Numbered from the stretch's first letter, positions 1 to 64,000 are shown. The stretch is DNA of 64,000 nucleotides from Pantoea sp. Ep11b (GCF_040783975.1 NZ_CP160631.1:3782001-3846000), one strand, 5' to 3'. A program made the numbers and translations. The notes: generated by a model from the sequence alone, not told the origin.

Positions 1-396
1 CTGCACCATCGGCCCCTCTTTACCTATCGACGCACCGCTGCCGATACTGGCTATCGACGACAGGGCGCGAAACAGCGAGGTCCGGGTAGGCACCGCATCG
101 AGCCGGGCGTTGATCACTTCCAGGTAATCGGTTTTTATCGTCTGCTGCTGTTCGAGGGCGACCGCATAACGCAGAAAAAAGCCGGCCAGCACGCCACCTG
201 CGCCCACCAGCAGCGGCCAGAAGATCCACGGCCAGAGCGCAAGGGACTCGGTAATCTCACCGCTGCGGGCAAACAGCAGATGGTTGATCAGCTCAATGAC
301 GCCGCGAAACGCCAGCGTGACCAGCGATGCCGCGCAGCCGACCGGAATGGCGATCAAGAGTGTGGTCCAGTTTAATGCGTGCTTATTTGCTTTCAC
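1..396 (-). CDS. ClcB-like chloride channel/antiporter (N-terminal part, runs off the window)
   Basis: This is the first 132 codons of an inner-membrane ClC-family chloride transporter; the rest lies beyond position 1. The chosen start is GTG at 396, with a purine-rich stretch just upstream. Two hydrophobic segments (about residues 10-35 and 52-75) are followed by a glycine-rich loop with GSGASIGKEGP at about residues 118-128. In ClC proteins this loop builds the anion site, and the Glu after the Lys corresponds to the gating glutamate. The sequence resembles E. coli ClcB more than ClcA (shared TDY(M/L)E segment), but identity is too low in this fragment to fix the symbol. It is divergent from ygjR across 145 bp. 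Confidence 0.82.
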   Translation of the reverse strand, partial: MKANKHALNWTTLLIAIPVGCAASLVTLAFRGVIELINHLLFARSGEITESLALWPWIFWPLLVGAGGVLAGFFLRYAVALEQQQTIKTDYLEVINARLDAVPTRTSLFRALSSIASIGSGASIGKEGPMVQ

Positions 397-541
397 CTGC
401 GCTCCCTGTTGCTGCCTGAAAATCGTCGCGTCCGCATAGTAGTGGAATGCAGATCGCAGGATCAATCTCTGCCCGTCCGGCACCCTTGCGCAGCGTGGAA
501 GAGATGTTACTCTGCCGTTTTACTGCTGCCGGAGAGATGAC

Positions 542-1528
542 GTGATTCGTTTTGCCATTGTGGGAACAAACTGGATTACGCGCCAGTTTATTGATGCCGC
601 TCATGAAACCGGCGCGATGACACTGCACGCGGTTTATTCACGCAGCCAGTCACAGGCCGACGCGTTTGTTGCCGATTATCCCTGCCAGCAGACCTTTACC
701 TCGCTGGACGCCCTGGCCGCCTGCCCGGAAATCGAAGCGGTCTATCTGGCCAGCCCCAATGCCCTGCACTGTCAGCAGGCGCGGCTGTTTATGTCACACG
801 GCAAGCATGTCATTTGCGAAAAGCCGCTGGCGTCGAATCTGGCAGAGGTGGAGCAGATGATCGCCTGCGCCCGTGAACATCAGGTCGTGCTATTTGAGGC
901 ATTCAAAACCGCCAGCCTGCCCAACTTCCAGCGGCTCCGGCAGGCGCTGCCGGATGTCGGTAAGCTGCGAAAAGCGCTGCTGAGTTACTGCCAGTACTCC
1001 TCACGCTATCCGCGCTATCTCAACGGTGAGCACCCGAATACCTTTGATCCGCGCTGGTCGAATGGATCCGTAATGGATATTGGCTATTACTGCCTGGCCG
1101 CGGCGGTGACGTTGTGGGGTGCGCCCGCGCGCGTGCAGGCCAGCGCAACGCTGCTGGAAAGCGGCGTGGATGCTCATGGCGTCGTGGTGCTGAGCTACGG
1201 TGAGTTCGACGTGACGATTCTGCACTCCAAGGTGAGCGACTCAAGCCTGCCCAGCGAGATTCAGGGGGAAGCGGGCGCGCTGGTGATCGAAAAGTTAGCG
1301 GAGTGCCAGCAGCTGATCTTTGCGCCGCGCGGCGGGGAGAAGAAGGTGCTGAGTGAGCCGCAACAGAGCAACACGATGTACTATGAAGCCGCCGACTTTG
1401 CCCGGCTGGTTGCGCAGCGTCAGGTGGAGCACCCTGGGCTGGCGGTGTCGCGCACCACGGCGGCGCTGCTGACGGAGATCCGCCGCCAGACCGGGGTGAT
1501 CTTCCCGGCGGATCGCGCCGCTGTGTAA
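542..1528 (+). CDS. ygjR: Gfo/Idh/MocA family oxidoreductase YgjR
   Basis: A 328-residue cytosolic NAD(P)-dependent oxidoreductase of the Gfo/Idh/MocA family. The N-terminal Rossmann fold opens with FAIVGTNWITRQF, a variant of the GxGxxA/G loop. The family motif CEKPLA at about residues 93-98 supplies the Lys of the active site, and the C-terminal alpha/beta domain contains the SNGSVMDIGYY segment. The match to E. coli YgjR as I recall it is close along the full length. The start is GTG at 542, preceded by GGAGAG. The physiological substrate is unknown. As in E. coli, alx lies next downstream, here after a long regulated leader. Confidence 0.93.
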   Translation: MIRFAIVGTNWITRQFIDAAHETGAMTLHAVYSRSQSQADAFVADYPCQQTFTSLDALAACPEIEAVYLASPNALHCQQARLFMSHGKHVICEKPLASNLAEVEQMIACAREHQVVLFEAFKTASLPNFQRLRQALPDVGKLRKALLSYCQYSSRYPRYLNGEHPNTFDPRWSNGSVMDIGYYCLAAAVTLWGAPARVQASATLLESGVDAHGVVVLSYGEFDVTILHSKVSDSSLPSEIQGEAGALVIEKLAECQQLIFAPRGGEKKVLSEPQQSNTMYYEAADFARLVAQRQVEHPGLAVSRTTAALLTEIRRQTGVIFPADRAAV

Positions 1529-1574
1529 ATATTTCTAAATATGACTGAGAACGATTGCTTCCTGAGTAGCGAAA

Positions 1575-1765
1575 CCGTAACGTACTCTCCTGCAAAGGGG
1601 AGTAACTTGTAAGCTGATTGATCGTCACTACGTTGCGAAAGCATCCGGTCATCAGGCAACCCGGAATCGATTTCTGTGTTGTAAGTGAGACCTTGCCGGA
1701 AGGCGAGGTTTGCTTACAGAAAAATAAGCGGCTGATGTCTTCTGACTTCAGCCGTTTTTTTATTT
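1575..1765 (+). promoter_or_regulatory. yybP-ykoY family riboswitch (alx leader, pH/Mn2+ responsive; SraF/PRE region)
   Basis: The leader of alx holds both conserved strands of the yybP-ykoY motif: AAAGGGGAGTA at about 1594-1604, and TGAGACCTTGCC at about 1685-1696 followed by a closing GGAAGG...GAGGTTTGC arm. A hairpin CGGCTGA (1729-1735) / TCAGCCG (1748-1754) followed directly by seven Ts gives an intrinsic terminator 28 nt before the alx ATG. Known background: in E. coli this RNA responds to alkaline pH and Mn2+ and controls alx. Inference: the same switch operates here, with the terminator hairpin as expression platform. Confidence 0.9.
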
Positions 1766-1782
1766 TAAGACAGGATACGACT

Positions 1783-2751
1783 ATGCAGACTGTGGGTACG
1801 CCTCTTCTCTGGGGCAGCTTTGCGGTTGTGGTGCTGATCATGCTGGCTATCGACCTGCTGCTGCAGGGACGCCGTGGCGCGCAGACCATGTCTTTCAAAC
1901 AGGCGGCTGTCTGGTCGCTTATCTGGGTTTCCGTCTCTCTGCTGTTCAGCGCCGCCTTCTGGTGGTATCTGGAGGGCAGCGCAGGCCGTGAGGTCGCCAA
2001 TACGCAGACGCTGGCGTTCCTGACCGGCTACGTACTGGAGAAGGCGCTGGCGGTGGATAACGTCTTCGTCTGGCTGATGCTCTTCAGCTACTTCTCGATT
2101 CCGGCCAACCTGCAGCGGCGCGTGCTGATCTACGGCGTGCTGGGTGCCATCGTGCTGCGTACCATCATGATATTTGCCGGAAGCTGGCTGGTAACGCAGT
2201 TCAGCTGGATCCTCTATGTGTTTGGTGCCTTCCTGCTGTTTACCGGCGTGAAGATGGCGCTGGCGAAAGAGGATGACAGTGCGGTGGGTGACAAACCGGT
2301 GGTGCGCTGGCTGCGCAGCCATTTACGTATGACCGACGATCTCGACGGCGAGAAGTTCTTTACCCGCAAAAACGGCGTGCTGTTTGCGACGCCGCTGCTG
2401 CTGGTGCTGATCATGGTGGAACTCAGCGACGTGATCTTTGCGGTCGACAGTATCCCGGCGATCTTTGCCGTGACGACCGACCCGTTTATCGTGCTGACGT
2501 CAAACCTGTTCGCGATTCTGGGCCTGCGTGCCATGTACTTCCTGCTGGCAAACGTGGCGGAACGCTTCTCGATGCTGAAATATGGTCTGGCGATTGTGCT
2601 GGTGTTTATCGGCTTCAAGATGCTGATTGTCGACCTCTACCATATTCCGGTCGGTATCTCACTGAGTGTGGTTGGCGTGATTCTGGCCTCAACCCTGCTG
2701 ATTAATGCCTGGGTCAACCGCAAAAGAGACCAGAAACGGATCTCACCATAA
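1783..2751 (+). CDS. alx: Alx, TerC-family membrane protein
   Basis: A 322-residue polytopic inner-membrane protein of the TerC family, about eight or nine transmembrane helices. The family's acidic membrane motifs are visible: [12 protein letters not shown] at about residues 79-90, and [17 protein letters not shown] in the second half; these Asp/Glu residues are thought to handle metal ions. E. coli Alx has been linked to Mn2+ export and cytosolic Mn control under alkaline conditions. The start at 1783 follows directly after the riboswitch; an upstream in-frame reading to 1618 runs through the riboswitch and is not coding. An intrinsic terminator follows. Confidence 0.94.
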
Positions 2752-2760
2752 TTACCTGCG

Positions 2761-2785
2761 GGGGCAGCGGATGCCCCTGTTTTAT
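2761..2785 (+). terminator. Rho-independent terminator of alx
   Basis: Hairpin GGGGCA (2761-2766), 5-nt loop, TGCCCC (2772-2777), followed by TGTTTTATTTT. It lies 10 bp after the alx stop and separates alx from sstT. Confidence 0.82.
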
Positions 2786-2986
2786 TTTGCGGCGCCCTGC
2801 CGCGACATTTCATCCCTCTGTCACACTTCCACTATCCAGCATAATAAAAACCCGACCTCCGCCACAGCGACAGAATTTTCTCTTTTCTCGTCCAATCTTT
2901 TCCTTATACTCCGCCGGGCAAACCGTTTTAGCCGATGCAAAACATCGCGCCTGAAACTACATCCGCGACAAAATATAGAAAATATT

Positions 2987-4219
2987 ATGCAGAAAACTCT
3001 CTCCTCACGTCTGGGCACGCTGCTCGCCGGAAGCCTGGTGAAGCAAATCATGATTGGGCTGATCGCCGGTGTGGCGCTCGCCTGGATTTCACACGATGCC
3101 GCGCTGGCGGTGGGTCTGCTGGGTGAACTGTTTGTCAGTGCGCTGAAAGCGGTTGCGCCGGTGCTGGTTCTGATGCTGGTGATCGCCTCGATCGCCAGCC
3201 ACCAGCAGGGCCAGAAAACCAACATCCGGCCGATTATTATGCTCTACCTGCTGAGCACCTTTTTCGCGGCGATCGTTGCGGTGGCCTTCAGCCATCTGGT
3301 GCCGCAGACGCTGACGCTGGCGGTGGGCAGCACAGAGATCGTGCCGCCTTCCGGGATCACGGAAGTATTGCGCGGACTGCTGATGAGCATGGTATCGAAC
3401 CCGATTACTGCCCTGATGCAGGCTAACTATATCGGTATTCTGGTCTGGGCCGTTGGCCTGGGGCTGGCGTTCCGTCACAGCAGTGACACGACCCGCGCGG
3501 TGCTGAATGATGCTTCGGAGGCCGTCACCTGGCTGGTGCGCTGCGTCATCCGCTGCGCACCAATCGGGATTTTCGGTCTGGTGGCGTCGATTCTGGCGTC
3601 AACCGGCTTTGGCGCGCTGTGGCAATATGCCCATCTGCTGGCGCTGTTACTGGGCTGTATGCTGCTGATGGCGCTGGTGGTCAACCCGATGCTGGTGTTC
3701 TGGAAAATCCGTCGTAATCCCTATCCGCTGGTCTTTACCTGCCTGCGTGAAAGCGGCGTCACCGCCTTCTTTACCCGCAGCTCTGCCGCCAACATTCCGG
3801 TGAATATGGCGCTGGCAAAACGTCTTGGCCTGGATGAGGATACCTATTCAGTGTCGATTCCGCTGGGCGCAACCATCAGTATGGCGGGAGCCTCAATCAC
3901 CATCACCGTGCTGACGCTGGCGGCCGTGCATACGCTGGGCATCAGCATCGATGTGCCGACGGCGATTCTGCTGAGTCTGGTGGCGTCACTCTGTGCCTGT
4001 GGCGCATCCGGGGTGGCAGGTGGTTCACTGCTGCTGATCCCGGTGGCCTGCAACATGTTCGGCATCCCGAATGACCTGGCGATGCAGGTAGTCGCGGTGG
4101 GCTTTATTATCGGCGTCCTGCAGGATTCGGCGGAAACCGCGCTGAACTCCTCGACCGATATTCTGTTTACTGCCGCCGTCTGTCAGTCAGAAGCAGAGCG
4201 CGAAACCAGCCGGGCTTAA
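2987..4219 (+). CDS. sstT: Serine/threonine:Na+ symporter SstT
   Basis: A 410-residue inner-membrane transporter of the dicarboxylate/amino acid:cation symporter (DAACS) family, importing L-serine and L-threonine with Na+. Landmarks are [19 protein letters not shown], the substrate-binding [15 protein letters not shown] segment, the conserved [17 protein letters not shown] hairpin, and [15 protein letters not shown] near the C-terminus. The start at 2987 gives a protein aligning with E. coli SstT (414 residues) from its first lines; the ribosome-binding site is weak and AT-rich. Transcribed alone. It is convergent with uxaA, with a hairpin between them. Confidence 0.95.
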
Positions 4220-4378
4220 TTTTTCAGATAGCGCAACCGCTCAAAGAGCGGGTGGCGGCGTCCGAAGAGTAAAGCGTCCCGCGCCAGGGAAGGCGCGGGC
4301 TGAGCGAGCAGGGATGCTTTAAGCGACGTTGCGATCGGCCTCCGCCACCCGCGACGGGCACAGAATTAACCGACGATG

Positions 4379-4404
4379 ATGGCAACGCCAGAGTTGCCAT
4401 TTTT
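4379..4404 (+). terminator. Intrinsic terminator of sstT
   Basis: Perfect stem ATGGCAAC (4379-4386) / GTTGCCAT (4393-4400) with a 6-nt loop, followed by TTTT. It lies only 15 bp from the uxaA stop on the other strand. Read on the minus strand there is no U-tract. A further GC-rich stem, CCCGCGCC...GGCGCGGG, lies at about 4277-4299. Confidence 0.75.
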
Positions 4405-4414
4405 GCCCGGCTAA

Positions 4415-5905
4415 TCAGAGCGTCACACCGCTTTTGAAAATCGCCAGTTCGCGGAAATCGTTCTTCTCATTGTTGGTCAGCTCACCGCTGGCAATCGCAA
4501 CGATGTGGTCGACAAAATCTTCCAGCATCGCCTCCATACTCATTCCCTCGATCAATCGGCCGGCATTAAAGTCGATCCAGTGCGGCTTCTTCTCTGCCAG
4601 CGGTGTATTGGTTGCCAGCTTCACCGTCGGTACAAAACCGCCATAGGGTGTACCGCGTCCGGTACTGAACAGCACCATGTGGCATCCGGCGCCCGCCAGC
4701 GCACTGGTGGCGACGGCATCGTTGCCCGGCGCACTCAGCAGATTCAGCCCCGGCGTTTTTAACCGCTCGCCATACTTCAGCACATCGACCACCTGGCTCT
4801 GCCCCGCTTTCTGGGTACAGCCCAGCGACTTCTCCTCCAGCGTGGTGATGCCGCCCGCCTTGTTGCCCGGTGACGGATTCTCGTAGATCGGCTGCTGGTG
4901 ATCGATAAAGTACTGTTTGAAATCGTTGATCATCGCCACCGTTTTGCGGAAGGTCGCCTCGTCGCGACAGCGGCTCATCAGAATCTGCTCTGCGCCAAAC
5001 ATCTCCGGCACTTCGGTCAGTACGGTGGTGCCGCCGTTGGCGATCATCTGATCGGAGAAACGGCCCAGCAGCGGATTAGCGGTAATGCCGGATAAGCCAT
5101 CCGAGCCGCCACACTCCAGACCAAACTTCAGCTCGCTGAGCCTGCCGGGTTCGCGACGGTCGTGGCGCATTTTCTGATAGAGCGCATGCAGGCGCTCGAC
5201 TCCGGCCTCAACTTCGTCGTCATGCTGCTGGCACACCATAAACGCCACCCGGTCGCGTTCAAACGCGCCAAGCGTGTCGCGAAACGCATCGACCTGATTG
5301 TTTTCGCAGCCCAGGCCAATCACCAGCACCGCGCCCGCATTGGGATGGCGCACCATATTCTGCAGCATCGTGCGGGTATTTTCGTGATCCTGCCCCAGCT
5401 GTGAGCAGCCAAAGGTGTGGCTGAACAGAAACACGCCGTCTGTCCCTTCTGCCTGCTGCGTCTCTTTCAGGAAGCGTTGCAGGATATGGCGCGCAATACC
5501 GTTGACGCAGCCGACGGTAGGCAGGATCCACAGCTCATTGCGGATACCGACCTCGCCGCTGGCGCGACGGTAGATCTGCACCTCGCGATCGCCCGGCTGT
5601 GGCGGCAGCGTCACAAAATCGGGCTGCCAGGCGTAGTCGTCCAGGTCGCTGAGATTGGTGCGGGCGTTCTGCGAATGGATCAGCTCTCCGGCAACGACCG
5701 GCTGAGTCGCATGGGCAATCGGCAGCCCATATTTGATAATCAGCGCATCCTGCGCGACCGGATGCAGAGCAAATTTATGCCCGCGCCCTACCGCCTGCTG
5801 CAGTACCACACTTTGTGACGGCAGCTCGACGGTGGCACCCACCTCTAAGTCACGTAACGCCACCGCGACATTGTCGCGGGGATCAATTTTAATCGCATCT
5901 TGCAT
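4415..5905 (-). CDS. uxaA: Altronate dehydratase UxaA
   Basis: A 496-residue cytosolic enzyme that dehydrates D-altronate to 2-keto-3-deoxy-D-gluconate, the last dedicated step of galacturonate breakdown. It has an N-terminal SAF domain (about residues 1-75) and a large C-terminal altronate dehydratase domain with FSHTFGCSQLGQDHENTRT, GLGCENNQ, LECGGSDGLSG and APGNDAVATSALAGAGCH. The family is Fe2+-dependent, and the conserved Cys/Glu/His residues are present. It is the last gene of uxaC-uxaB-uxaA, starting 4 bp after the uxaB stop. In E. coli, uxaA directly follows uxaC. Confidence 0.96.
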   Translation of the reverse strand: MQDAIKIDPRDNVAVALRDLEVGATVELPSQSVVLQQAVGRGHKFALHPVAQDALIIKYGLPIAHATQPVVAGELIHSQNARTNLSDLDDYAWQPDFVTLPPQPGDREVQIYRRASGEVGIRNELWILPTVGCVNGIARHILQRFLKETQQAEGTDGVFLFSHTFGCSQLGQDHENTRTMLQNMVRHPNAGAVLVIGLGCENNQVDAFRDTLGAFERDRVAFMVCQQHDDEVEAGVERLHALYQKMRHDRREPGRLSELKFGLECGGSDGLSGITANPLLGRFSDQMIANGGTTVLTEVPEMFGAEQILMSRCRDEATFRKTVAMINDFKQYFIDHQQPIYENPSPGNKAGGITTLEEKSLGCTQKAGQSQVVDVLKYGERLKTPGLNLLSAPGNDAVATSALAGAGCHMVLFSTGRGTPYGGFVPTVKLATNTPLAEKKPHWIDFNAGRLIEGMSMEAMLEDFVDHIVAIASGELTNNEKNDFRELAIFKSGVTL

Positions 5906-5909
5906 AGCG

Positions 5910-7361
5910 TTATCTCAGTTGGCTCAGCGCCTCACGCATTCCGTGGGCGACGATGTTTTGCAGGTGTTGAGTGACCTGTTCAGCCAGACCGGGCTGACAG
6001 GTTAAATCCTGGCCCCAGTGCTGCGTGTTGCCGAGCACGCCCTGCACCAGTTGCGGCAGCGAATGCGGGTCGGCCTCACAGGCTTTCCAGGCTTCAGCGT
6101 AAAAGGCCAGCCAGTGCGGCTCATCCTGCAGCGGCCACGATTTTCCGGCTGACTCGCCGCGATAGAAAGCGATCAGCGCCGCCAGTGCAAAGGTCATGTG
6201 CGTCGGCCATGTGCCGGTTTGCTGATGGGCAGCAAGCAGCGGCGTCAGCAGTCGGGTGCGGAATTTGGTCATGCCATTCAGGGCAATCGACAGCAGCGCG
6301 TGTCGAATAAAAGGATTGCGGAAGCGGCGCACGACGGCATCGGCAAACCTGTGCAGTTCCTCTGGCGGCAGATCCAGCGTCGGGATCACCTCGTGGCGCA
6401 GTAGCCGATCCACAAATCCGGCGATCGCCGGATCGGCCATCGCCTCACCAACGCTCTCAATACCAGCCTGAAACGCCACCGGCACCATCGCGGTATGCGC
6501 ACCATTAAGGATGGCGACCTTCTGTGCTTTATAAGGCGCGATATCATCCACATGCCGGACCTGCGGCGACAGCGCCGCCAGTTTCAGTTCACTGAACAGC
6601 GCCGATGGCCCCTGAATCACAAACTGGTAGTAGACTTCGCCTGCCACCAGATAGCGATCTTCATAGCCCAGCTCGCTTTGCAGCTGCTCACTCTCCGCCG
6701 GAAAACCGGTCACGATACGATCTACCAGGGTGTTGTAGAAGGCACAGTGCTGATTAACCCAGATTTTAAATTCTGATGGCAGATGCCAGAGGTCGGCGTA
6801 GCGGAGCACAAGTTCGCGCAGCGTGTCGCCGTTGTGGTCTATCAGCTCGCACGGCACCACCAGCCAGCCCCGGTCGCTGGCGCCGCTGAAGTGGGTATAG
6901 CGCGCCCAAAGCAGCTGTGTCAGTTTGCCGGGAAAACTGCCGGCAGGGGCGTCAGAGAGCCGATCCGTCTCGCTGAACGTGATCCCCGCTTCGGTGGTGT
7001 TGGAGAAGACCATACGCAGATCGGGATTGCGGGCCAGCGCCATAAACGCGTCATGCTGCTGCCAGGGCTGGATCTCGCGATTGAGGCTGCGGATCAGCCG
7101 GGTTTCGCTGATCGGCTCGCCTCGATCGTTCAGTCCCCGGATCAGCGTGGTGTAGAGACCATCCTGCTGATTCAGGCTGTCGCTGACCTCACGGTTGCGC
7201 GGCCGCACCACCACGATCCCGGCATCAACGCCCTGATGTTCATTCAGCCAGTCAATTTGCCAGTCGATAAAGGCACGCAGAAAGTTGCCTTCACCGAACT
7301 GGATGATCCGGTCGCGGTAGACCGCACCCGGAAAGTCGTGGCGGTTCAGCCTTTTCATCAT
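5910..7361 (-). CDS. uxaB: Tagaturonate reductase UxaB
   Basis: A 483-residue NAD-dependent reductase of the mannitol dehydrogenase family, converting D-tagaturonate to D-altronate. The N-terminal FGEGNFLRAFIDWQ nucleotide-binding segment and the FSNTTEAGI and LNGAHTAMVP motifs are typical, and the length equals that of E. coli UxaB. The start ATG at 7361 overlaps the uxaC stop by one base (TGATG), implying translational coupling; a second Met follows immediately. In E. coli uxaB is unlinked to uxaCA, whereas soft-rot relatives carry uxaCBA, the order seen here. Confidence 0.95.
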   Translation of the reverse strand: MMKRLNRHDFPGAVYRDRIIQFGEGNFLRAFIDWQIDWLNEHQGVDAGIVVVRPRNREVSDSLNQQDGLYTTLIRGLNDRGEPISETRLIRSLNREIQPWQQHDAFMALARNPDLRMVFSNTTEAGITFSETDRLSDAPAGSFPGKLTQLLWARYTHFSGASDRGWLVVPCELIDHNGDTLRELVLRYADLWHLPSEFKIWVNQHCAFYNTLVDRIVTGFPAESEQLQSELGYEDRYLVAGEVYYQFVIQGPSALFSELKLAALSPQVRHVDDIAPYKAQKVAILNGAHTAMVPVAFQAGIESVGEAMADPAIAGFVDRLLRHEVIPTLDLPPEELHRFADAVVRRFRNPFIRHALLSIALNGMTKFRTRLLTPLLAAHQQTGTWPTHMTFALAALIAFYRGESAGKSWPLQDEPHWLAFYAEAWKACEADPHSLPQLVQGVLGNTQHWGQDLTCQPGLAEQVTQHLQNIVAHGMREALSQLR

Positions 7362-8776
7362 CAGGCTCCCAGCTCGATGCCGAAGTAATCACGGGCATTG
7401 TCGAAGCAGATGTTGCGGACCATCTGACCTAACAGCGCCTCGTCGGCCGGTGCCTCGCCCCGCTCGACCCACTGGCCAATCATCTGGCACAGCAACCGGC
7501 GGAAATATTCGTGGCGGGTGTAGGAGAGGAAACTGCGGCTGTCGGTCAGCATTCCGACAAAGCGACTCAGCAGGCCGATCTGCGCCAGCTGCGTCATCTG
7601 ACGCTGCATGCCATCCAGCTGATCGTTAAACCACCAGGCTGAGCCGAACTGCATCTTGCCCGCCTGACCTTCGCCCTGGAAATTGCCTGCCATGGTGGCC
7701 AGCACTTCGTTATCGCGCGGATTCAGGCAGTAGAGAATGGTTTTGGGCAGCGCGTTATCCCGGTTCTGGGCACCCAGCAGGCGCGCCAGTGGCTCTGCCA
7801 GCGGCTGGTCGTTGATGGAGTCGAAGCCCACATCCGGCCCCAGCAGCTGAAACTGGCGCGGATTGGTGTTGCGCAGTGCGCCGATGTGATACTGCTGCAC
7901 CCAGCCGCGACGGGCATATTCGCTGCCCAGCCAGACCAGCACTGCGGTTTTAAACTGTGCTGTTTCCTGTGGGTCGGGCGCGGCACCGCTGCGACGACGC
8001 GCCAGAATGGCATCCAGCGTGGCGTCATCCGCCTCGGCATAACAGACCACGTCCAGCGCGTGATCCGAAATCCTGCAGCCGTGCGCGGCGAAGTGATCCA
8101 GCCGCTGATACAGTGCGCGGCGCAGATCGTCGAAGCGCTGCACACTGATGTCCGTCAGTTGCTCCAGCGATGCAATCCACGGCAGGAAGGTTTCCGCTTC
8201 AATGTTAAACGCTTTATCCGGTCGCCAGCTCGGCAGCACCCGGACGCTGAAGCTGGCATCGTCTGCCATCGCACGGTGATGCCGCAGATCGTCCAGAGGA
8301 TCATCGGTGGTGCCGACCATCTTCACGTTCATCTGCTGCATGATGCCGCGCGTGGTGAAGCTCTCCTGCGCCAGCAGCGCATTGCAGCGATCCCAGATGC
8401 TGTCAGCCGTTTTTTCTGAAAGCAGCGTATCAGTGATGCCGAAAGGCCGGCGCAGTTCGAGGTGGGTCCAGTGATAGAGCGGGTTACCAATCGTGTGGGG
8501 CACGGTGCGCGCCCAGGCATCAAATTTTTCGCGGTCGCTGGCGTCTCCGGTAATGAACGCCTCAGCCACACCGTTGGCACGCATCGCCCGCCATTTGTAG
8601 TGGTCGCCTTTCAGCCAGATATCATAGAGATTGGCGAAGCGATAATTTTCGGCAATCTGCTGCGGAGGTAAATGGCAGTGATAGTCGAAAATCGGCTGAT
8701 CTTTCGCATAGTCGTGATAGAGACGACGGGCGAATTCACTCTCCAGCAAAAAATCCTCGGTCATGAAACGTGACAT
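7361..8776 (-). CDS. uxaC: Uronate isomerase UxaC
   Basis: A 471-residue cytosolic isomerase interconverting D-galacturonate and D-tagaturonate (also D-glucuronate and D-fructuronate), the first intracellular step. It belongs to the amidohydrolase-like superfamily: the metal-binding DYHCHLPP motif lies at about residues 31-38, with [10 protein letters not shown] and the C-terminal [20 protein letters not shown] region. It is the first gene of the uxaCBA operon and divergent from exuT over 399 bp that contains candidate ExuR and CRP sites. Confidence 0.96.
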
Positions 8777-8812
8777 ACAAGCATCCTCATCTACTGAACC
8801 ACCAATGGCTCA

Positions 8813-8829
8813 AAGTTATCATACCAATT
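8813..8829 (-). promoter_or_regulatory. Candidate ExuR operator upstream of uxaC
   Basis: Read toward uxaC the site is AATTGGTATGATAACTT. It matches the exuR-promoter site (10525-10541) at 14 of 17 positions. The core TGGT-ATG-ATAA fits the TnGTnnnACnA pattern used by FadR-type GntR regulators, with one deviation in the right half. Confidence 0.55.
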
Positions 8830-8850
8830 CTGGTGTGTTACCGATTTGTT

Positions 8851-8866
8851 TGCGATCCTGCTCACA
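8851..8866. promoter_or_regulatory. Candidate CRP-cAMP site, uxaC side
   Basis: TGCGATCCTGCTCACA matches TGTGA-N6-TCACA with a single mismatch in the left half. It lies about 75 bp upstream of the uxaC start, just beyond the candidate ExuR operator. Catabolite control of hexuronate genes is known in E. coli; binding here is inferred. Confidence 0.5.
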
Positions 8867-8973
8867 TAAACAGCGTTGCCGGGCGACCGTTATGGACGTT
8901 TTTGTCGCCGGTAGCGCGCTAAATGGCTGTCATTACGCAGGTTTCCAGTATCCCACAGTGCAGAAAGGGTTTT

Positions 8974-8989
8974 TGTGATAGCTCTCAAC
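8974..8989. promoter_or_regulatory. Candidate CRP-cAMP site, exuT side
   Basis: TGTGATAGCTCTCAAC has a perfect left half (TGTGA), 6-bp spacer and a weaker right half (TCAAC for TCACA). It lies 5 bp upstream of the exuT-side operator, an arrangement suited to an activator beside a repressor. Confidence 0.4.
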
Positions 8990-8994
8990 TTTTA

Positions 8995-9011
8995 AAGTTG
9001 TATAACAAGTT
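8995..9011 (+). promoter_or_regulatory. Candidate ExuR operator upstream of exuT
   Basis: AAGTTGTATAACAAGTT, an inverted repeat of AAGTTGT and ACAACTT (one mismatch) around ATA. It agrees with the exuR site at 15 of 17 positions and carries the GntR/FadR-type core TTGT-ATA-ACAA. Confidence 0.6.
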
Positions 9012-9175
9012 AGGCTCTCGCTCTGTCGTGAGATCGCTGACGACAGACAAATGGCAAGGTCAAAACAGGGTTGCTGTGACAGAACCTGCGGGCGTGAGCA
9101 AAACTGCATCACGAGCTGTCCCGCTCCAGATAACAACAGCGGCAAGACCGCATACAGAACTGGAAGAGGTAGAGG

Positions 9176-10480
9176 ATGCGTAAGATCAAAGGGTTACGCT
9201 GGTATATGATAGGGCTGGTGACGCTCGGCACCGTGCTGGGGTACCTGACCCGCAACACGATCGCCGTGGCCGCCCCGACATTACAGACAGAGCTGCATAT
9301 CACCACGCAGCAGTACTCCTACATAGTGGCAGCTTACTCAGCCTGCTACACGCTGATGCAGCCGGTCGCCGGGTATGTGCTGGATCTGCTCGGCACCAAA
9401 ATCGGCTATGCGATGTTTGCAGTGCTGTGGGCAATCTTCTGCGCCGCCACCGCGATGGCGGGCAGCTGGGGTGGCTTCGCACTGGCACGGGGCGCGGTCG
9501 GTGCAGCAGAAGCTGCGATGATCCCGGCGGGCCTGAAAGCGAGCAGCGAATGGTTTCCGGCCAGAGAGCGGTCGGTGGCGGTCGGCTACTTTAACGTCGG
9601 TTCCTCTATCGGCGCGATGCTGGCTCCGCCGCTGGTGGTCTGGGCGATCGTGGCGCACAGCTGGCAGATGGCCTTTATCATCACCGGCGTACTGAGCATG
9701 GCCTGGGCGCTCTGCTGGCTGATTTTTTACAAGCATCCCAAACAGCAGACCAAACTCAGCGACGAAGAGCGGAATTACATTATTTCCGGTCAGGAAGCGC
9801 AGCATCAGACCGGTAACACCCGCAAAATGTCGGCGCTGGAGATCATCCGTAACCGCCAGTTCTGGGGCATTGCGCTGCCGCGCTTTCTGGCAGAACCGGC
9901 CTGGGGAACGTTTAACGCCTGGATTCCGCTCTTCATGTTCAAGGTTTACGGCTTCAATCTTAAAGAGATCGCGCTGTTTGCCTGGATGCCGATGCTGTTC
10001 GCGGATTTTGGCTGCATTCTGGGAGGCTATCTGCCGCCGCTGTTTCAGCGCTGGTTCGGCGTTAACCTGATCGTTTCCCGTAAGCTGGTCGTGACCCTGG
10101 GCGCGGTATTGATGATCGCACCCGGCACCATTGGCCTCTTCACCAGCCCCTATGTCGCTATCGGGCTGCTGTGCGTCGGCGGCTTTGCGCATCAGGCGCT
10201 GTCCGGTGCGCTGATCACCCTGTCATCTGACGTATTTGGCCGCAACGAGGTGGCGACGGCTAACGGCTTAACCGGCATGGCTGCCTGGACCGCCAGCACT
10301 ATGTTTGCGCTGGTCGTCGGTGCGCTGGCCGATACGCTGGGCTTCAGCCCGCTGTTTGCTGCGCTGGCAGTGTTCGATCTGCTGGGTGCGGTAGTGATCT
10401 GGACGGTGCTGAAGAATAAACCGATCTCAGAGCTGAACGCTGAACAGGTTATTCCGCAGGCCAGTGCAGTCCGTAGCTAA
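9176..10480 (+). CDS. exuT: Hexuronate transporter ExuT
   Basis: A 434-residue major facilitator superfamily importer of the anion:cation symporter type, moving galacturonate and glucuronate with H+. About twelve transmembrane helices are visible, starting after residue 10; the family loop [19 protein letters not shown] lies at about residues 107-125 with the R/K-rich cytoplasmic loop after it. A good ribosome-binding site (GAAGAGGTAGAGG) precedes the ATG at 9176. Followed by exuR 86 bp downstream on the same strand, with its own candidate operator. Confidence 0.93.
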
Positions 10481-10524
10481 TCTGTCGGGCTGGCGCAGGT
10501 CAGCCCATTTCCTCGCCGGGCCTG

Positions 10525-10541
10525 AAGTGGTATAACAACTT
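10525..10541 (+). promoter_or_regulatory. Candidate ExuR operator upstream of exuR (autoregulation)
   Basis: AAGTGGTATAACAACTT, an inverted repeat AAGTGGT-ATA-ACAACTT with one mismatch, 25 bp upstream of the exuR ATG. Of the three related sites this one fits the GntR/FadR-type operator best. Confidence 0.6.
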
Positions 10542-10566
10542 ATCTGTCTGCTACCAGGATTGTGCT

Positions 10567-11343
10567 ATGGACCTCACCGAATCCCGTCGACTCTATCAAC
10601 AGCTGGCCAGCGAGCTGAAAAGCCGCATTGAAACCGGGATCTATCCGGTGGGTGATAAGCTGCCTGCTGAACGGCTGATTGCCGAAGAGATGGAAGTGAG
10701 CCGCACGGTGGTTCGCGAAGCGATCATCATGCTGGAAGTGGAAGGTTATGTGGAAGTCCGCAAAGGTTCGGGCATCCATGTCATTGCCAGTCAGCAACAG
10801 AAACGCATCAGCGTCAGCAGCAGCCAGCTGGAGTTCGCCACCTTTGGCCCGTTTGAATTACTGCAGGCCCGCCAGCTGATTGAAAGTAACGTGGCCGAAT
10901 TTGCCGCCACTCAGGTAACCCGTCAGGACATTATCGACCTGATGGCGATTCAGGAGAAAGCCCGCCAGGAGGATCACTTCCGTGACTCCGAGTGGGATAT
11001 GCAGTTTCATGTCCGCATTGCCCAATCCACTCAGAACAGCGCGTTAGCCGCCATCGTTGAAAAAATGTGGCTGCACCGCCTGCACAATCCCTACTGGCTC
11101 AAACTCCACGAGCACATCGACCAGCGCAGCATTCTCAGCTGGTGCGACGACCACGATCAGATCCTCAAAGCTCTGATGCGCAAAGATCCTGCCGCCAGCA
11201 AACTGGCGATGTGGCAACATCTGGAAAATACTAAGCAGATGCTGTTTAACGCGACGGCGGATGATTTCGAATTTAACGTGGATCGTTACATGTTCAGTGA
11301 GAACCCGGTCATCCTGCCTGAAGGGTCTGATAACGCCCGCTGA
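10567..11343 (+). CDS. exuR: Hexuronate regulon repressor ExuR
   Basis: A 258-residue GntR/FadR-type repressor. The N-terminal winged helix (about residues 8-75) includes [22 protein letters not shown], the hallmark recognition segment, and VRKGSGIHV as the wing. An all-helical FCD effector domain follows, where galacturonate-type ligands bind in this family. Known role in E. coli: represses exuT, uxaCA and uxaB until hexuronate is present. The three related near-palindromes in front of uxaC, exuT and exuR support that role here. Confidence 0.95.
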
Positions 11344-11666
11344 ACGCGCCTGAATCCTCCTGAAAGGGTCAGTTAATCTGCAATAGTGTCAGGACGTGTA
11401 AAGCTCCTTTTTACAGGTCGTTTCACAAGGTAAAACTCCTGCTTGTCAGAGAGTTTCCCTGTCTCAGACAGGCGATTTTTGTTACAGTTATCACCCTTTT
11501 ATTACCCTTTGCGACAGGGGGTTATAAAGTCGCTGATTTAACAATCGATTCTGGAAGGATCCGGAAAATCCCGCCCAGGCTGTGCTCCTGAAAATTTATA
11601 ACGAAATGCCGGTCTGCGTTTAAGTCCCTGTGGGACATGTTTAACAATGATGTTCAGGAATGATTG
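11344..11666. promoter_or_regulatory. exuR-yqjA intergenic region with hairpin terminator
   Basis: 323 bp without a gene. A hairpin CCTGTC (11458-11463) / GACAGG (11467-11472) followed by CGATTTTTG is a plausible exuR terminator, though its 3-nt loop is tight. An inverted repeat TGTAAA (11397-11402) / TTTACA (11410-11415) lies upstream. The remainder must carry the yqjA-mzrA promoter. E. coli yqjA is CpxR-controlled, but no clean GTAAA-N5-GTAAA box was found. Confidence 0.5.
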
Positions 11667-12341
11667 ATGGATATTTTGCAAGCGTTGCTGCATGCCCTGT
11701 GGCAACAGGATTACGAAACTCTTTCCGATCCCACGCTGGTATGGGCCATTTACGGCGTGCTGTTTATGATTCTGTTTCTGGAAAATGGCCTGCTTCCTGC
11801 CGCATTTTTACCGGGTGACAGCCTGCTGATTCTGGTTGGCGTGCTGATAGCCAAAGGCACCATGAGTTTCCCGTTAACGATCCTGGTATTGACTACGGGT
11901 GCCAGCCTTGGCTGCTGGGTAAGCTATATCCAGGGGCGATGGCTGGGCAATACGCCTACCGTGCAGAAGTGGCTCTCTCACCTTCCCGCCCAGTACCACC
12001 AGCGCGCGCACAGCATGTTTCATCGTCACGGTTTGTCGGCTCTGCTGATTGGCCGCTTTATCGCCTTTGTGCGGACGCTCTTGCCAACCATTGCCGGATT
12101 GTCCGGCCTCAGCAATACCCGTTTCCAGTTTTTCAATTGGGTAAGCGCCTTCCTGTGGGTTGTGATTTTAACCGTTATCGGCTTTGCGCTGGGTAAAACC
12201 CCGATTTTCCGGCGTTACGAAGATGAGATGATGTTCTTCCTGATGATGCTGCCACTGGCGCTGCTGGTCTTTGGCCTGATCGGGTCCCTGGTCGTGTTAT
12301 GGCGTAAGCGTCAGGCGAATCAGAACGGGAAAGCCGAGTAA
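11667..12341 (+). CDS. yqjA: DedA-family membrane protein YqjA
   Basis: A 224-residue inner-membrane protein of the DedA family. In E. coli YqjA is needed for osmotic/alkaline pH tolerance, and its essential residues E39, D51, R130 and R136 are all present at the same positions here ([22 protein letters not shown]). The start is taken as ATG at 11667; an in-frame TTG sits one codon earlier. The stop overlaps the mzrA start by one base. DedA proteins are linked to undecaprenyl-phosphate or phospholipid movement and proton-motive force maintenance. Confidence 0.95.
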
Positions 12342-12688
12342 TGAAACTGCTACAGGCTGTTCCCAAACGGTGGCTACCGTGGCTGATTGCTGCCGCCTTT
12401 GCGCTGGCCGCGCTCTGTCTTGTTCCCGGTCTGATCAAACACGAAACGGTAGTGCAGATTCGGGTTTCCCATGCCGGAGCGACGCTGCCCGACGGTTTTT
12501 ATCTCTATCAGCAGTTAAGCGCGCAGGGTATTCGTATCAAAAGCATCACGCCTGCAGGTGATGCGCTGGTCATCCATTTTGACAGCGAAGAGCAGAGCCT
12601 GGCGGCGCAAAAAGTCCTGCGTCGTCTGTTGCCACAGGGCTTTATTGTGGCGCAGCACGATCACTCGCAGCACCTCTCTCTGGCCTGA
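12341..12688 (+). CDS. mzrA: EnvZ/OmpR regulon modulator MzrA
   Basis: A 115-residue single-pass inner-membrane protein: one transmembrane helix at about residues 10-30 ([20 protein letters not shown]) and a small periplasmic domain. In E. coli MzrA (YqjB) contacts EnvZ and links Cpx to EnvZ/OmpR signalling. It is translationally coupled to yqjA (TAATG overlap), the standard arrangement. The assignment rests on size, topology and context more than on motifs. Confidence 0.88.
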
Positions 12689-12879
12689 TCGCCCGAACTC
12701 GCCTCCTTCAGTCCACCGCGTTGTTACAGGGTGGGCTGAAAGAGGACCTATCTCCCGGTCTTCTTTGAACTTTTTACTATCGCTGTCTATGCTTAAGCGA
12801 GAGTCGATCCTCAGCACCCGAAATCAGATGATTACGCCAGTGATGACGGATCAGGTCGCAAAGGAAGGGTTCAGGACCG

Positions 12880-13254
12880 ATGAAATATCAAATTTTACTG
12901 GGTGTCACGCTCTTCTCGCTGTCCGGTTCACTGCTGGCCGCCGAAGCGCTGTGTGAGCAGAAGGAGCAGGACATTCAGCGTGAAATCGGCATGGCACAGA
13001 AGCACAACAACCAGCGCCGGGTTAACGGTCTGGAGCGTGCGCTGACAGAAGTCCGGGCTGACTGCAGTGATAAAAAACTCGAAGCAGCCCATCTGGAAAG
13101 AATTAACGCGCAGAAGCAGAAAGTGGCGGAACGCGAGCACGCACTCAGGGAAGAGCGCGAAAAGGGTCATGACAGGGAGAAAATGGCCAGAAGACAACAA
13201 AAGCTGGATGAAGCGCGCCGGGAGCTGAAAAAGTTACAGGCGGAGCCCTATTAA
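12880..13254 (+). CDS. yqjC: Periplasmic DUF1090 protein YqjC
   Basis: A 124-residue secreted protein: signal peptide with cleavage near LLAAEA (about residue 20), then a highly charged, mostly helical domain containing CEQKEQDIQREI and a Lys/Arg/Glu-rich coiled-coil tail. Two cysteines (CEQK..., ADCSDKK) could form a disulfide. Function unknown; family DUF1090. AAGGAAGGG lies upstream of the ATG. In E. coli it heads the yqjCDEK stress-induced group, as here. Confidence 0.9.
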   Translation: MKYQILLGVTLFSLSGSLLAAEALCEQKEQDIQREIGMAQKHNNQRRVNGLERALTEVRADCSDKKLEAAHLERINAQKQKVAEREHALREEREKGHDREKMARRQQKLDEARRELKKLQAEPY

Positions 13255-13289
13255 TCGGAATTAACCCACTGATGTTAAAGGAGTATTTT

Positions 13290-13595
13290 ATGTCTAAAGA
13301 CACATCATCGGAACATTTGCGTGCTGAGCTGAAAAACCTGGCGGATACGCTGGAAGAAGTGCTGAGCAGTGGCACTGAAAAATCCAAAGGCGAGCTGGAT
13401 AAACTGCGTAACAAGGCGCGTGTGGCGCTGGACAGTTCGCGCGAACGTCTGGGCGAATCTGGCGAGCGTATTGCGGCGACCACCCGCGAAGCGGCACAGA
13501 AAGCTGAAGGCTACGTGCGTGAAAATCCCTGGCATGGTGTGGGCATCGGTGCAGCGATTGGCGTCGCACTGGGCATGCTCATTTCGCGTCGTTAA
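13290..13595 (+). CDS. yqjD: Ribosome-associated membrane-anchored protein YqjD
   Basis: A 101-residue ElaB/YgaM/YqjD-family (DUF883) protein. The N-terminal two thirds is a charged amphipathic helix; the C-terminal NPWHGVGIGAAIGVALGML segment is a single transmembrane helix. E. coli YqjD is RpoS-induced, tethers to the membrane through this helix and binds stationary-phase ribosomes. The ATG at 13290 has an ideal TAAAGGAG site and gives the E. coli length; an in-frame ATG 18 bp upstream is disfavoured. yqjE starts 2 bp after the stop. Confidence 0.94.
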   Translation: MSKDTSSEHLRAELKNLADTLEEVLSSGTEKSKGELDKLRNKARVALDSSRERLGESGERIAATTREAAQKAEGYVRENPWHGVGIGAAIGVALGMLISRR

Positions 13596-13597
13596 TC

Positions 13598-13993
13598 ATG
13601 ACTGACTCACAGCAGAACCACGGCCCGGCGAAAGGGGTCATTAACATCGGTCAGCGTATTGTAACCACGCTGGTGGGTATGGTTGAGACGCGTGTCCGTC
13701 TGGCAGTGGTGGAACTGGAACAGGAAAAAGCAAACCTGATACAGCTGCTGTTGATGGTGGGCCTTACCATGCTGTTCACGGCATTCGGTCTGATGAGCCT
13801 GATGGTGCTGATCATCTGGGCGGTCGACGCACAGTATCGCCTGATGGCGATTGGCATCACGACCGGAACGCTGTTCCTGCTGGCGGTTATCTTCGGGCTC
13901 TGGACACTTCGCAAAACACGTCAGTCCACGCTGTTGCGCCACACGCGCAAAGAGCTGGAAACCGATCGTAAATTGCTGGAGGAGCAACGCTGA
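13598..13993 (+). CDS. yqjE: Inner-membrane phage-holin-superfamily protein YqjE
   Basis: A 131-residue DUF1469 (phage holin superfamily III) protein with two transmembrane helices at about residues 48-75 and 80-105 (LLLMVGLTMLFTAFGL; GITTGTLFLLAVIFGLW) and charged ends. Its cellular role is not established. It sits between yqjD (2-bp gap) and yqjK (TGATG overlap), so the three proteins are probably made together at the membrane. Confidence 0.92.
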   Translation: MTDSQQNHGPAKGVINIGQRIVTTLVGMVETRVRLAVVELEQEKANLIQLLLMVGLTMLFTAFGLMSLMVLIIWAVDAQYRLMAIGITTGTLFLLAVIFGLWTLRKTRQSTLLRHTRKELETDRKLLEEQR

Positions 13994-14277
13994 TGAGCCG
14001 CCGCGAGCGTGAAGAACGCATCCATGAACTGCTTAAGCATGTGCAGCAGCAGCGGCTGGACTTGAGCGCTGCGCGGCGTGACTGGCTGGAAGGCACCGCC
14101 CACTACGATCGCGGCTGGTTTACTTTCCTCAGCTTACGTCGTTATCTGGCTATCGGCAGCAGTGCTCTGGCCGTCTACTCGATTCGCAGCCCTAACAGGC
14201 TGCTACGCTGGGCAAAACGGGGCTTTGGCGCCTGGAGCACCTGGCGCATGATTAAGTCCGCCATGCCACCGCGCTAA
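13993..14277 (+). CDS. yqjK: YqjK-like family protein
   Basis: A 94-residue basic protein with an Arg/Glu-rich N-terminal helix (RREREERIHELLKHVQQQ) and a short hydrophobic stretch near residues 50-60. Family YqjK; function unknown. The start overlaps the yqjE stop by one base. It closes the operon and is followed at once by a strong terminator. Confidence 0.9.
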   Translation: MSRREREERIHELLKHVQQQRLDLSAARRDWLEGTAHYDRGWFTFLSLRRYLAIGSSALAVYSIRSPNRLLRWAKRGFGAWSTWRMIKSAMPPR

Positions 14278-14284
14278 TCCTGTT

Positions 14285-14315
14285 AAAAGCCGGCCCTGAA
14301 AAGGCCGGCTTTTCT
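14285..14315 (+). terminator. Intrinsic terminator of yqjDEK
   Basis: Stem AGCCGGCC (14288-14295) / GGCCGGCT (14303-14310), extended by A-T pairs, 7-nt loop, then TTTT. A strong canonical hairpin just after the yqjK stop. Confidence 0.92.
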
Positions 14316-14476
14316 TCATCAGAATTTCTGAAAAACACTGACAGTTTATCTCGCTTACAACCTTTTCGCCGCGCGACTATCATCTCCAGCCATCACCCCA
14401 ATGAACGCAGCACTGCTTTCAGCGGGCATAAACCCTGCGGGCAACCTGCCCTGCATCACTGATAGCGCTGGAGTAA

Positions 14477-14890
14477 ATGATGAAAAAATTCGAAGATACT
14501 GGTCTGTTACTGGCTCGCATCCTGATGCCAATCCTGTTTATCACGGCAGGCTGGGGCAAGATCACCGGTTATGCCGGTACGCAGCAGTATATGGAAGCGA
14601 TGGGCGTACCTGGCTTTATGCTGCCGCTGGTGATCCTGCTGGAGTTCGGCGGTGGTCTGGCCATCCTGTTTGGCTTCCTGACCCGTTTTACGGCTCTCTT
14701 TACCGCAGGCTTCACCATCCTGACGGCGTTCCTGTTCCACAGTAACTTTGCCGAAGGCGTCAACCAGCTGATGTTTATGAAGAATCTCTCCATCGCCGGT
14801 GGCTTCCTGGTATTGGGTCTGGTCGGTCCTGGCGCATACAGCCTTGATCACCTGATCAGCAAAAGAAAACCGCAGGCCGTTGCGCGCTAA
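14477..14890 (+). CDS. yqjF: DoxX-family inner-membrane protein YqjF
   Basis: A 137-residue DoxX/SURF4-family protein with four predicted transmembrane helices. The first helix carries the family signature ARILMPILFITAGWGKITGYAGT. It is nearly superimposable on E. coli YqjF through residue 110. The start is ambiguous between two adjacent ATGs (14477 or 14480) behind GGAG. DoxX-type proteins are often linked to redox or thiol stress; in E. coli and here yqjG, a glutathionyl-hydroquinone reductase, lies next downstream. Confidence 0.93.
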   Translation: MMKKFEDTGLLLARILMPILFITAGWGKITGYAGTQQYMEAMGVPGFMLPLVILLEFGGGLAILFGFLTRFTALFTAGFTILTAFLFHSNFAEGVNQLMFMKNLSIAGGFLVLGLVGPGAYSLDHLISKRKPQAVAR

Positions 14891-14923
14891 TCTCACGTAA
14901 TGCGTAATGCCACATATACTTAG

Positions 14924-14949
14924 CAGGGCGGGGAAGTTTCCCCGCCCTG
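14924..14949 (+). terminator. Strong hairpin between yqjF and yqjG
   Basis: A perfect 12-bp stem CAGGGCGGGGAA (14924-14935) / TTCCCCGCCCTG (14938-14949) around a nominal 2-nt GT loop, followed by TGTTTG. It ends only 17 nt before the yqjG ATG, so it either ends yqjF transcripts or lies in the yqjG leader. The following T-run is imperfect. Confidence 0.65.
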
Positions 14950-14966
14950 TTTGCATTGGAGCCATT

Positions 14967-15941
14967 ATGGGACAGTTAATTGACGGTGTCTGGCATGACA
15001 CCTGGTATGACACCAAATCGACCGGCGGTCGATTTAAGCGTTCAGAATCAGCGTTCCGTAACTGGGTTACGGCGGACGGCAGTGCGGGTCCGACAGGCAG
15101 CGCGGGATTCACCGCTGAACGCGACCGCTATCATCTTTATGTCTCGCTGGCCTGCCCATGGGCGCACCGCACCCTGCTGATGCGTCAGCTGAAAGGGCTG
15201 GAGAGCATGATCGATGTGTCAGTCGTCCATCCCCTGATGCTGGAGAACGGCTGGACCTTTGATGATACCTTCGAAGAGGCGACCGGCGACAAGCTCTATC
15301 AGAATGAGTTTCTTTACCAGCTCTATCTGCATGCTGACCCGCAGTATAGCGGCCGCGTCACCGTGCCGGTTTTGTGGGACAAGCAGCAGAACACCATCGT
15401 CAGCAATGAGTCGGCGGATATTATCCGCATGTTCAACAGCGCCTTTGATGCAGTGGGTGCGCGCGCCGGTGACTATTATCCCGAGGCGCTGCGTCAGGAA
15501 ATCGATGAGCTGAACGGCTGGATCTATGACACCGTGAACAACGGCGTCTACAAATCGGGCTTTGCCACGTCGCAATCCGCCTACGATGAGGCTGTGACTG
15601 CCCTGTTCCATTCGCTGTCGCGGCTGGAGCAGATTTTAGGCCAGCATCGCTATCTGACCGGCGACCAGCTGACCGAGGCGGATCTCCGACTCTGGACCAC
15701 GCTGGTCCGTTTCGACCCGGTCTATGTGACCCACTTTAAATGCGATCGTCACCGGATTTCTGATTACAGAAACCTCAGTGGTTTCCTGCGCGACATCTAT
15801 CAGATGCCCGGTATCGCAGAGACGGTCAGCCTGCCGCATATCCGTCACCACTACTATTGCAGCCACAAGACCATCAACCCGCACGGCGTCATTTCGCTGG
15901 GCCCGGCGTTTGACTGGGATGAGCCGCACGGTCGCGGTTAA
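14967..15941 (+). CDS. yqjG: Glutathionyl-hydroquinone reductase YqjG
   Basis: A 324-residue xi-class glutathione S-transferase that reduces glutathionyl-hydroquinones to hydroquinones, releasing glutathione. The thioredoxin-like N-terminal domain has the class signature CPWAHRT with catalytic Cys63; ESADI supplies the glutathione gamma-glutamyl contact; an all-helical C-terminal domain follows. The start at 14967 gives the E. coli-like N-terminus MGQLIDGVWHDTWYDT; earlier in-frame starts read through the preceding hairpin. Confidence 0.95.
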   Translation: MGQLIDGVWHDTWYDTKSTGGRFKRSESAFRNWVTADGSAGPTGSAGFTAERDRYHLYVSLACPWAHRTLLMRQLKGLESMIDVSVVHPLMLENGWTFDDTFEEATGDKLYQNEFLYQLYLHADPQYSGRVTVPVLWDKQQNTIVSNESADIIRMFNSAFDAVGARAGDYYPEALRQEIDELNGWIYDTVNNGVYKSGFATSQSAYDEAVTALFHSLSRLEQILGQHRYLTGDQLTEADLRLWTTLVRFDPVYVTHFKCDRHRISDYRNLSGFLRDIYQMPGIAETVSLPHIRHHYYCSHKTINPHGVISLGPAFDWDEPHGRG

Positions 15942-15962
15942 AGGTTGTGAGTGTCATAAAAG

Positions 15963-15989
15963 CAAAAACCCCGCAGAAGCGGGGTTTTC
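15963..15989. terminator. Bidirectional terminator shared by yqjG and rnpB
   Basis: Stem ACCCCGC / GCGGGGT with 4-nt AGAA loop, A-run on the left and T-run on the right, so it can stop yqjG (plus strand) and rnpB (minus strand) transcripts. Confidence 0.9.
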
Positions 15990-15996
15990 AGTAAAA

Positions 15997-16375
<379 letters not shown>

Positions 16376-16408
16376 GGCGCGGGATAATAGGACATTCCCC
16401 GCCGTTTG

Positions 16409-17275
16409 TCACGCCTCTTGCTGCGCCAGCGCATACTTATAAAGCGCATTCTTCTTCACGCCGTGGATCTCTGCCGCCAGCGCCGCCGCGCGCTTCAGTG
16501 GCAGCTCCTTCTGCAGCAGCGCCAGGGTTCGCAGCGCGTCAGCCGGTAACGCATCGTCATCCAGGACCTTATGCCCCTCGACAATCAGCACCATCTCACC
16601 TTTGCGGCGATTCTCATCCTCTTTTACCCAGGCCAGCAGCTCGCCTGCCGGCGCACCGTGGATGGACTCCCAGGTTTTGGTCAGCTCACGCGCCAGCACG
16701 ACATACCGGTCAGCGCCCAGCTCACTGACCATATCCTGCAGGCTGTCGATCAGACGGTGGGTGGATTCATAAAAAATCAGCGTGCGCGGCTCCTGCACCA
16801 GCGCCCGCAGCGCATCACAGCGGCCTTTGGTTTTGGCGGGCAGAAACCCTTCGTAACAGAAACGATCGGACGGCAGACCGGCGGCACTCAAGGCGGCAAT
16901 CGCGGCACAGGCACCCGGCAGCGGCACCACACGGATACCTGCTTCACGGCAGCGACGCACCAGATGGTAGCCCGGATCGTTGATCAGCGGCGTGCCAGCA
17001 TCAGAAACTAAGGCTATGCTTTGACCTTCCTGCAGCTTCGTCAGCAGCAGCTCAGCCTTGTGCTGTTCGTTGTGGTCATGAAGTGAGAAGAGTCGCGCAT
17101 TGATGGCGAAATGTTGTAGCAACAGCCCGGTATGACGTGTATCTTCCGCAGCGACCAGATCGACGCTCGAAAGCACCGTCAGCGCCCGCTGGGTGATATC
17201 ACCCAAATTACCAATCGGGGTTGGAACGATGTAGAGCGTGCTGGCAGAAATCTCTGCCCGATCGAGTTGTTTCAT
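16409..17275 (-). CDS. rsmI: 16S rRNA (cytidine1402-2'-O)-methyltransferase RsmI
   Basis: A 288-residue SAM-dependent methyltransferase of the tetrapyrrole-methylase fold that 2'-O-methylates C1402 in the ribosomal decoding centre. Motifs: [15 protein letters not shown] (N-terminal loop), [26 protein letters not shown] and FYESTHRL. It is divergent from lpoA, whose ATG lies 62 bp upstream; the short gap must hold both promoters. Confidence 0.96.
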
Positions 17276-17337
17276 TGTTTCATCCGAATTGCCGATTTAA
17301 TATTGAGCATCTTGAAAAAAACATCACTGGATACAGT

Positions 17338-19365
17338 ATGCTTCCTTCAAAAGTCGTTCGTCATAAAGCAGGACGCTTTCTGCCTGTCATTCTTGCTGGG
17401 CTGATTTTAGCCGCGTGTAGCGGTCAGGGGCCGCAAACCTCAACCGTTAATATTCAGGGGCCTGTCACAGCCAGCTCCGCTTACTATCTTCAACAGGCGC
17501 AGCAAAGCAGCGATGATAGCAAGACCGACTGGCAATTACTCGCAATCCGCGCCCTGTTGAAGGAAGGAAAGTATCCTGAAGCGACGCAGCAACTGAGCCA
17601 GTTGCCGCAGCAGCTCTCTGAGACGCAGCAGCAGGAATCTCTGCTGCTCAACGCGCAATTGCTGATTGCGCAGCAGAAAACTAAAGAGGCTGAACCGCTG
17701 TTAGCCCAGGTGAAAACCGGCGCACTGTCGCAGGATCAGCTGGCGCGCTACTACAGCCTGCAGATCGCCAGCGCCCAGGGTCGCCCGTCGCTCTCACTGG
17801 TGCGCTCTTATATCGCCCAGGAGCCGCTGCTGAAAGGCACCGATCATCAGGGCAATATTGACGCGACCTGGCAGACGCTGACGCAGATGTCACCGCAGGA
17901 AGTCAGCAACCTGGTCATCAATGCCGACGAAAATGTGCTGCAGGGCTGGCTGGATCTGCTCGCGGTCTGGCGCGCTAATGCCCAGGATGCGGAGATGCTC
18001 AAGTCAGGCATTAAAGACTGGCAGACCCGCTACCCGCAGAACCCGGCGGCCAAAACCCTGCCGACGCAGCTCAGTCAGATGCAGAGCTACACCAAAGCCT
18101 CAACCAGCCTGATCGCGCTGCTGCTGCCGCTGAACGGCCAGGCGCAGGTGTTTGCCAACGCGATTCAGAAAGGCTTTAACGACGCGAAGAACGGTCTCTC
18201 TGCTCCGGCCGCGCAGCCTGCCGCAGCCGCACAGCCCGCCGAGGCCGCGGCCAGCACGCAGCCCACTGCCGTCGCAGGTTCTGCCAGCGATCCGATTAGC
18301 GCACCGCAGCAACAGCAGCAGCAGCCTGCCGAGACCGCCGCTCAGCCTCAGTCTCAGCCGATTGCCGCACAACCGGCCAGCAGTGCTCAAATCAAGGTGT
18401 ATGACACCAGCAGCCAGCCAATTGAGCAGGTGATGCAGCAGGCTCAGCAGGATGGCGCCACCATCGTGGTCGGCCCGCTGCTGAAGAGCAACGTCGAGAA
18501 AGTCGCCAACAGCCAGACGCCGCTGAATGTGCTGGCGCTTAACGAGCCAGAGCAGATCCAGAATCATCCAAACATCTGTTACTTTGCGCTCTCGCCTGAA
18601 GATGAAGCCCGCGACGCGGCGCACCATATCTGGGATCAGGGTAAACGCCAGCCGCTGCTGCTGGTTCCGCGTAGCGGATTGGGCGATCGCGTCACCAACG
18701 CCTTTGCTCAGGAGTGGCAGTCGCTGGGTGGCACGACGGTGATGCAGCAGCGCTTCGGTTCCACTGCTGAACTGAAACAGGGCATCAACAGTGGCGCAGG
18801 CATCAGTCTCTCCGGTACGCCGGTGAATGCCGCCCCTGCCGCGTCGCAGGGTGTTTCTATCGCAGGGCTGACGATTCCTGCTCCACAGCAGAGCACGCCG
18901 GATGCGGTCAGCACCAGCAGCGGTGGCAGCGTCGACGCAGTCTATATCGTATCGACTCAGGATGAACTGCAGCTGATCAAACCGATGATCACGATGCGCA
19001 CCGGCAGCCGCAGCAACATCTCGCTCTACGCCAGCTCACGCAGCGCACAGGCCGGTGCCGGTCCCGATTTTCGTCTGGAGATGGATGGCCTGCAGTTCAG
19101 TGACATCCCGCTGCTTTCCGGCAGCAACCCTGGCCTGATGCAGCAGACCGCGAAGTCATTTAACAATGACTACTCGCTGGTGCGCCTCTACGCCATGGGA
19201 ATGGATGCCTGGACGCTGGCGAATCACTTTAACCAGATGCGCCAGACACCAGGCTTTACGCTGGACGGCAACACCGGCAGGCTCAGCGCCAACACGGATT
19301 GTGTGATCAACAGGAAGTTGACATGGAACCAGTATCGTCGGGGCGAAATCGCACCGGCCAACTGA
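17338..19365 (+). CDS. lpoA: Outer-membrane lipoprotein LpoA, activator of PBP1a
   Basis: A 675-residue lipoprotein that spans the periplasm and stimulates peptidoglycan synthase PBP1a. The signal peptide ends in the lipobox LAAC (Cys27); a helical TPR-like N-terminal domain runs to about residue 250; a Gln/Ala/Pro low-complexity linker lies at about 287-350 (a linker at the same place exists in E. coli); then a periplasmic-binding-protein-like domain with [15 protein letters not shown] and [14 protein letters not shown]. The start at 17338 makes the lipoprotein signal N-terminal. The 3' end overlaps yraN by 43 bp. Confidence 0.95.
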
Positions 19366-19718
19366 CCCGCCGCCAGATAGGTGCCGGGCATGAAGATGCG
19401 GCCCGGCGCTATCTGGAGCAGGCTGGCCTGAAATGGGTCGCCAGCAATGTTCACTTTCATCATGGTGAACTTGACCTGATTATGCGTGACGGGCACTGTT
19501 GGGTGTTTGTGGAAGTCCGCTACCGTCGCGACGCGCGTTATGGTGGCGCACTCGCCAGCATAACCCGGAATAAACAACAAAAGCTGCTGCGCGCTGCCGC
19601 TCTCTGGCTGGCGCAACGCGGCGGCAGTTTTGAAACAGTGAATTGCCGTTTCGATATCATCGCCATTACCGGCACGGCGCTTGAATGGCTGCCGAATGCC
19701 TTTAATGCAGACGTTTAG
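19323..19718 (+). CDS. yraN: UPF0102 (YraN) nuclease-like protein
   Basis: A 131-residue restriction-endonuclease-like protein. The PD-(D/E)xK-type core is visible: [21 protein letters not shown], with Asp and Glu positioned for metal binding. Biochemical role not established. The ATG at 19323 overlaps the end of lpoA by 43 bp, suggesting translational coupling; a slightly longer reading is possible but lacks an aligned N-terminus. Downstream, diaA begins after 14 bp. Confidence 0.92.
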
Positions 19719-19732
19719 AACCAGGTGGTCGT

Positions 19733-20320
19733 GTGCAGGAAAGAATTAAAGCGTGTTTTACTGAAAGTATTCAGACCCAGATAGCCGCCGCCGAGGCATT
19801 GCCCGATGCCATCTCCCGTGCGGCCATGACGCTGGTACAGTCGTTACTCAATGGCAATAAAATCCTGAGCTGTGGCAACGGGGCCTCATCGGCCAATGCC
19901 CAGCATTTTGCCGCCAGCATGATCAATCGTTTTGAGACCGAACGCCCCAGCTTACCGGCGCTGGCGCTGAGTGCAGACAACGTGATGCTGACGGCAATCG
20001 GCAATGACCGGCTGCATGATGAAGTGTATGCCAAGCAGGTGCGCGCCCTGGGACAGGCTGGCGATGTACTGCTGGCGATCTCTACCCGCGGCAACACGCG
20101 TGACATTATCAAGGCGGTGGAAGCCGCAGTGACACGCGATATGACTATCGTTGCGCTAACCGGGTATGATGGCGGAGAGCTTGCCGGACTGCTGGGCCCG
20201 CAGGATGTGGAAATCCGTATTCCCTCTCATCGCAGTGCCCGGATTCAGGAGATGCATATGCTCACCGTGAATTGCCTGTGCGATCTGATCGATAACACTC
20301 TCTTTCCCCATCAGGAATGA
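19733..20320 (+). CDS. diaA: DnaA initiator-associating protein DiaA
   Basis: A 195-residue SIS-domain (phosphosugar isomerase-like) protein that binds DnaA and promotes ordered assembly at oriC. SIS motifs [19 protein letters not shown] and [13 protein letters not shown] are present. It is nearly identical to E. coli DiaA as recalled. The start is GTG at 19733 (protein begins [17 protein letters not shown]); the ribosome-binding site is weak, consistent with coupling to yraN. Confidence 0.95.
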
Positions 20321-20334
20321 ACGAAGGAGCACGA

Positions 20335-20907
20335 ATGAAAGCATTGAACGCTATAGCTATTCTGTTAACTGCCATGCTGCTGCAGGGCTGCGTTGCGGTC
20401 GTTGCGGGCGGAGCTGCCGTTGCGACCAAAACGGCGACCGATCCCCGCTCTGTCGGGACGCAGGTGGATGATGGCACGCTGGAGCTGCGCGTCACAAACG
20501 CGTTAGCTAAAGATCAGCAGATCAAAACCGATGCCCGCGTGATTGCCACGGCTTACCAGGGCAAAGTGCTGCTGACCGGTCAGGCACCGTCGCAGGAGAT
20601 TGCTAATCGCGCCAAACAGATCACGATGGGCGTTGATGGCGCAACCGAGGTGTATAACGAGATCCGTATCGGCCAGAAAGTGACGCTCGGCACCACCTCG
20701 TCCGACACCTGGATCACCACCAAAATCCGCTCACAGCTGCTGGGCAGCGATCAGGTGAAATCGTCTAACGTGAAGGTGACGACGGAGAATGGCGAAGTGT
20801 TCCTGCTGGGTCTGGTGACGCCACAGGAAGCGCAGGCAGCGGCCGATATTGCGAGCCGTGTCAGCGGCGTGAAGCACGTTACCACCGCATTCACCATGCT
20901 GAAGTAA
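20335..20907 (+). CDS. dolP: Outer-membrane lipoprotein DolP (YraP), dual BON domain
   Basis: A 190-residue outer-membrane lipoprotein. Signal peptide with lipobox LLQGC (Cys20), then two BON domains (about residues 45-115 and 120-190; GKVLLTGQAPSQ and GEVFLLGLVTPQEAQ mark them). E. coli DolP binds anionic phospholipid, supports outer-membrane integrity and is linked to NlpD-dependent AmiC activation. AAGGAGC precedes the ATG at 20335, 14 bp after diaA. A strong terminator follows. Confidence 0.95.
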   Translation: MKALNAIAILLTAMLLQGCVAVVAGGAAVATKTATDPRSVGTQVDDGTLELRVTNALAKDQQIKTDARVIATAYQGKVLLTGQAPSQEIANRAKQITMGVDGATEVYNEIRIGQKVTLGTTSSDTWITTKIRSQLLGSDQVKSSNVKVTTENGEVFLLGLVTPQEAQAAADIASRVSGVKHVTTAFTMLK

Positions 20908-20918
20908 TCGGCAGAAAG

Positions 20919-20948
20919 CAAAAAAGGCGGCCCTGGCCGCCTTTTTTA
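20919..20948 (+). terminator. Terminator of lpoA-yraN-diaA-dolP (bidirectional)
   Basis: A-run, stem AGGCGGCC / GGCCGCCT with a minimal CT loop, then TTTTTT. A-rich and T-rich flanks let it also serve yhaK on the opposite strand. Confidence 0.9.
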
Positions 20949-20959
20949 TTGCCTGTAAT

Positions 20960-21664
20960 TCAGACAGGAATGTCGATGATCAGCGCGCGGGTCGCTGTTT
21001 TCGCGGTCAGCTGCAACAGCTTCTCCTCCTGCAGGAACGCGCCGTCGCCGCAGCCCAGTTTTTCCTGATGGTCGGTGCCGGACATGGCCGTCAGCGATCC
21101 GTGAATCGACTGCAGATAGGCGCGTGGCCCTTGCAGGCGCAGCGCGTGCTGCTCACCGGGTGCCAGTTCAACCTGATAAATCCACACCTGCTGACGCAGT
21201 TGCAGACTCGCTTCCACGCCATCCGGCGAGGCGACCAGCTGCGACAGCTGCCCGTCGGCCAGCGCCATTTTCTGCATCCGTGGGTTTTCCCGCTCCGGGC
21301 AGGCGGCCAGCCAGAGCTGCATACGCGTCAGCGGACGCTCTTTGCTCAGGTTGATTTCCGTGTAACTGACCCCCGGCTGCGCAGAGAGCAGCAGCGCCTC
21401 CCCTTCCTGCACGCTGATGGTGTTGCCTTCGCTGTCGCGATACTCCGCTTCACCCTGCAGCACGATGTTCAGCACATCGACCTGGGGATAGGAGCGCGGC
21501 TGAAACGCCGCGCCCGGTGCCAGCACTTCCTGGTTCAGGACGCGCAGTGACGCGTAGCCCATCAGCTTTGGATCAAAATAGTGGCCAAAAGAGAAACTGT
21601 AGCGGGCCTGTAACCAGCCAAAATCGGCCTGGCCACATGCGGACGCGCTGCGTGTGGTGATCAT
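20960..21664 (-). CDS. yhaK: Pirin-like bicupin YhaK
   Basis: A 234-residue cytosolic pirin-family bicupin. ARYSFSFGHYFDPKLMGY and VLAPGAAFQPRSYPQVDVLNIVLQGEAEYRDS form the first cupin barrel. E. coli YhaK has been proposed as a marker or sensor of reactive oxygen or nitrogen species. It matches E. coli YhaK throughout. Divergent from yhaJ across 129 bp, as in E. coli where the LysR regulator is the neighbour. Confidence 0.94.
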   Translation of the reverse strand: MITTRSASACGQADFGWLQARYSFSFGHYFDPKLMGYASLRVLNQEVLAPGAAFQPRSYPQVDVLNIVLQGEAEYRDSEGNTISVQEGEALLLSAQPGVSYTEINLSKERPLTRMQLWLAACPERENPRMQKMALADGQLSQLVASPDGVEASLQLRQQVWIYQVELAPGEQHALRLQGPRAYLQSIHGSLTAMSGTDHQEKLGCGDGAFLQEEKLLQLTAKTATRALIIDIPV

Positions 21665-21793
21665 GATTTACCTCCGGCATCCGTTGACGAGGATCGGTCA
21701 CGGACTCTATACCCTCATGGTAAAAGTCTGGACGCCGGATTGTTAGCCAGTTAATCTGCCCGGCATGTTCAAATTTCCTGACAGAGAACCGGG

Positions 21794-22693
21794 ATGGCTA
21801 AAGAGCGTGCGTTAACCCTTGAATCTTTACGTGTGATGGATGCGATCGATCGGCGAGGCAGTTTTGCCGCCGCCGCGGATGAACTGGGCCGCGTCCCCTC
21901 CGCCCTCAGCTACACCATGCAGAAGCTGGAAGAGGAGCTGGATGTGGTGCTGTTTGACCGTTCCGGTCATCGCACCAAATTCACGAACGTGGGACGCATG
22001 CTGCTGGAGCGTGGCCGGGTGCTGCTGGAAGCCGCCGATAAACTCACCACCGACGCGGAAGCGCTGGCGCGCGGCTGGGAGACCCACCTGACCATCGTAA
22101 CCGAAGCGCTGGTGCCGGTGGAGGCACTGTTTCCGCTGGTCACGCGGCTGGCCGACAAGGCCAACACGCAGTTTTCGCTGGTTACCGAAGTGCTGGCGGG
22201 GGCCTGGGAGCGGCTGGAACAGGGTCGCGCCGACATCGTGATCGCGCCGGATATGCACTTCCGCGCCTCCACCGAGATCAATACCCGCAAGCTCTACACC
22301 ATGATGAGTGTCTATGTCGCCAGCGCCGATCACCCGATTCACAACGAGCCTGAACCGCAGTCAGAAGTGACGCGGGTGAAATACCGTGGCATTGCGGTGG
22401 CAGACACCGCCCGAGAGCGGCCGGTGCTGACCGTGCAGCTGCTGGATAAGCAGCAGCGCCTGACCGTGAGCAGTATGGATGACAAGCGCCGCGCGCTGCT
22501 GGCGGGCCTGGGCGTCGCGACCATGCCCTATTCGTTAGTGGAGCAGGATATTGCCGAAGGTCGCCTGCGGGTGGTCAGCCCGGAGTATACCCGCGAGGTC
22601 GATATTATTATGGCGTGGCGGCGTGACAGCATGGGCGAAGCCAAATCCTGGTGTCTGCGTGAGATCCCGCGCCTGCTGGCGAAAAAAAACTGA
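21794..22693 (+). CDS. yhaJ: LysR-family transcriptional regulator YhaJ
   Basis: A 299-residue LysR-type regulator: N-terminal winged helix (SLRVMDAIDRRGSFAAAADELGRV, about residues 10-33) and a periplasmic-binding-like effector domain ending LCLREIPRLL-like. The first 100 residues are almost identical to E. coli YhaJ, which responds to aromatic compounds and in pathogenic strains controls type III secretion. The convergent regulator gene ends 3 bp away with no terminator between. Confidence 0.94.
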   Translation: MAKERALTLESLRVMDAIDRRGSFAAAADELGRVPSALSYTMQKLEEELDVVLFDRSGHRTKFTNVGRMLLERGRVLLEAADKLTTDAEALARGWETHLTIVTEALVPVEALFPLVTRLADKANTQFSLVTEVLAGAWERLEQGRADIVIAPDMHFRASTEINTRKLYTMMSVYVASADHPIHNEPEPQSEVTRVKYRGIAVADTARERPVLTVQLLDKQQRLTVSSMDDKRRALLAGLGVATMPYSLVEQDIAEGRLRVVSPEYTREVDIIMAWRRDSMGEAKSWCLREIPRLLAKKN

Positions 22694-22696
22694 TAC

Positions 22697-24607
22697 TCAG
22701 GGGCGGCTCAGACAATCCATTGCGACCGCCCTGAAGCTGCTGAAATCGGTGCAGTCCCGCAGGCGGGTCATCGCCCTTTCACGCAGAAACGTCACAAACA
22801 GATCGTAGATCGCCATCGCCTCTTCATACTCACTTTTGCTGATCGCCAGCAGGAAAATCACATAGGCGGTGTCGTCGCCCCAGGCGATCCCCTGCGGGGC
22901 CAGCACCGTGCAGACCACGGTTTTCTTTGCCAGCAGCCCCAGCGAGTGCGGCAGCGCAATGCCTTCGCCGAGCATGGTGCTGACAATCGCCTCACGCTCC
23001 TCCACCGACGGACAGAACGCCGCATCCACGAATCCCTCCGCCTCCAGCTGGTCGCACAGCTGGCGAAACAGCGCAGAGCGGGTCATGGGTCGATCAACAA
23101 TATGGAAATGCTGAGCATCAAAAAATTTCGCCAGCATATAGGGACGGGTGCGATCGACCAGCACCAGTTTGCCAATCTGCTCCAGTTGAAAACCGGTGGG
23201 AAACGGCGACATGACCACCACCGGCTTCTCTTTTTCGCTGAGCCGGATGGTCGAGATCACAAAATCCTCTTCGATGCGGCTGCGCGCCTCATATTCACGC
23301 TGTGACAGCCGTGCCGTGACCTGCAGCTGCGGATAGCGGCGCAGCAGCATCGCCTCGATCATCCGCAGCGTGGAGTTGCCGCTGTCGCACACCAGCAGCA
23401 CCTGCGGATGGCGCTGATAGCCGACATCATAGTGGCGCTCCAGCCCGACACCGATGTGCAGCACCAGAAAGCCAATCTCATTCTCGCTGATCACATAAGG
23501 GGTATATTTCCCCCAGCTGGTTACCGCCGCCAGAGTGACATCATAGGCCATCGGGTAGTGCTGCTTGATGTTACTGAGCAGCGGATTGGGAATGTGAATC
23601 TGATAGCGTACCCGGGTAATCATGGTCTTGATGTGGGTAAGCAGATCGGCACGCAGCTGCTGGTCGTTCTGCAGATTGAAGTTGTAGTGGGTGTTGATAA
23701 AGCTGAGCAGATAATCCACCAGCGCATCGCCATCATCTGCGTTGATCGCGCTGGGGGCCACCGCCTGAATCCGCCGCGCCGCAATGTTAATCCGCAGCCA
23801 GTGCTCTTCGGCCGGGGAGATCGGTTTACTGACCAGCGGTCGCATCAGCGTGATCAGCTGATGTGCGGCTTCACGCTCCTCATCGCCAATCTCTTCGGCA
23901 CCCGGATCGTTAAGCGGATAGCCTTCGCTGATACGCCGCACCGCTACGGCGCAGTAGATCCGCAGGTAGCGCTCCCCCTCATCACTGAGCCGGATGTTAT
24001 GCCGGGCGAAACAGCGCTGCAGCAGCGGGCGCAGCGTCTCCAGTATGCCGCTGTTCAGCGCCTCGATGGTCAGCAGCGGGCTCTCCGGCTGCACCTGATC
24101 GATTTGCCACAGCAGGTCGGTCAGACAGGTGCGGATCGCCACTTCGCTGCCAAACAGCTTCATGCCGTAATGCGGCTTGCTCTCGATCGTCAGGTGATAG
24201 CGCCCCAGCCATTCGCGCACTTCGGCCATATCATTCTGCAGGGTGGCGCGGCTGACAAACCACTCTTCGGCCAGCTCCTCCAGCTTCAGCGAATAGGCGG
24301 CGGTGAGAAAGCGGGTCAGCAGATAACGGACCCGATCCGGTGCGGTTCGCGGCACCCGCAGCGGCGACGCACTGTGCTGTTGCAGATGCTGAAAACGCTG
24401 CGCATCCTCAATCTTCAGCTGATAGCCCGCGCCGCGATTCAGGATAAACTGCGCGCCATGCTCTGCCAGCAGCGCATTCAGCGCCGTAATGTCGGTGCGC
24501 ACGGTTCGTGTCGAGACCGCAAAGCGCCGCGCCAGCTCATCCTGAGGCAGCGTTTCGTTTTGCAGGGCATCGAACAGTTGCGCAAGGCGCTGATTGGGAA
24601 ATCTCAC
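22697..24607 (-). CDS. PRD/EIIB/EIIA-containing transcriptional regulator of the cassette (MtlR/LicR/BglG type)
   Basis: A 636-residue PTS-sensing regulator starting at GTG 24607. Order of domains: HTH_11-like DNA-binding domain (1-60), second helix-turn-helix of Mga/HTH type (about 95-150), PRD1 (about 175-285), PRD2 (about 295-395), an EIIB-like domain (401-490) with Cys407 in LLVCDSGNST, and a fructose/mannitol-type EIIA domain (about 500-636) with the active-site His554 in ALPHS. PRD2 keeps both His (H325 in LLTHIK, H384 in LVLHIG). In PRD1 the matching positions read Cys219 (IYCAV) and Asn274 (RINIAA). HTH at the front indicates a DNA-binding activator, not an RNA antiterminator. It is the last cassette gene, 105 bp after the aldolase. 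Confidence 0.85.
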   Translation of the reverse strand: MRFPNQRLAQLFDALQNETLPQDELARRFAVSTRTVRTDITALNALLAEHGAQFILNRGAGYQLKIEDAQRFQHLQQHSASPLRVPRTAPDRVRYLLTRFLTAAYSLKLEELAEEWFVSRATLQNDMAEVREWLGRYHLTIESKPHYGMKLFGSEVAIRTCLTDLLWQIDQVQPESPLLTIEALNSGILETLRPLLQRCFARHNIRLSDEGERYLRIYCAVAVRRISEGYPLNDPGAEEIGDEEREAAHQLITLMRPLVSKPISPAEEHWLRINIAARRIQAVAPSAINADDGDALVDYLLSFINTHYNFNLQNDQQLRADLLTHIKTMITRVRYQIHIPNPLLSNIKQHYPMAYDVTLAAVTSWGKYTPYVISENEIGFLVLHIGVGLERHYDVGYQRHPQVLLVCDSGNSTLRMIEAMLLRRYPQLQVTARLSQREYEARSRIEEDFVISTIRLSEKEKPVVVMSPFPTGFQLEQIGKLVLVDRTRPYMLAKFFDAQHFHIVDRPMTRSALFRQLCDQLEAEGFVDAAFCPSVEEREAIVSTMLGEGIALPHSLGLLAKKTVVCTVLAPQGIAWGDDTAYVIFLLAISKSEYEEAMAIYDLFVTFLRERAMTRLRDCTDFSSFRAVAMDCLSRP

Positions 24608-24633
24608 AAGCGTTACCTGTTAGCAGACAAAAG

Positions 24634-24642
24634 GTGGAAATC
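24634..24642. promoter_or_regulatory. Possible regulator-binding half-site upstream of the regulator gene
   Basis: GTGGAAATC lies in the 105-bp gap before the regulator gene. The same 9-mer, in the same orientation relative to the downstream gene, is the right arm of an inverted repeat upstream of the cassette's first gene (30372-30380). A chance match is possible; this is a candidate autoregulatory element only. Confidence 0.25.
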
Positions 24643-24712
24643 AGCCTACGGCGATCGTCGCGCAACGTCCATGCTGCGCGATCGTGCCGGGGCGGTTCGA
24701 TCGTATCGATCC

Positions 24713-25453
24713 TCAGGCCAGCAATGTTTTAGAGATGGCCAGCAGCTGCCGCACATCCTCCACGCGCGTCTCGCCACTGGCCTGGTCGATGATCGAACTA
24801 TAAACGTGCGGGATCACTTTACTGACGCCGGACTCCAGCGCAATACGGACGATCTCACCGAAGTTTTCCAGATCGATGCCGCCGGTCGGCTCCAGCCAGA
24901 AATCCTGCTTTGCGCACGCCTCCGCCACGGCGCGATACTCCGCCACCGCCTGCAGCCCGCCCATCGGAAAATATTTCACCGAGCTGCCGCCCATATCCTG
25001 CAGCATCGCGATGGCGGTTTCGACCGGTACGATCCCGTCCCGCTGTTTTGCGCTGCGTGGCCCGGTGGAAATTTTTACCCGACCCGGCGTGCCGGTCGGT
25101 GAAATCAGGCCGTTCACCACCGTCTGCGACTGGCCCAGCAGGGCGCGGCTGGTGGCGACGCCGGTAAAGACCTGGTTTACATGCTGCGGTTGCAGCACCG
25201 CCGCGATCTCACTCACCATCTGTGACTGATTAGGATCGCCCGCGCCCAGCCCGATCGAGAGCGCGTTGTCGATCAGCGCGGCATACTCGCGCATATCGGC
25301 GATCGCGGCCGCGTTGCTGGCGTAGTTTTTCGACAGTACGCCCACCAGCACATGCCCTTCTGCCGCCTGCCAGATGGCGTGCGCATTCTCTTTTGATCCT
25401 GCCAGCACATTCAGGCAGAGACGATCCTGATAAAAATGGGGGGTCAGCGTCAT
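24713..25453 (-). CDS. KDGP aldolase family protein (DgaF/EF_0839 type)
   Basis: A 246-residue class I aldolase-like TIM-barrel protein. Lys160 in GGSSVKYFPMGG corresponds to the Schiff-base Lys of KDPG aldolase (KFFP motif), and LEPTGGID at about 188-195 matches the conserved phosphate/carboxylate loop. In Salmonella DgaF cleaves 2-keto-3-deoxygluconate-6-phosphate to pyruvate and glyceraldehyde-3-phosphate; the same reaction is likely here. The start overlaps the stop of the PLP-lyase gene by 4 bp, so the two final enzymes are coupled. Confidence 0.82.
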   Translation of the reverse strand: MTLTPHFYQDRLCLNVLAGSKENAHAIWQAAEGHVLVGVLSKNYASNAAAIADMREYAALIDNALSIGLGAGDPNQSQMVSEIAAVLQPQHVNQVFTGVATSRALLGQSQTVVNGLISPTGTPGRVKISTGPRSAKQRDGIVPVETAIAMLQDMGGSSVKYFPMGGLQAVAEYRAVAEACAKQDFWLEPTGGIDLENFGEIVRIALESGVSKVIPHVYSSIIDQASGETRVEDVRQLLAISKTLLA

Positions 25454-26571
25454 GCGTGGTTTTCTCCGTTTAACAGCGCCTGGATGCGGGTAAAGATGGT
25501 ATTCAGCTGATCGGCGCTGACGCTGCGGACGTCCGCTTCGATGATCCCTTCGTTGGCTTTGTAGCCGCGGAAGTAGATCGCCACGTCGCCCTTTTTCAGC
25601 GCCTGCACCAGATCGCCGGTGCGGTGCGGGATCGCGGCTTCATCGAAGGCGATCTCCGTGCGGGCGATATCGCGCCCGGCCCCGTCCCACACCACTCGGG
25701 CCGTCACGCCGTGCAGGCTGTTGAGCTGCTCAATAAACGGCGTCATTTTTTCCACCATCTGCGCGCCGCTGATCTTCGGCTGCGTCAGATAGCTTTCGAT
25801 GGCCTGGGTCAGCCCCAGAATGCCCTCTTTGCCGACTTTCATCGCCCGGCCAATACCGTTGCTCTGACGCTTCACCCATTCGACATACTGATGCCTGCCG
25901 ATCACCAGTCCGCTGGTCGGCCCTTCGATCGCTTTGGCACCGCTATAGATCACCAGATCCGCGCCCGCCGCGTAGTAGCAGTACAGATCCTCTTCTGCGG
26001 CAGCATCGACGATCAATGGCACGCCGTGCTCGCGCGCTACGGCGGCAGCCTGCGCCACATCAAGATGGCTCTTCTGCACGCAGTGGTGCGATTTTACATA
26101 GAGGATGGCTGCGGTCTGTGGTGTGATCGCCGCGGCGAGCTGAGCGGCTGAGCATTCGTTGCTGTAGCCTGCCTCTACCAGCACTCCGCCGCCCAGCGCC
26201 ACCATACTTCCCACCGGCGCGCCATAGTTCACGTTGTGCCCTTTCGGCACCACAATCTGATGCGGAACGGTCAGCGGCGCAGCATGCAGATTATCCAGCA
26301 GCCAGTCGTTATCTTTGACAATCACCGCCGCCACGCTCTGGGCGATACCGGCCGAGGCGCAGGAGACCACCAGCGCGTTCTCCACCTTCAGCAGATCGGC
26401 GATATGGGCGCCCGTCTTATCCACCAGATCGTTCATTTCGAAGTAGTGATCGAGGCCATATTTCACCGTGTCGATTACCTCACTCGACGGCGTGGAGACA
26501 CCGAGGATCGTCATACGGCCAGAGGCGTTAATCACCGGCTTCAGGCCATACTTTTCATAAACCGAATTCAT
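25450..26571 (-). CDS. DgaE/SelA-like PLP-dependent ammonia-lyase (D-glucosaminate-6-phosphate ammonia-lyase type)
   Basis: A 373-residue fold-type I PLP enzyme of the SelA/DgaE group. INASGRMTILGVS opens the protein; Asp189 (IVDAAAEED) should contact the PLP nitrogen and Lys213 (SGAKAIEGP) is the expected cofactor Lys. Salmonella DgaE removes ammonia from D-glucosaminate-6-phosphate to give the 2-keto-3-deoxy sugar acid phosphate. The start at 26571 has GAAGGAG seven bases upstream; an earlier in-frame start would enlarge the overlap. As chosen, the gene overlaps the amidohydrolase by 17 bp. The exact substrate is inferred from family only. Confidence 0.82.
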   Translation of the reverse strand: MNSVYEKYGLKPVINASGRMTILGVSTPSSEVIDTVKYGLDHYFEMNDLVDKTGAHIADLLKVENALVVSCASAGIAQSVAAVIVKDNDWLLDNLHAAPLTVPHQIVVPKGHNVNYGAPVGSMVALGGGVLVEAGYSNECSAAQLAAAITPQTAAILYVKSHHCVQKSHLDVAQAAAVAREHGVPLIVDAAAEEDLYCYYAAGADLVIYSGAKAIEGPTSGLVIGRHQYVEWVKRQSNGIGRAMKVGKEGILGLTQAIESYLTQPKISGAQMVEKMTPFIEQLNSLHGVTARVVWDGAGRDIARTEIAFDEAAIPHRTGDLVQALKKGDVAIYFRGYKANEGIIEADVRSVSADQLNTIFTRIQALLNGENHA

Positions 26572-27685
26572 GCGCGGCTCCTTCTTCAGTCGCAAACCAC
26601 TCTCCGGCGACCACGGCCGCCAGCGGGATCAGATGTTTGTCACCGGCCACCTGTTCACCTTCTGAATCGATGAAGGGCCGGATCGCCTGGTTAACGCTAA
26701 ATACCGTCAGATCGGCGTCATAACCCACTTTCAGCTGGCCTTTACGCTGCAGGTGAAGTCCTGCGGCCGCCCTGACCGTGACGCAGTCGATGACCTGCGG
26801 CAGCGTCATGCCAACGCTGAAAAACTTCGACATGACATGCGCCAGACTGTGCACCGGCCCGGCCATGCGATTGCGGCAGTAGATGTCTGAGCTGATGGTG
26901 TCGGGCAGAATGCCCTGCGCGATCGCCGTCCGGGCGACCTCAAAGCTGAAACTGGCGCTGCCGTGACCGACATCAAGCCGGACACCGCGCGCAATGGCCT
27001 GCTTTACCGCCACTTTCAGTTCGCCCTGCGGTGTCAGAATGCGGTTGGGCTTGCCGTTAAAGCAGTGAGTAATGATGTCGCCGGTGGTGAGCAGATCCAC
27101 AATCTGGTCGAGATCGGGCGGATTGTTACCAATATGCACCATCAGCGGCAGCCCGCCGCTCTCCTGCTGGATCGCTTTGGCCTTTATCAGCGGCTGCACG
27201 CCATTTTTACCGACCACGCTACTGCTGATACGCGCCTTGAGGCCGACAATAAAATCAGGCAGCCGTGTCACCGCCTGCTGCACCGCCTCGCCATCGATCT
27301 GCGTCATATCGGCCAGCTCGTTCTGGGTGACGATGCCGGTACGGGCGATATTGATCAGCGCATAGACCTGCGTCGTGGCCGTGCGCGTCAGCCGGTAAAA
27401 GTCATCAATGTGATCTGCGCCGGTGCTGCCTGCATCGACGACCGTCGTGACGCCGTGCGCCACGCCAATCGCATCCGCCTCATCATGGTAAATCGGGGAT
27501 TTGGGATAACAGTGAACATGGGAGTCGATCCAGCCCGCGCTGAGATAGAAGCGGCCCGCCAGGTTGCGCTCGCGGCGGGCGCGGCCCTGCACATGGCCTA
27601 TCGCCGCGATGCGGCCATCCTGTAGCGCAATATCGACCACCTGCTCATCGCAGAGGCGCGCGGCGCGGATAATTAAATCGTACAT
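26555..27685 (-). CDS. Amidohydrolase/deacetylase family metallohydrolase (EF_0837/AHA_3915 type)
   Basis: A 376-residue amidohydrolase-superfamily enzyme with the full binuclear metal set: H56 and H58 (DSHVH), K150 as likely carboxylated Lys (GLKAR), H184 (MVHIG), H207 (THCFN) and D267 (SSDIY). It has been annotated as dihydroorotase- or deacetylase-like in related cassettes. Given the ammonia-lyase and aldolase downstream, it probably removes an acyl group from, or opens a ring in, a 2-amino sugar acid. AAGGAG lies before the ATG at 27685. It overlaps the lyase gene by 17 bp. Confidence 0.83.
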   Translation of the reverse strand: MYDLIIRAARLCDEQVVDIALQDGRIAAIGHVQGRARRERNLAGRFYLSAGWIDSHVHCYPKSPIYHDEADAIGVAHGVTTVVDAGSTGADHIDDFYRLTRTATTQVYALINIARTGIVTQNELADMTQIDGEAVQQAVTRLPDFIVGLKARISSSVVGKNGVQPLIKAKAIQQESGGLPLMVHIGNNPPDLDQIVDLLTTGDIITHCFNGKPNRILTPQGELKVAVKQAIARGVRLDVGHGSASFSFEVARTAIAQGILPDTISSDIYCRNRMAGPVHSLAHVMSKFFSVGMTLPQVIDCVTVRAAAGLHLQRKGQLKVGYDADLTVFSVNQAIRPFIDSEGEQVAGDKHLIPLAAVVAGEWFATEEGAAHEFGL

Positions 27686-27728
27686 GGTTTCTCCTTAACG
27701 GCAGCCCGCTGCCGGGCTACCGGTGAGA

Positions 27729-28370
27729 TCAGAGCGCAATCGGGTAAATCGCACCCAGAATCATTGCGCCCAGAATCGCGCCGCCGGTAATCGGCTTGTG
27801 CCAGAGATAGAACAGCAGCGCGCCCAGCAGCGAACCCAGTCCAATCGGGATAGAGGCGCCCATCGCGGAGAGAATGATGAGCGGCCCCAGGAAGCGCCCG
27901 GAGGCGTTACCCGCGCCCATCATCACGTCAGCGCCGTAAGTCGAGTCGCTCTGATTGATGGTGAATTTACGTGCCAGAATTATCAGGTAGCCAATGGCCA
28001 GGCCGATCACCAGCCCGGTCGCCAGCGAGGCGGCGAAGTTTGCCACCGGAAAGATGATGCCTGCGCCCAGCAGCAGCGCCGGAACGCCCAGCCCGACACC
28101 GGTCTGAATCGCGCCGCCGATATCCAGGATGCCTACCAGCGAGCCTTCGATAATGCGGGCAAAGAGGAAGCTGGCCCCAAAGGCGGCGACCGCGCCATAG
28201 ACGCCGCTTTCCATGCCTGCGCGCAGCATCGAGACAAACGCCACTTCGTTAAACGCACCGATGCCGTAGAGGTAATACATGTGGGTTCCGGCAAAGACAC
28301 CCGAGGAGAGCAGGCCAACAAAGATCGGGAAAGACCAGTCTGCGTACCAGAAGCCTCTGTTTTCGTTCAT
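27729..28370 (-). CDS. DUF4310 family membrane protein
   Basis: A 213-residue very hydrophobic protein with about six transmembrane segments (around residues 13-35, 53-75, 83-105, 108-132, 155-185, 193-213) and glycine-rich helices (GLGVPALLLGAGIIFP; GLGSLLGALLFYLW). Pfam DUF4310; no established function. It starts 11 bp after the DUF4311 stop. Both small membrane proteins occur together in the cassette and are the best candidates for its permease. The spacing to the amidohydrolase is 43 bp, including a small hairpin at about 27703-27719. Confidence 0.82.
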   Translation of the reverse strand: MNENRGFWYADWSFPIFVGLLSSGVFAGTHMYYLYGIGAFNEVAFVSMLRAGMESGVYGAVAAFGASFLFARIIEGSLVGILDIGGAIQTGVGLGVPALLLGAGIIFPVANFAASLATGLVIGLAIGYLIILARKFTINQSDSTYGADVMMGAGNASGRFLGPLIILSAMGASIPIGLGSLLGALLFYLWHKPITGGAILGAMILGAIYPIAL

Positions 28371-28381
28371 CGCATCGCCCT

Positions 28382-29158
28382 CTATTTGCCGCTGACGGCG
28401 TTATGGATCAGGTCAAGCCAGCCAGGAATGCCGAGCTGGAATGACTGCAGCAGTTTCATGTCGAAACCCCGGAAGAAGCCGCTCAGCACAAACAGCAGCA
28501 CAATTGCGGTCATCATGACCCTGGTGACCCGGTTCCAGCCGCTCTCTTCCACGCCTTTACCGATCAGAATTCCCAGCACCAGGCCCGGCACGGCGTTGCC
28601 CATGATCAGCTGCGCCAGACCGCCAAAAATGGTGGCCCAGAAGCCCGACTTCCTGCCCGCGTCGATCGCCGCCAGCCAGAAGATGACCGGCATGACGGTG
28701 TTCACCAGCAGATTCGCGGCAGGCACCAGTACTTTAACCGCCGTGACCTGCAGCGCAGCCGGTACCGCCGAGGCGGTCGAGTTGAGGAAGGCAACCACGA
28801 TCATGCCGATGATGCCGCAGGCGATAGCCATTTTTTTCGGGTTGTGCAGCGTCTCCGCCACGTTACGATTCTTCACCATCAGCGCCGCCGCGCCCCAGTT
28901 CGGGATGATGCGGTGATCCACATCCTGCGTGAAGGAACCGGCTGCAACAGAAGATGCCCAGGCATTGAAAAAGAAGCCAAGACCAAAGGAGAAGTGGGAT
29001 GCCGGATCGCCTTCGCACGAGTTCAGCTCGCCCAGCGTTCGAAACGCGCCCATACCCTGGGTCGTCGGCGCGTGGAACATGCGCGCGGCGCCTGCACCCA
29101 CGCCGACGCCAACCAGCCCGCCAATGATCAACGACTTAAACAAAATGATTAAAAACAT
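28382..29158 (-). CDS. DUF4311 family membrane protein
   Basis: A 258-residue polytopic membrane protein (about six helices) of Pfam DUF4311. The first helix is very glycine-rich (IIGGLVGVGVGAGAARM). A polar conserved-looking stretch, LNSCEGDPASHFSFGLGFFF at about residues 45-64, contains Cys, Glu, Asp and His next to a hydrophobic hairpin and is a plausible substrate or ion site. Function unproven. It is preceded by 114 bp without a gene and a weak ribosome-binding site (AAGGTACAACAAC), unlike the tight packing elsewhere in the cassette. Confidence 0.82.
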   Translation of the reverse strand: MFLIILFKSLIIGGLVGVGVGAGAARMFHAPTTQGMGAFRTLGELNSCEGDPASHFSFGLGFFFNAWASSVAAGSFTQDVDHRIIPNWGAAALMVKNRNVAETLHNPKKMAIACGIIGMIVVAFLNSTASAVPAALQVTAVKVLVPAANLLVNTVMPVIFWLAAIDAGRKSGFWATIFGGLAQLIMGNAVPGLVLGILIGKGVEESGWNRVTRVMMTAIVLLFVLSGFFRGFDMKLLQSFQLGIPGWLDLIHNAVSGK

Positions 29159-29272
29159 GTTGTTGTACCTTATTGTCGTTTTTTGCCCGCCCGGCGTCAG
29201 CCGCCGCCTCGCGCTGCCCGCCGCACCGTCGCGACGGCAGAAATGTGGCAGAACGGCCCGATGCTGACAGGC

Positions 29273-29572
29273 TTATGATGTTGTCGTGAACACCACCTGC
29301 TCCGTGTCGAAAACGGTGACGCTGACGGTGATCTCCAGCGTGACGCTGAAGCGCCGGCGCTGACGCGCCAGAAAGAAGAAGAGAAACTTCTCGGTTCTGA
29401 CGCTCTCCTGCGCGCGCAGCACCCGGACATCCTGAGGCTCGATGCGCAGCAGGATTTTTTGCGTTGCGCGCAGAACCTGGTTCTGCACACGGCTCAGGGC
29501 ATCGGCAAAGGCTTGCGCTTTGGTGTCGCCTTTGCCGTCGACCGTCACCTGCGTCACGTAGTGTTCTTTCAT
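29273..29572 (-). CDS. DUF4312 family protein
   Basis: A 99-residue soluble alpha/beta protein of Pfam DUF4312. It starts MKEHYVTQVTVDGKG and has a basic, Phe-rich middle (RTEKFLFFFLARQRRRF) followed by two beta strands. No signal peptide or transmembrane helix. The ATG overlaps the SFCGS gene stop by 4 bp. Function unknown; the constant association with SFCGS, DUF4311 and DUF4310 suggests a cytoplasmic partner of the membrane components. Confidence 0.8.
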   Translation of the reverse strand: MKEHYVTQVTVDGKGDTKAQAFADALSRVQNQVLRATQKILLRIEPQDVRVLRAQESVRTEKFLFFFLARQRRRFSVTLEITVSVTVFDTEQVVFTTTS

Positions 29573-29931
29573 GATCCGCTGCCGTGCTTCCTGTTCCAGG
29601 CCTGCACCAGCCGCTCGCCTAACTCCTCCTTGTCCATAAAACCAAAACCCAGCACCGTGGCGCCTTCATTGATGGCAGTAACGCCCTCATCGACCGAGCG
29701 CATGCCATGTTTTGCTTTGTAACCATGTTTGTTCTGCGCGGTGATCGCGCCTGCACCGCCACTGCCGCAGAAAGAGATGCCAAAATCAGCGTTTTCAGCC
29801 TTCATCACATCACCCAGCTTCATGTCGGCCGCCACCCCCGGCACCACGATGGCCCGGCCACCCGCTTTTTCGATGCCTGCCGCCACTTTCTGCCCTTTAC
29901 CTAACCGATCGCCAATCACGACTGTGACCAT
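29569..29931 (-). CDS. Glycine-rich SFCGS family protein
   Basis: A 120-residue cytosolic protein of the Gly-rich SFCGS family. A Rossmann-like start (VTVVIGDRLGKGQKVAAGIE) is followed at residues 51-62 by GISFCGSGGAGA, in which Cys55 sits after a beta strand in a glycine loop. This resembles the phosphocysteine loop of some PTS EIIB proteins (C-G-x-G), although here it is mid-protein; the resemblance is my observation, not an established fact. The ATG at 29931 has GAGG nine bases upstream. It is 13 bp after the PRD gene and overlaps DUF4312. Confidence 0.82.
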   Translation of the reverse strand: MVTVVIGDRLGKGQKVAAGIEKAGGRAIVVPGVAADMKLGDVMKAENADFGISFCGSGGAGAITAQNKHGYKAKHGMRSVDEGVTAINEGATVLGFGFMDKEELGERLVQAWNRKHGSGS

Positions 29932-29944
29932 GTTCTGTTCCTCT

Positions 29945-30280
29945 TCAGTTGTTGGATCGCGCGACTTCAATATGGACTGACAGCAGCCACGCCTCTTCAC
30001 GGGGCAGATTGCCAAACAGCGCCACCACCTGCTGCGCCAGCACTAACGTCTCCGGCGGAATATCCTCAAACAGCTCCGCTTCCACATCCGGCAGCGGCTC
30101 CCCGCTCAGTGAGCGTGACGCCATGGCGGTGACATGGGACTGCAGCATCTGCTGCTGCACCGCATTGGGCTGAATGCCATGCTGCTGGTAAATCGCCTCA
30201 ATCTGCCTCATCACGCGCTCAGCCAGCGCCTGCACTTTCTCCGGTGGCGCTTCATACACCGGGACGCCGTTATTGCTCAC
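29945..30280 (-). CDS. Free-standing PRD domain protein, first gene of the cassette
   Basis: A 111-residue protein consisting essentially of a single PTS regulation domain. The two expected His are present: H49 in LQSHVTAMASR and H103 in LLSVHIEVA. There is no DNA- or RNA-binding domain, so it may be a phosphorylatable partner of the regulator or of the SFCGS/DUF4312 proteins. The start is GTG at 30280 with AGGAG eight bases upstream; a longer in-frame reading to 30334 lacks such a site. It heads the cassette, with a 295-bp control region upstream. Confidence 0.8.
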   Translation of the reverse strand: MSNNGVPVYEAPPEKVQALAERVMRQIEAIYQQHGIQPNAVQQQMLQSHVTAMASRSLSGEPLPDVEAELFEDIPPETLVLAQQVVALFGNLPREEAWLLSVHIEVARSNN

Positions 30281-30357
30281 CTTGCTACTCCTGTTAAGCC
30301 GGATAATTCGCGTTGAAAATAAATTAGCCCGCATCGCACCGGCTGTGGAGAGGCAAC

Positions 30358-30379
30358 ATTTCCAGCAGCAAGTGGAAAT
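30358..30379. repeat. Perfect inverted repeat, candidate operator for the cassette
   Basis: ATTTCCA (30358-30364), 8 bp, TGGAAAT (30373-30379): a perfect 7-bp inverted repeat about 78 bp upstream of the first cassette gene. Its right arm recurs as GTGGAAATC upstream of the regulator gene. Binding by the cassette regulator is inferred. Confidence 0.4.
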
Positions 30380-30542
30380 CGAGGTGAAGGTTGTGCGTCA
30401 GATCGCAGCCTGCACGATTAGTGCGGCAGACATCACAGATTGCACAGAACGTGACGCCGGACGGTCATAAAGCGGGAGGTCGTGCGGCGCAGTGGTGGAC
30501 GAGCGCTAAAAGAGGAGGACGTGATAAGCAGAGGTGATGATA

Positions 30543-30571
30543 AAAAACCGCCGGTCGGGCTGACCGGCGGT
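30543..30571 (-). terminator. Terminator of cybC
   Basis: Stem ACCGCCGGTC / GACCGGCGGT with a 5-nt loop (30547-30571), followed on the minus strand by TTTTTT. It lies directly after the cybC stop. Confidence 0.92.
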
Positions 30572-30575
30572 CTGA

Positions 30576-30962
30576 TTAACGGAATTTCTTATGGTTGGTA
30601 TTGCGGATGTCATCAAATTTAGCGGCTTCGCGCTTTGCGCCATCCACGTTGTTCGCTTTCGCCAGCGCATCGACCACATCGATCTGGGCAATCAGCGAGT
30701 CCAGACCGGCGTGATACGCTTTTACCTGCGCGCTGTCAGCAGGCTGACCTTCCAGCTTATCCGGCGTGGACTGCTTCGCATCCTGCGCGGCAGTGCGCAT
30801 CTTCGCTAACGCCTGCTGCATCTCCTGAGCATTGTCCGTTTTTTTGACAATTTTCAGGTTCGCATTCAGCGTGCCCATATCCTCTTCCAGATCCGCCGCA
30901 TAGAGGCTGACGCTGGAGAACAGCAGAGAAGCCGACAACATTGCAATCACATGCTTACGCAT
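30576..30962 (-). CDS. cybC: Soluble cytochrome b562
   Basis: A 128-residue periplasmic four-helix haem b protein. A complete signal peptide ends at LYAADLEEDM. The axial ligands are the Met of AADLEEDMG (mature residue 7) and the His of NTNHKKFR at the C-terminus (mature residue about 102), as in E. coli. The physiological electron partner is unknown. MRKHVIAML is chosen as start to give the E. coli length; another ATG is one codon upstream. The pmbA gene lies upstream with its own terminator between. Confidence 0.93.
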   Translation of the reverse strand: MRKHVIAMLSASLLFSSVSLYAADLEEDMGTLNANLKIVKKTDNAQEMQQALAKMRTAAQDAKQSTPDKLEGQPADSAQVKAYHAGLDSLIAQIDVVDALAKANNVDGAKREAAKFDDIRNTNHKKFR

Positions 30963-30987
30963 CATTATTTCCTTTTTTATTGTGATG

Positions 30988-31010
30988 AAAAAAAGCAGCC
31001 AGCCGGCTGC
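30988..31010 (-). terminator. Terminator of pmbA
   Basis: Stem GCAGCC (30995-31000) / GGCTGC (31005-31010), 4-nt loop, then TTTTTTT read on the minus strand. It stands between pmbA and cybC. Confidence 0.88.
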
Positions 31011-31024
31011 TTCAGGAATCCATC

Positions 31025-32365
31025 TTATTGTCCCGCTATCTTCATTTCAGGCAGCAATACGGAACCGCACTGAATGTTGCTGCGGGTTTCGATGTCGTCA
31101 CCGATGGTCACCATGTTGCGCCACATCTCTTTGAGGTTACCCGCGATGGTGATTTCGCTGACCGGATACTGAATCACGCCATTCTCAACCCAGAAGCCGG
31201 CTGCCCCGCGAGAGTAATCGCCGGTAATGGCGCTGACGCCCTGACCCATCAGCTCGGTGACCACCAGGCCGGTGCCCATCTGCTTCAGCAGGTCATCGAA
31301 ACTGTGACCCTGGCCTGCGATGCGCCAGTTGTGGATACCGCCAGCGTGACCGGTGCTGGTCAGGCCCAGCTTGCGCGCCGAGTAGCTGGTCAGCAGCCAG
31401 GTCTGCAGGACGCCCGCTTTGATGATGTCGCGCGACTGGGTACGCACGCCTTCGCTGTCAAAAGGCGTAGAGGCCAGCCCTTTCAGCAGATGCGGCTGTT
31501 CATTGATGGTCAGCCACTCCGGCAGAATCTGCTGTCCCATCGCGTCCAGCAGGAAGGTCGATTTACGGTAGACGCTGCTGCCGCTGATCGCTCCCACCAG
31601 ATGGCCAAACAGGCCAGTCGCCACCTCCGCAGCAAAAATCACCGGGGCTTTCATGGTCGGCAGCTTACGCGGTGCCAGACGGGAAAGCGTGCGGCGCGCA
31701 CACTCTGCACCCACCCACTCCGGGCTTTTCAGATCCTCAAACGCACGGCCAATGGTGTAGGCGTAGTCGCGTTCCATGTTGTCATCCTGCCCGGCAATCA
31801 CGCTACTGGCGAGCGAGTGACGGCTTGAACAGTAGCTCTGCAACATGCCGTGGCTGTTACCAAAGACTTTGATGCCGACATGGCTGTTGAAGCTGCCGCC
31901 TTCGGTGTTGGTAATCCGCTTGTCGGCGCGCAGCGCGGCCTCTTCGGCCTGCGCCGCCAGCTCGATAGCGCGATCGGCGTCAATCTCCCACGGATGGTAG
32001 AGATCCAAATCCGGCGCATCATAGGCCAGCAGTTCTGCATCGGCCGGACCGGCAAACGGATCGGGGGAGGTGTAGCGCGCAATATCAATCGCCGCCTGCA
32101 CGGTACGTTTGATCGCATCCGGGCTGAGGTCGGTCGATGAGGCGCTGCCTTTACGGTTCTGATGATAAACGGTGATGCCCAGCGCACCGTCGCTGTTGAA
32201 TTCGACGTTTTCCACTTCGCCATAACGGGTACTGACCCCGATGCCGGTGGTTTTACTGACCGCGACTTCCGCGCTGTCAGTGCTTGCCTTAGCCAGTTCA
32301 AGTGCCTGCGCAATCGCCTGCTCCAGTACTTTTCGCTGTTCTGCAACCTGAGTAGATACGTTCAT
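31025..32365 (-). CDS. pmbA: Metalloprotease subunit PmbA (TldE)
   Basis: A 446-residue cytosolic protein of the TldD/PmbA family. With TldD it forms a heterodimeric protease that matures microcin B17 leader peptides and degrades CcdA. In the complex the metal-binding HExxxH motif belongs to TldD; PmbA lacks it, as seen here. Motifs: [23 protein letters not shown] and [11 protein letters not shown]. tldD is not in the window, as in E. coli where it is unlinked. Divergent from darP. Confidence 0.96.
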
Positions 32366-32480
32366 CGACCTGCCGTCTAATCTTATGTGTGAATGATTTG
32401 AGTCTATCAGAGTCAGAGAACAATTTCGCAGTCACCCGATAAACTGGTAGGATTAGCCTCTTTTTTTTGGGAGCCCGGAA

Positions 32481-33026
32481 ATGACTAAAAAGCCCGATGA
32501 GTGGCTCGACGATGTGCCAGATAATGACGAAGAAGAAGATGAAGAGATTATCTGGGTCAGTAAGAGTGAAATTAAACGCGATGCCGAAGAGTTAAAACGC
32601 CTGGGTGCCGAACTGGTCGATCTGGGGAAAAACTCGCTGGATAAGATCCCGCTGGATGAACGCCTGCGCACCGAGATCGAACTGGCACAGCGCATTAAGA
32701 AAGAGGGTCGCCGCCGTCAGCTGCAGCTGATCGGCAAACTGCTGCGCAGTATCGACGTCGAGCCAATCCGCGTGGCGCTGGACAAGCTCAAGAACCGTCA
32801 CAACCAGCAGGTTGCGCTGTTCCACAAGCTGGAAATGTTGCGCGATCGTCTGATTGAGCAGGGCGATGAGGCGATGAGCGACGTGATTGCACTTTATCCT
32901 GAGGCCGACCGTCAGCAGTTACGCAGCATGATCCGTAACGCGCATAAAGAGAAAGCGGGCAACAAGCCGCCAAAATCTGCCCGTCAGATTTTCCAGTACC
33001 TGCGCGAACTGGCCGAAGCAAACTAA
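32481..33026 (+). CDS. darP: Ribosome-biogenesis factor DarP (YjgA)
   Basis: A 181-residue highly charged helical protein that associates with late 50S assembly intermediates. The acidic N-terminus ([21 protein letters not shown]) and basic middle ([19 protein letters not shown]) are typical. GGAG-like bases precede the ATG at 32481. The pmbA-darP divergent pair and the convergent mpl are arranged as in E. coli. Confidence 0.95.
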
Positions 33027-33119
33027 AGCCAGACCTGACCCCAGTTGCAGGCAGATTAACGCACGTTCTGACCGGTTCGCCTCGGTCATTGATACAGGCC
33101 AGCCGCCGGTATCGCTGGC

Positions 33120-33143
33120 AAAAAAAGCGCCCGATGCGGGCGC
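33120..33143 (-). terminator. Terminator of mpl
   Basis: Stem GCGCCCG (33127-33133) / CGGGCGC (33137-33143), 3-nt loop, T-run of seven on the minus strand. It stands 8 bp after the mpl stop, between the convergent darP and mpl genes. Confidence 0.9.
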
Positions 33144-33151
33144 CTGTCGTG

Positions 33152-34504
33152 TTACTGCAGCCTGTCCAGCAGCTTCTGATGAATCCCCCCAAAGCCGCCG
33201 TTGCTCATGACCAGGATCGAGTCGCCTGGCTGAGCGGCTTTTGCCACCATCTCCACCAGCGTGTCGATATCTGCACTCCAGTGGGCTGGCGGGATACAGG
33301 CTTCGGCAACATCGGACACCTGCCACGGGATATGGTGCGGCTGGAACAGAAACACCTCATCCGCGCGCGCCAGTGACGGTGCCAGGTCGTTTTTGCTGAT
33401 GCCCATCTTCATCGTGTTAGAGCGCGGCTCCAGCACGGCCAGGATGCGCGCCCGGCCGCCGACCTTGCTGCGCAGTGCGGCCAGCGTCGCCAGAATCGCG
33501 GTCGGATGATGCGCAAAGTCATCATAGACCTTGATGCTGTTCACTTCGCCACGCAGCTCCAGCCGGCGACGGGCATTGATAAAGCTGTTCAGCGCCTGCC
33601 CGGCATCTTCCGGCCGGACACCGACATGACGCGCGGCCGCAATCGCCATCAGGCCATTGTGCATGTTGTGCTCGCCCACCAGCGCCCAGTTCACTTCACC
33701 CACTTTTTCGCCGTCGAGCCACACTTCCCAGTGTGAGGCGTCGGGCGTCAGTTTCTTCGCCTGCCAGCGTCCGTGGTCGCCCACGCTCTCCTGCTCGCTC
33801 CAGCAGCCCATCGCCATCACCTGCCTGAGGTTAGCATCGTGTTCCGGCAGCAGGATCTTGCCCTGCCCCGGTACGATCCGCACCAGGTGGTGGAACTGCT
33901 TCTGGATGGCGCGCAGATCGTCAAAGATATCCGCGTGATCAAACTCAAGGTTGTTGAGGATCAGGGTGCGTGGCGCGTAGTGGACAAACTTGGAACGCTT
34001 ATCGAAAAAGGCACAGTCATACTCATCCGCTTCGATGACGAAGAATGGACTTTTTCCTAATTTTGCCGAGACATCGAAGTTTCCGGGCACACCACCAATA
34101 ATGAAGCCCGGCTCCAGGCCGCAGGCCTCCAGAATCCACGCTGCCATGCCTGCTGTGGTGGTTTTGCCGTGGGTTCCGGCGACCGCCAGCACCCAGCGGT
34201 CGCGCAGCACAAAATCATGCAGCCACTGCGGGCCAGAAAGGTAAGGAATGTTACGTTCCAGCACCGCTTCCACACAGGGATTACCCCGCGTCATCGCGTT
34301 GCCGATAATCACCAGGTCGGGTGCCGGGTCAAGCTGGCTCGCGTCGTAACCTTCAGTTAATTCAATACCTTGCTGTTCGAGCAGCGTGCTCATTGGCGGG
34401 TAAACGTTGGCGTCGGAACCGGTCACCTGATGACCCAGTGAGCGAGCCAGCACCGCCAGACCGCCCATAAACGTGCCACAAATCCCGAGGATGTGAATGC
34501 GCAT
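33152..34504 (-). CDS. mpl: UDP-N-acetylmuramate:L-alanyl-gamma-D-glutamyl-meso-diaminopimelate ligase
   Basis: A 450-residue cytosolic Mur-ligase-family enzyme that recycles the murein tripeptide by attaching it to UDP-MurNAc. Motifs: IHILGICGTFMGGLA (N-terminal UDP-binding), AGTHGKTTTAG (P-loop), ADEYDCAFFDKRSKF and YDDFAHHPTAI. The start at 34504 gives the E. coli N-terminus MRIHILGI; an ATG four codons upstream is possible. Divergent from fbp across 168 bp. Confidence 0.96.
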   Translation of the reverse strand: MRIHILGICGTFMGGLAVLARSLGHQVTGSDANVYPPMSTLLEQQGIELTEGYDASQLDPAPDLVIIGNAMTRGNPCVEAVLERNIPYLSGPQWLHDFVLRDRWVLAVAGTHGKTTTAGMAAWILEACGLEPGFIIGGVPGNFDVSAKLGKSPFFVIEADEYDCAFFDKRSKFVHYAPRTLILNNLEFDHADIFDDLRAIQKQFHHLVRIVPGQGKILLPEHDANLRQVMAMGCWSEQESVGDHGRWQAKKLTPDASHWEVWLDGEKVGEVNWALVGEHNMHNGLMAIAAARHVGVRPEDAGQALNSFINARRRLELRGEVNSIKVYDDFAHHPTAILATLAALRSKVGGRARILAVLEPRSNTMKMGISKNDLAPSLARADEVFLFQPHHIPWQVSDVAEACIPPAHWSADIDTLVEMVAKAAQPGDSILVMSNGGFGGIHQKLLDRLQ

Positions 34505-34672
34505 AACATGATCCATTACTCAAAAGTTCGGCGCACAGTGTAACCCTGCTCGCAGACGGAAGAAACGGATTAGGACTATGGTTTTTGAAGTTCAATCGGC
34601 TAAACTGCGTACGCATCCGTTGGCAGACTGTTACGCGTGCTGCCACTCCATCGCAGATTCAGGGAATGTGTT

Positions 34673-35680
34673 ATGAAAACGTTGGGCGAATTTATCGTCG
34701 AGAAGCAGCACGACTTTCCGCACGCCACAGGTGAACTGACGGCACTGATCTCAGCTATCAAGCTGGGTGCCAAAATCATTCACCGCGACATCAACAAAGC
34801 CGGATTAGTGGATATCCTCGGTGCCAGTGGTGTGGAAAATGTTCAGGGTGAACAGCAGATGAAACTGGATCTGTTCGCCAATGAAAAACTCAAGGCAGCC
34901 CTGAAAGCGCGTGGCATCGTCGCCGGTATCGCTTCTGAGGAAGAAGATGAGTTCGTGATCTTCGAAGGCGAAGAGAACGGCAAATATGTGGTGCTGATGG
35001 ACCCGCTGGATGGTTCGTCTAATATCGACGTGAACGTGTCCGTCGGCACCATCTTCTCTATTTATCACCGCGTCAGCGAACCGGGTACGCCAGTGGTTGA
35101 AGCGGACTTTATGCAGCCGGGCAACAAGCAGGTCGCTGCAGGCTACGTGGTTTACGGCTCCTCCACCATGATGGTTTACACCACCGGTGCAGGCGTACAT
35201 GCGTTTACCTACGATCCGTCGCTGGGTGTGTTCTGTCTGAGCCACGAGCGTATGACCTACCCGGAGACCGGCTACACCTACTCCATCAACGAAGGTAACT
35301 ACATTCGTTTCCCGCAGGGCGTGAAGAAATATCTGAAGTTCTGTCAGGAAGAGGATCTGCCAACCCACCGTCCTTACACCTCGCGTTACATCGGTTCGCT
35401 GGTCGCAGATTTCCATCGTAACCTGCTGAAAGGCGGCATCTACCTCTATCCAAGCACCGCCAGCCATCCTCAGGGTAAGCTGCGTCTGCTGTATGAGTGC
35501 AACCCGATGGCCTTCCTGGCCGAACAGGCGGGCGGTAAAGCCAGCGATGGTCAGCGACGTATTCTGGATATTCCACCGGTCACGCTGCATCAGCGCTGCC
35601 CGTTCTACTGCGGTAATGAGGCGATGGTGAACGACGTTGAGCGTTTCCTGGCCGAGTTCCCGGATTGCCGTCAGGGCTAA
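34673..35680 (+). CDS. fbp: Fructose-1,6-bisphosphatase class I
   Basis: A 335-residue cytosolic gluconeogenic enzyme converting fructose-1,6-bisphosphate to fructose-6-phosphate. Metal and catalytic motifs: [26 protein letters not shown], and the C-terminal GGIYLYPST / [20 protein letters not shown]. The start at 34673 ([12 protein letters not shown]) matches E. coli. A strong terminator follows. Single-gene unit. Confidence 0.97.
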
Positions 35681-35710
35681 TCCGGTCGCGGGTTAAGCCA
35701 GAAAAGCGAA

Positions 35711-35745
35711 AAGCCAGCGCGCGGTTAACGTGCGCTGGCTTTTTT
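35711..35745. terminator. Bidirectional terminator between fbp and the chemoreceptor gene
   Basis: Stem AAGCCAGCGC (35711-35720) / GCGCTGGCTT (35732-35741), followed by TTTTT on the plus strand and by TTTTC on the minus strand, so it can stop both convergent genes. Confidence 0.9.
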
Positions 35746-35819
35746 GATCCGGCGGAGCAATGACCCGATCGACAATCAGACAGCCGCCGTTCGGGTCAGC
35801 GGGCGAATCCCCCTGATCG

Positions 35820-37379
35820 TTACGCCGTATGCAGCCTGAACTGCGCCATCGTGGCCTGAAGCTGATCGGACTGCGCTTCCAGCGACTGGGTCGCCGCCGT
35901 AGCCTGCTCCACCAGCGCGGCGTTCTGCTGCGCTGCCGCATCCATCTGCGTCACGGCCTGATTAACCTGCTCAATGCCGCGGCTCTGCTCGTCGGAGGCC
36001 ATGGAGATCTCTTTCATCAATGAGGTAACGCGCATCACCTCGCCCGAAATCTCATCCATGGTTTCCCCGGCGCGGGTCGCCATCTCGCTGCCCTCTTTCA
36101 CCCGTGACTGTGAATCGCTGATCAGCGTGCGGATCTCTTTGGCGGCGTTAGCGCTGCGCTGTGCCAGCGTGCGCACTTCGTTTGCCACCACCGCAAAGCC
36201 CCGTCCCTGTTCGCCCGCGCGCGCCGCTTCCACGGCTGCGTTAAGTGCCAGGATGTTGGTCTGGAAGGCGATGCCGTCAATCACGCTGAGGATATCGCCA
36301 ATGCGATTGGCGCTGTCGGTGATCTCATGCATTTTTTCCATTACGTAGCAAACCACCTCAGCGCCGCGATCGGCGGTGTCGGAGACGGCATTCGCCAGCT
36401 TGTGCGCCTGCTGAGCATTGCTGGCGTTCAGGCGGACCGTTGCTGTGAGCTGCTCCATACTGGCCGCGGTCTGCTCCAGCGATGCGGCGGACTCTTCGGT
36501 ACGCTGCGACAGGTTGACGTTGCCCGCCGCCAGTTCACGGCTGCCGATGTCGATCTGCATACTCGCTTCACGCACCTGGCTGACCGAGGTGCGCAGCGAC
36601 GCCTGCATGTCGGCCAGTGCGTGGTTAAGCCGTCCCAGTTCGTTGTTGCTGGAAGGTGGCAGCGCCTGCGACAGGTCGCCCATCGAGATCTGCTCAAGAT
36701 GCACGATCGCCTGGTTCAGCGGCAGCAGCAGCATCCGGCGCAACAGTTGCCAGGCAAGAACCAGCAGCATCAGGGTTAAGATCACCGCCACGGCGATCAG
36801 GATTTTCATTTTAGTTTCGTTGTGGGCCGCCTGCGCCAGCTGGGCCTGCGTCACCTGTTCAGCGAACTGGCTGAAGTCGGTGACGGCCTTGTTGTATCCG
36901 GCCGCCAGCGTCGCCAGGTTGCCTTCCAGCAGCTGGTAATATTCGTCGGTGTACTGCTTATCCAGCGCGGTCATCATCGGCTTAATGCCCTGGTCGAGAT
37001 AGGCCTTGTAGCTGGCCGCAATCGCATCCGCCAGCATTTTTCCGTGCGCCGTCACCGTTCCCGCATCCACAAAACGTTTCAGGTTCTGCTGGGATGACAC
37101 CACATCGGCCTGCGACAGCCTGGTCACGGCCGCGCCCTCCTCCAGCATACCAATTTCGATTTTACGCACCGCCAGCGCCGCGTTGGCGCGGGCCCGCATC
37201 AGATCGGCGTTACTCTGATAAAGGCTGTTCAGCTCAATCCCCTGAATGCGGTTGATCACATCCAGCGAGCGGTTGCCTTTATTAATTGCCACGATCCCCA
37301 TAAAACTCACCGCCAGCAGCAGCAGTGTCATAAATGCCAGCAGTGCCAGCAACCCCGTGCGAAGTGATATCTGTTTCAT
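35820..37379 (-). CDS. Methyl-accepting chemotaxis protein (Tar/Tsr-like four-helix sensor)
   Basis: A transmembrane chemoreceptor of about 519 residues. Order: TM1 (about 8-30), a periplasmic four-helix-bundle domain (about 31-185), TM2 (about 193-213), HAMP, then the cytoplasmic signalling rod with the invariant tip [20 protein letters not shown] and [15 protein letters not shown]. It ends without an NWETF-type CheR-binding pentapeptide. The ligand cannot be told from sequence. The start is taken at MKQISLRT (37379); an ATG five codons upstream is possible. No che genes are nearby. Confidence 0.88.
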
Positions 37380-37552
37380 CCTGATGATTTCCATGTATGA
37401 GAAAAGGCGAAAATTTAAGCGGCCCTAATGCGGAAGAGGTATCGGCAATAACGCTCCGAAACTTTAACCCTGATTAATAGAGTGTTAACGCCTTGATCAT
37501 CCCGGAAACATCCAGCAAGCTGAACGCCGCCCCTTTTTATCCGGAGAAACCG

Positions 37553-37963
37553 ATGAAATCAGGATTGTTTCTGATGCTGCTGCTTGTGAGCACCACGACG
37601 ATGGCAGACGATCTGAAAACCGAAGCGTCCCTTGACCGCTGCCTGGATAGGGCCTCGACCACCCTTGCCATGAACCAGTGCTACGCGGCGACGACGCGGG
37701 CCTGGGATCAGGAGATGAATGCGCAGTACAACACGCTGATGACACGCCTCAGCGGGGAGGAGAAGACGACGCTGCGGCGCGCACAGCGTGCGTGGCTGAG
37801 CTACCGCGATAGCTGGCTTGAGGCCAGCCGGAGCCGGCTCAAGACCCAGGGTTCGCTGGGCAGCGTGGATCTGAGCGCCCAGGGGCTGAGCCTGGTGCGC
37901 AATCAGGCGCTGATGCTGCAGTCGCTGGGTAAAGGCAGCTGCGCTAACCCTGATGATTGCTGA
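37553..37963 (+). CDS. Secreted LprI/DUF1311 domain protein
   Basis: A 136-residue exported protein: signal peptide to about residue 18 (LLVSTTTMADD), then an LprI-type domain. Characteristic features are the spaced cysteines in LDRCLDRASTTLAMNQCYAATT, the WDQEMNAQYNTLM helix and RRAQRAWLSYRD. The domain occurs in a mycobacterial lysozyme inhibitor; whether this protein inhibits lysozyme is unknown. A second Cys pair (GSCANPDDC) closes the protein. GGAG precedes the ATG at 37553. Monocistronic. Confidence 0.78.
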   Translation: MKSGLFLMLLLVSTTTMADDLKTEASLDRCLDRASTTLAMNQCYAATTRAWDQEMNAQYNTLMTRLSGEEKTTLRRAQRAWLSYRDSWLEASRSRLKTQGSLGSVDLSAQGLSLVRNQALMLQSLGKGSCANPDDC

Positions 37964-38020
37964 TCGCAGCGGTTTTGACGCTGGCGAGTCAGTGCGCCCA
38001 CTCACTTTCAGGAAGAGACC

Positions 38021-38470
38021 ATGGCACCTTACGTCCCGACCCTTATTCTTATCGGCCTCGCCGTACTGAGTTACTTCGTTCACAACACCGCAGTCACGAT
38101 CTCCATTCTGGTGCTGCTGGCGATCAAACTGACCCCACTCTCCCGGTTTTTTCCCTATGTGGAAAAACAGGGCATTACGCTGGGCATCATTATCCTGACC
38201 GTGGCGGTGATGGCGCCGCTGGCCAGCGGGTCGCTGCCCGCCTCGTCGCTGATAAAGTCGTTTGCTAACTGGCAGTCAATTGTGGCGATTCTGGTCGGTA
38301 TTTTCGTCGCCTGGCTGGGCGGACGGGGCGTGAATTTTATGAGCGTCCAGCCTTCGGTGATTGGCGGGCTGCTGATCGGCACGATCATCGGTGTCGCGTT
38401 CTTCCGGGGTGTGCCGGTAGGACCATTGATTGCTGCAGGGATTGTTTCGCTGTTAGTGACCGCGAAGTAG
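38021..38470 (+). CDS. yeaL: DUF441 inner-membrane protein YeaL
   Basis: A 149-residue membrane protein with four predicted helices and the highly conserved segments [15 protein letters not shown], [23 protein letters not shown] and [17 protein letters not shown]. It matches E. coli YeaL along its length. Function unknown. In E. coli yeaL is elsewhere on the map, so its place between the chemoreceptor region and ppa differs. Confidence 0.92.
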
Positions 38471-38526
38471 CCTTTGGGCGCATTCCGAAACGCTAAAAAG
38501 AGGGCATACTTTCAGAGTCAGTTGGC

Positions 38527-38532
38527 TATAAT
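38527..38532 (+). promoter_or_regulatory. Likely sigma-70 -10 element of ppa
   Basis: A perfect TATAAT at 38527-38532, 38 bp before the ppa ATG, with no strong -35 hexamer at 17 bp. Consistent with a constitutive housekeeping promoter. Confidence 0.5.
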
Positions 38533-38570
38533 AGCCGACACTCAACATACGACCATTGAAGGAATACCCG

Positions 38571-39101
38571 ATGAGTTTGAACCAGGTGCCAGCAGGTAAA
38601 GACCTGCCAGAAGATATCTACGTTGTCATTGAGATCCCAGCGAATGCTGATCCGATCAAATATGAAGTTGATAAAGAGTCTGGCGCCCTGTTTGTAGACC
38701 GTTTCATGTCTACCGCGATGTTCTATCCGTGCAACTACGGCTACATCAACAACACCCTCTCTCTGGATGGTGACCCGGTTGACGTACTGGTTCCAACCCC
38801 GTATCCACTGGTTCCAGGCTCAGTGATCCGCTGCCGTCCGGTTGGCGTGCTGAAAATGACCGACGAGTCTGGCGAAGATGCCAAACTGGTTGCCGTTCCG
38901 CACACCAAGCTCTCTAAAGAGTACGATCACATCAAAGATGTGAACGACCTGCCAGAACTGCTGCGCGCCCAGATCACCCATTTCTTTGAGCACTACAAAG
39001 ATCTGGAAAAAGGCAAATGGGTGAAAGTGGATGGCTGGGACAACGCCGAAGCGGCTAAAGCCGAAATCATCTCCTCTTACGAGCGCGCTCAGAAGAAATA
39101 A
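38571..39101 (+). CDS. ppa: Inorganic pyrophosphatase
   Basis: A 176-residue class I soluble pyrophosphatase hydrolysing PPi to two phosphates. Signature DGDPVDVLV carries the metal-binding Asp residues; [14 protein letters not shown] and KWVKVDGW supply other active-site residues. Same length as E. coli PPase. GAAGGAATACCC precedes the ATG at 38571. Its codon choice (few rare codons) fits a highly expressed gene. Confidence 0.98.
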
Positions 39102-39125
39102 TTCTGCTGCCGGTCTGTAAGTCGA

Positions 39126-39156
39126 AAAAAACACCGTCCATCTGGACGGTGTTTTT
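39126..39156. terminator. Bidirectional terminator between ppa and ytfP
   Basis: Stem ACACCGTCCA (39131-39140) / TGGACGGTGT (39143-39152) with A-run to the left and TTTTT to the right. It can stop ppa and the opposing tamA-tamB-ytfP transcript. Confidence 0.92.
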
Positions 39157-39158
39157 GT

Positions 39159-39512
39159 TCAGGCCCCTGGCTCCTCATCGCGCTTCAGCCAGTCTCCACT
39201 CGTGATGTGCTGGCGTCCTGCCACTGAGCGTTGATAGACATAAAGCCATGCACTGCCAAACGGCGTCTGAGTCAGATAACGTTTGTACTCTCCCCCTTTG
39301 GTACGGAGCGCATCCAGCTCCGCCAGGGTTGAGGCATCAATGCGGTACACTTCACAATGTACCGTTCCGTTGCCCTCAATTACGCCGGGATAATGGCCCA
39401 GACTGTAAAGCTCAAAGCCTTCAATCTGGTGATCACCCAGCCACTGCGCATTCGTCATCCAGTGACTGTTTCCCTGTTTGCGCCGTAAACTGCCGTAGAC
39501 AATTATTCGCAT
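39159..39512 (-). CDS. ytfP: Gamma-glutamylcyclotransferase-like protein YtfP
   Basis: A 117-residue GGCT-fold protein. The substrate loop VYGSLRRKQGNSHWM at the N-terminus and the acidic ELDALRTKGGEYKR region with the family's catalytic Glu are present. Biochemical activity of YtfP itself is unproven. It starts 2 bp after the tamB stop and is the last gene of tamA-tamB-ytfP, as in E. coli. Confidence 0.93.
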   Translation of the reverse strand: MRIIVYGSLRRKQGNSHWMTNAQWLGDHQIEGFELYSLGHYPGVIEGNGTVHCEVYRIDASTLAELDALRTKGGEYKRYLTQTPFGSAWLYVYQRSVAGRQHITSGDWLKRDEEPGA

Positions 39513-39514
39513 TG

Positions 39515-42500
39515 CTAAAACTCAAACTGATAGAGCAAATCGAGAGCCTGATCCACACCGGACACGGCTTCCAGATAGAGTTTGGGCATCAGGCGGTAAC
39601 GCAAGGTTAACGTCGCCAGTGAATCAAATATGCCAACACCGTATTTTACCTGCAGACCCGGCAGCACATAGCCACTGACCTGCACCTGCTGGCTGTCGCC
39701 AACACCCGCAGTATCAACAGCAAGATTGCTGACACCGAACGTCTCCCCGATTTTACCCACAACCTGACCACTTTGTGCAACCCCTAAGCCAACAAGGGCC
39801 GAAGTCAGCGCGTTACTGTCGCCGTCGCTGCCTAATCCCTGACCACGCAGCAGGTAGGAGAGCGCCTCCTGTTGCGACATCGCCGGATCGGAGAAGACTT
39901 CCGCCTTCGGCTCATCCGCCAGCCCGGTGACCCGCAGACCCGCCGTGACGCCATCTTCGGTGGCATCCGGATTACGAATCGCTTCGAGGTTGACGTAAGG
40001 CTGATCCGGCGGACCGGCAAACTGCAGCTCACCTTTACGCACGATCAGATCCTGACCATAGGCATGGAAGCGCCCGGACGGGATATTGATCTGGCCGTTC
40101 AGGCCCAGCCCGGATTTATCCTGCACCATCTTCAGGTCGCCATTCAGCTTCGCTTTCAGGCCAAACGCTGAGAGCCGCACATCGTTACCGACGTGGATCA
40201 CCAGATTACTGTTAATCGGGATCGAGGCGGTTTTTGGTGCAATCGGCTTCAGCTGTTCATCCAGCATCACCTCATCGGACGAGACGCCGGTGGCGCTCTC
40301 CGGCACTTCCTGCACCGTGATACGCGCCCACGGAATATCGACACGGCCATCCAGGTTAAAGGCGGCTGGCGTCGCTTCAAAGACCAGATCCGGCGAGACA
40401 TCCATACGCACCATTGGCGGCACCGTGACACGCACCCGGCTGCCCTGCGCCGCGATGCGCGCACGCCAGTTATCGAGCTGGCTCCAGTCGGCGTTGCCGC
40501 TGAGGTTGATGTTGCCCTGCGCGGTCTGCACCAGGCCGTTGAGCGTCGAACTCATGCCGTTGAACACCAGGTTCAGGCTGGCATTGGTCAGATCCACCGG
40601 CATAAAGTTGCCATCCACATCCACCCCGGTCAGTCCCAGCTGACCAAACACCTGGGGCTGCTGAATACTGCCGCCCAGGCGCAGGGCGCTGTTCAGACTG
40701 CCCTTGATTTTTTCGCCCTGCATCAGCGCCGGATTGAGCATCGCCAGCGAGAGATTGCGGATGTTGACGTTACCGCCCAGCCTGCGGCGGTTTTGCGGAT
40801 CGTCGATCTGCACATTGCCATCCAGCTGCCCGTTACCGGCGATGCGGATCAGCCAGTCGAGCTGCGCGCGGCCGTTGCGCAGCGCCGCATTCAGGTTCAG
40901 CGTGTCAAAGGCGATCGGCAGGCTGTTGCCCTGCACATCCTGCACCACTTTGACGCCGTTGCCCTTGAGCGCCACGGTGCCGGTCGGCAATCCACCCTCT
41001 GCGGTCCAGTTTACGCGCACATCTCCGCTGAACAGGCCGCTCAGCTGTGTGGCATCCGGCATAAAGGGTTTAACCATCGCCAGGTCAAAGCGGTTCAGCA
41101 CCACATGCGCATGGCCTGCCGGTCCGGCTTCGACCGGCTCCGGTACGCAGAGCTGCGCATTGGGGTTCTGCCAGCAGTGCGGACCAATCGTCGCCGTCTG
41201 GCGGCTGTTGAGGTAGTCGATCGCCATCGCGCGGGTCAGACGCCACTCCCCGACCGGCGTATCAAAGCGCGTGTCGTTGAGCGACCCTTTCCAGCGTTCG
41301 GTCTGGCGATCGAAGCTGCCGTTCAGCGCCAGCTGGCCGGACACCGGCTTGCCCTGCACATTGAGCTTCAGCTGATGCTGCTTTTCGTTGCCGTCGGCGT
41401 TCAGCGTCAGCAGGCTGATGTTCAGCGCATCCTGCTTCAGCTGCTCGACGCGCAGTTGCAGCTTGCCCGCCACCTGTTCGCCGGAACGAACGTCGCCGTT
41501 CAGCGTAACGCGGTTAATCTGCATCTGCTGCCAGCGCAGGCCGCGACCGTTAAGGTCGGCCAGCAGCTGCGGCGCTTTCAGGGTGCCGCGCGCTTTAATC
41601 GTGCCGTTGACAACCCCCCCCAGGCCCGGCAGCGCATTGTCGAGCTGCGGCGCGTTGATGCTGGCGTCGAGATCCAGGCTGTCGCCCAGCGCCCCTTTAA
41701 CATCCAGGTGGTTGCGTCCCAGCGCCAGTTTGATGCCCGGCACCGTCCACTGGTTGTAGCTGTTACCGGTAAGTGAGCCGTCCGCAGTCACCGCGTTCTG
41801 CTTCACATTGCCTTTGAGTTGCAACTGCGGCACGCTCAGCTGCCAGCTGCCGCCATAGAGACTGCCGCGGGTGGTGATTTTGCCATCCAGTCGCGCGGGC
41901 CAGTCGGGGTACTGTTTCGCGGTGTTAATGCCTGCCAGCGTCAGTTCGCTGCGCCAGCTGATGGCTTTGCTCCAGTCCACCAGGGCGGTGAGGTCAATAT
42001 TGCCCTGCAGCGCGGCAATGCGCAGGCGGTCGAGGCTGAACTGTTCGACATTGCCTTTACCCGTCAGCGAGACGCTGGCCGGCGGCACCGACTCCCCTTT
42101 CACGGCGGTCTGCAGTGTCATCACGTAGTCGGTGGCCTTGCCTTTGAACTGATAGTCCAGCTTATCCGCCTGATACTGTACCGGGCCGGTTAACGGCCAG
42201 CGCAGCTGCGGGCTGGTCAGTTGCAGCGACAGCGGCAGTCCGGCGACCGCCAGCTGCGTCGTGGCGTCGAGCTGCGCGTTGACCGGGCCGGAGAGGTTCA
42301 GCCCCAGCTTCAGCTCGTCACGCATCGCGCCACTCAGCTTCAGCGCCAGCTTTTCGCCTTTAATCGGGTCGGTGTTGACCGTGCCGTTGAGGGCGAAATC
42401 GACCGGCCAGTTATCCGCCAGTGTCGCCTGTCCGCTGCCGTTGAGCTTGCCCAGATTCGAGTCCACGTCCAGCGTTGTCAGCTGCATCTGACGGTCGGCG

Positions 42501-43282
42501 GTTCTGGCTTTCAGCAGTAACCGGCTGACCGAAATATCGGTGTCGCCGGTAATACGCAGCTGTTCGCCCAGAATCTGCTGCACATCAATATCCAGCGGCA
42601 GACGGAAATCGGGCAGCGCAGGCAGCAGAGGTTGCGCAAACATCGCCTGCAGCGTTTCACCCAGCGGCTTTTCAGCGGGATGAGGCTGCTGCACTTTCGG
42701 CTGCACCACCTCTTCATTCACAACTTTCGCCGCCCTGGGCAGCGCAATCAGCAGGCTCTGGATATGGGTCGGATTCAGCGTCAGGGCGCGATCCTGCCAC
42801 TGCAGGCCGGTGGTGAAATCGAGCAGCGAGATCGCCGTGTCATCGACCTTCACATTAATATTGTGCAGGCCAAGATGACTCAGCGTGATCGGGTATGGCG
42901 TGCTGAGGTTGGTGTCGCCACTCTCCTCTTCCGGCGCTGGCGCAGATGGCGTCATCTTTTTGCTGTCGACCACCACGCTGATGTCGCGCAGGGAGATGTC
43001 GTCCACGCAGACCGACGAGTGCAGCAGGCAGTTAAGATTCACTGCCAGATGGATCTGCCCGGCATCCACGCTGACGCCCGGCATCTCGTAACGCAGACCG
43101 TTGAGCGTCAGGTTGCGCCAGCCGCCGTCTACCTGTTTGATCGACAGGCCGGGCACCCAGCGCGATGCGCCCTTCAGCACCAGATGCAGCCCCGGCGTGG
43201 TACCGATTAAAAACGCCACGCCGCCCAACAGCAGCACCAGAAAGATCAGAATACCAATCAGGACCTTTTTCCATAGCTTCAT
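39515..43282 (-). CDS. tamB: Translocation and assembly module subunit TamB
   Basis: A 1255-residue inner-membrane-anchored, periplasm-spanning AsmA/VPS13-like protein. The N-terminal helix (residues 6-27) anchors it; a long beta-taco of repeating beta strands follows; the C-terminal DUF490 domain ends in LLYQFEF, which resembles an outer-membrane beta signal. With TamA it helps assemble autotransporters and with YhdP/YdbH moves phospholipid to the outer membrane. The start overlaps the tamA stop by 4 bp. Length compares with 1259 in E. coli. Confidence 0.96.
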
Positions 43283-45018
43283 AGTTCAGGCCCCAGTCCG
43301 ACGTAAAATTGCAATCCATGCTCCTCGTTATCACCAACAGGTCTGGCGATATCAAATTTGATGGGCCCTACAGGTGAAGACCAGCGCACGCCGACGCCCG
43401 CGCCGGTTTTAAAGTTGCTTTGTTTGATGTCGTTGACCGCTTCGCCGGAGTCTACAAAGACGGCCCCCCACCATTTACCGGTGACGTTGTACTGATACTC
43501 CAGCGATCCGGTTGCAAGTTTTGAGGCACCCGTAAGTTTTCCGTCTTCATCACGCGGAGAGATATTTTTGTATTTATAGCCACGAATACTGCGGTCACCC
43601 CCGGCGAAGAAGCGCAGATCCGGCGGGACTTTGTCGAAATCGTTGGTTTCTATCCAGCCAAGGTTGCCGCGGGCCACAAAGCGGTGACTGTCGCCCAGGG
43701 TGCGGATCCAGACGTTTTGCGCCTGCAGGATCAGGAAGTCGACGTCAGATCCCCAGGTCGTGTCTGAGACATCGACGGAGTAACGCTGGGTGTCGCCCCA
43801 GGTCGGCATCAGGCCACCACGCGAGCGGGTGCGGTTTACGCTGACGCCCGGATAGAGCAGCATGGTGGTATTGGTTACGTTGCCCTGCGTAAAGTGATCC
43901 AGGCTCCAGCGCAGATTAACGGCCTTCTGCCAGCCGCTGCTGTTGTCCCAGTTGCGCGACACGGCAAGTGTACTGGTATCGGCTTTGGTGTCATTGAGGT
44001 CGGTTCGCTTCAGGCCACCAGAGAAGGTGTAGTACTGCTCCAGCGGGCTTTTCAGCAGGGGCACTTTGTAGCTTAAATCGACCTGCTGTTCCGGCGCAGA
44101 GACATAGGCACTGGCCGTCAGGCTGTGGCCCCGATCGTTAACCCAGGGTTTCTTCCAGGTTCCCTTGAGGCGTGGCCCCACATCGGTGGAGTAGCCGACA
44201 CCCGTTTCAATGGTGTTTTCGACACGGGGCGACATAGCAGCATTCAGCGGCAGCACTTTGGTCTTACGGCCCTTGCTGAATTCCGGCGCGACCACCACCG
44301 AATTAAACCAGCCGGTGGCCGAGAGGCGGCGGTTCAGCTCGGCTAAATCGCGGGAGTTGTAGTAGTCCCCCTCTTTAAAGGGCACCAGATTCTGCAGGTA
44401 CTCTTCGCGGATCTGCGAGCCCTGGAAGGTCACGTCGCCGAAGCGGTAACGCTCGCCGCTGTCGTAATCGATATCCCAGAAAGCTTCGTGCCGCTCAACC
44501 GACACGCCAAGCTGGCTCTTTTTAAAGGTGCCGTCGAAGTAGCCGTTGCGCAGGGCGAGATTAGAGAAGCCGCTTTTGAATTTGTCATATTGCCCATGGT
44601 TGAGCTGGGTGCCCACTTTTGGCCGCCCCTGCTTTACCCAGGCTTTGTAATCGGCGTCGTTGCGCGCATCGCCTTCGACCACGATGGTGCTGCCGCCGAT
44701 TTTAACCGGCTGGCCGGGCGTCACTTTTGCCACCAGCACCGGGCGACCGCCCTGTTCTGGCGCAGGACGGGATTCGAAGTCGATAGTAGGTTCGTAATAA
44801 CCGAGTGCGCGCAGCCCCTCTTTTATTGCGACGGAGACGCGTGCCCGAAAACGGCCATCGTTTGAGACCTCATCGCTGCCAATGGTCGACAGGCGCGCCC
44901 TGACATTCTTTTGCAAATCCCCGGTTAAGCCGTCTACCTGCAATCGCACGGTCGCCGCCTCAAGGGCGGGCGCGGCAAGCAGCAGGCTGGCCATGCAATA
45001 AGTGTGAAATCGTGGCAC
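43279..45018 (-). CDS. tamA: Translocation and assembly module protein TamA
   Basis: A 579-residue Omp85-family outer-membrane protein. Signal peptide (cleavage near ALEA, about residue 21), three POTRA domains (about 22-265) and a 16-stranded barrel. Omp85 signatures: [15 protein letters not shown] (the VRGY/F-type loop) and the C-terminal strand [13 protein letters not shown]. It partners with TamB, whose gene overlaps by 4 bp. In E. coli the divergent neighbour upstream is msrA; here it is not. Confidence 0.96.
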
Positions 45019-45500
45019 CTGTACTCCTGTTAATCATGCCGGCCCCTTTTCCACGGGGCATTTATTAATCATCTTTGCCCGCACTACCGCAACGGCAACA
45101 CCCTCATCATAGCCGCACTTTATGGCAAACGGCGACGCAACGCTGACATCTAAGTCAAATAACGCCATATTGTCGGTAAATGAACGGGGGGATACAACTC
45201 CTGCGGGCGGGAATGATCGGTCCGGAATGACGCACTCAGATAAATCCGGAACACGCTGGCCGCTCAGGCGTCGTGACACGGTGGTTTGCCCTCTGGCGGC
45301 ACGATGAGCGCTCCTGCTATAATCGGCCACCACAGGCATCCCGCCTGTTTTCATTTCTGCCCCGACATCTCATTCTCTGTCGATATGGCGCAGACATTTT
45401 TGGCACGGATAGCTCTGTTTCATGGATAAACCCGCTCTGTTTGCGCTTACCCACGCTGCCCAGGCCAAAAATGACATGTGGATAACCTTTTGGATCTCAT
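45019..45500. other. tamA-ytfL intergenic region without a recognisable gene
   Basis: 482 bp between divergent tamA and ytfL. It should hold both promoters. In E. coli msrA lies here; no MsrA motif (GCFWG) appears in any frame. Short open frames (45034-45354 minus; 45422-45511 plus, overlapping the ytfL start) have no family features or good ribosome-binding sites. I see no repeat or clear operator. Confidence 0.6.
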
Positions 45501-46823
45501 ATGTTAGATAGCTTACTCATCATTCTGTTGCTGATCGTAATCAGTGCTTTTTTTTCTCTGTCCGAGATCTCGCTGGCCGCGGCCCGTAAGATCAAACTGA
45601 AACTGCTGGCCGATGAAGGCAATGTCAATGCGCAGCGCGTATTGAAAATGCAGGAAACGCCAGGCATGTTCTTCACCGTGGTGCAGATTGGTCTCAATGC
45701 CGTCGCCATTCTGGGCGGTATCGTCGGTGATGCGGCGTTTTCGCCGGTCTTCCGCGGCCTGTTTGATCAGTTTGTCTCCCCGGCGCTGGCCGAACAGCTC
45801 AGCTTTATCTGCTCCTTCACCATCGTCACCAGCATGTTTATCCTGTTCGCCGATTTAACCCCGAAACGGGTCGGCATGGTGGCCCCGGAAACCATCGCGC
45901 TACGCATCATCAATCCGATGCGCTTCTGTTTGCTGGTCATGCGCCCGCTGGTGTGGCTGTTTAATGGCCTGGCTAACGTCTTCTTCCGCCTCTTTAAACT
46001 GCCGATGGTGCGTAAAGATGACATCACCTCCGACGATATCTACGCCGTCGTTGAAGCGGGTGCGCTGGCCGGGGTGCTGCGTAAGCAGGAGCATGAACTG
46101 ATTGAAAACGTGTTCGAGCTGGAGTCGCGTACCGTTCCCTCCTCCATGACCTCGCGTGAGAATATCGTCTGGTTTGATCTGCACGAAGATGAAACCAGCC
46201 TGAAAACCAAAATTGCCGAGCATCCGCACTCCAAGTTTTTAGTCTGCAGCGGCGACATCGACCATATCGTCGGCTACGTCGACTCGAAAGAGCTGCTGCT
46301 GCGCGTGCTGGGCAATCAGAGCATGGCGCTGAACAGCGGCCTGCAGATTCGCTCTGCGCTGATCGTGCCGGATACGCTGACCCTCTCTGAGGCGCTGGAA
46401 AGTTTCAAAACCGCCGGTGAAGATTTCGCGGTGATCATGAACGAATATGCGCTGGTCGTCGGCATCATTACCCTGAATGACGTGATGACCACGCTGATGG
46501 GCGATCTGGTCGGTCAGGGCATGGAAGAGCAGATCGTCGCCCGTGACGAGAATTCATGGCTGGTTGAAGGCGGCACGCCGATCGATGACGTGATGCGTGT
46601 GCTGGACATTGATGAATTCCCGCAGTCCGGCAACTACGAAACCATCGGCGGCTTTATGATGTATATGCTGCGTAAGATCCCGAAACGCACCGACTTTGTG
46701 AAGTTCGCGGGGTACAAATTCGAGGTGGTGGATATCGACAGCTACCGTATCGATCAGTTACTGGTCACCCGCATTGATGAACGACCGCCGGTGCTGAGTA
46801 TGACCAAAAGCGAAGAAGAGTAG
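45501..46823 (+). CDS. paeA: Polyamine export protein PaeA (YtfL), CNNM/CorC family
   Basis: A 440-residue inner-membrane protein: an N-terminal DUF21/CNNM transmembrane domain (about residues 1-180; EISLAAARKIKLKLLADEGN, NAVAILGGIVGDAAFSP), two CBS domains (about 215-340) and a C-terminal CorC_HlyC domain (about 350-430). YtfL in E. coli and Salmonella protects against cadaverine and putrescine stress in stationary phase. ATG at 45501. Convergent with ytfK. Confidence 0.94.
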   Translation: MLDSLLIILLLIVISAFFSLSEISLAAARKIKLKLLADEGNVNAQRVLKMQETPGMFFTVVQIGLNAVAILGGIVGDAAFSPVFRGLFDQFVSPALAEQLSFICSFTIVTSMFILFADLTPKRVGMVAPETIALRIINPMRFCLLVMRPLVWLFNGLANVFFRLFKLPMVRKDDITSDDIYAVVEAGALAGVLRKQEHELIENVFELESRTVPSSMTSRENIVWFDLHEDETSLKTKIAEHPHSKFLVCSGDIDHIVGYVDSKELLLRVLGNQSMALNSGLQIRSALIVPDTLTLSEALESFKTAGEDFAVIMNEYALVVGIITLNDVMTTLMGDLVGQGMEEQIVARDENSWLVEGGTPIDDVMRVLDIDEFPQSGNYETIGGFMMYMLRKIPKRTDFVKFAGYKFEVVDIDSYRIDQLLVTRIDERPPVLSMTKSEEE

Positions 46824-46937
46824 ATTCACTCAGCGCCTGTTCTGGCGGGCGTCGGGTGTCAGACGGTGGGCATCGGTGAAGGGGTGATATGCCCCGGTTC
46901 AGAGTGATGACGCAGACCCTCTGACCCCGTAAGCATC

Positions 46938-46965
46938 AAGGGCGCCCATCGGCGCCCTTGTCTTT
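46938..46965 (+). terminator. Terminator of paeA
   Basis: Stem AAGGGCGCC (46938-46946) / GGCGCCCTT (46951-46959), 4-nt loop, then GTCTTT. It abuts the ytfK stop on the other strand. Confidence 0.8.
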
Positions 46966-47170
46966 AGTTGAACTCAAGCTTGAGACGCACGACCTGGCGG
47001 TTAATTTCTGACATCACGCTCAGATGCTGTTTGTCTTTGACGCGCGGAATAAGGACTTTCCCTTTATCAAACTCGAACGCGCCAACGTCCTTGATATACA
47101 ACCTTCCTTTGAACAGCGTTTTTACATATTTCGCTATTTGCAGCGGATTATAGCGCTGGAAGATCTTCAT
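46964..47170 (-). CDS. ytfK: (p)ppGpp-stimulating protein YtfK (DUF1107)
   Basis: A 68-residue basic cytosolic protein ([33 protein letters not shown]). Matches the DUF1107/YtfK family. In E. coli YtfK binds SpoT and tips it toward ppGpp synthesis during phosphate or fatty-acid starvation and is PhoB-controlled. ATG at 47170. Confidence 0.92.
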
Positions 47171-47485
47171 ACTGACTAACTCCTGTACATTTTTAAAGCA
47201 CGCTTCGCCGTTTCCAAATTTGGTGCCAGCCCATGAAGCGCGAATTCGCGATAACTATAGAACACTCAGTCTGGGTGGTGTGCCAAAAAGTGAATTTTTT
47301 TACTGAATTGACACATCATTACAGAACACTCTGTTATCAGGCTCACATGACACAGTATAAACCTTCATTGGTTAAGGAATTGTGGCGGGCATAACAAACC
47401 TGACACCTTTCCAGGACAGGCGCATCATCCCTGCTTACTATTGCAGTAAAATGACTAACTGGTCTGATCACCTAAGGAAATAGCA
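47171..47485. promoter_or_regulatory. ytfK-ytfJ divergent promoter region
   Basis: 315 bp, AT-rich, no gene. AGAACACTC occurs twice (around 47258 and 47324). For ytfK a CTATAGTTAT block on the minus strand near 47255 could be the -10. I looked for a PhoB box (two CTGTCAT-like repeats 4 bp apart) and found no convincing one. Confidence 0.4.
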
Positions 47486-48043
47486 ATGCGAACAACTCTG
47501 GCCGCACTGGCGCTCTCGTTTCTGATCCCGACAGGTGCTATGGCGCACGATCTCAGACAGGAGACGCGTGTTCCGGCGGTGGGCGTCAATGACAAAGGCG
47601 AACTGATCCTGCAGCAGGAGAAGTTTAGCTATAAAAACTGGAACAGCGCGCAGCTGAGCGGAAAAGTTCGCGTCATCCAGCATATTGCCGGTCGCTCATC
47701 GGCGAAGCAGATGAACGCGGCGCTGATAGAGGCGATCAAGGCCGCGAAGCTGCCCCACGATCGTTATCAGACCACGACTATCGTGAATACCGATGATGCG
47801 ATACCCGGTACAGGCATGTTTGTGCGCAGCAGCATCGAAACCAATAAGCAGCAGTATCCCTGGTCGCAGTTTATTGTCGACAGCAAGGGCGAGGTACAGC
47901 GTGCCTGGCAGCTTCAGCCGGGCAGCTCTGCGATCGTGGTGCTGGATAAGCAGGGCAAGGTGAGATTCGTGAAGGATGGACCGCTGACGCAGGATGAGGT
48001 GACCCGGGTGATAGCACTGGTGACCTCGCTGCTGAAGGCGTAA
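47486..48043 (+). CDS. ytfJ: YtfJ family periplasmic protein
   Basis: A 185-residue exported protein with a signal peptide ending IPTGAMAHD (about residue 21) and a thioredoxin-like fold (GKVRVIQHIAGRSSAKQMNAALIEAIKAAKLP). The redox CXXC motif is missing, as in E. coli YtfJ. Function unknown. AAGGAA precedes the ATG at 47486. Convergent with cysQ. Confidence 0.92.
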   Translation: MRTTLAALALSFLIPTGAMAHDLRQETRVPAVGVNDKGELILQQEKFSYKNWNSAQLSGKVRVIQHIAGRSSAKQMNAALIEAIKAAKLPHDRYQTTTIVNTDDAIPGTGMFVRSSIETNKQQYPWSQFIVDSKGEVQRAWQLQPGSSAIVVLDKQGKVRFVKDGPLTQDEVTRVIALVTSLLKA

Positions 48044-48047
48044 CAGC

Positions 48048-48073
48048 AAAACCCCGGCGCCCGCCGGGGTTTT
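48048..48073. terminator. Bidirectional terminator between ytfJ and cysQ
   Basis: Stem AAAACCCCGGC (48048-48058) / GCCGGGGTTTT (48063-48073) with 4-nt loop; T-runs appear on both strands. Confidence 0.92.
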
Positions 48074-48089
48074 CAGGCTCAGCGCCGTC

Positions 48090-48833
48090 TTAAAACAGCG
48101 AAACGCGGAAGCCGGGATTAAGGAAAGATTCGCGCGGCGTGTAGTCCAGCGTTCTGCCCTGCCAGTCATGCACATGCGCGCCCGCTGCCATCGCCACCGC
48201 GTGACCCGCGCCTGTATCCCAGATGTTGGTCGGCCCGAAGCGGGGATAGAGCTGCGCTTTGCCTTCAGCCACCAGGCAGAATTTCAGCGAGGAGCCGGTT
48301 GCGACGGTCTGATGCTCTCCGAGTTGCTTCAGATACTCTTTCATCTCCTCGTCGTCGCCATGAGAGCGGCTCACCACCACCAGTGGCGGCCGGGCGTCAC
48401 GTACGTGAATCTGCTCACGCTGACCGCCCTCCTCTTTCCACGCTTTGCCTTCGGCCGCGGAGTACATCACGTCCAGCACCGGCGCGTAGACCACGCCCAT
48501 CACCGGCTTGCCCGCCTCGATCAGCGCGATATTCACGGTAAACTCACCGTTGCGCTTGATAAACTCTTTGGTGCCATCCAGCGGATCAACCAGCCAGTAA
48601 CGCTGCCAGTGCTGACGCACCTCCCAGGCGGGCGGATCCTCTTCTGACAGGACGGGGAGATCGGGCGTCAGCGCCCTCAGCCCCGCCAGGATCACCTTGT
48701 GCGCGGCGATATCTGCGGCGGTGACCGGCGAATCATCCGATTTGTGAGAAACGTCAAGCGGCGCGGCGCCGTCATAGACCTGCATAATCGCGTCGCCTGC
48801 TTCGCGTGCCAGCTGGCAGAGTTGCTCTAACAT
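48090..48833 (-). CDS. cysQ: 3'(2'),5'-bisphosphate nucleotidase CysQ
   Basis: A 247-residue Li+-sensitive phosphatase of the inositol monophosphatase family, converting PAP to AMP and so relieving inhibition of sulfur assimilation. Metal motifs: LSEEDP (Glu), [10 protein letters not shown] and [14 protein letters not shown]. Divergent from cpdB, which also handles 3'-nucleotides. Confidence 0.96.
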
Positions 48834-49127
48834 TTTTCACCTCATTATGTCGATCTGCTGCGGGAAGAGCTCAGCGTCAGATAGTGACATTTTAGCAGTT
48901 TCGCCTGATGCGCCGGTTAACGGGCGAATCAGCGAACCAATTTATAGATATATCAATATCATAGTTATCGCCTTATCGCCACGCCCGCACTGTGGTGGTG
49001 CTGTCGTATCGGACTTTGCCGCAGGCCGATCGGCCAAAACGTTATATCCATCACGATTTAAAATGACTATCTGTCATGCTTTTACATTATTTTGAGAGCC
49101 TTAAATTAATCTGCAGCAGGAGCAAGC
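48834..49127. promoter_or_regulatory. cysQ-cpdB divergent promoter region
   Basis: 294 bp with no gene. AT-rich near 48940-48970 and 49070-49115, where promoters are likely; the palindromic GGCCGATCGGCC at 49024-49035 is the only clear symmetrical element. No assigned operator. Confidence 0.4.
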
Positions 49128-51068
49128 ATGTTTAAGCCCGGAATGATGTTACTGGCCCTGAGCGTTTCCGTCGCCACACAGGCCGCAACGGTGGATTTGC
49201 GGATACTGGAAACCACCGATCTGCACAGCAATATGATGGATTTCGACTACTACAAAGACACGCCGACCGAGAAGTTTGGCCTGGTGCGCACCGCTACGCT
49301 GATTCATGCCGCGCGCCAGGAGGTAAAAAACAGCGTACTGGTCGATAACGGCGACATCATTCAGGGCAGCCCGCTGGGCGACTATATGGCCGCGAAAGGG
49401 TTGCGCGAGGGCGAGATCCACCCGGTTTACAAGGCGCTCAACACGCTGGACTACAGCGTCGGCAATCTCGGCAACCACGAATTCAACTATGGTCTGCCCT
49501 ATCTGAAAAAAGCGCTGGCGGGCGCCCGCTTCCCCTATGTAAACGCCAACGTGATTGACGTGAAGAGCGGTAAACCCCTGTTCACCCCCTACCTCATCAA
49601 ATCCACTCAGGTTGTGGATCGCGACGGCAATATGCAGACCCTGAAGATAGGCTACATCGGCTTCGTGCCGCCACAGATTATGGTGTGGGATAAAGCCAAT
49701 CTGCAGGGTAAGGTGCGGGTCGATGACATTACAGAGACGGCGCGCCGCCTGGTGCCGGAGATGCGCGCGCAGGGCGCAGACCTGATCATTGCCATTCCCC
49801 ACTCCGGTCTCAGCAGCGAGCCCTGGCACGCTATGGCGGAGAACTCGGTTTATTACCTCAGCCAGGTGGAGGGCATTAACGCCATTCTGTTCGGTCATGC
49901 ACATGCGGTCTTCCCTGGCAAAGATTTTGCGACCATCCGGGGCGCCGATATCACCCAGGGTACGCTGAACGGGATCCCGGCGGTGATGCCGGGCATGTGG
50001 GGCGATCATCTCGGCGTGGTTGACCTGGTGCTCAGCAAGGAGGGCGATCGCTGGCAGGTAAGCAGTGGTAAGGCCCAGGCCCGGCCCATCTACGATACCG
50101 CCGCGAAGAAGTCGCTGGCGGCAGAAGACCCGGCGCTGGTAAACGTTCTGGCTGAGGATCACCGCGCCACCCGCGAGTTTGTGGCGAAGCCCATCGGCCG
50201 CTCTGCCGACGTGATGTACAGCTATCTGTCGCTGGTGCAGGACGATCCCACGGTGCAGATCGTCAACAATGCCCAGCGCGCCTACGTTGAGCACTTTATC
50301 CAGGGCGATCCCGATCTGGGCCGCCTGCCGGTGCTCTCTGCGGCCGCGCCGTTTAAGGCGGGCGGACGTAAAAACGATCCGGCCAGCTATGTCGAAGTGG
50401 AAAAAGGCGCGCTGACCTTCCGAAACGCCGCCGATCTCTATCTTTATCCGAACACCCTGGTGGTGATGAAGGTCAGCGGCGCGCAGGTCAAAGAGTGGCT
50501 GGAGTGTTCAGCCGGGCAGTTTAATCAGATCGATCCGAACAGCCCGAAAACGCAGTCGCTGATCAACTGGGATTTCCGCACCTATAACTTTGATGTGATC
50601 GATGGCGTCACGTATCAGATCGATGTCACCCAGCCCGCCCGCTACGATGCGGAGTGTCAGCTGATCCATCCGGAGTCGTCACGTATCCGTCAGCTGAGCT
50701 GGCAGGGTAAGCCCATCGACCCGCAGGCAACCTTCCTGGTGGCGACCAATAACTATCGCGCCTATGGCGGCAAGTTTGCCGGCACCGGCGATCGCTATAT
50801 CGCCTTTGCCTCGCCGGATGAGAACCGCGCCGTGGTGGCCGCCTACATCAGCGCTGAAACCAAAGCGCACGGTGAGGTGCAGCCAAAGGCGGATAATAAC
50901 TGGCGGCTGGCGCCGATAAGCGCCTCCACACCGCTCGACATTCAGTTCGAAACGGCGCCGGGTGAGAAAGCGACCGGGTTTATTCAGCAGCATGCGCAAT
51001 ATCCACTGCAGCCCAAAGGGACTGATGCGACGGGCTTTGCGTTGTGGCAGGTGAATTTACAGCAGTAA
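49128..51068 (+). CDS. cpdB: 2',3'-cyclic-nucleotide 2'-phosphodiesterase/3'-nucleotidase CpdB
   Basis: A 646-residue periplasmic bifunctional enzyme that opens 2',3'-cyclic nucleotides and dephosphorylates 3'-nucleotides. Signal peptide to about residue 19 (SVATQAA). Calcineurin-like metallophosphoesterase motifs: ETTDLHSN (D31, H33), [22 protein letters not shown] and FGHAHA; the C-terminal 5'-nucleotidase domain follows ([16 protein letters not shown]). GCAGGAGC precedes the ATG. In E. coli several genes (ytfE-H, cycA region) separate cpdB from fklB; here they are adjacent. Confidence 0.96.
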
Positions 51069-51078
51069 CAGGCGGGGA

Positions 51079-51102
51079 AACGCTGCAACCCGCGGGTTGC
51101 AG
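51079..51102. terminator. Perfect 24-bp palindrome between convergent cpdB and fklB
   Basis: CGCTGCAACCCG (51079-51090) is followed at once by its exact reverse complement (51091-51102). It lies between the two stops, 10 bp from each. No T-run follows on either strand, so it is a hairpin without the canonical terminator tail. Confidence 0.5.
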
Positions 51103-51111
51103 CGCTGAAGA

Positions 51112-51732
51112 TTACAGAATTTCCAGCAGTTCGACTTCGAAGATCAGGGTGCTGAATGGCGGGATGGAGGCACCCGCGCCACGCTCACCGTAGGCGAGGT
51201 TCTGTGGGATCACCAGTTCCCATTTCGAGCCAACCGGCATCAGGGTCAGGGCTTCGATCCAGCCTGGGATCACACCGCTTACCGGGAATTCTGCCGGTTC
51301 ACCACGCGCAACGGAGCTGTCGAACACGCTGCCGTCGATCAGTTTGCCCGTATAGTGAACGCGAACGCGATCCTGGCGTGACGGGATTGGACCTTCACCC
51401 TGGGTAATCACGCTGAACTGCAGGCCCGACTCGGTGCTGTTCACGCCTTCACGCTGCGCATTTTCCTGCAGGAAGGCCTGGCCTTCTGCTGCCATCGCTT
51501 CGGTGCGCTCACGACGCACGCCTTCAGCACGTTCATGCACTTCACGCAGTGCGCGATGAACCACATCAACCGGAACGGCCGGCGAGTTCCCTTCCAGCGC
51601 GTCGCGCAGGCCCGCGAGCAGTGCTTCTGGTTGCAGCCCCTGCAGACCAGATTCCAGCAACTGCTGGCCAACCTGTAAACCAATACCGTAACTTGCTTGT
51701 GCTTCGACGCTGTCGAAAGAAGGGGTAGTCAT
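51112..51732 (-). CDS. fklB: FKBP-type peptidyl-prolyl isomerase FklB
   Basis: A 206-residue FKBP-type isomerase (FKBP22). N-terminal dimerisation helices ([17 protein letters not shown]...) and the C-terminal FKBP domain with [28 protein letters not shown] and [20 protein letters not shown]. No signal peptide, so cytosolic. The start at 51732 gives the E. coli length and has AGGA upstream. Confidence 0.95.
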
Positions 51733-51952
51733 CTTCGTTCCTTTCACTCTCGGATAAATTCGAACCGGCAGCATAGCAGCGCAGGCCGCTGGCGTAAAAT
51801 GCCCTGCGTCGCAGATGACTTTTGCTGATGAAAAGGAAACAATAGAGTCGTCAATTTTATGAATGCTGGCAGGCACTTCGCGCCGGTATTGCCCATACTA
51901 TAACTATGGACGGGATTTACCCCGTCTCAAGCATACTAATAAGAGAGTAAAC

Positions 51953-52630
51953 ATGGGCCAGATTGCCCCCCGCCGCCGCAGGATGCGTGCAACACAGACC
52001 GTTTCCCGGCTGCAGGCCTGGCTGGCCGCACGCAGGCCACAGCGCCCTGCCGGAGAGGAGGAACCCCGAATGGCTTCAGACGCGTCGTCCCGCCTGCCAG
52101 CATGGCTTCAGCGTATCTGGCACTTTACCGACCACATCGGCTGGATGGATCCGCTGCCCGCACCGCACCGGCGCGGCATCGTGGCGGCCCTGCTGGTGAT
52201 GCTGGTAGCGTTTCTCTGGCCTGCCAGCACGCTGCGCTATCCGGTCGAACAGCCTGCGACCCCCTCTGCAGAAAAAGAGGTGCCGATGCAGGCGGATATC
52301 TATGATGACAACAGCAGCCGTCAGCCCTCCTCTTCTGCCTCACAGCAGACGCCAAAGGCCGATTCGCAGGGCGCATGGCGCAGCCTGACTATCGCCTCGG
52401 GTCAGACGCTGGCGCAGCTGTTTCGTGACAATAGCCTGCCGGTGAACGATGTGTTTGCGATGGCGCGGGTGGAAGGCAACGATCAGCCGCTCAGCTCACT
52501 GAAAAGTGGTCAGCAGGTGAAGATTCGTCAGGATGCGCAGGGCACGGTGACCGGCCTGACGGTTGACAGTGCCAGCGGTCCGGTACTCTTTACCCGTCAG
52601 CCGGACGGCAGCTTTATCCGGGCGCAGTAA
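51953..52630 (+). CDS. ytfB: Cell-division-associated OapA/LysM-like protein YtfB
   Basis: A 225-residue single-pass membrane protein: basic cytoplasmic N-terminus, one helix (about residues 76-94; GIVAALLVMLVAFLWPAS), a low-complexity Ser/Gln periplasmic linker and a C-terminal OapA/LysM-like domain (WRSLTIASGQTLAQLFRDN to LFTRQPDGSFIRA). E. coli YtfB localises to the septum by glycan binding and causes filamentation when in excess. The N-terminal extension of about 45 residues before MASDAS is longer than in E. coli; a start at about 52070 is an alternative. Confidence 0.88.
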   Translation: MGQIAPRRRRMRATQTVSRLQAWLAARRPQRPAGEEEPRMASDASSRLPAWLQRIWHFTDHIGWMDPLPAPHRRGIVAALLVMLVAFLWPASTLRYPVEQPATPSAEKEVPMQADIYDDNSSRQPSSSASQQTPKADSQGAWRSLTIASGQTLAQLFRDNSLPVNDVFAMARVEGNDQPLSSLKSGQQVKIRQDAQGTVTGLTVDSASGPVLFTRQPDGSFIRAQ

Positions 52631-52664
52631 GCGGCGAACTGCGGTGAGGTAAACGATAAAAACA

Positions 52665-52695
52665 AAAACGCCGGCACAAGGCCGGCGTCTTTTTT
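52665..52695. terminator. Bidirectional terminator, ytfB / rpsF operon
   Basis: Stem CGCCGGC (52669-52675) / GCCGGCG (52681-52687), 5-nt loop; TCTTTTTTG follows on the plus strand and TTTTTGTTTTT on the minus strand. Confidence 0.92.
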
Positions 52696-52715
52696 GTCGT
52701 GCTCAGTTAATCAGA

Positions 52716-53177
<462 letters not shown>

Positions 53178-53204
53178 TTAAAGTCGTTAATGGACAGTTG
53201 CCGA

Positions 53205-53754
<550 letters not shown>

Positions 53755-53760
53755 GATGGA

Positions 53761-54560
<800 letters not shown>

Positions 54561-54767
54561 ATGAAAAGGTTCGTCATCGCCACCCTCCTGGGTCTCTTCC
54601 TGTCTCTACCCGCTCTTGCCAGCCACGCTGACTGTGCGCAGCAGATGAGAAGTCACAGCAGCGAAGTGGCATCGGGTTATGTCTACGTCAACCGGCTCGA
54701 TACGCCGGAAAGAAACCCGGTCGGCATGCCCGCCCGTGCCGCAGAAAAGGCGTCTGCGCACTGGTAA
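54561..54767 (+). CDS. Small secreted protein of unknown function
   Basis: A 68-residue protein with a good signal peptide (MKRFVIATLLGLFLSLPALA, cleavage near residue 20-23), leaving a mature peptide of about 45 residues with a single Cys (HADCAQQM). I do not recognise a family. GAGGAGTCGGAC upstream of the ATG and a strong terminator 13 bp after the stop support a real, independently transcribed gene. The codon use resembles its neighbours. Confidence 0.65.
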   Translation: MKRFVIATLLGLFLSLPALASHADCAQQMRSHSSEVASGYVYVNRLDTPERNPVGMPARAAEKASAHW

Positions 54768-54778
54768 GGCCGTAACGT

Positions 54779-54812
54779 AACGGGCGGCAGCATGACGCGC
54801 CGCCCGTCTGTT
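54779..54812. terminator. Terminator between the small secreted gene and yjfP
   Basis: Stem CGGGCGGC (54781-54788) / GCCGCCCG (54799-54806), 10-nt loop, then TCTGTTTT. The opposite strand has no strong T-run, so it mainly serves the plus-strand gene. Confidence 0.8.
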
Positions 54813-55562
54813 TTACAGATGATGAGTGAAAAAACGCACCAGCGCCGTCAGGGCCGACGGAGTGATCTTGTGCCCGATGGCTTTTTCTGACAGCGCTGTC
54901 AGATGCTGCGCCAGCCCGTTGTCACGCAGCGCCTTCTCCAGCCGCACGCTTTCCGCCCAGGGCACGACCTCATCCGCCTCACCATGCCACAGCAGCAGCG
55001 GACGATCGGCCAGCGCCTCCAGCCGGTTGCAGGGATCATACTCCGCCAGCGGTGCCATGCGGGCGTCGAATGCCGCCTTTCGCGCCGGTGTGTCGGCCAC
55101 CTGCGGCGGAAACAGCGACTGGCTGAGCTGCATAAAATAGCCTGACCCCATCATACAGGCGACGCTGCGGATCTGCGGATAACGCACCATTGCTCCCAGC
55201 GCCGTCATGCCACCCATCGACGCCCCCGCCACCGCAAAACGTTCCTCCGCGATCAGGTGACTGTCACGCAGCGCGGCTTCCAGCTGCGGCAGCTCATCAA
55301 TGTTCTGTTTCAGGATCTCCCAGAAGCGGTCGAGGCGGGTCTCTGCGTCACCGTAATAACGCGCACCGTGCAGCTCGGCGTCCGGCATCACCGCCCGGAA
55401 TCCCGCCTGCGCCAGGGCCACGGCGAAGTAGGCATAGACCTCTTTAGAGGAGGTAAACCCGTGATAAAACAGCACAGTGGGCAGGGGTTGATGGCGCTGT
55501 CCGGCGGGCGCGGCGTGCAGGCATTCGATACCGGCCAGCGTGTCGGTGGTGAGTTCGATCAT
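54813..55562 (-). CDS. yjfP: Alpha/beta-hydrolase esterase YjfP
   Basis: A 249-residue cytosolic carboxylesterase of the alpha/beta-hydrolase fold. Catalytic triad candidates: Ser115 (AGASMGG), Asp197 (WHGEADEVVP) and His231 (IGHKITP); the oxyanion region is FYHGFTSSK. It matches E. coli YjfP, which hydrolyses short acyl esters and deacetylates acetylated sugars in vitro. No signal peptide. ATG at 55562. Confidence 0.93.
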   Translation of the reverse strand: MIELTTDTLAGIECLHAAPAGQRHQPLPTVLFYHGFTSSKEVYAYFAVALAQAGFRAVMPDAELHGARYYGDAETRLDRFWEILKQNIDELPQLEAALRDSHLIAEERFAVAGASMGGMTALGAMVRYPQIRSVACMMGSGYFMQLSQSLFPPQVADTPARKAAFDARMAPLAEYDPCNRLEALADRPLLLWHGEADEVVPWAESVRLEKALRDNGLAQHLTALSEKAIGHKITPSALTALVRFFTHHL

Positions 55563-55720
55563 GGTCTCTCCTGAAAGGGGAAAAACAGGGAGTTCAAGTG
55601 TACGTCCTGCACAGGCGTTTGCGAAATGTCCTGCGCGACGAACGCCGCAGACATCGCGCTAAACTTTTTCCGCGCGTTGCCGTTGATGGTGTACCCCTCT
55701 AACTTATTCAAAGGTAATTT

Positions 55721-57652
55721 ATGAAGCGTCTCTCTCTCAGCGGACTGAGTCTTGGCGTTAAGCTGTCAGTTATGACGTCCCTGAGCGTAGCGCTGTTGCT
55801 GCTGGTTCTGACACTGACTCAGAGCCACAACGCCTCGCGCCAGCTGGAAAATCTCGCCATCGATGACATGCACAATCAGGTGCAGGGCATCAGTGAAATG
55901 GCCACTATGTTCAACGCCACCCTGACCGAAGAGGTCACACACTACACCAGTCTGTTTACCAGCTTCCTGCCCAGGCGTTTCAGCCTGGATGAAACCGCCA
56001 GGGTGCAGGTGGGCGACTTTTCGACGCCGGTGCTGCGCGCCGGATTAAAGACGCTGAACCTCGATCAGACCGCCGTCGACGATTTCACCGAACGCACTGC
56101 CGCCGTTGCCACCATTTTCGTGCGTGACGGCGATGATTTTATCCGTATCTCAACCTCGCTGAAAAAGCAGGATGGCAGTCGGGCGATTGGCACCCAGCTC
56201 GATCGCAGTGGCGCGGCATGGAAAAGCGTTCATCAGGGCAATGTGTATCAGGGTCTGGCGACGCTGTTTGGCCATCGCTACATCACACAATATCAGCCGG
56301 TCAAAGATGAGAGTGGCAGAGTCGTCGCGATCCTGTTTGTCGGCGTAGGAATCGATAAGCAGTATGCGCTGATGCGTGAAAAGATCCTGGCGCGTCGGCT
56401 GGGCGACAGCGGTCGCTTCTTTGTGCTTAACGGCACCCCCGGCAAGTCACAGGGCGAGTATCTGTTCGCACAGGAAAACGAAGGGAAACAGCCCGCATGG
56501 GACAGCGCCATCTTAACGCCGCTGCTGACGCAGTCGCAGGGCATGCAGCAGGTGGAGATCGAGGGTGAGCATAAAATTCTGGCATGGCAGCAGCTGCCGG
56601 GCTGGAACTGGGTCATCACCGGCGAAGTCAACCGGGCCAGCCTGCTCGCACCGATCATGCAGAGCCGCAATCTGTTCCTGATGACCGGACTGGTGCTGGT
56701 CGTCATCTTTGCGCTGGGGTTTGTCTGGTACAGCCGCCGGGCGATTACCCGTCCGCTGCAGCAGGTCATTCATCTGGCAGAGCAGTATGCCGCTGGTAAT
56801 CTGCAGGTTCACATGGAGACCCCGCGCCGTGACGAAGTGGGCCAGCTGATCATCGCCATTAACGGCATTGGCGATGGCCTGGAGAAGATCGTCAGTCAGG
56901 TGCGTGGTGCCGCCCAGGAGATCAGCCAGGGCACCGACACCATCGCAGCCAGCAGTCATAACATCAGCGAGCAGATCGGCCGTCAGGCCAGCAGCGTGGA
57001 GGAGACCTCCGCCAGCATGGAGCAGTTTGGTGCCACGGTTGAGCACACTGCGGACAGCCTCCGGCAGGCGATGTCACTGGTGGCCGAAGCCAGCGAGATC
57101 GTCAGCCACGGCAGCCAGACGGTAACGCGCTCGGTCAGCACTATGTCAGCCATCAAGGTTTCCTCGCAAAGCATTGCGGACATTACTCACGTCATTGAGT
57201 CGATCGCCTTCCAGACCAATATCCTGGCGCTGAACGCCGCGGTGGAAGCCGCGCGTGCCGGTGAACAGGGGCGCGGTTTTGCGGTGGTCGCCGCCGAGGT
57301 GCGCGCGCTGGCGCAGCGTTCTGCGCAGGCCGCTAAAGAGATTGACGGGCTGATTGCCACCTCCATTGGCAACGTGGCGGAGGGTCATCAGCTGTCTGAG
57401 CAGACGCGCGAGGCGATGAGCAACATTGTGACGCACATTGAGCAGGTGCAGGCGCTGATGGGCGAAATCAACGTGGCGGCGCAGCAGCAGGCGGCGGGCA
57501 TCGGTCAGGTCAATCTGGCGATGAACCAGATCAGCCAGGCCACGCACCAGAACAGCGAACTGGTGGCCCAGGCGGAGAACAGCGCACAGAGCCTGAGCGA
57601 TAAAGGGCATCACCTGACGCAGCTGGTCAGCGTGTTCAGCCTGAAATCCTGA
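55721..57652 (+). CDS. Methyl-accepting chemotaxis protein with large Cache-type sensor domain
   Basis: A 643-residue chemoreceptor. TM1 at about residues 13-36, a periplasmic sensor of about 270 residues of the Cache_3-Cache_2 fusion type ([32 protein letters not shown]), TM2 at about 318-340, HAMP, and a signalling rod with [20 protein letters not shown] and [15 protein letters not shown]. It lacks a C-terminal NWETF pentapeptide. Such sensors often bind organic acids or other small carboxylates, but the ligand here is unknown. Monocistronic. Confidence 0.9.
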
Positions 57653-57708
57653 CGGCGTTCAGGGCGATGACGTACACTTACTGTTTCGTCCTGAACAGGA
57701 GTATTGCT

Positions 57709-58035
57709 ATGCGTTCCGCTTATTTACTGGTGATGAGCCTGCTGCTGGCAGGCTGTTCCGCGCTGGAGACGACGCCTAAAGCGCCGCCCGCGCCGACGTC
57801 GCAGGCGCAGGAGATCTCACGGGCACAGAGTGGCGGATTACCGAAGCTGGGCAACATTACCGTTAACGTGCACGGATCGCCGGATGACGCCCAGCGGGCC
57901 GTTGCCGCTCAGGCGAATCAGGCTGGCGCCGCTTACTATCAGATTGTGATGCTGAGCGAAACGGTTATGCCGGGCTTATGGTACGCCAGCGCAATCCTCT
58001 ATGGCGCCTCACCGGCCGCAGGCGCGCGCCAGTAG
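57709..58035 (+). CDS. bsmA: Biofilm peroxide resistance lipoprotein BsmA (YjfO)
   Basis: A 108-residue small lipoprotein: signal peptide with lipobox LLAGC (Cys17), a Pro/Ala-rich linker and a YdgH/BhsA/McbA (DUF1471) domain (ITVNVHGSPDDAQRAVAAQA... AAYYQIV). E. coli BsmA aids peroxide and acid resistance in biofilms. ACAGGAG precedes the ATG at 57709; an earlier in-frame ATG would bury the signal. Its end overlaps the convergent aidB by 27 bp. Confidence 0.9.
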   Translation: MRSAYLLVMSLLLAGCSALETTPKAPPAPTSQAQEISRAQSGGLPKLGNITVNVHGSPDDAQRAVAAQANQAGAAYYQIVMLSETVMPGLWYASAILYGASPAAGARQ

Positions 58036-59637
58036 TCGTTCGGTCACGACCGGATCGAGCGGACGCAGACCGCGGGGATCGAGCCACTGCTGGCACCACG
58101 CATCGGCCAGCGGTGGTTCGGCATGTTTCAGCAGCTGCGCGCCCGTCGCCAGCTGCAGCAGCGCGCAGGTCACCCCGCGCGCCTGCTCTTCGGGCACCTG
58201 ACGGAGTTTCAGCCGCAGCTGACGCCAGCGGGCATCGAAGTGACGATTGCTTCCTTTCACCGCCTCAAACTCCTGATTCAGCATCGTCATCACCTCTGCA
58301 TGGCGGGCGAGCACACGCAGGACATCCAGGCACATGACGTTGCCCGATCCCTCCCAGATACTGTTGACCGGCATATCGCGATAGAGACGAGGCAGTTCAC
58401 TCGCTTCGCAGTAGCCGATCCCCCCCAGCACTTCCATCGACTCTGCCACAAACGGCATCCCCGCTTTGCAGATCTGATATTTCGCCGCTGGCGTCATCAG
58501 CCGGGCAAAGGTGACCTCATGCGCGTTTGCCGGTTGTGACCAGGCGCGCGCCAGCCGCATCAGCAGCGCGGTCTGCCCCTCCAGCTGCAGCGCCTGCCGG
58601 GCCAGCACCTGACGCATCAGGGGTTGTTCCAGCAGCGTCTTGCCCATCACCTGGCGCTGATGGGCATGCCAGAGCGCCACCGAGAAGGCGCGTCGCATCT
58701 GCCCATGACTGCCGAGTGCGCAGTCGAAGCGCGTCATCCCCCCCATTTTCAGGATCAGCCGCACACCTTCGCCCTCTTCCCCCAGCAGCCAGCCGGTGGC
58801 ATCGCGGAACTCCACCTCGCCGCTGGCATTTGAGCGATTACCCAGTTTATCTTTGAGCTGTTCAAGCTGAATGGCGTTGCGGGTTCCGTCAGGCAGCAGA
58901 CGCGGCAGGAAGAAGCAGCTTAATCCGGCAGGTGTCTGAGCCAGCACCAGATGCGCATCGCTCTGCGGCACGGAGAAGAACCATTTGTGACCGGTCAGCC
59001 GGTACGCCTCACCGGGGCCGCGCGCCGCAAGCGGTTCCGCGCGGGTGGTGCTGATGAGCAGATCGCTGCCGCCCTGCTTTTCTGTCATCCCCATCCCGAT
59101 CAGCAGCCCACGCTTCTGGTCGCCGGGCTGGGCATGGGTGTCGTAACGATCGCTGAGCAGCGGATCGAGCCAGCCCTCAAACAGGGCGGGCAGCCAGCGC
59201 TGAAGCAGCGGAATCGCCGCGTGCGTCATGGTCATCGGGCAGAGGGTACCCGCCTCTACCTGGGCGTGCAGAATAAAGCGCGCCGCGCGCGCCACCCCGG
59301 CCTGCTCCCGCACCGTCGGCTGCCAGCTGAGGTTATGCAACCGACTGGCACAGACGCCCTGCATCAGCAGGTGCCAGGCAGGATGAAAACGGACCTCATC
59401 CAGACGTTCGCCACGGGTGTCGTAGCGCAGCAGTTCGGGCGGTTCCGCATTGGCCAGCCGGCCCAGCTCCAGCGACTCGGCGCTGCCCAGTTGCTGGCCC
59501 ACCGACGCCAGCCACTCCCGGTCCCAGCCTGCGCCTTCGCGGGAGAGTGCCTCGCCGAGCGGCGTATCAGACAGGAAGAGGTTGCTGTTGCTCAGAGGAT
59601 GGGGCTGATTAAAAACGGTGTGTGTTGTCCAGGTCAT
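58009..59637 (-). CDS. aidB: AidB, acyl-CoA-dehydrogenase-like DNA-alkylation response protein
   Basis: A 542-residue flavoprotein of the acyl-CoA dehydrogenase family, a DNA-binding tetramer induced in the Ada adaptive response and thought to shield promoters from alkylation. Motifs: MGMTEKQGGSD, WFFSVPQSDAHLVLAQ, KDKLGNRSNASGEVEF and GGIGYCEASELPRLYRD. The ATG at 59637 follows GAGGAG at good spacing; an in-frame GTG two codons earlier is less likely. It overlaps bsmA tail to tail. Confidence 0.95.
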   Translation of the reverse strand: MTWTTHTVFNQPHPLSNSNLFLSDTPLGEALSREGAGWDREWLASVGQQLGSAESLELGRLANAEPPELLRYDTRGERLDEVRFHPAWHLLMQGVCASRLHNLSWQPTVREQAGVARAARFILHAQVEAGTLCPMTMTHAAIPLLQRWLPALFEGWLDPLLSDRYDTHAQPGDQKRGLLIGMGMTEKQGGSDLLISTTRAEPLAARGPGEAYRLTGHKWFFSVPQSDAHLVLAQTPAGLSCFFLPRLLPDGTRNAIQLEQLKDKLGNRSNASGEVEFRDATGWLLGEEGEGVRLILKMGGMTRFDCALGSHGQMRRAFSVALWHAHQRQVMGKTLLEQPLMRQVLARQALQLEGQTALLMRLARAWSQPANAHEVTFARLMTPAAKYQICKAGMPFVAESMEVLGGIGYCEASELPRLYRDMPVNSIWEGSGNVMCLDVLRVLARHAEVMTMLNQEFEAVKGSNRHFDARWRQLRLKLRQVPEEQARGVTCALLQLATGAQLLKHAEPPLADAWCQQWLDPRGLRPLDPVVTERLLARACGR

Positions 59638-59732
59638 AACCACTCCTCACGGATGTCACTCAGTAATTATGCGAATGACGCGCGGTTATGCCTGGCACAG
59701 AAACTAATTTGTGGCGAGGATCACAGGGGACA

Positions 59733-60467
59733 TCAGGCGTTGCGCTGGCGCACCGCTTCAAACAGACAGACACCGGTCGCGACCGACACATTCAGTGAAG
59801 AGACGCTGCCCGCCATCGGAATGCTGATCAGCTCATCGCAATGCTCGCGCGTCAGACGGCGCATTCCTTCGCCTTCCGCGCCCATCACCAGCGCCATCGG
59901 GCCGGTCATTTTGCTCTGGAAGACCGTATGGTCGGCCTCACCTGCGGTGCCGACCACCCAGATATTGTACTCCTGCAGCAGACGCAGCGTCCGGGCCAGG
60001 TTAGTCACGCGGATCAAGGGCACACTTTCGGCCGCACCGCTGGCCACTTTTTTAGCGGTAGCATTCAGCGGCGCAGAGCGATCTTTCGGCACGATGACCG
60101 CGTGTACGCCCGCCGCATCGGCGCTGCGCAGGCAGGCACCCAGGTTGTGCGGATCGGTGACGCCATCCAGCACCAGCAGGAACGGTTTTTCCAGGCTCTG
60201 CAGCAGGTCCGGCAGGTCGCCCTCCTGATACTGACGGCCAGGCTTCACCCGGGCGATGATGCCCTGATGAACACCGCCTTCGACCTGGCTGTCGAGCCAT
60301 TTACGGTCCGCCAGCTGAATCACGATCCCCTGAGCTTCCAGCGCGGCGACCACGGGTTGCAGGCGACGATCGTCGCGGCCTTTGAGGATAAAGACTTCCT
60401 GGAAACGTTGTGGGTTACGTTCCAGCAGCGCCTGCACGGCGTGGATACCAAAAATAATTTCGCTCAT
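59733..60467 (-). CDS. rlmB: 23S rRNA (guanosine2251-2'-O)-methyltransferase RlmB
   Basis: A 244-residue SpoU/TrmH-family SAM methyltransferase acting on the peptidyl-transferase P-loop. N-terminal L30e-like substrate domain ([13 protein letters not shown]), then the three SPOUT motifs: [30 protein letters not shown] and [17 protein letters not shown]. It lies 81 bp after rnr with a hairpin between. Confidence 0.97.
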
Positions 60468-60500
60468 CGATCTGCTCAGTGTTTGGATAGGAATGAATAA

Positions 60501-60528
60501 CCGCCCTCTCTCCGGGAAGAGAGGGCGG
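60501..60528 (-). terminator. Hairpin between rnr and rlmB
   Basis: Stem CCGCCCTCTC (60501-60510) / GAGAGGGCGG (60519-60528), 8-nt loop. The minus-strand sequence after it, TTATTCATTCC, is only partly U-rich, so this may be a weak terminator or an RNA-processing or 3'-stabilising hairpin setting the rnr:rlmB ratio. Confidence 0.55.
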
Positions 60529-60548
60529 ATGCGCGTATCAGGTCAGGC

Positions 60549-63044
60549 TCAGCTCTCAGGCTCAGCCTTTTTCCTGGCGCGCTTTGCCTTGGTGGCGGCG
60601 GCGATTTTACGGGTTTTTTCCGAGACGTTTTTACTTTTTTTCCCGCCACTTCCGGCATCGGGCTTGCCCTTGTTACCGCGGAACGCAGCATCCGGCTCAA
60701 AATTGGACTTCCGGCTCACGTTACGACGACGTTTTGCGGGCGCCTGATCGTCACGCTTCGCGCGGTCACGCGCGGTTTTGCCTTCGCCACGCACCTGGCG
60801 CTGGCTGGAGATCAGGGCAAAGTCGATCTTACGTTCGTCCATATGAACCGCTTCCACTCGAACCTCGACCGCGTCACCCAGACGATAGGTGCGGCCGCCG
60901 GATTCGCCGATCAGACGCTGACCCACCGGGTCAAAACGGTAGTAGTCGTTGTCCAGCGTAGACACATGGACCAGACCATCGATAAAGAGATCGCTTAAGC
61001 GCACAAAGAAGCCAAAGCCGGTGACGCTGGAGATCACGCCGTTGAAGACGTTGCCGACCTGATCCTGCATAAAGTCACACTTAAGCCAGTCCGCGACGTC
61101 GCGCGTCGCTTCGTCGGCGCGGCGTTCGGTCAGGGAGCAGTGCAGACCCAGCTGCAGCATCTGCGGCATGTCGTAGTGATAGCCGCCGGTCGCCGTCGTC
61201 ATATCACTGGCTACGCTGCGCTCTTTCGGCATGAGGTATTTGATCGCACGCTGAACCAGCCCTTTCCCCTGATCCTGCTCTTTGGCCAGCAGATATTTGA
61301 TGGCGCGGTGCAGCGTCAGATCCGGGTAACGCCGAATCGGCGACGTGAAGTGAGCATACGACGAGAGCGCCAGACCGAAGTGGCCACGGTTTTCCGGGTC
61401 GTACACGGCCTGCTTCATGGAGCGCAGCAGCATGGTTTGCAGCATCTCCGCATCAGGACGGTCGGCCACCTGCTTCAGCAGGGCCGCGTAGTCAACAGGC
61501 TGCGGTTTGTTGCCGCCCGGCAGGCTCAGACCCAGCTCGTTGAGCACGGTCCGGAAGCTCTTGATGCTCTCATCCGTCGGGCGATCGTGGTCGCGGAACA
61601 GCGCAGGCTCCTGATTTTTCTCCACGAAGCGTGCCGAGGCGATGTTCGCCAGGATCATGCACTCTTCGATCAGCTTGTGTGCGTCATTGCGCGAGGCGCG
61701 TTCAACCCGCTCGATACGACGCTCGGCGTTGAAAATAAACTTCGCCTCTTCCGTTTCAAAGGAGATGCCGCCGCGCTCTTCGCGGGCCGCATCCAGCACC
61801 TGATAGAGGTTGTGCAGCTCTTCCAGGTCTTTGACCAGCGGCGCATAGTGCTGACGCAGCTCTTTGTCACCCTGCAGGATGTTCCAGACCTTGTTGTAGG
61901 TCAGACGCGCATGGGAGTTCATCACCGCTTCGTAGTGTTTGAAGCCGGTGAGTTTACCTTTGCTGGAAATGGTCATTTCACAGACCATACAGAGGCGATC
62001 GACCTGCGGGTTGAGCGAACATAAGCCGTTGGAGAGCACTTCCGGCAGCATCGGTACGACCTGCGACGGGAAGTAGACCGAGGTGCCACGCTGATGCGCT
62101 TCGTTATCCAGAGGCGTGCCAGGACGAACGTAGTAGCTGACATCGGCGATAGCGACCCAGAGACGCCATCCGCCACCGCGTTTTTTCTCGCAGTAAACGG
62201 CATCGTCGAAGTCACGGGCATCTTCACCATCGATGGTGACCAGCGGCAGCTTACGCAGGTCGACGCGACCTTTTTTCGCCTCTTCCGGGACCTCCTCTTT
62301 CAGCTGGCTGACCTGCGCTTCCACTTCCGGCGGCCAGGTGTGCGGGATCTCATGGGTGCGCAGCGCCATATCGACGGCCAGGCTGGTACCCATATCGTCG
62401 CCCAGGATCTCGGTCACTTTACCGATCGCTTTGCTGCGACGATTCGGACGCTGAACCAGCTCGACCACCACCACAGAACCCATGCGGGCGTTCATCGTCT
62501 CTTCCGGTGGAATAAGAATATCGAAACTCAGGCGGCTGTCGTCGGGCACCACGAAGCCCGCTCCGGCATCGGTAAAGTAGCGGCCAACGATCTGATTGTT
62601 GCGCGGCTCCTGCACGCGAACCACGCGCGCTTCGCGACGGCCTTTGCGATCGGCACCCAGCGGTTGCGCCAGGATCACATCCCCGTGCATACAGAATTTC
62701 ATCTGTTCGGCAGAGAGGTAGAGGTCATCTTTCTGACCTTCAGCCCGCAGGAAACCATAGCCATCACGATGGCCGATCACTTTACCGCGCAGAAGATCAA
62801 GCCGTTCTGGCAGCGCATAGCACTGACGGCGGGTGAAGACCAGCTGACCATCGCGCTCCATCGCGCGAAGGCGACGACGCAGCGCCTCAAGGTGCTCTTC
62901 GTCGTGCAGATTCATCTCTTCAGCCAGCTCTTCACGGCTGGCCGGTTTTTCACGTTTCTCTAACAGCGCCAGAATAAATTCACGGCTTGGAATAGGGTTT
63001 TCGTATTTTTCAGCTTCTCTATCCTGAAAAGGATCTTTTGACAT
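60549..63044 (-). CDS. rnr: Ribonuclease R
   Basis: An 831-residue 3'-to-5' exoribonuclease of the RNB family that degrades structured RNA. Domains: N-terminal HTH_12 (about 20-85), cold-shock domains (about 90-240), RNB catalytic domain (about 265-590; [12 protein letters not shown] carries metal-binding Asp, and [16 protein letters not shown] follows), S1 (about 645-725) and a long Lys/Arg-rich tail that opens duplex RNA. ATG at 63044. It follows nsrR by 16 bp, as in E. coli, where the nsrR-rnr-rlmB group is co-transcribed. Confidence 0.97.
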
Positions 63045-63060
63045 AACGGTTCCTCCGATG

Positions 63061-63504
63061 TCATTTAATATTTATTTCCGCTGGCGACAGGGACAGGATG
63101 ATTTCATAAAGTGGTGTATTCCCTTCAACCAAATCTGCCAGCGTATAGCTATCCAGCTCCTGCAAAAATCGCTGTACTGCATCATGCAGCGCCTGCTTAA
63201 GACGGCAGGCTGGCGTAATAGCACAGGAGGCACAATCCACTAATTGTAGTGGCTCCATTTTTCGTACGACATCGCCAATCACAATCTCACGGGGCGACAT
63301 CCCCAGGCGAATCCCGCCATTTTTACCGCGTGTGGCTGCGACATACCCTTCCCGGCTTAGCTGATTAATGATTTTGACCATGTGGTTACGTGACAAACCG
63401 TAGGTGTTCGTCACTTCAGTAATATTGGTCTGCTGGCCTTCGGGCAGGGAGGCCAGATAAATCAGGGCCCGCAGGCCATAATCAGTAAAACTTGTGAGCT
63501 GCAC
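63061..63504 (-). CDS. nsrR: Nitric-oxide-sensing repressor NsrR
   Basis: A 147-residue Rrf2-family Fe-S repressor that loses DNA binding when NO attacks its cluster. Winged helix at about residues 1-75 ([28 protein letters not shown]). Three cluster cysteines: C91, C94 and C100 in [10 protein letters not shown]. The first spacing is CX2C, two residues shorter than the CX4C I recall for E. coli (C91, C96, C102). The rest of the protein aligns without gaps. First of the nsrR-rnr-rlmB genes. Confidence 0.95.
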
Positions 63505-63696
63505 AGTAACCTCAGTGAACCTTCAGGCACGACATTGCATAAATCGCCTTAGGGTTGATATCAGGATTAAATCGGATCGCCATTCGATTAACTACGATGA
63601 TAAACCAGAGTCTGATTTGACGTGCGTTTTTTTCAGCCAGCACAGGATTTGACAAGCGAAGGGAGATTAAGTGGCATCAGAGAGTGGAAAAACAAG

Positions 63697-63715
63697 GGCC
63701 GGACAGTGTCCGGCC
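63697..63715 (-). terminator. Terminator of purA
   Basis: Stem GGCCGGAC (63697-63704) / GTCCGGCC (63708-63715), 3-nt loop, followed on the minus strand by CTTGTTTTTCC. It lies 7 bp after the purA stop and before nsrR. Confidence 0.88.
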
Positions 63716-63722
63716 TGAATGA

Positions 63723-64000
63723 TTACGCGTCAAACGGATCGCGCAGAATCATTGTTTCACTGCGATCGGGACCGGTTGAGATGATATCAATCGGCACACC
63801 GGTCACCTCTTCCACACGCTTGATGTAATCGCGTGCAGCCTGAGGCAGGCCTTCCAGCGTCTTCACGCCAAATGTTTTCTCGCTCCAGCCTGGCAGAGTT
63901 TCGTAGACCGGCTCAATGCCTTCCCAGTTCTCTGCGGCCAGGGGTGTAGTAGTTACTTCGCGGCCATCAGGCATACGATAGGCCACGCAGATTTTCACCT
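63723..64000 (-). CDS. purA: Adenylosuccinate synthetase (C-terminal part, runs off the window)
   Basis: The last 91 or so codons of PurA, which joins IMP and aspartate using GTP in AMP biosynthesis. The C-terminal sequence [16 protein letters not shown], [14 protein letters not shown] and [16 protein letters not shown] is diagnostic. The start lies beyond 64000. purA upstream of nsrR is the enterobacterial order. Confidence 0.95.

Follow-up and report, generated by a model that had tools for sequence, protein, structure and literature searches.

The locus at positions 22697-30280 of the window, the 64,000-nucleotide stretch of Pantoea sp. Ep11b DNA analysed here, raises the question of how a lyase and an aldolase resembling those of the D-glucosaminate pathway could be supplied with a phosphorylated sugar acid by a cassette that encodes neither a known PTS permease nor a sugar kinase. 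With modest confidence, we lean towards reading the locus as a catabolic operon under PTS control whose substrate, an N-acyl-2-amino-2-deoxy-aldonate, would be taken up as the 6-phosphate through a quartet of proteins (SFCGS, DUF4312, DUF4311 and DUF4310).

Gene content and modular structure of the cassette

The cassette consists of nine genes, all on the minus strand. Eight score above curated NCBIfam cut-offs (given in brackets after the scores), and the regulator was assigned by Pfam:

29945..30280, minus strand: small PRD-domain protein of the EF_0829/AHA_3910 family, 111 aa, GTG start at 30280; TIGR03582, 115.3 bits (69.35), scored on the longer ORF reaching to 30334
29569..29931, minus strand: SFCGS, glycine-rich cytoplasmic protein, 120 aa, ATG at 29931; PF14272, 198 bits; TIGR03577, 217 bits (141)
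29273..29572, minus strand: DUF4312, small cytoplasmic protein, 99 aa; PF14189, 117 bits; TIGR03578, 125 bits (90)
28382..29158, minus strand: DUF4311 membrane protein, 258 aa; PF14188, 404 bits; TIGR03580, 509 bits (301)
27729..28370, minus strand: DUF4310 membrane protein, 213 aa; PF14187, 348 bits; TIGR03579, 387 bits (215)
26555..27685, minus strand: amidohydrolase-superfamily deacetylase of the EF_0837 family, 376 aa; TIGR03583, 546 bits (432)
25450..26571, minus strand: DgaE-family PLP ammonia-lyase, 373 aa, ATG at 26571; TIGR01437, 575 bits (385)
24713..25453, minus strand: KDGP aldolase, DgaF-like, 246 aa; NF047796, 379 bits (300); TIGR03581, 395 bits (222)
22697..24607, minus strand: PTS-controlled activator with HTH, Mga HTH, PRD, EIIB-like (Cys407) and EIIA_2 (His554) parts, 636 aa, GTG at 24607; Pfam

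Number, strand and identities of the genes agree with the preliminary description of the locus, and so do the short overlaps: 17 bp between the lyase and amidohydrolase genes, and 4 bp each between SFCGS and DUF4312 and between lyase and aldolase. Gaps of 114 bp (DUF4312-DUF4311) and 105 bp (aldolase-regulator) also exist. A 12-pair terminator-like hairpin lies 3′ of cybC (30573-30545), in a scan that yielded 9 sites when 7.0 were expected. CRP-type palindromes are not in excess in the window (20 found, 23.6 expected by chance), and the promoter scan gave one sigma-70-like match (3.2 expected).

Eight of the genes belong to the TIGRFAM/NCBIfam set named after EF_0829-EF_0839 and AHA_3910-3917 (TIGR03577-TIGR03583 and TIGR01437), most entries of which carry no label beyond that of a hypothetical equivalog. 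The term "undescribed", used in the preliminary description, thus applies to the function, for which the openly licensed papers searched yielded no assignment, but not to the gene set. In line with the preliminary description, which names related sets in Enterococcus and Aeromonas, the same genes occur together in E. faecalis, where the locus also contains EIIC, MupG and PfkB genes; all three are missing from the window cassette. In one E. faecalis record (L032) the reading frame of the aldolase is interrupted, whereas that of the window is intact; searches were run with both, and the interrupted sequence, with X at the stops, had no other use.

A neighbourhood survey, which the preliminary description had recommended, found all nine genes in 63 of 84 related loci; the locus labels are best phmmer matches anywhere in the locus, so "all nine" does not imply contiguity, and the SFCGS and PRD counts rest on Enterococcus reference sequences. 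Because 63 loci hold the complete set, chance can be excluded. Within the window's own family, 70 of the 149 genomes sampled were reported to have DUF4311, which is seen also in Enterococcus, Lactococcus, lactobacilli, Bacillus relatives, Vibrio, Chromobacterium and Bartonella; twelve relatives are 63-69% identical to the Enterococcus sequence. A near-mode search of E. coli genomes gave no match to the cassette.

The cassette is composed of two modules, the regulator with the quartet and the enzymes. Four loci (L044, L045, L047 and L068) carry the quartet without the enzymes. In the first three the order regulator-SFCGS-DUF4312-DUF4311-DUF4310 forms a standalone module, and the enzymes are encoded elsewhere in the genome in the arrangement EIIC-small protein-MupG-amidohydrolase-lyase-aldolase-PfkB; no aldolase match turned up in the fourth, a metagenome genome of 1.7 Mb. 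The possibility that the enzymes belong to separate pathways, raised in the preliminary description as an objection, is opposed by this distribution, since in three of the four quartet-alone genomes the aldolase lies in an operon with the lyase and the amidohydrolase.

The enzymes and their predicted product

The nearest described counterpart is the D-glucosaminate operon dgaABCDEF of Salmonella, which according to PMC9529869 encodes a PTS (DgaABCD), the lyase DgaE and the aldolase DgaF. In the Salmonella lyase the phosphate was placed by docking near Arg301, Arg332 and Arg346, and His163 is also an active-site residue (PMC9529869). The window lyase matches 7lc0 with 281 bits; against the DgaE equivalog NF047797 it scores 370.8 bits, under the cut-off of 600. 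In an alignment of 78 lyases (the window sequence and 77 from related loci; Salmonella numbering) His163, the three arginines and the PLP lysine are present in 78/78 sequences and His162 in 76/78. The window enzyme has all six residues: His162, His163, Arg301, Arg332, Arg346 and the PLP lysine, Lys213. The aldolase matches 3m0z with 409 bits and exceeds the cut-off of the DgaF/DagF equivalog NF047796 (379.4 bits, cut-off 300). Together, the aldolase equivalog and the catalytic and phosphate-binding residues of the lyase point to a 2-keto-3-deoxy-6-phospho sugar acid as the product. The window cassette and the Salmonella operon are alike in lyase and aldolase families, in active-site and phosphate residues and in operon layout; they differ in that the window adds a deacetylase, has a lyase under the DgaE cut-off, and contains SFCGS, DUF4312, DUF4311 and DUF4310 instead of the mannose-family EIIABCD.

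The amidohydrolase shares 45% identity with its E. faecalis counterpart, and its relatives of solved structure are 8wzy, 2ics and 2ogj. To our knowledge, the only biochemistry of this amidohydrolase group concerns acetyl-(R)-mandelate-type esters. This, together with the subthreshold DgaE score, would fit a somewhat unlikely alternative, in which the same enzymes act on another similar substrate, be it a different 2-acylamino aldonate stereoisomer or an acyloxy acid. The lactonase gene of a Klebsiella locus, which suggests a lactone precursor there, points in the same direction. The score of the aldolase above the DagF cut-off and the retention of the catalytic and phosphate residues by the lyase speak against such a substrate, and N-acetyl-D-glucosaminate or a close isomer is the most likely one.

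Along the pathway that we propose, the amidohydrolase would strip the acyl group to give acetate and an amino sugar acid 6-phosphate, the DgaE-like lyase would take off ammonia and water to form 2-keto-3-deoxy-gluconate-6-phosphate, and the KDGP aldolase would yield pyruvate and glyceraldehyde-3-phosphate. Conversion of an N-acylated 2-amino sugar acid into pyruvate, a triose phosphate, ammonia and acid had been predicted in the preliminary description, and the enzyme families and conserved active-site residues support it. The phosphorylation step was left unaddressed there.

The logic of deacetylation and deamination of N-acetyl-D-glucosaminate on the way to KDG-6-phosphate is shared with the Pseudoalteromonas ong pathway (OngIT, OngB, OngC and KdgK), in which KdgK phosphorylates last, a sodium solute symporter takes up the substrate and OngB belongs to the D-aminoacylase type. 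By comparison, the window has an amidohydrolase of another group, which gives only a 22-bit local match with PpOngB, a lyase with a phosphate-binding site, and no kinase gene; Pfam and NCBIfam searches found neither a symporter nor a kinase in the cassette. A host LPMO as the source of the substrate was considered and rejected. The two are not associated within the family: DUF4311 is reported in 14 of the 27 genomes that have LPMO_10 and in 56 of 122 without it (counts from two lists, apparently of one sample). As LPMO_10 is also absent from the window's genome, the data give no support to oxidation of chitin by the host itself.

The quartet and the source of the phosphate

In our reading the membrane permease would consist of DUF4310 and DUF4311, and SFCGS and DUF4312 would be its cytoplasmic subunits; the quartet would do the work that mannose-type EIIABCD does in the Salmonella dga operon, and the enzymes would receive the sugar acid as the 6-phosphate. 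The genome of L045 illustrates the parallel, as it also contains a true dga-type operon (EIIA-man, EIIB-sor, EIIC-sor, EIID, lyase, aldolase), whose order small-small-membrane-membrane-lyase-aldolase parallels that of the cassette. The permease role assigned to DUF4310/DUF4311 in the preliminary description is plausible, as the quartet stands where a relative's dga-type operon has EIIA/B/C/D, but neither protein could be convincingly linked by sequence to any known transporter. This lack would suit a membrane enzyme or signalling unit, a role that we consider very improbable for the two proteins: they occupy the EIIC/EIID position of an otherwise dga-like operon, and loci without MupG have no extra gene of at least 80 aa inside the cassette, except L090 and L111.

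Is the phosphate supplied by the quartet or by a kinase? Lyase and aldolase are both present in 73 of the 84 loci (in the other 11 either gene is missing or cut by a contig end). Among these 73, PfkB is found in 15 of 18 loci with MupG and in 2 of 55 without it (Fisher p 7e-11, a statistic that ignores phylogeny). Within Enterococcus the corresponding numbers are 12/14 and 0/14 (p 6e-6, phylogeny likewise ignored). The exceptions are L043, L057 and L070, with MupG but no PfkB (L070 ends inside the aldolase), and L087 and L095, with PfkB but no MupG. A kinase signature scan was uninformative, as it missed even those PfkB genes that had been labelled before. In MupG loci glycoside cleavage would free an unphosphorylated sugar acid.

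A less probable reading is that the quartet is an ion-coupled permease through which the sugar acid enters unphosphorylated, the 6-phosphate being made by a housekeeping sugar kinase encoded elsewhere. The sodium symporter and KDG kinase of the marine-bacterial N-acetylglucosaminate pathway (PMC9537276) offer a precedent. No quartet subunit matched a PTS EII family in Pfam or NCBIfam searches; searches with alignments of 61 and 58 members (E up to 10) matched 39 and 32 families, respectively, and the 25 listed in each case include no EII family. The EIIA motif is missing from the Firmicutes cassette regulators in the printed alignment. On the other side stand the kinase distribution, with 53 of 55 loci without MupG lacking PfkB in the locus while MupG loci mostly have it, the lyase phosphate site kept in every sequence examined, and a Bartonella cassette that comes with an HPr-EI. 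The lyase arginines, the kinase distribution and this HPr-EI make the phosphorylation step central, and they lend indirect support to PEP-dependent phosphorylation of the imported sugar acid. Gene content, conserved residues, the modules and the kinase distribution are direct observations; from them we infer the substrate, transport and phosphate supply by the quartet, and an order in which phosphorylation would precede deacylation.

The SFCGS protein bears the motif SFCGSGGAG and is weakly RpiB/DUF2620-like, with weak PF02502 and PF10941 matches among its relatives. The best match to the RpiB/LacAB fold PF02502 had E 0.0017 and 18.8 bits, less than the Pfam gathering cut-off of 24.7; in an alignment of 61 members, PF02502 was matched by 18 and the SFCGS family by 25. 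Pairwise profile comparison of SFCGS with RpiB (19 of 20 RpiB sequences, the 19-residue one from L149 being left out) gave E 0.0057, as against 0.26-0.67 in six control pairs, with an hhalign probability of only 6.5%. In DUF4312 no conserved His or Cys was seen in the printed alignments.

For the membrane proteins several candidate relationships were rejected. Profile comparison with mannose-type IIC and IID, two sequences each, gave no sign of kinship. DUF4310 and DUF4311 grouped in an early alignment, but profile comparison (E 0.13, 0.13 and 0.11) did not support them as mutual paralogues. In the joint alignment of DUF4311 and DUF4310, 29 of 58 members matched DUF2232 (best E 0.00076). In a rerun with four DUF4311 proteins three matched with E 0.0099 to 0.1, below the curated cut-off; the matches cover a portion of the C-terminal half, which is hydrophobic, and are probably compositional. 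Of the weak DUF4311 matches in other genomes, the one examined (L014) was dismissed as chance: in this 269-aa protein a membrane segment rich in glycine is combined with a J-domain-like end, as in DjlA-like proteins. Seven natural fusion proteins (P0034, P0067, P0094, P0095, P0252, P0265 and P0314) are probably assembly frameshifts and were aligned as found.

The E. coli yhf operon (YhfU, YhfT, YhfS and Php), for which we know of no function, has a comparable composition: the DUF2620 protein YhfU, a Cys-Gly-loop protein weakly similar to SFCGS, is encoded next to genes for a membrane protein, a PLP enzyme and an enzyme of the phosphotriesterase family. YhfT is a single membrane protein without detectable similarity to DUF4310 or DUF4311, and the idea that these two represent a split YhfT was discarded (E 0.33 and 0.42). 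A more specific proposal, speculative and quite unlikely, would make the quartet a PEP-dependent group translocator that founds a superfamily of its own, without sequence relationship to known EII permeases, and with an RpiB-like SFCGS whose conserved cysteine would carry the phosphate and with YhfU/YhfT as a distant functional parallel.

The regulator and the PTS connection

MtlR/LicR-type PTS-controlled activators combine an HTH, PRDs with conserved His, an EIIB Cys and an EIIA His. The window regulator resembles them in its HTH, PRD with conserved His, EIIB-like Cys and EIIA His (residues His325, His384, Cys407 and His554), and differs in this from the dga-type operon of L126, which has a sigma-54-type activator. 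Of the PRD/EIIB/EIIA architecture named in the preliminary description, PRD and EIIA were confirmed by Pfam. At E 0.001 one PRD and no EIIB was found, and the EIIB assignment rests on Cys407, part of an EIIB-like motif. This cysteine is conserved in 65 of the 75 regulators of an alignment that also took in a few PRD regulators encoded close to cassettes but not within them. The regulator exceeded no NCBIfam cut-off. The PRD histidines are kept in 75/75 and 73/75 of the aligned sequences. The EIIA column has His in only 21 of 75; in the window His554 lies within an ALPH motif, and the EIIA His is also present in the proteobacterial rows printed. The motif is missing from the printed Firmicutes cassette regulators, so that an EIIA-like partner is not evident there. 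The activator, probably with the small PRD protein, would report the phosphorylation state of the system.

On Bartonella plasmids the cassette is followed by a ptsP gene, which in L033 encodes an HPr-EI fusion with the motifs GLHARP and GGATSH; the two plasmids have identical proteins and count as one event. We give appreciable weight, short of preference, to the view that the HPr-EI and the PRD histidines serve the regulator alone, the quartet being unconnected to PTS phosphorylation. The conserved PRD histidines, the EIIB-like Cys and the proteobacterial EIIA His would need HPr and EI, and the host may lack a suitable pair. Such a division of labour, however, leaves the kinase-less cassettes without MupG unexplained, given the phosphate site of the lyase.

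If the quartet delivers the sugar acid as its 6-phosphate, the PTS would gain a new class, a transporter that supplies a phosphorylated amino sugar acid although no known PTS permease takes part. DUF4310, DUF4311, DUF4312 and SFCGS, four of the nine products and families so far without a role, would acquire one. It would also provide a context for the lyase and aldolase genes noted by E. faecalis fitness, biofilm and urine studies (PMC7701990, PMC11135667, PMC2912369, PMC10746210).

Gene content and distribution of the cassette

All nine minus-strand genes claimed for window positions 22697-30280 in the preliminary description were identified there, in the order PRD protein, SFCGS, DUF4312, DUF4311, DUF4310, amidohydrolase, DgaE-like lyase, KDGP aldolase and PTS-controlled activator (the regulator). 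The neighbours are cybC and pmbA on the transcriptionally upstream side, and a LysR regulator and a pirin gene downstream. In Klebsiella the cassette occupies the same site, after pmbA-cybC. The Klebsiella cassette (L035) has an extra lactonase-family gene (PF10282) at 16504-17658, between the aldolase and regulator genes, followed by a RelB/RelE-type pair. Two RNA features were listed in the window:
15997-16375, minus strand, RNase P RNA
54154-54239, minus strand, RpsF leader

The closest named relatives of the window DUF4310 are from Pantoea and Mixta (93% identity), and the window's 4.03 Mb genome contains one DUF4310. Of 398 Pseudomonadota genomes, 12 had DUF4311, every one of them a member of the Enterobacteriaceae. 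Within this family 70 of 149 genomes were reported with DUF4311, including one broken copy (genome G420) and one weak match (G496), which is probably due to chance. The G420 gene, fragmented with stop codons, is a decaying copy. No near match to the cassette appeared in the E. coli genomes searched.

Scanning GTDB contigs yielded at least 542 confirmed stretches, the best 80 of which were retained for locus comparison. These come mainly from Enterococcus, Lactococcus, lactobacilli and Bacillus relatives; several proteobacterial genera are also represented. The sample is biased to Firmicutes because an Enterococcus sequence headed the query. Adding four records from the plasmid collection, which include a pair of near-identical Bartonella plasmids, gave a set of 84 loci. 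DUF4310 and DUF4311 were present in all 84, SFCGS and DUF4312 in 82 each, the amidohydrolase in 80, the lyase in 78, the aldolase in 74, the PRD protein in 77 and the regulator in 76; the full nine-gene complement was found in 63/84, some absences being due to contig ends. A DUF4311-DUF4310 protein (P0095) catalogued under the fungus Astraeus odoratus is probably bacterial contamination.

No paper on the DUF families of the cassette was found in the openly licensed literature. Excerpts of other papers list the EF_0839 or EF_2975 promoter as urine-induced (PMC2912369), place EF_0838 in the set of proteins detected exclusively in biofilm (PMC11135667), describe dgaF, without a locus number, as enriched in urinary isolates (PMC10746210), and name dgaE and dgaF as duplicated E. 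faecalis genes (PMC7396535).

Two modules and the PfkB kinase

In four loci (L044, L045, L047 and L068) the quartet (SFCGS, DUF4312, DUF4311 and DUF4310) and the regulator occur without enzyme genes nearby. The genomes of the first three loci encode an aldolase elsewhere; an aldolase search of the L068 genome, a 1.7-Mb metagenome genome, gave no match. The distant aldolase operons (L124, L125 and L127) comprise, in this order, EIIC, a small protein, MupG, amidohydrolase, lyase, aldolase and PfkB. The modules are joined in E. faecalis and relatives; the aldolase of the E. faecalis record has an interrupted reading frame, in two pieces. With 393 bits against TIGR00410 (cut-off 236), the E. faecalis EIIC is assigned to the lactose/cellobiose family (solved relative 3qnq), and the PfkB protein is nearest to KDG kinases, yet under their cut-offs. 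MupG represents the 6-phospho-N-acetylmuramidase family, also known as DUF871. In one expression table for Lactiplantibacillus plantarum (excerpt of PMC9019972), the entries listed as up include a PTS IIC, a DUF871 and a DgaE-family member, which have neighbouring locus tags.

This second module would take up a beta-linked disaccharide with an amino sugar acid as reducing end and cleave it to the unphosphorylated amino sugar acid, so that the PfkB kinase would be needed. Among the 73 loci holding lyase and aldolase, PfkB accompanied MupG in 15/18 cases vs 2/55 without MupG (p = 7e-11); the figures were 12/14 vs 0/14 in Enterococcus only (p = 6e-6) and 3/4 vs 0/2 in Lactococcus only (p = 0.4), kinship being ignored in all three tests. 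Unlabelled genes of at least 80 aa lie inside six cassettes: a single gene of 90-94 aa in each of L037, L057, L061 and L074, which all have MupG; L090 has two, and L111, whose boundary was extended by a second regulator match, has seven.

The quartet and its regulator

Besides the quartet module (L045) and a MupG module, one Vagococcus genome carries a complete mannose-type dga operon (L126) with a sigma-54-type PRD activator, EIIA-man, EIIB-sor, EIIC-sor, EIID, lyase and aldolase. 

Compared with this operon, in the window cassette the four PTS proteins (EIIA, EIIB, EIIC and EIID) give way to two membrane proteins and two small soluble ones, and a deacetylase is inserted. The quartet is likely to be a transporter, and may also phosphorylate its substrate.

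The SFCGSGG motif is present in every SFCGS alignment row displayed. SFCGS matched RpiB/LacAB weakly (18/61 scanned members, best E 0.0017, under the curated cut-off), as it did DUF2620, the family of E. coli YhfU (10/61 members, best E 0.0029). Pairwise profile comparison of SFCGS, RpiB and DUF2620 gave E values of 0.0057, 0.012 and 0.01 vs 0.26-0.67 for six control pairs, with hhalign probabilities of just 6.5, 3.7 and 4.0%, and the Cys-Gly loops of the three families align. These sequence comparisons are suggestive, not proof, of a relationship of SFCGS to RpiB and DUF2620. The architecture has a parallel in E. coli, where DUF2620 stands beside YhfT, a PLP enzyme and a phosphotriesterase-related protein (families confirmed in the stretch L158). 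Downstream of DUF2620 a YhfT-like membrane protein is encoded in 4/4 stretches (L155-L158); these proteins are 33-36% identical to the L158 copy, in which Pfam YhfT was confirmed.

The two PRD histidines of the regulator are conserved in 75/75 and 73/75 sequences, the EIIB-like Cys in 65/75, and the EIIA column is His in 21/75. Among the alignment rows displayed, this His lies within an ALPH motif in the proteobacterial ones, and the Firmicutes cassette rows are without ALPH. On the plasmids of Bartonella sp. HY406 and HY761 (L033 and L034) a ptsP gene immediately follows the regulator gene; in L033 its product is a fused HPr-EI that has the two active-site motifs, and could serve the regulator alone. 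These 55-kb plasmids, from bat-faeces Bartonella, carry the cassette and ptsP beside type VI secretion genes.

The lyase and a probable phosphorylated substrate

For the Salmonella lyase, an excerpt of PMC9529869 places His162 and His163 near the active site, with His163 as proton donor, and by docking the substrate phosphate near Arg301, Arg332 and Arg346. Each of 78/78 lyase sequences, that of the window included, retains these three arginines together with His163 and the PLP lysine. The window lyase scored 371 of the 600 set for the DgaE equivalog, and so falls outside it, but matched TIGR01437 and kept the phosphate site. In a parallel N-acetyl-D-glucosaminate pathway phosphorylation is late, according to an excerpt of PMC9537276. 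The proposed conversion of an N-acylated 2-amino sugar acid to pyruvate, triose phosphate, ammonia and acid is largely supported, and can be extended to a phosphorylated substrate: the retained phosphate site, taken with the association of PfkB and MupG, indicates that in window-like cassettes the sugar acid either comes in already phosphorylated or receives its phosphate from an unlinked kinase.
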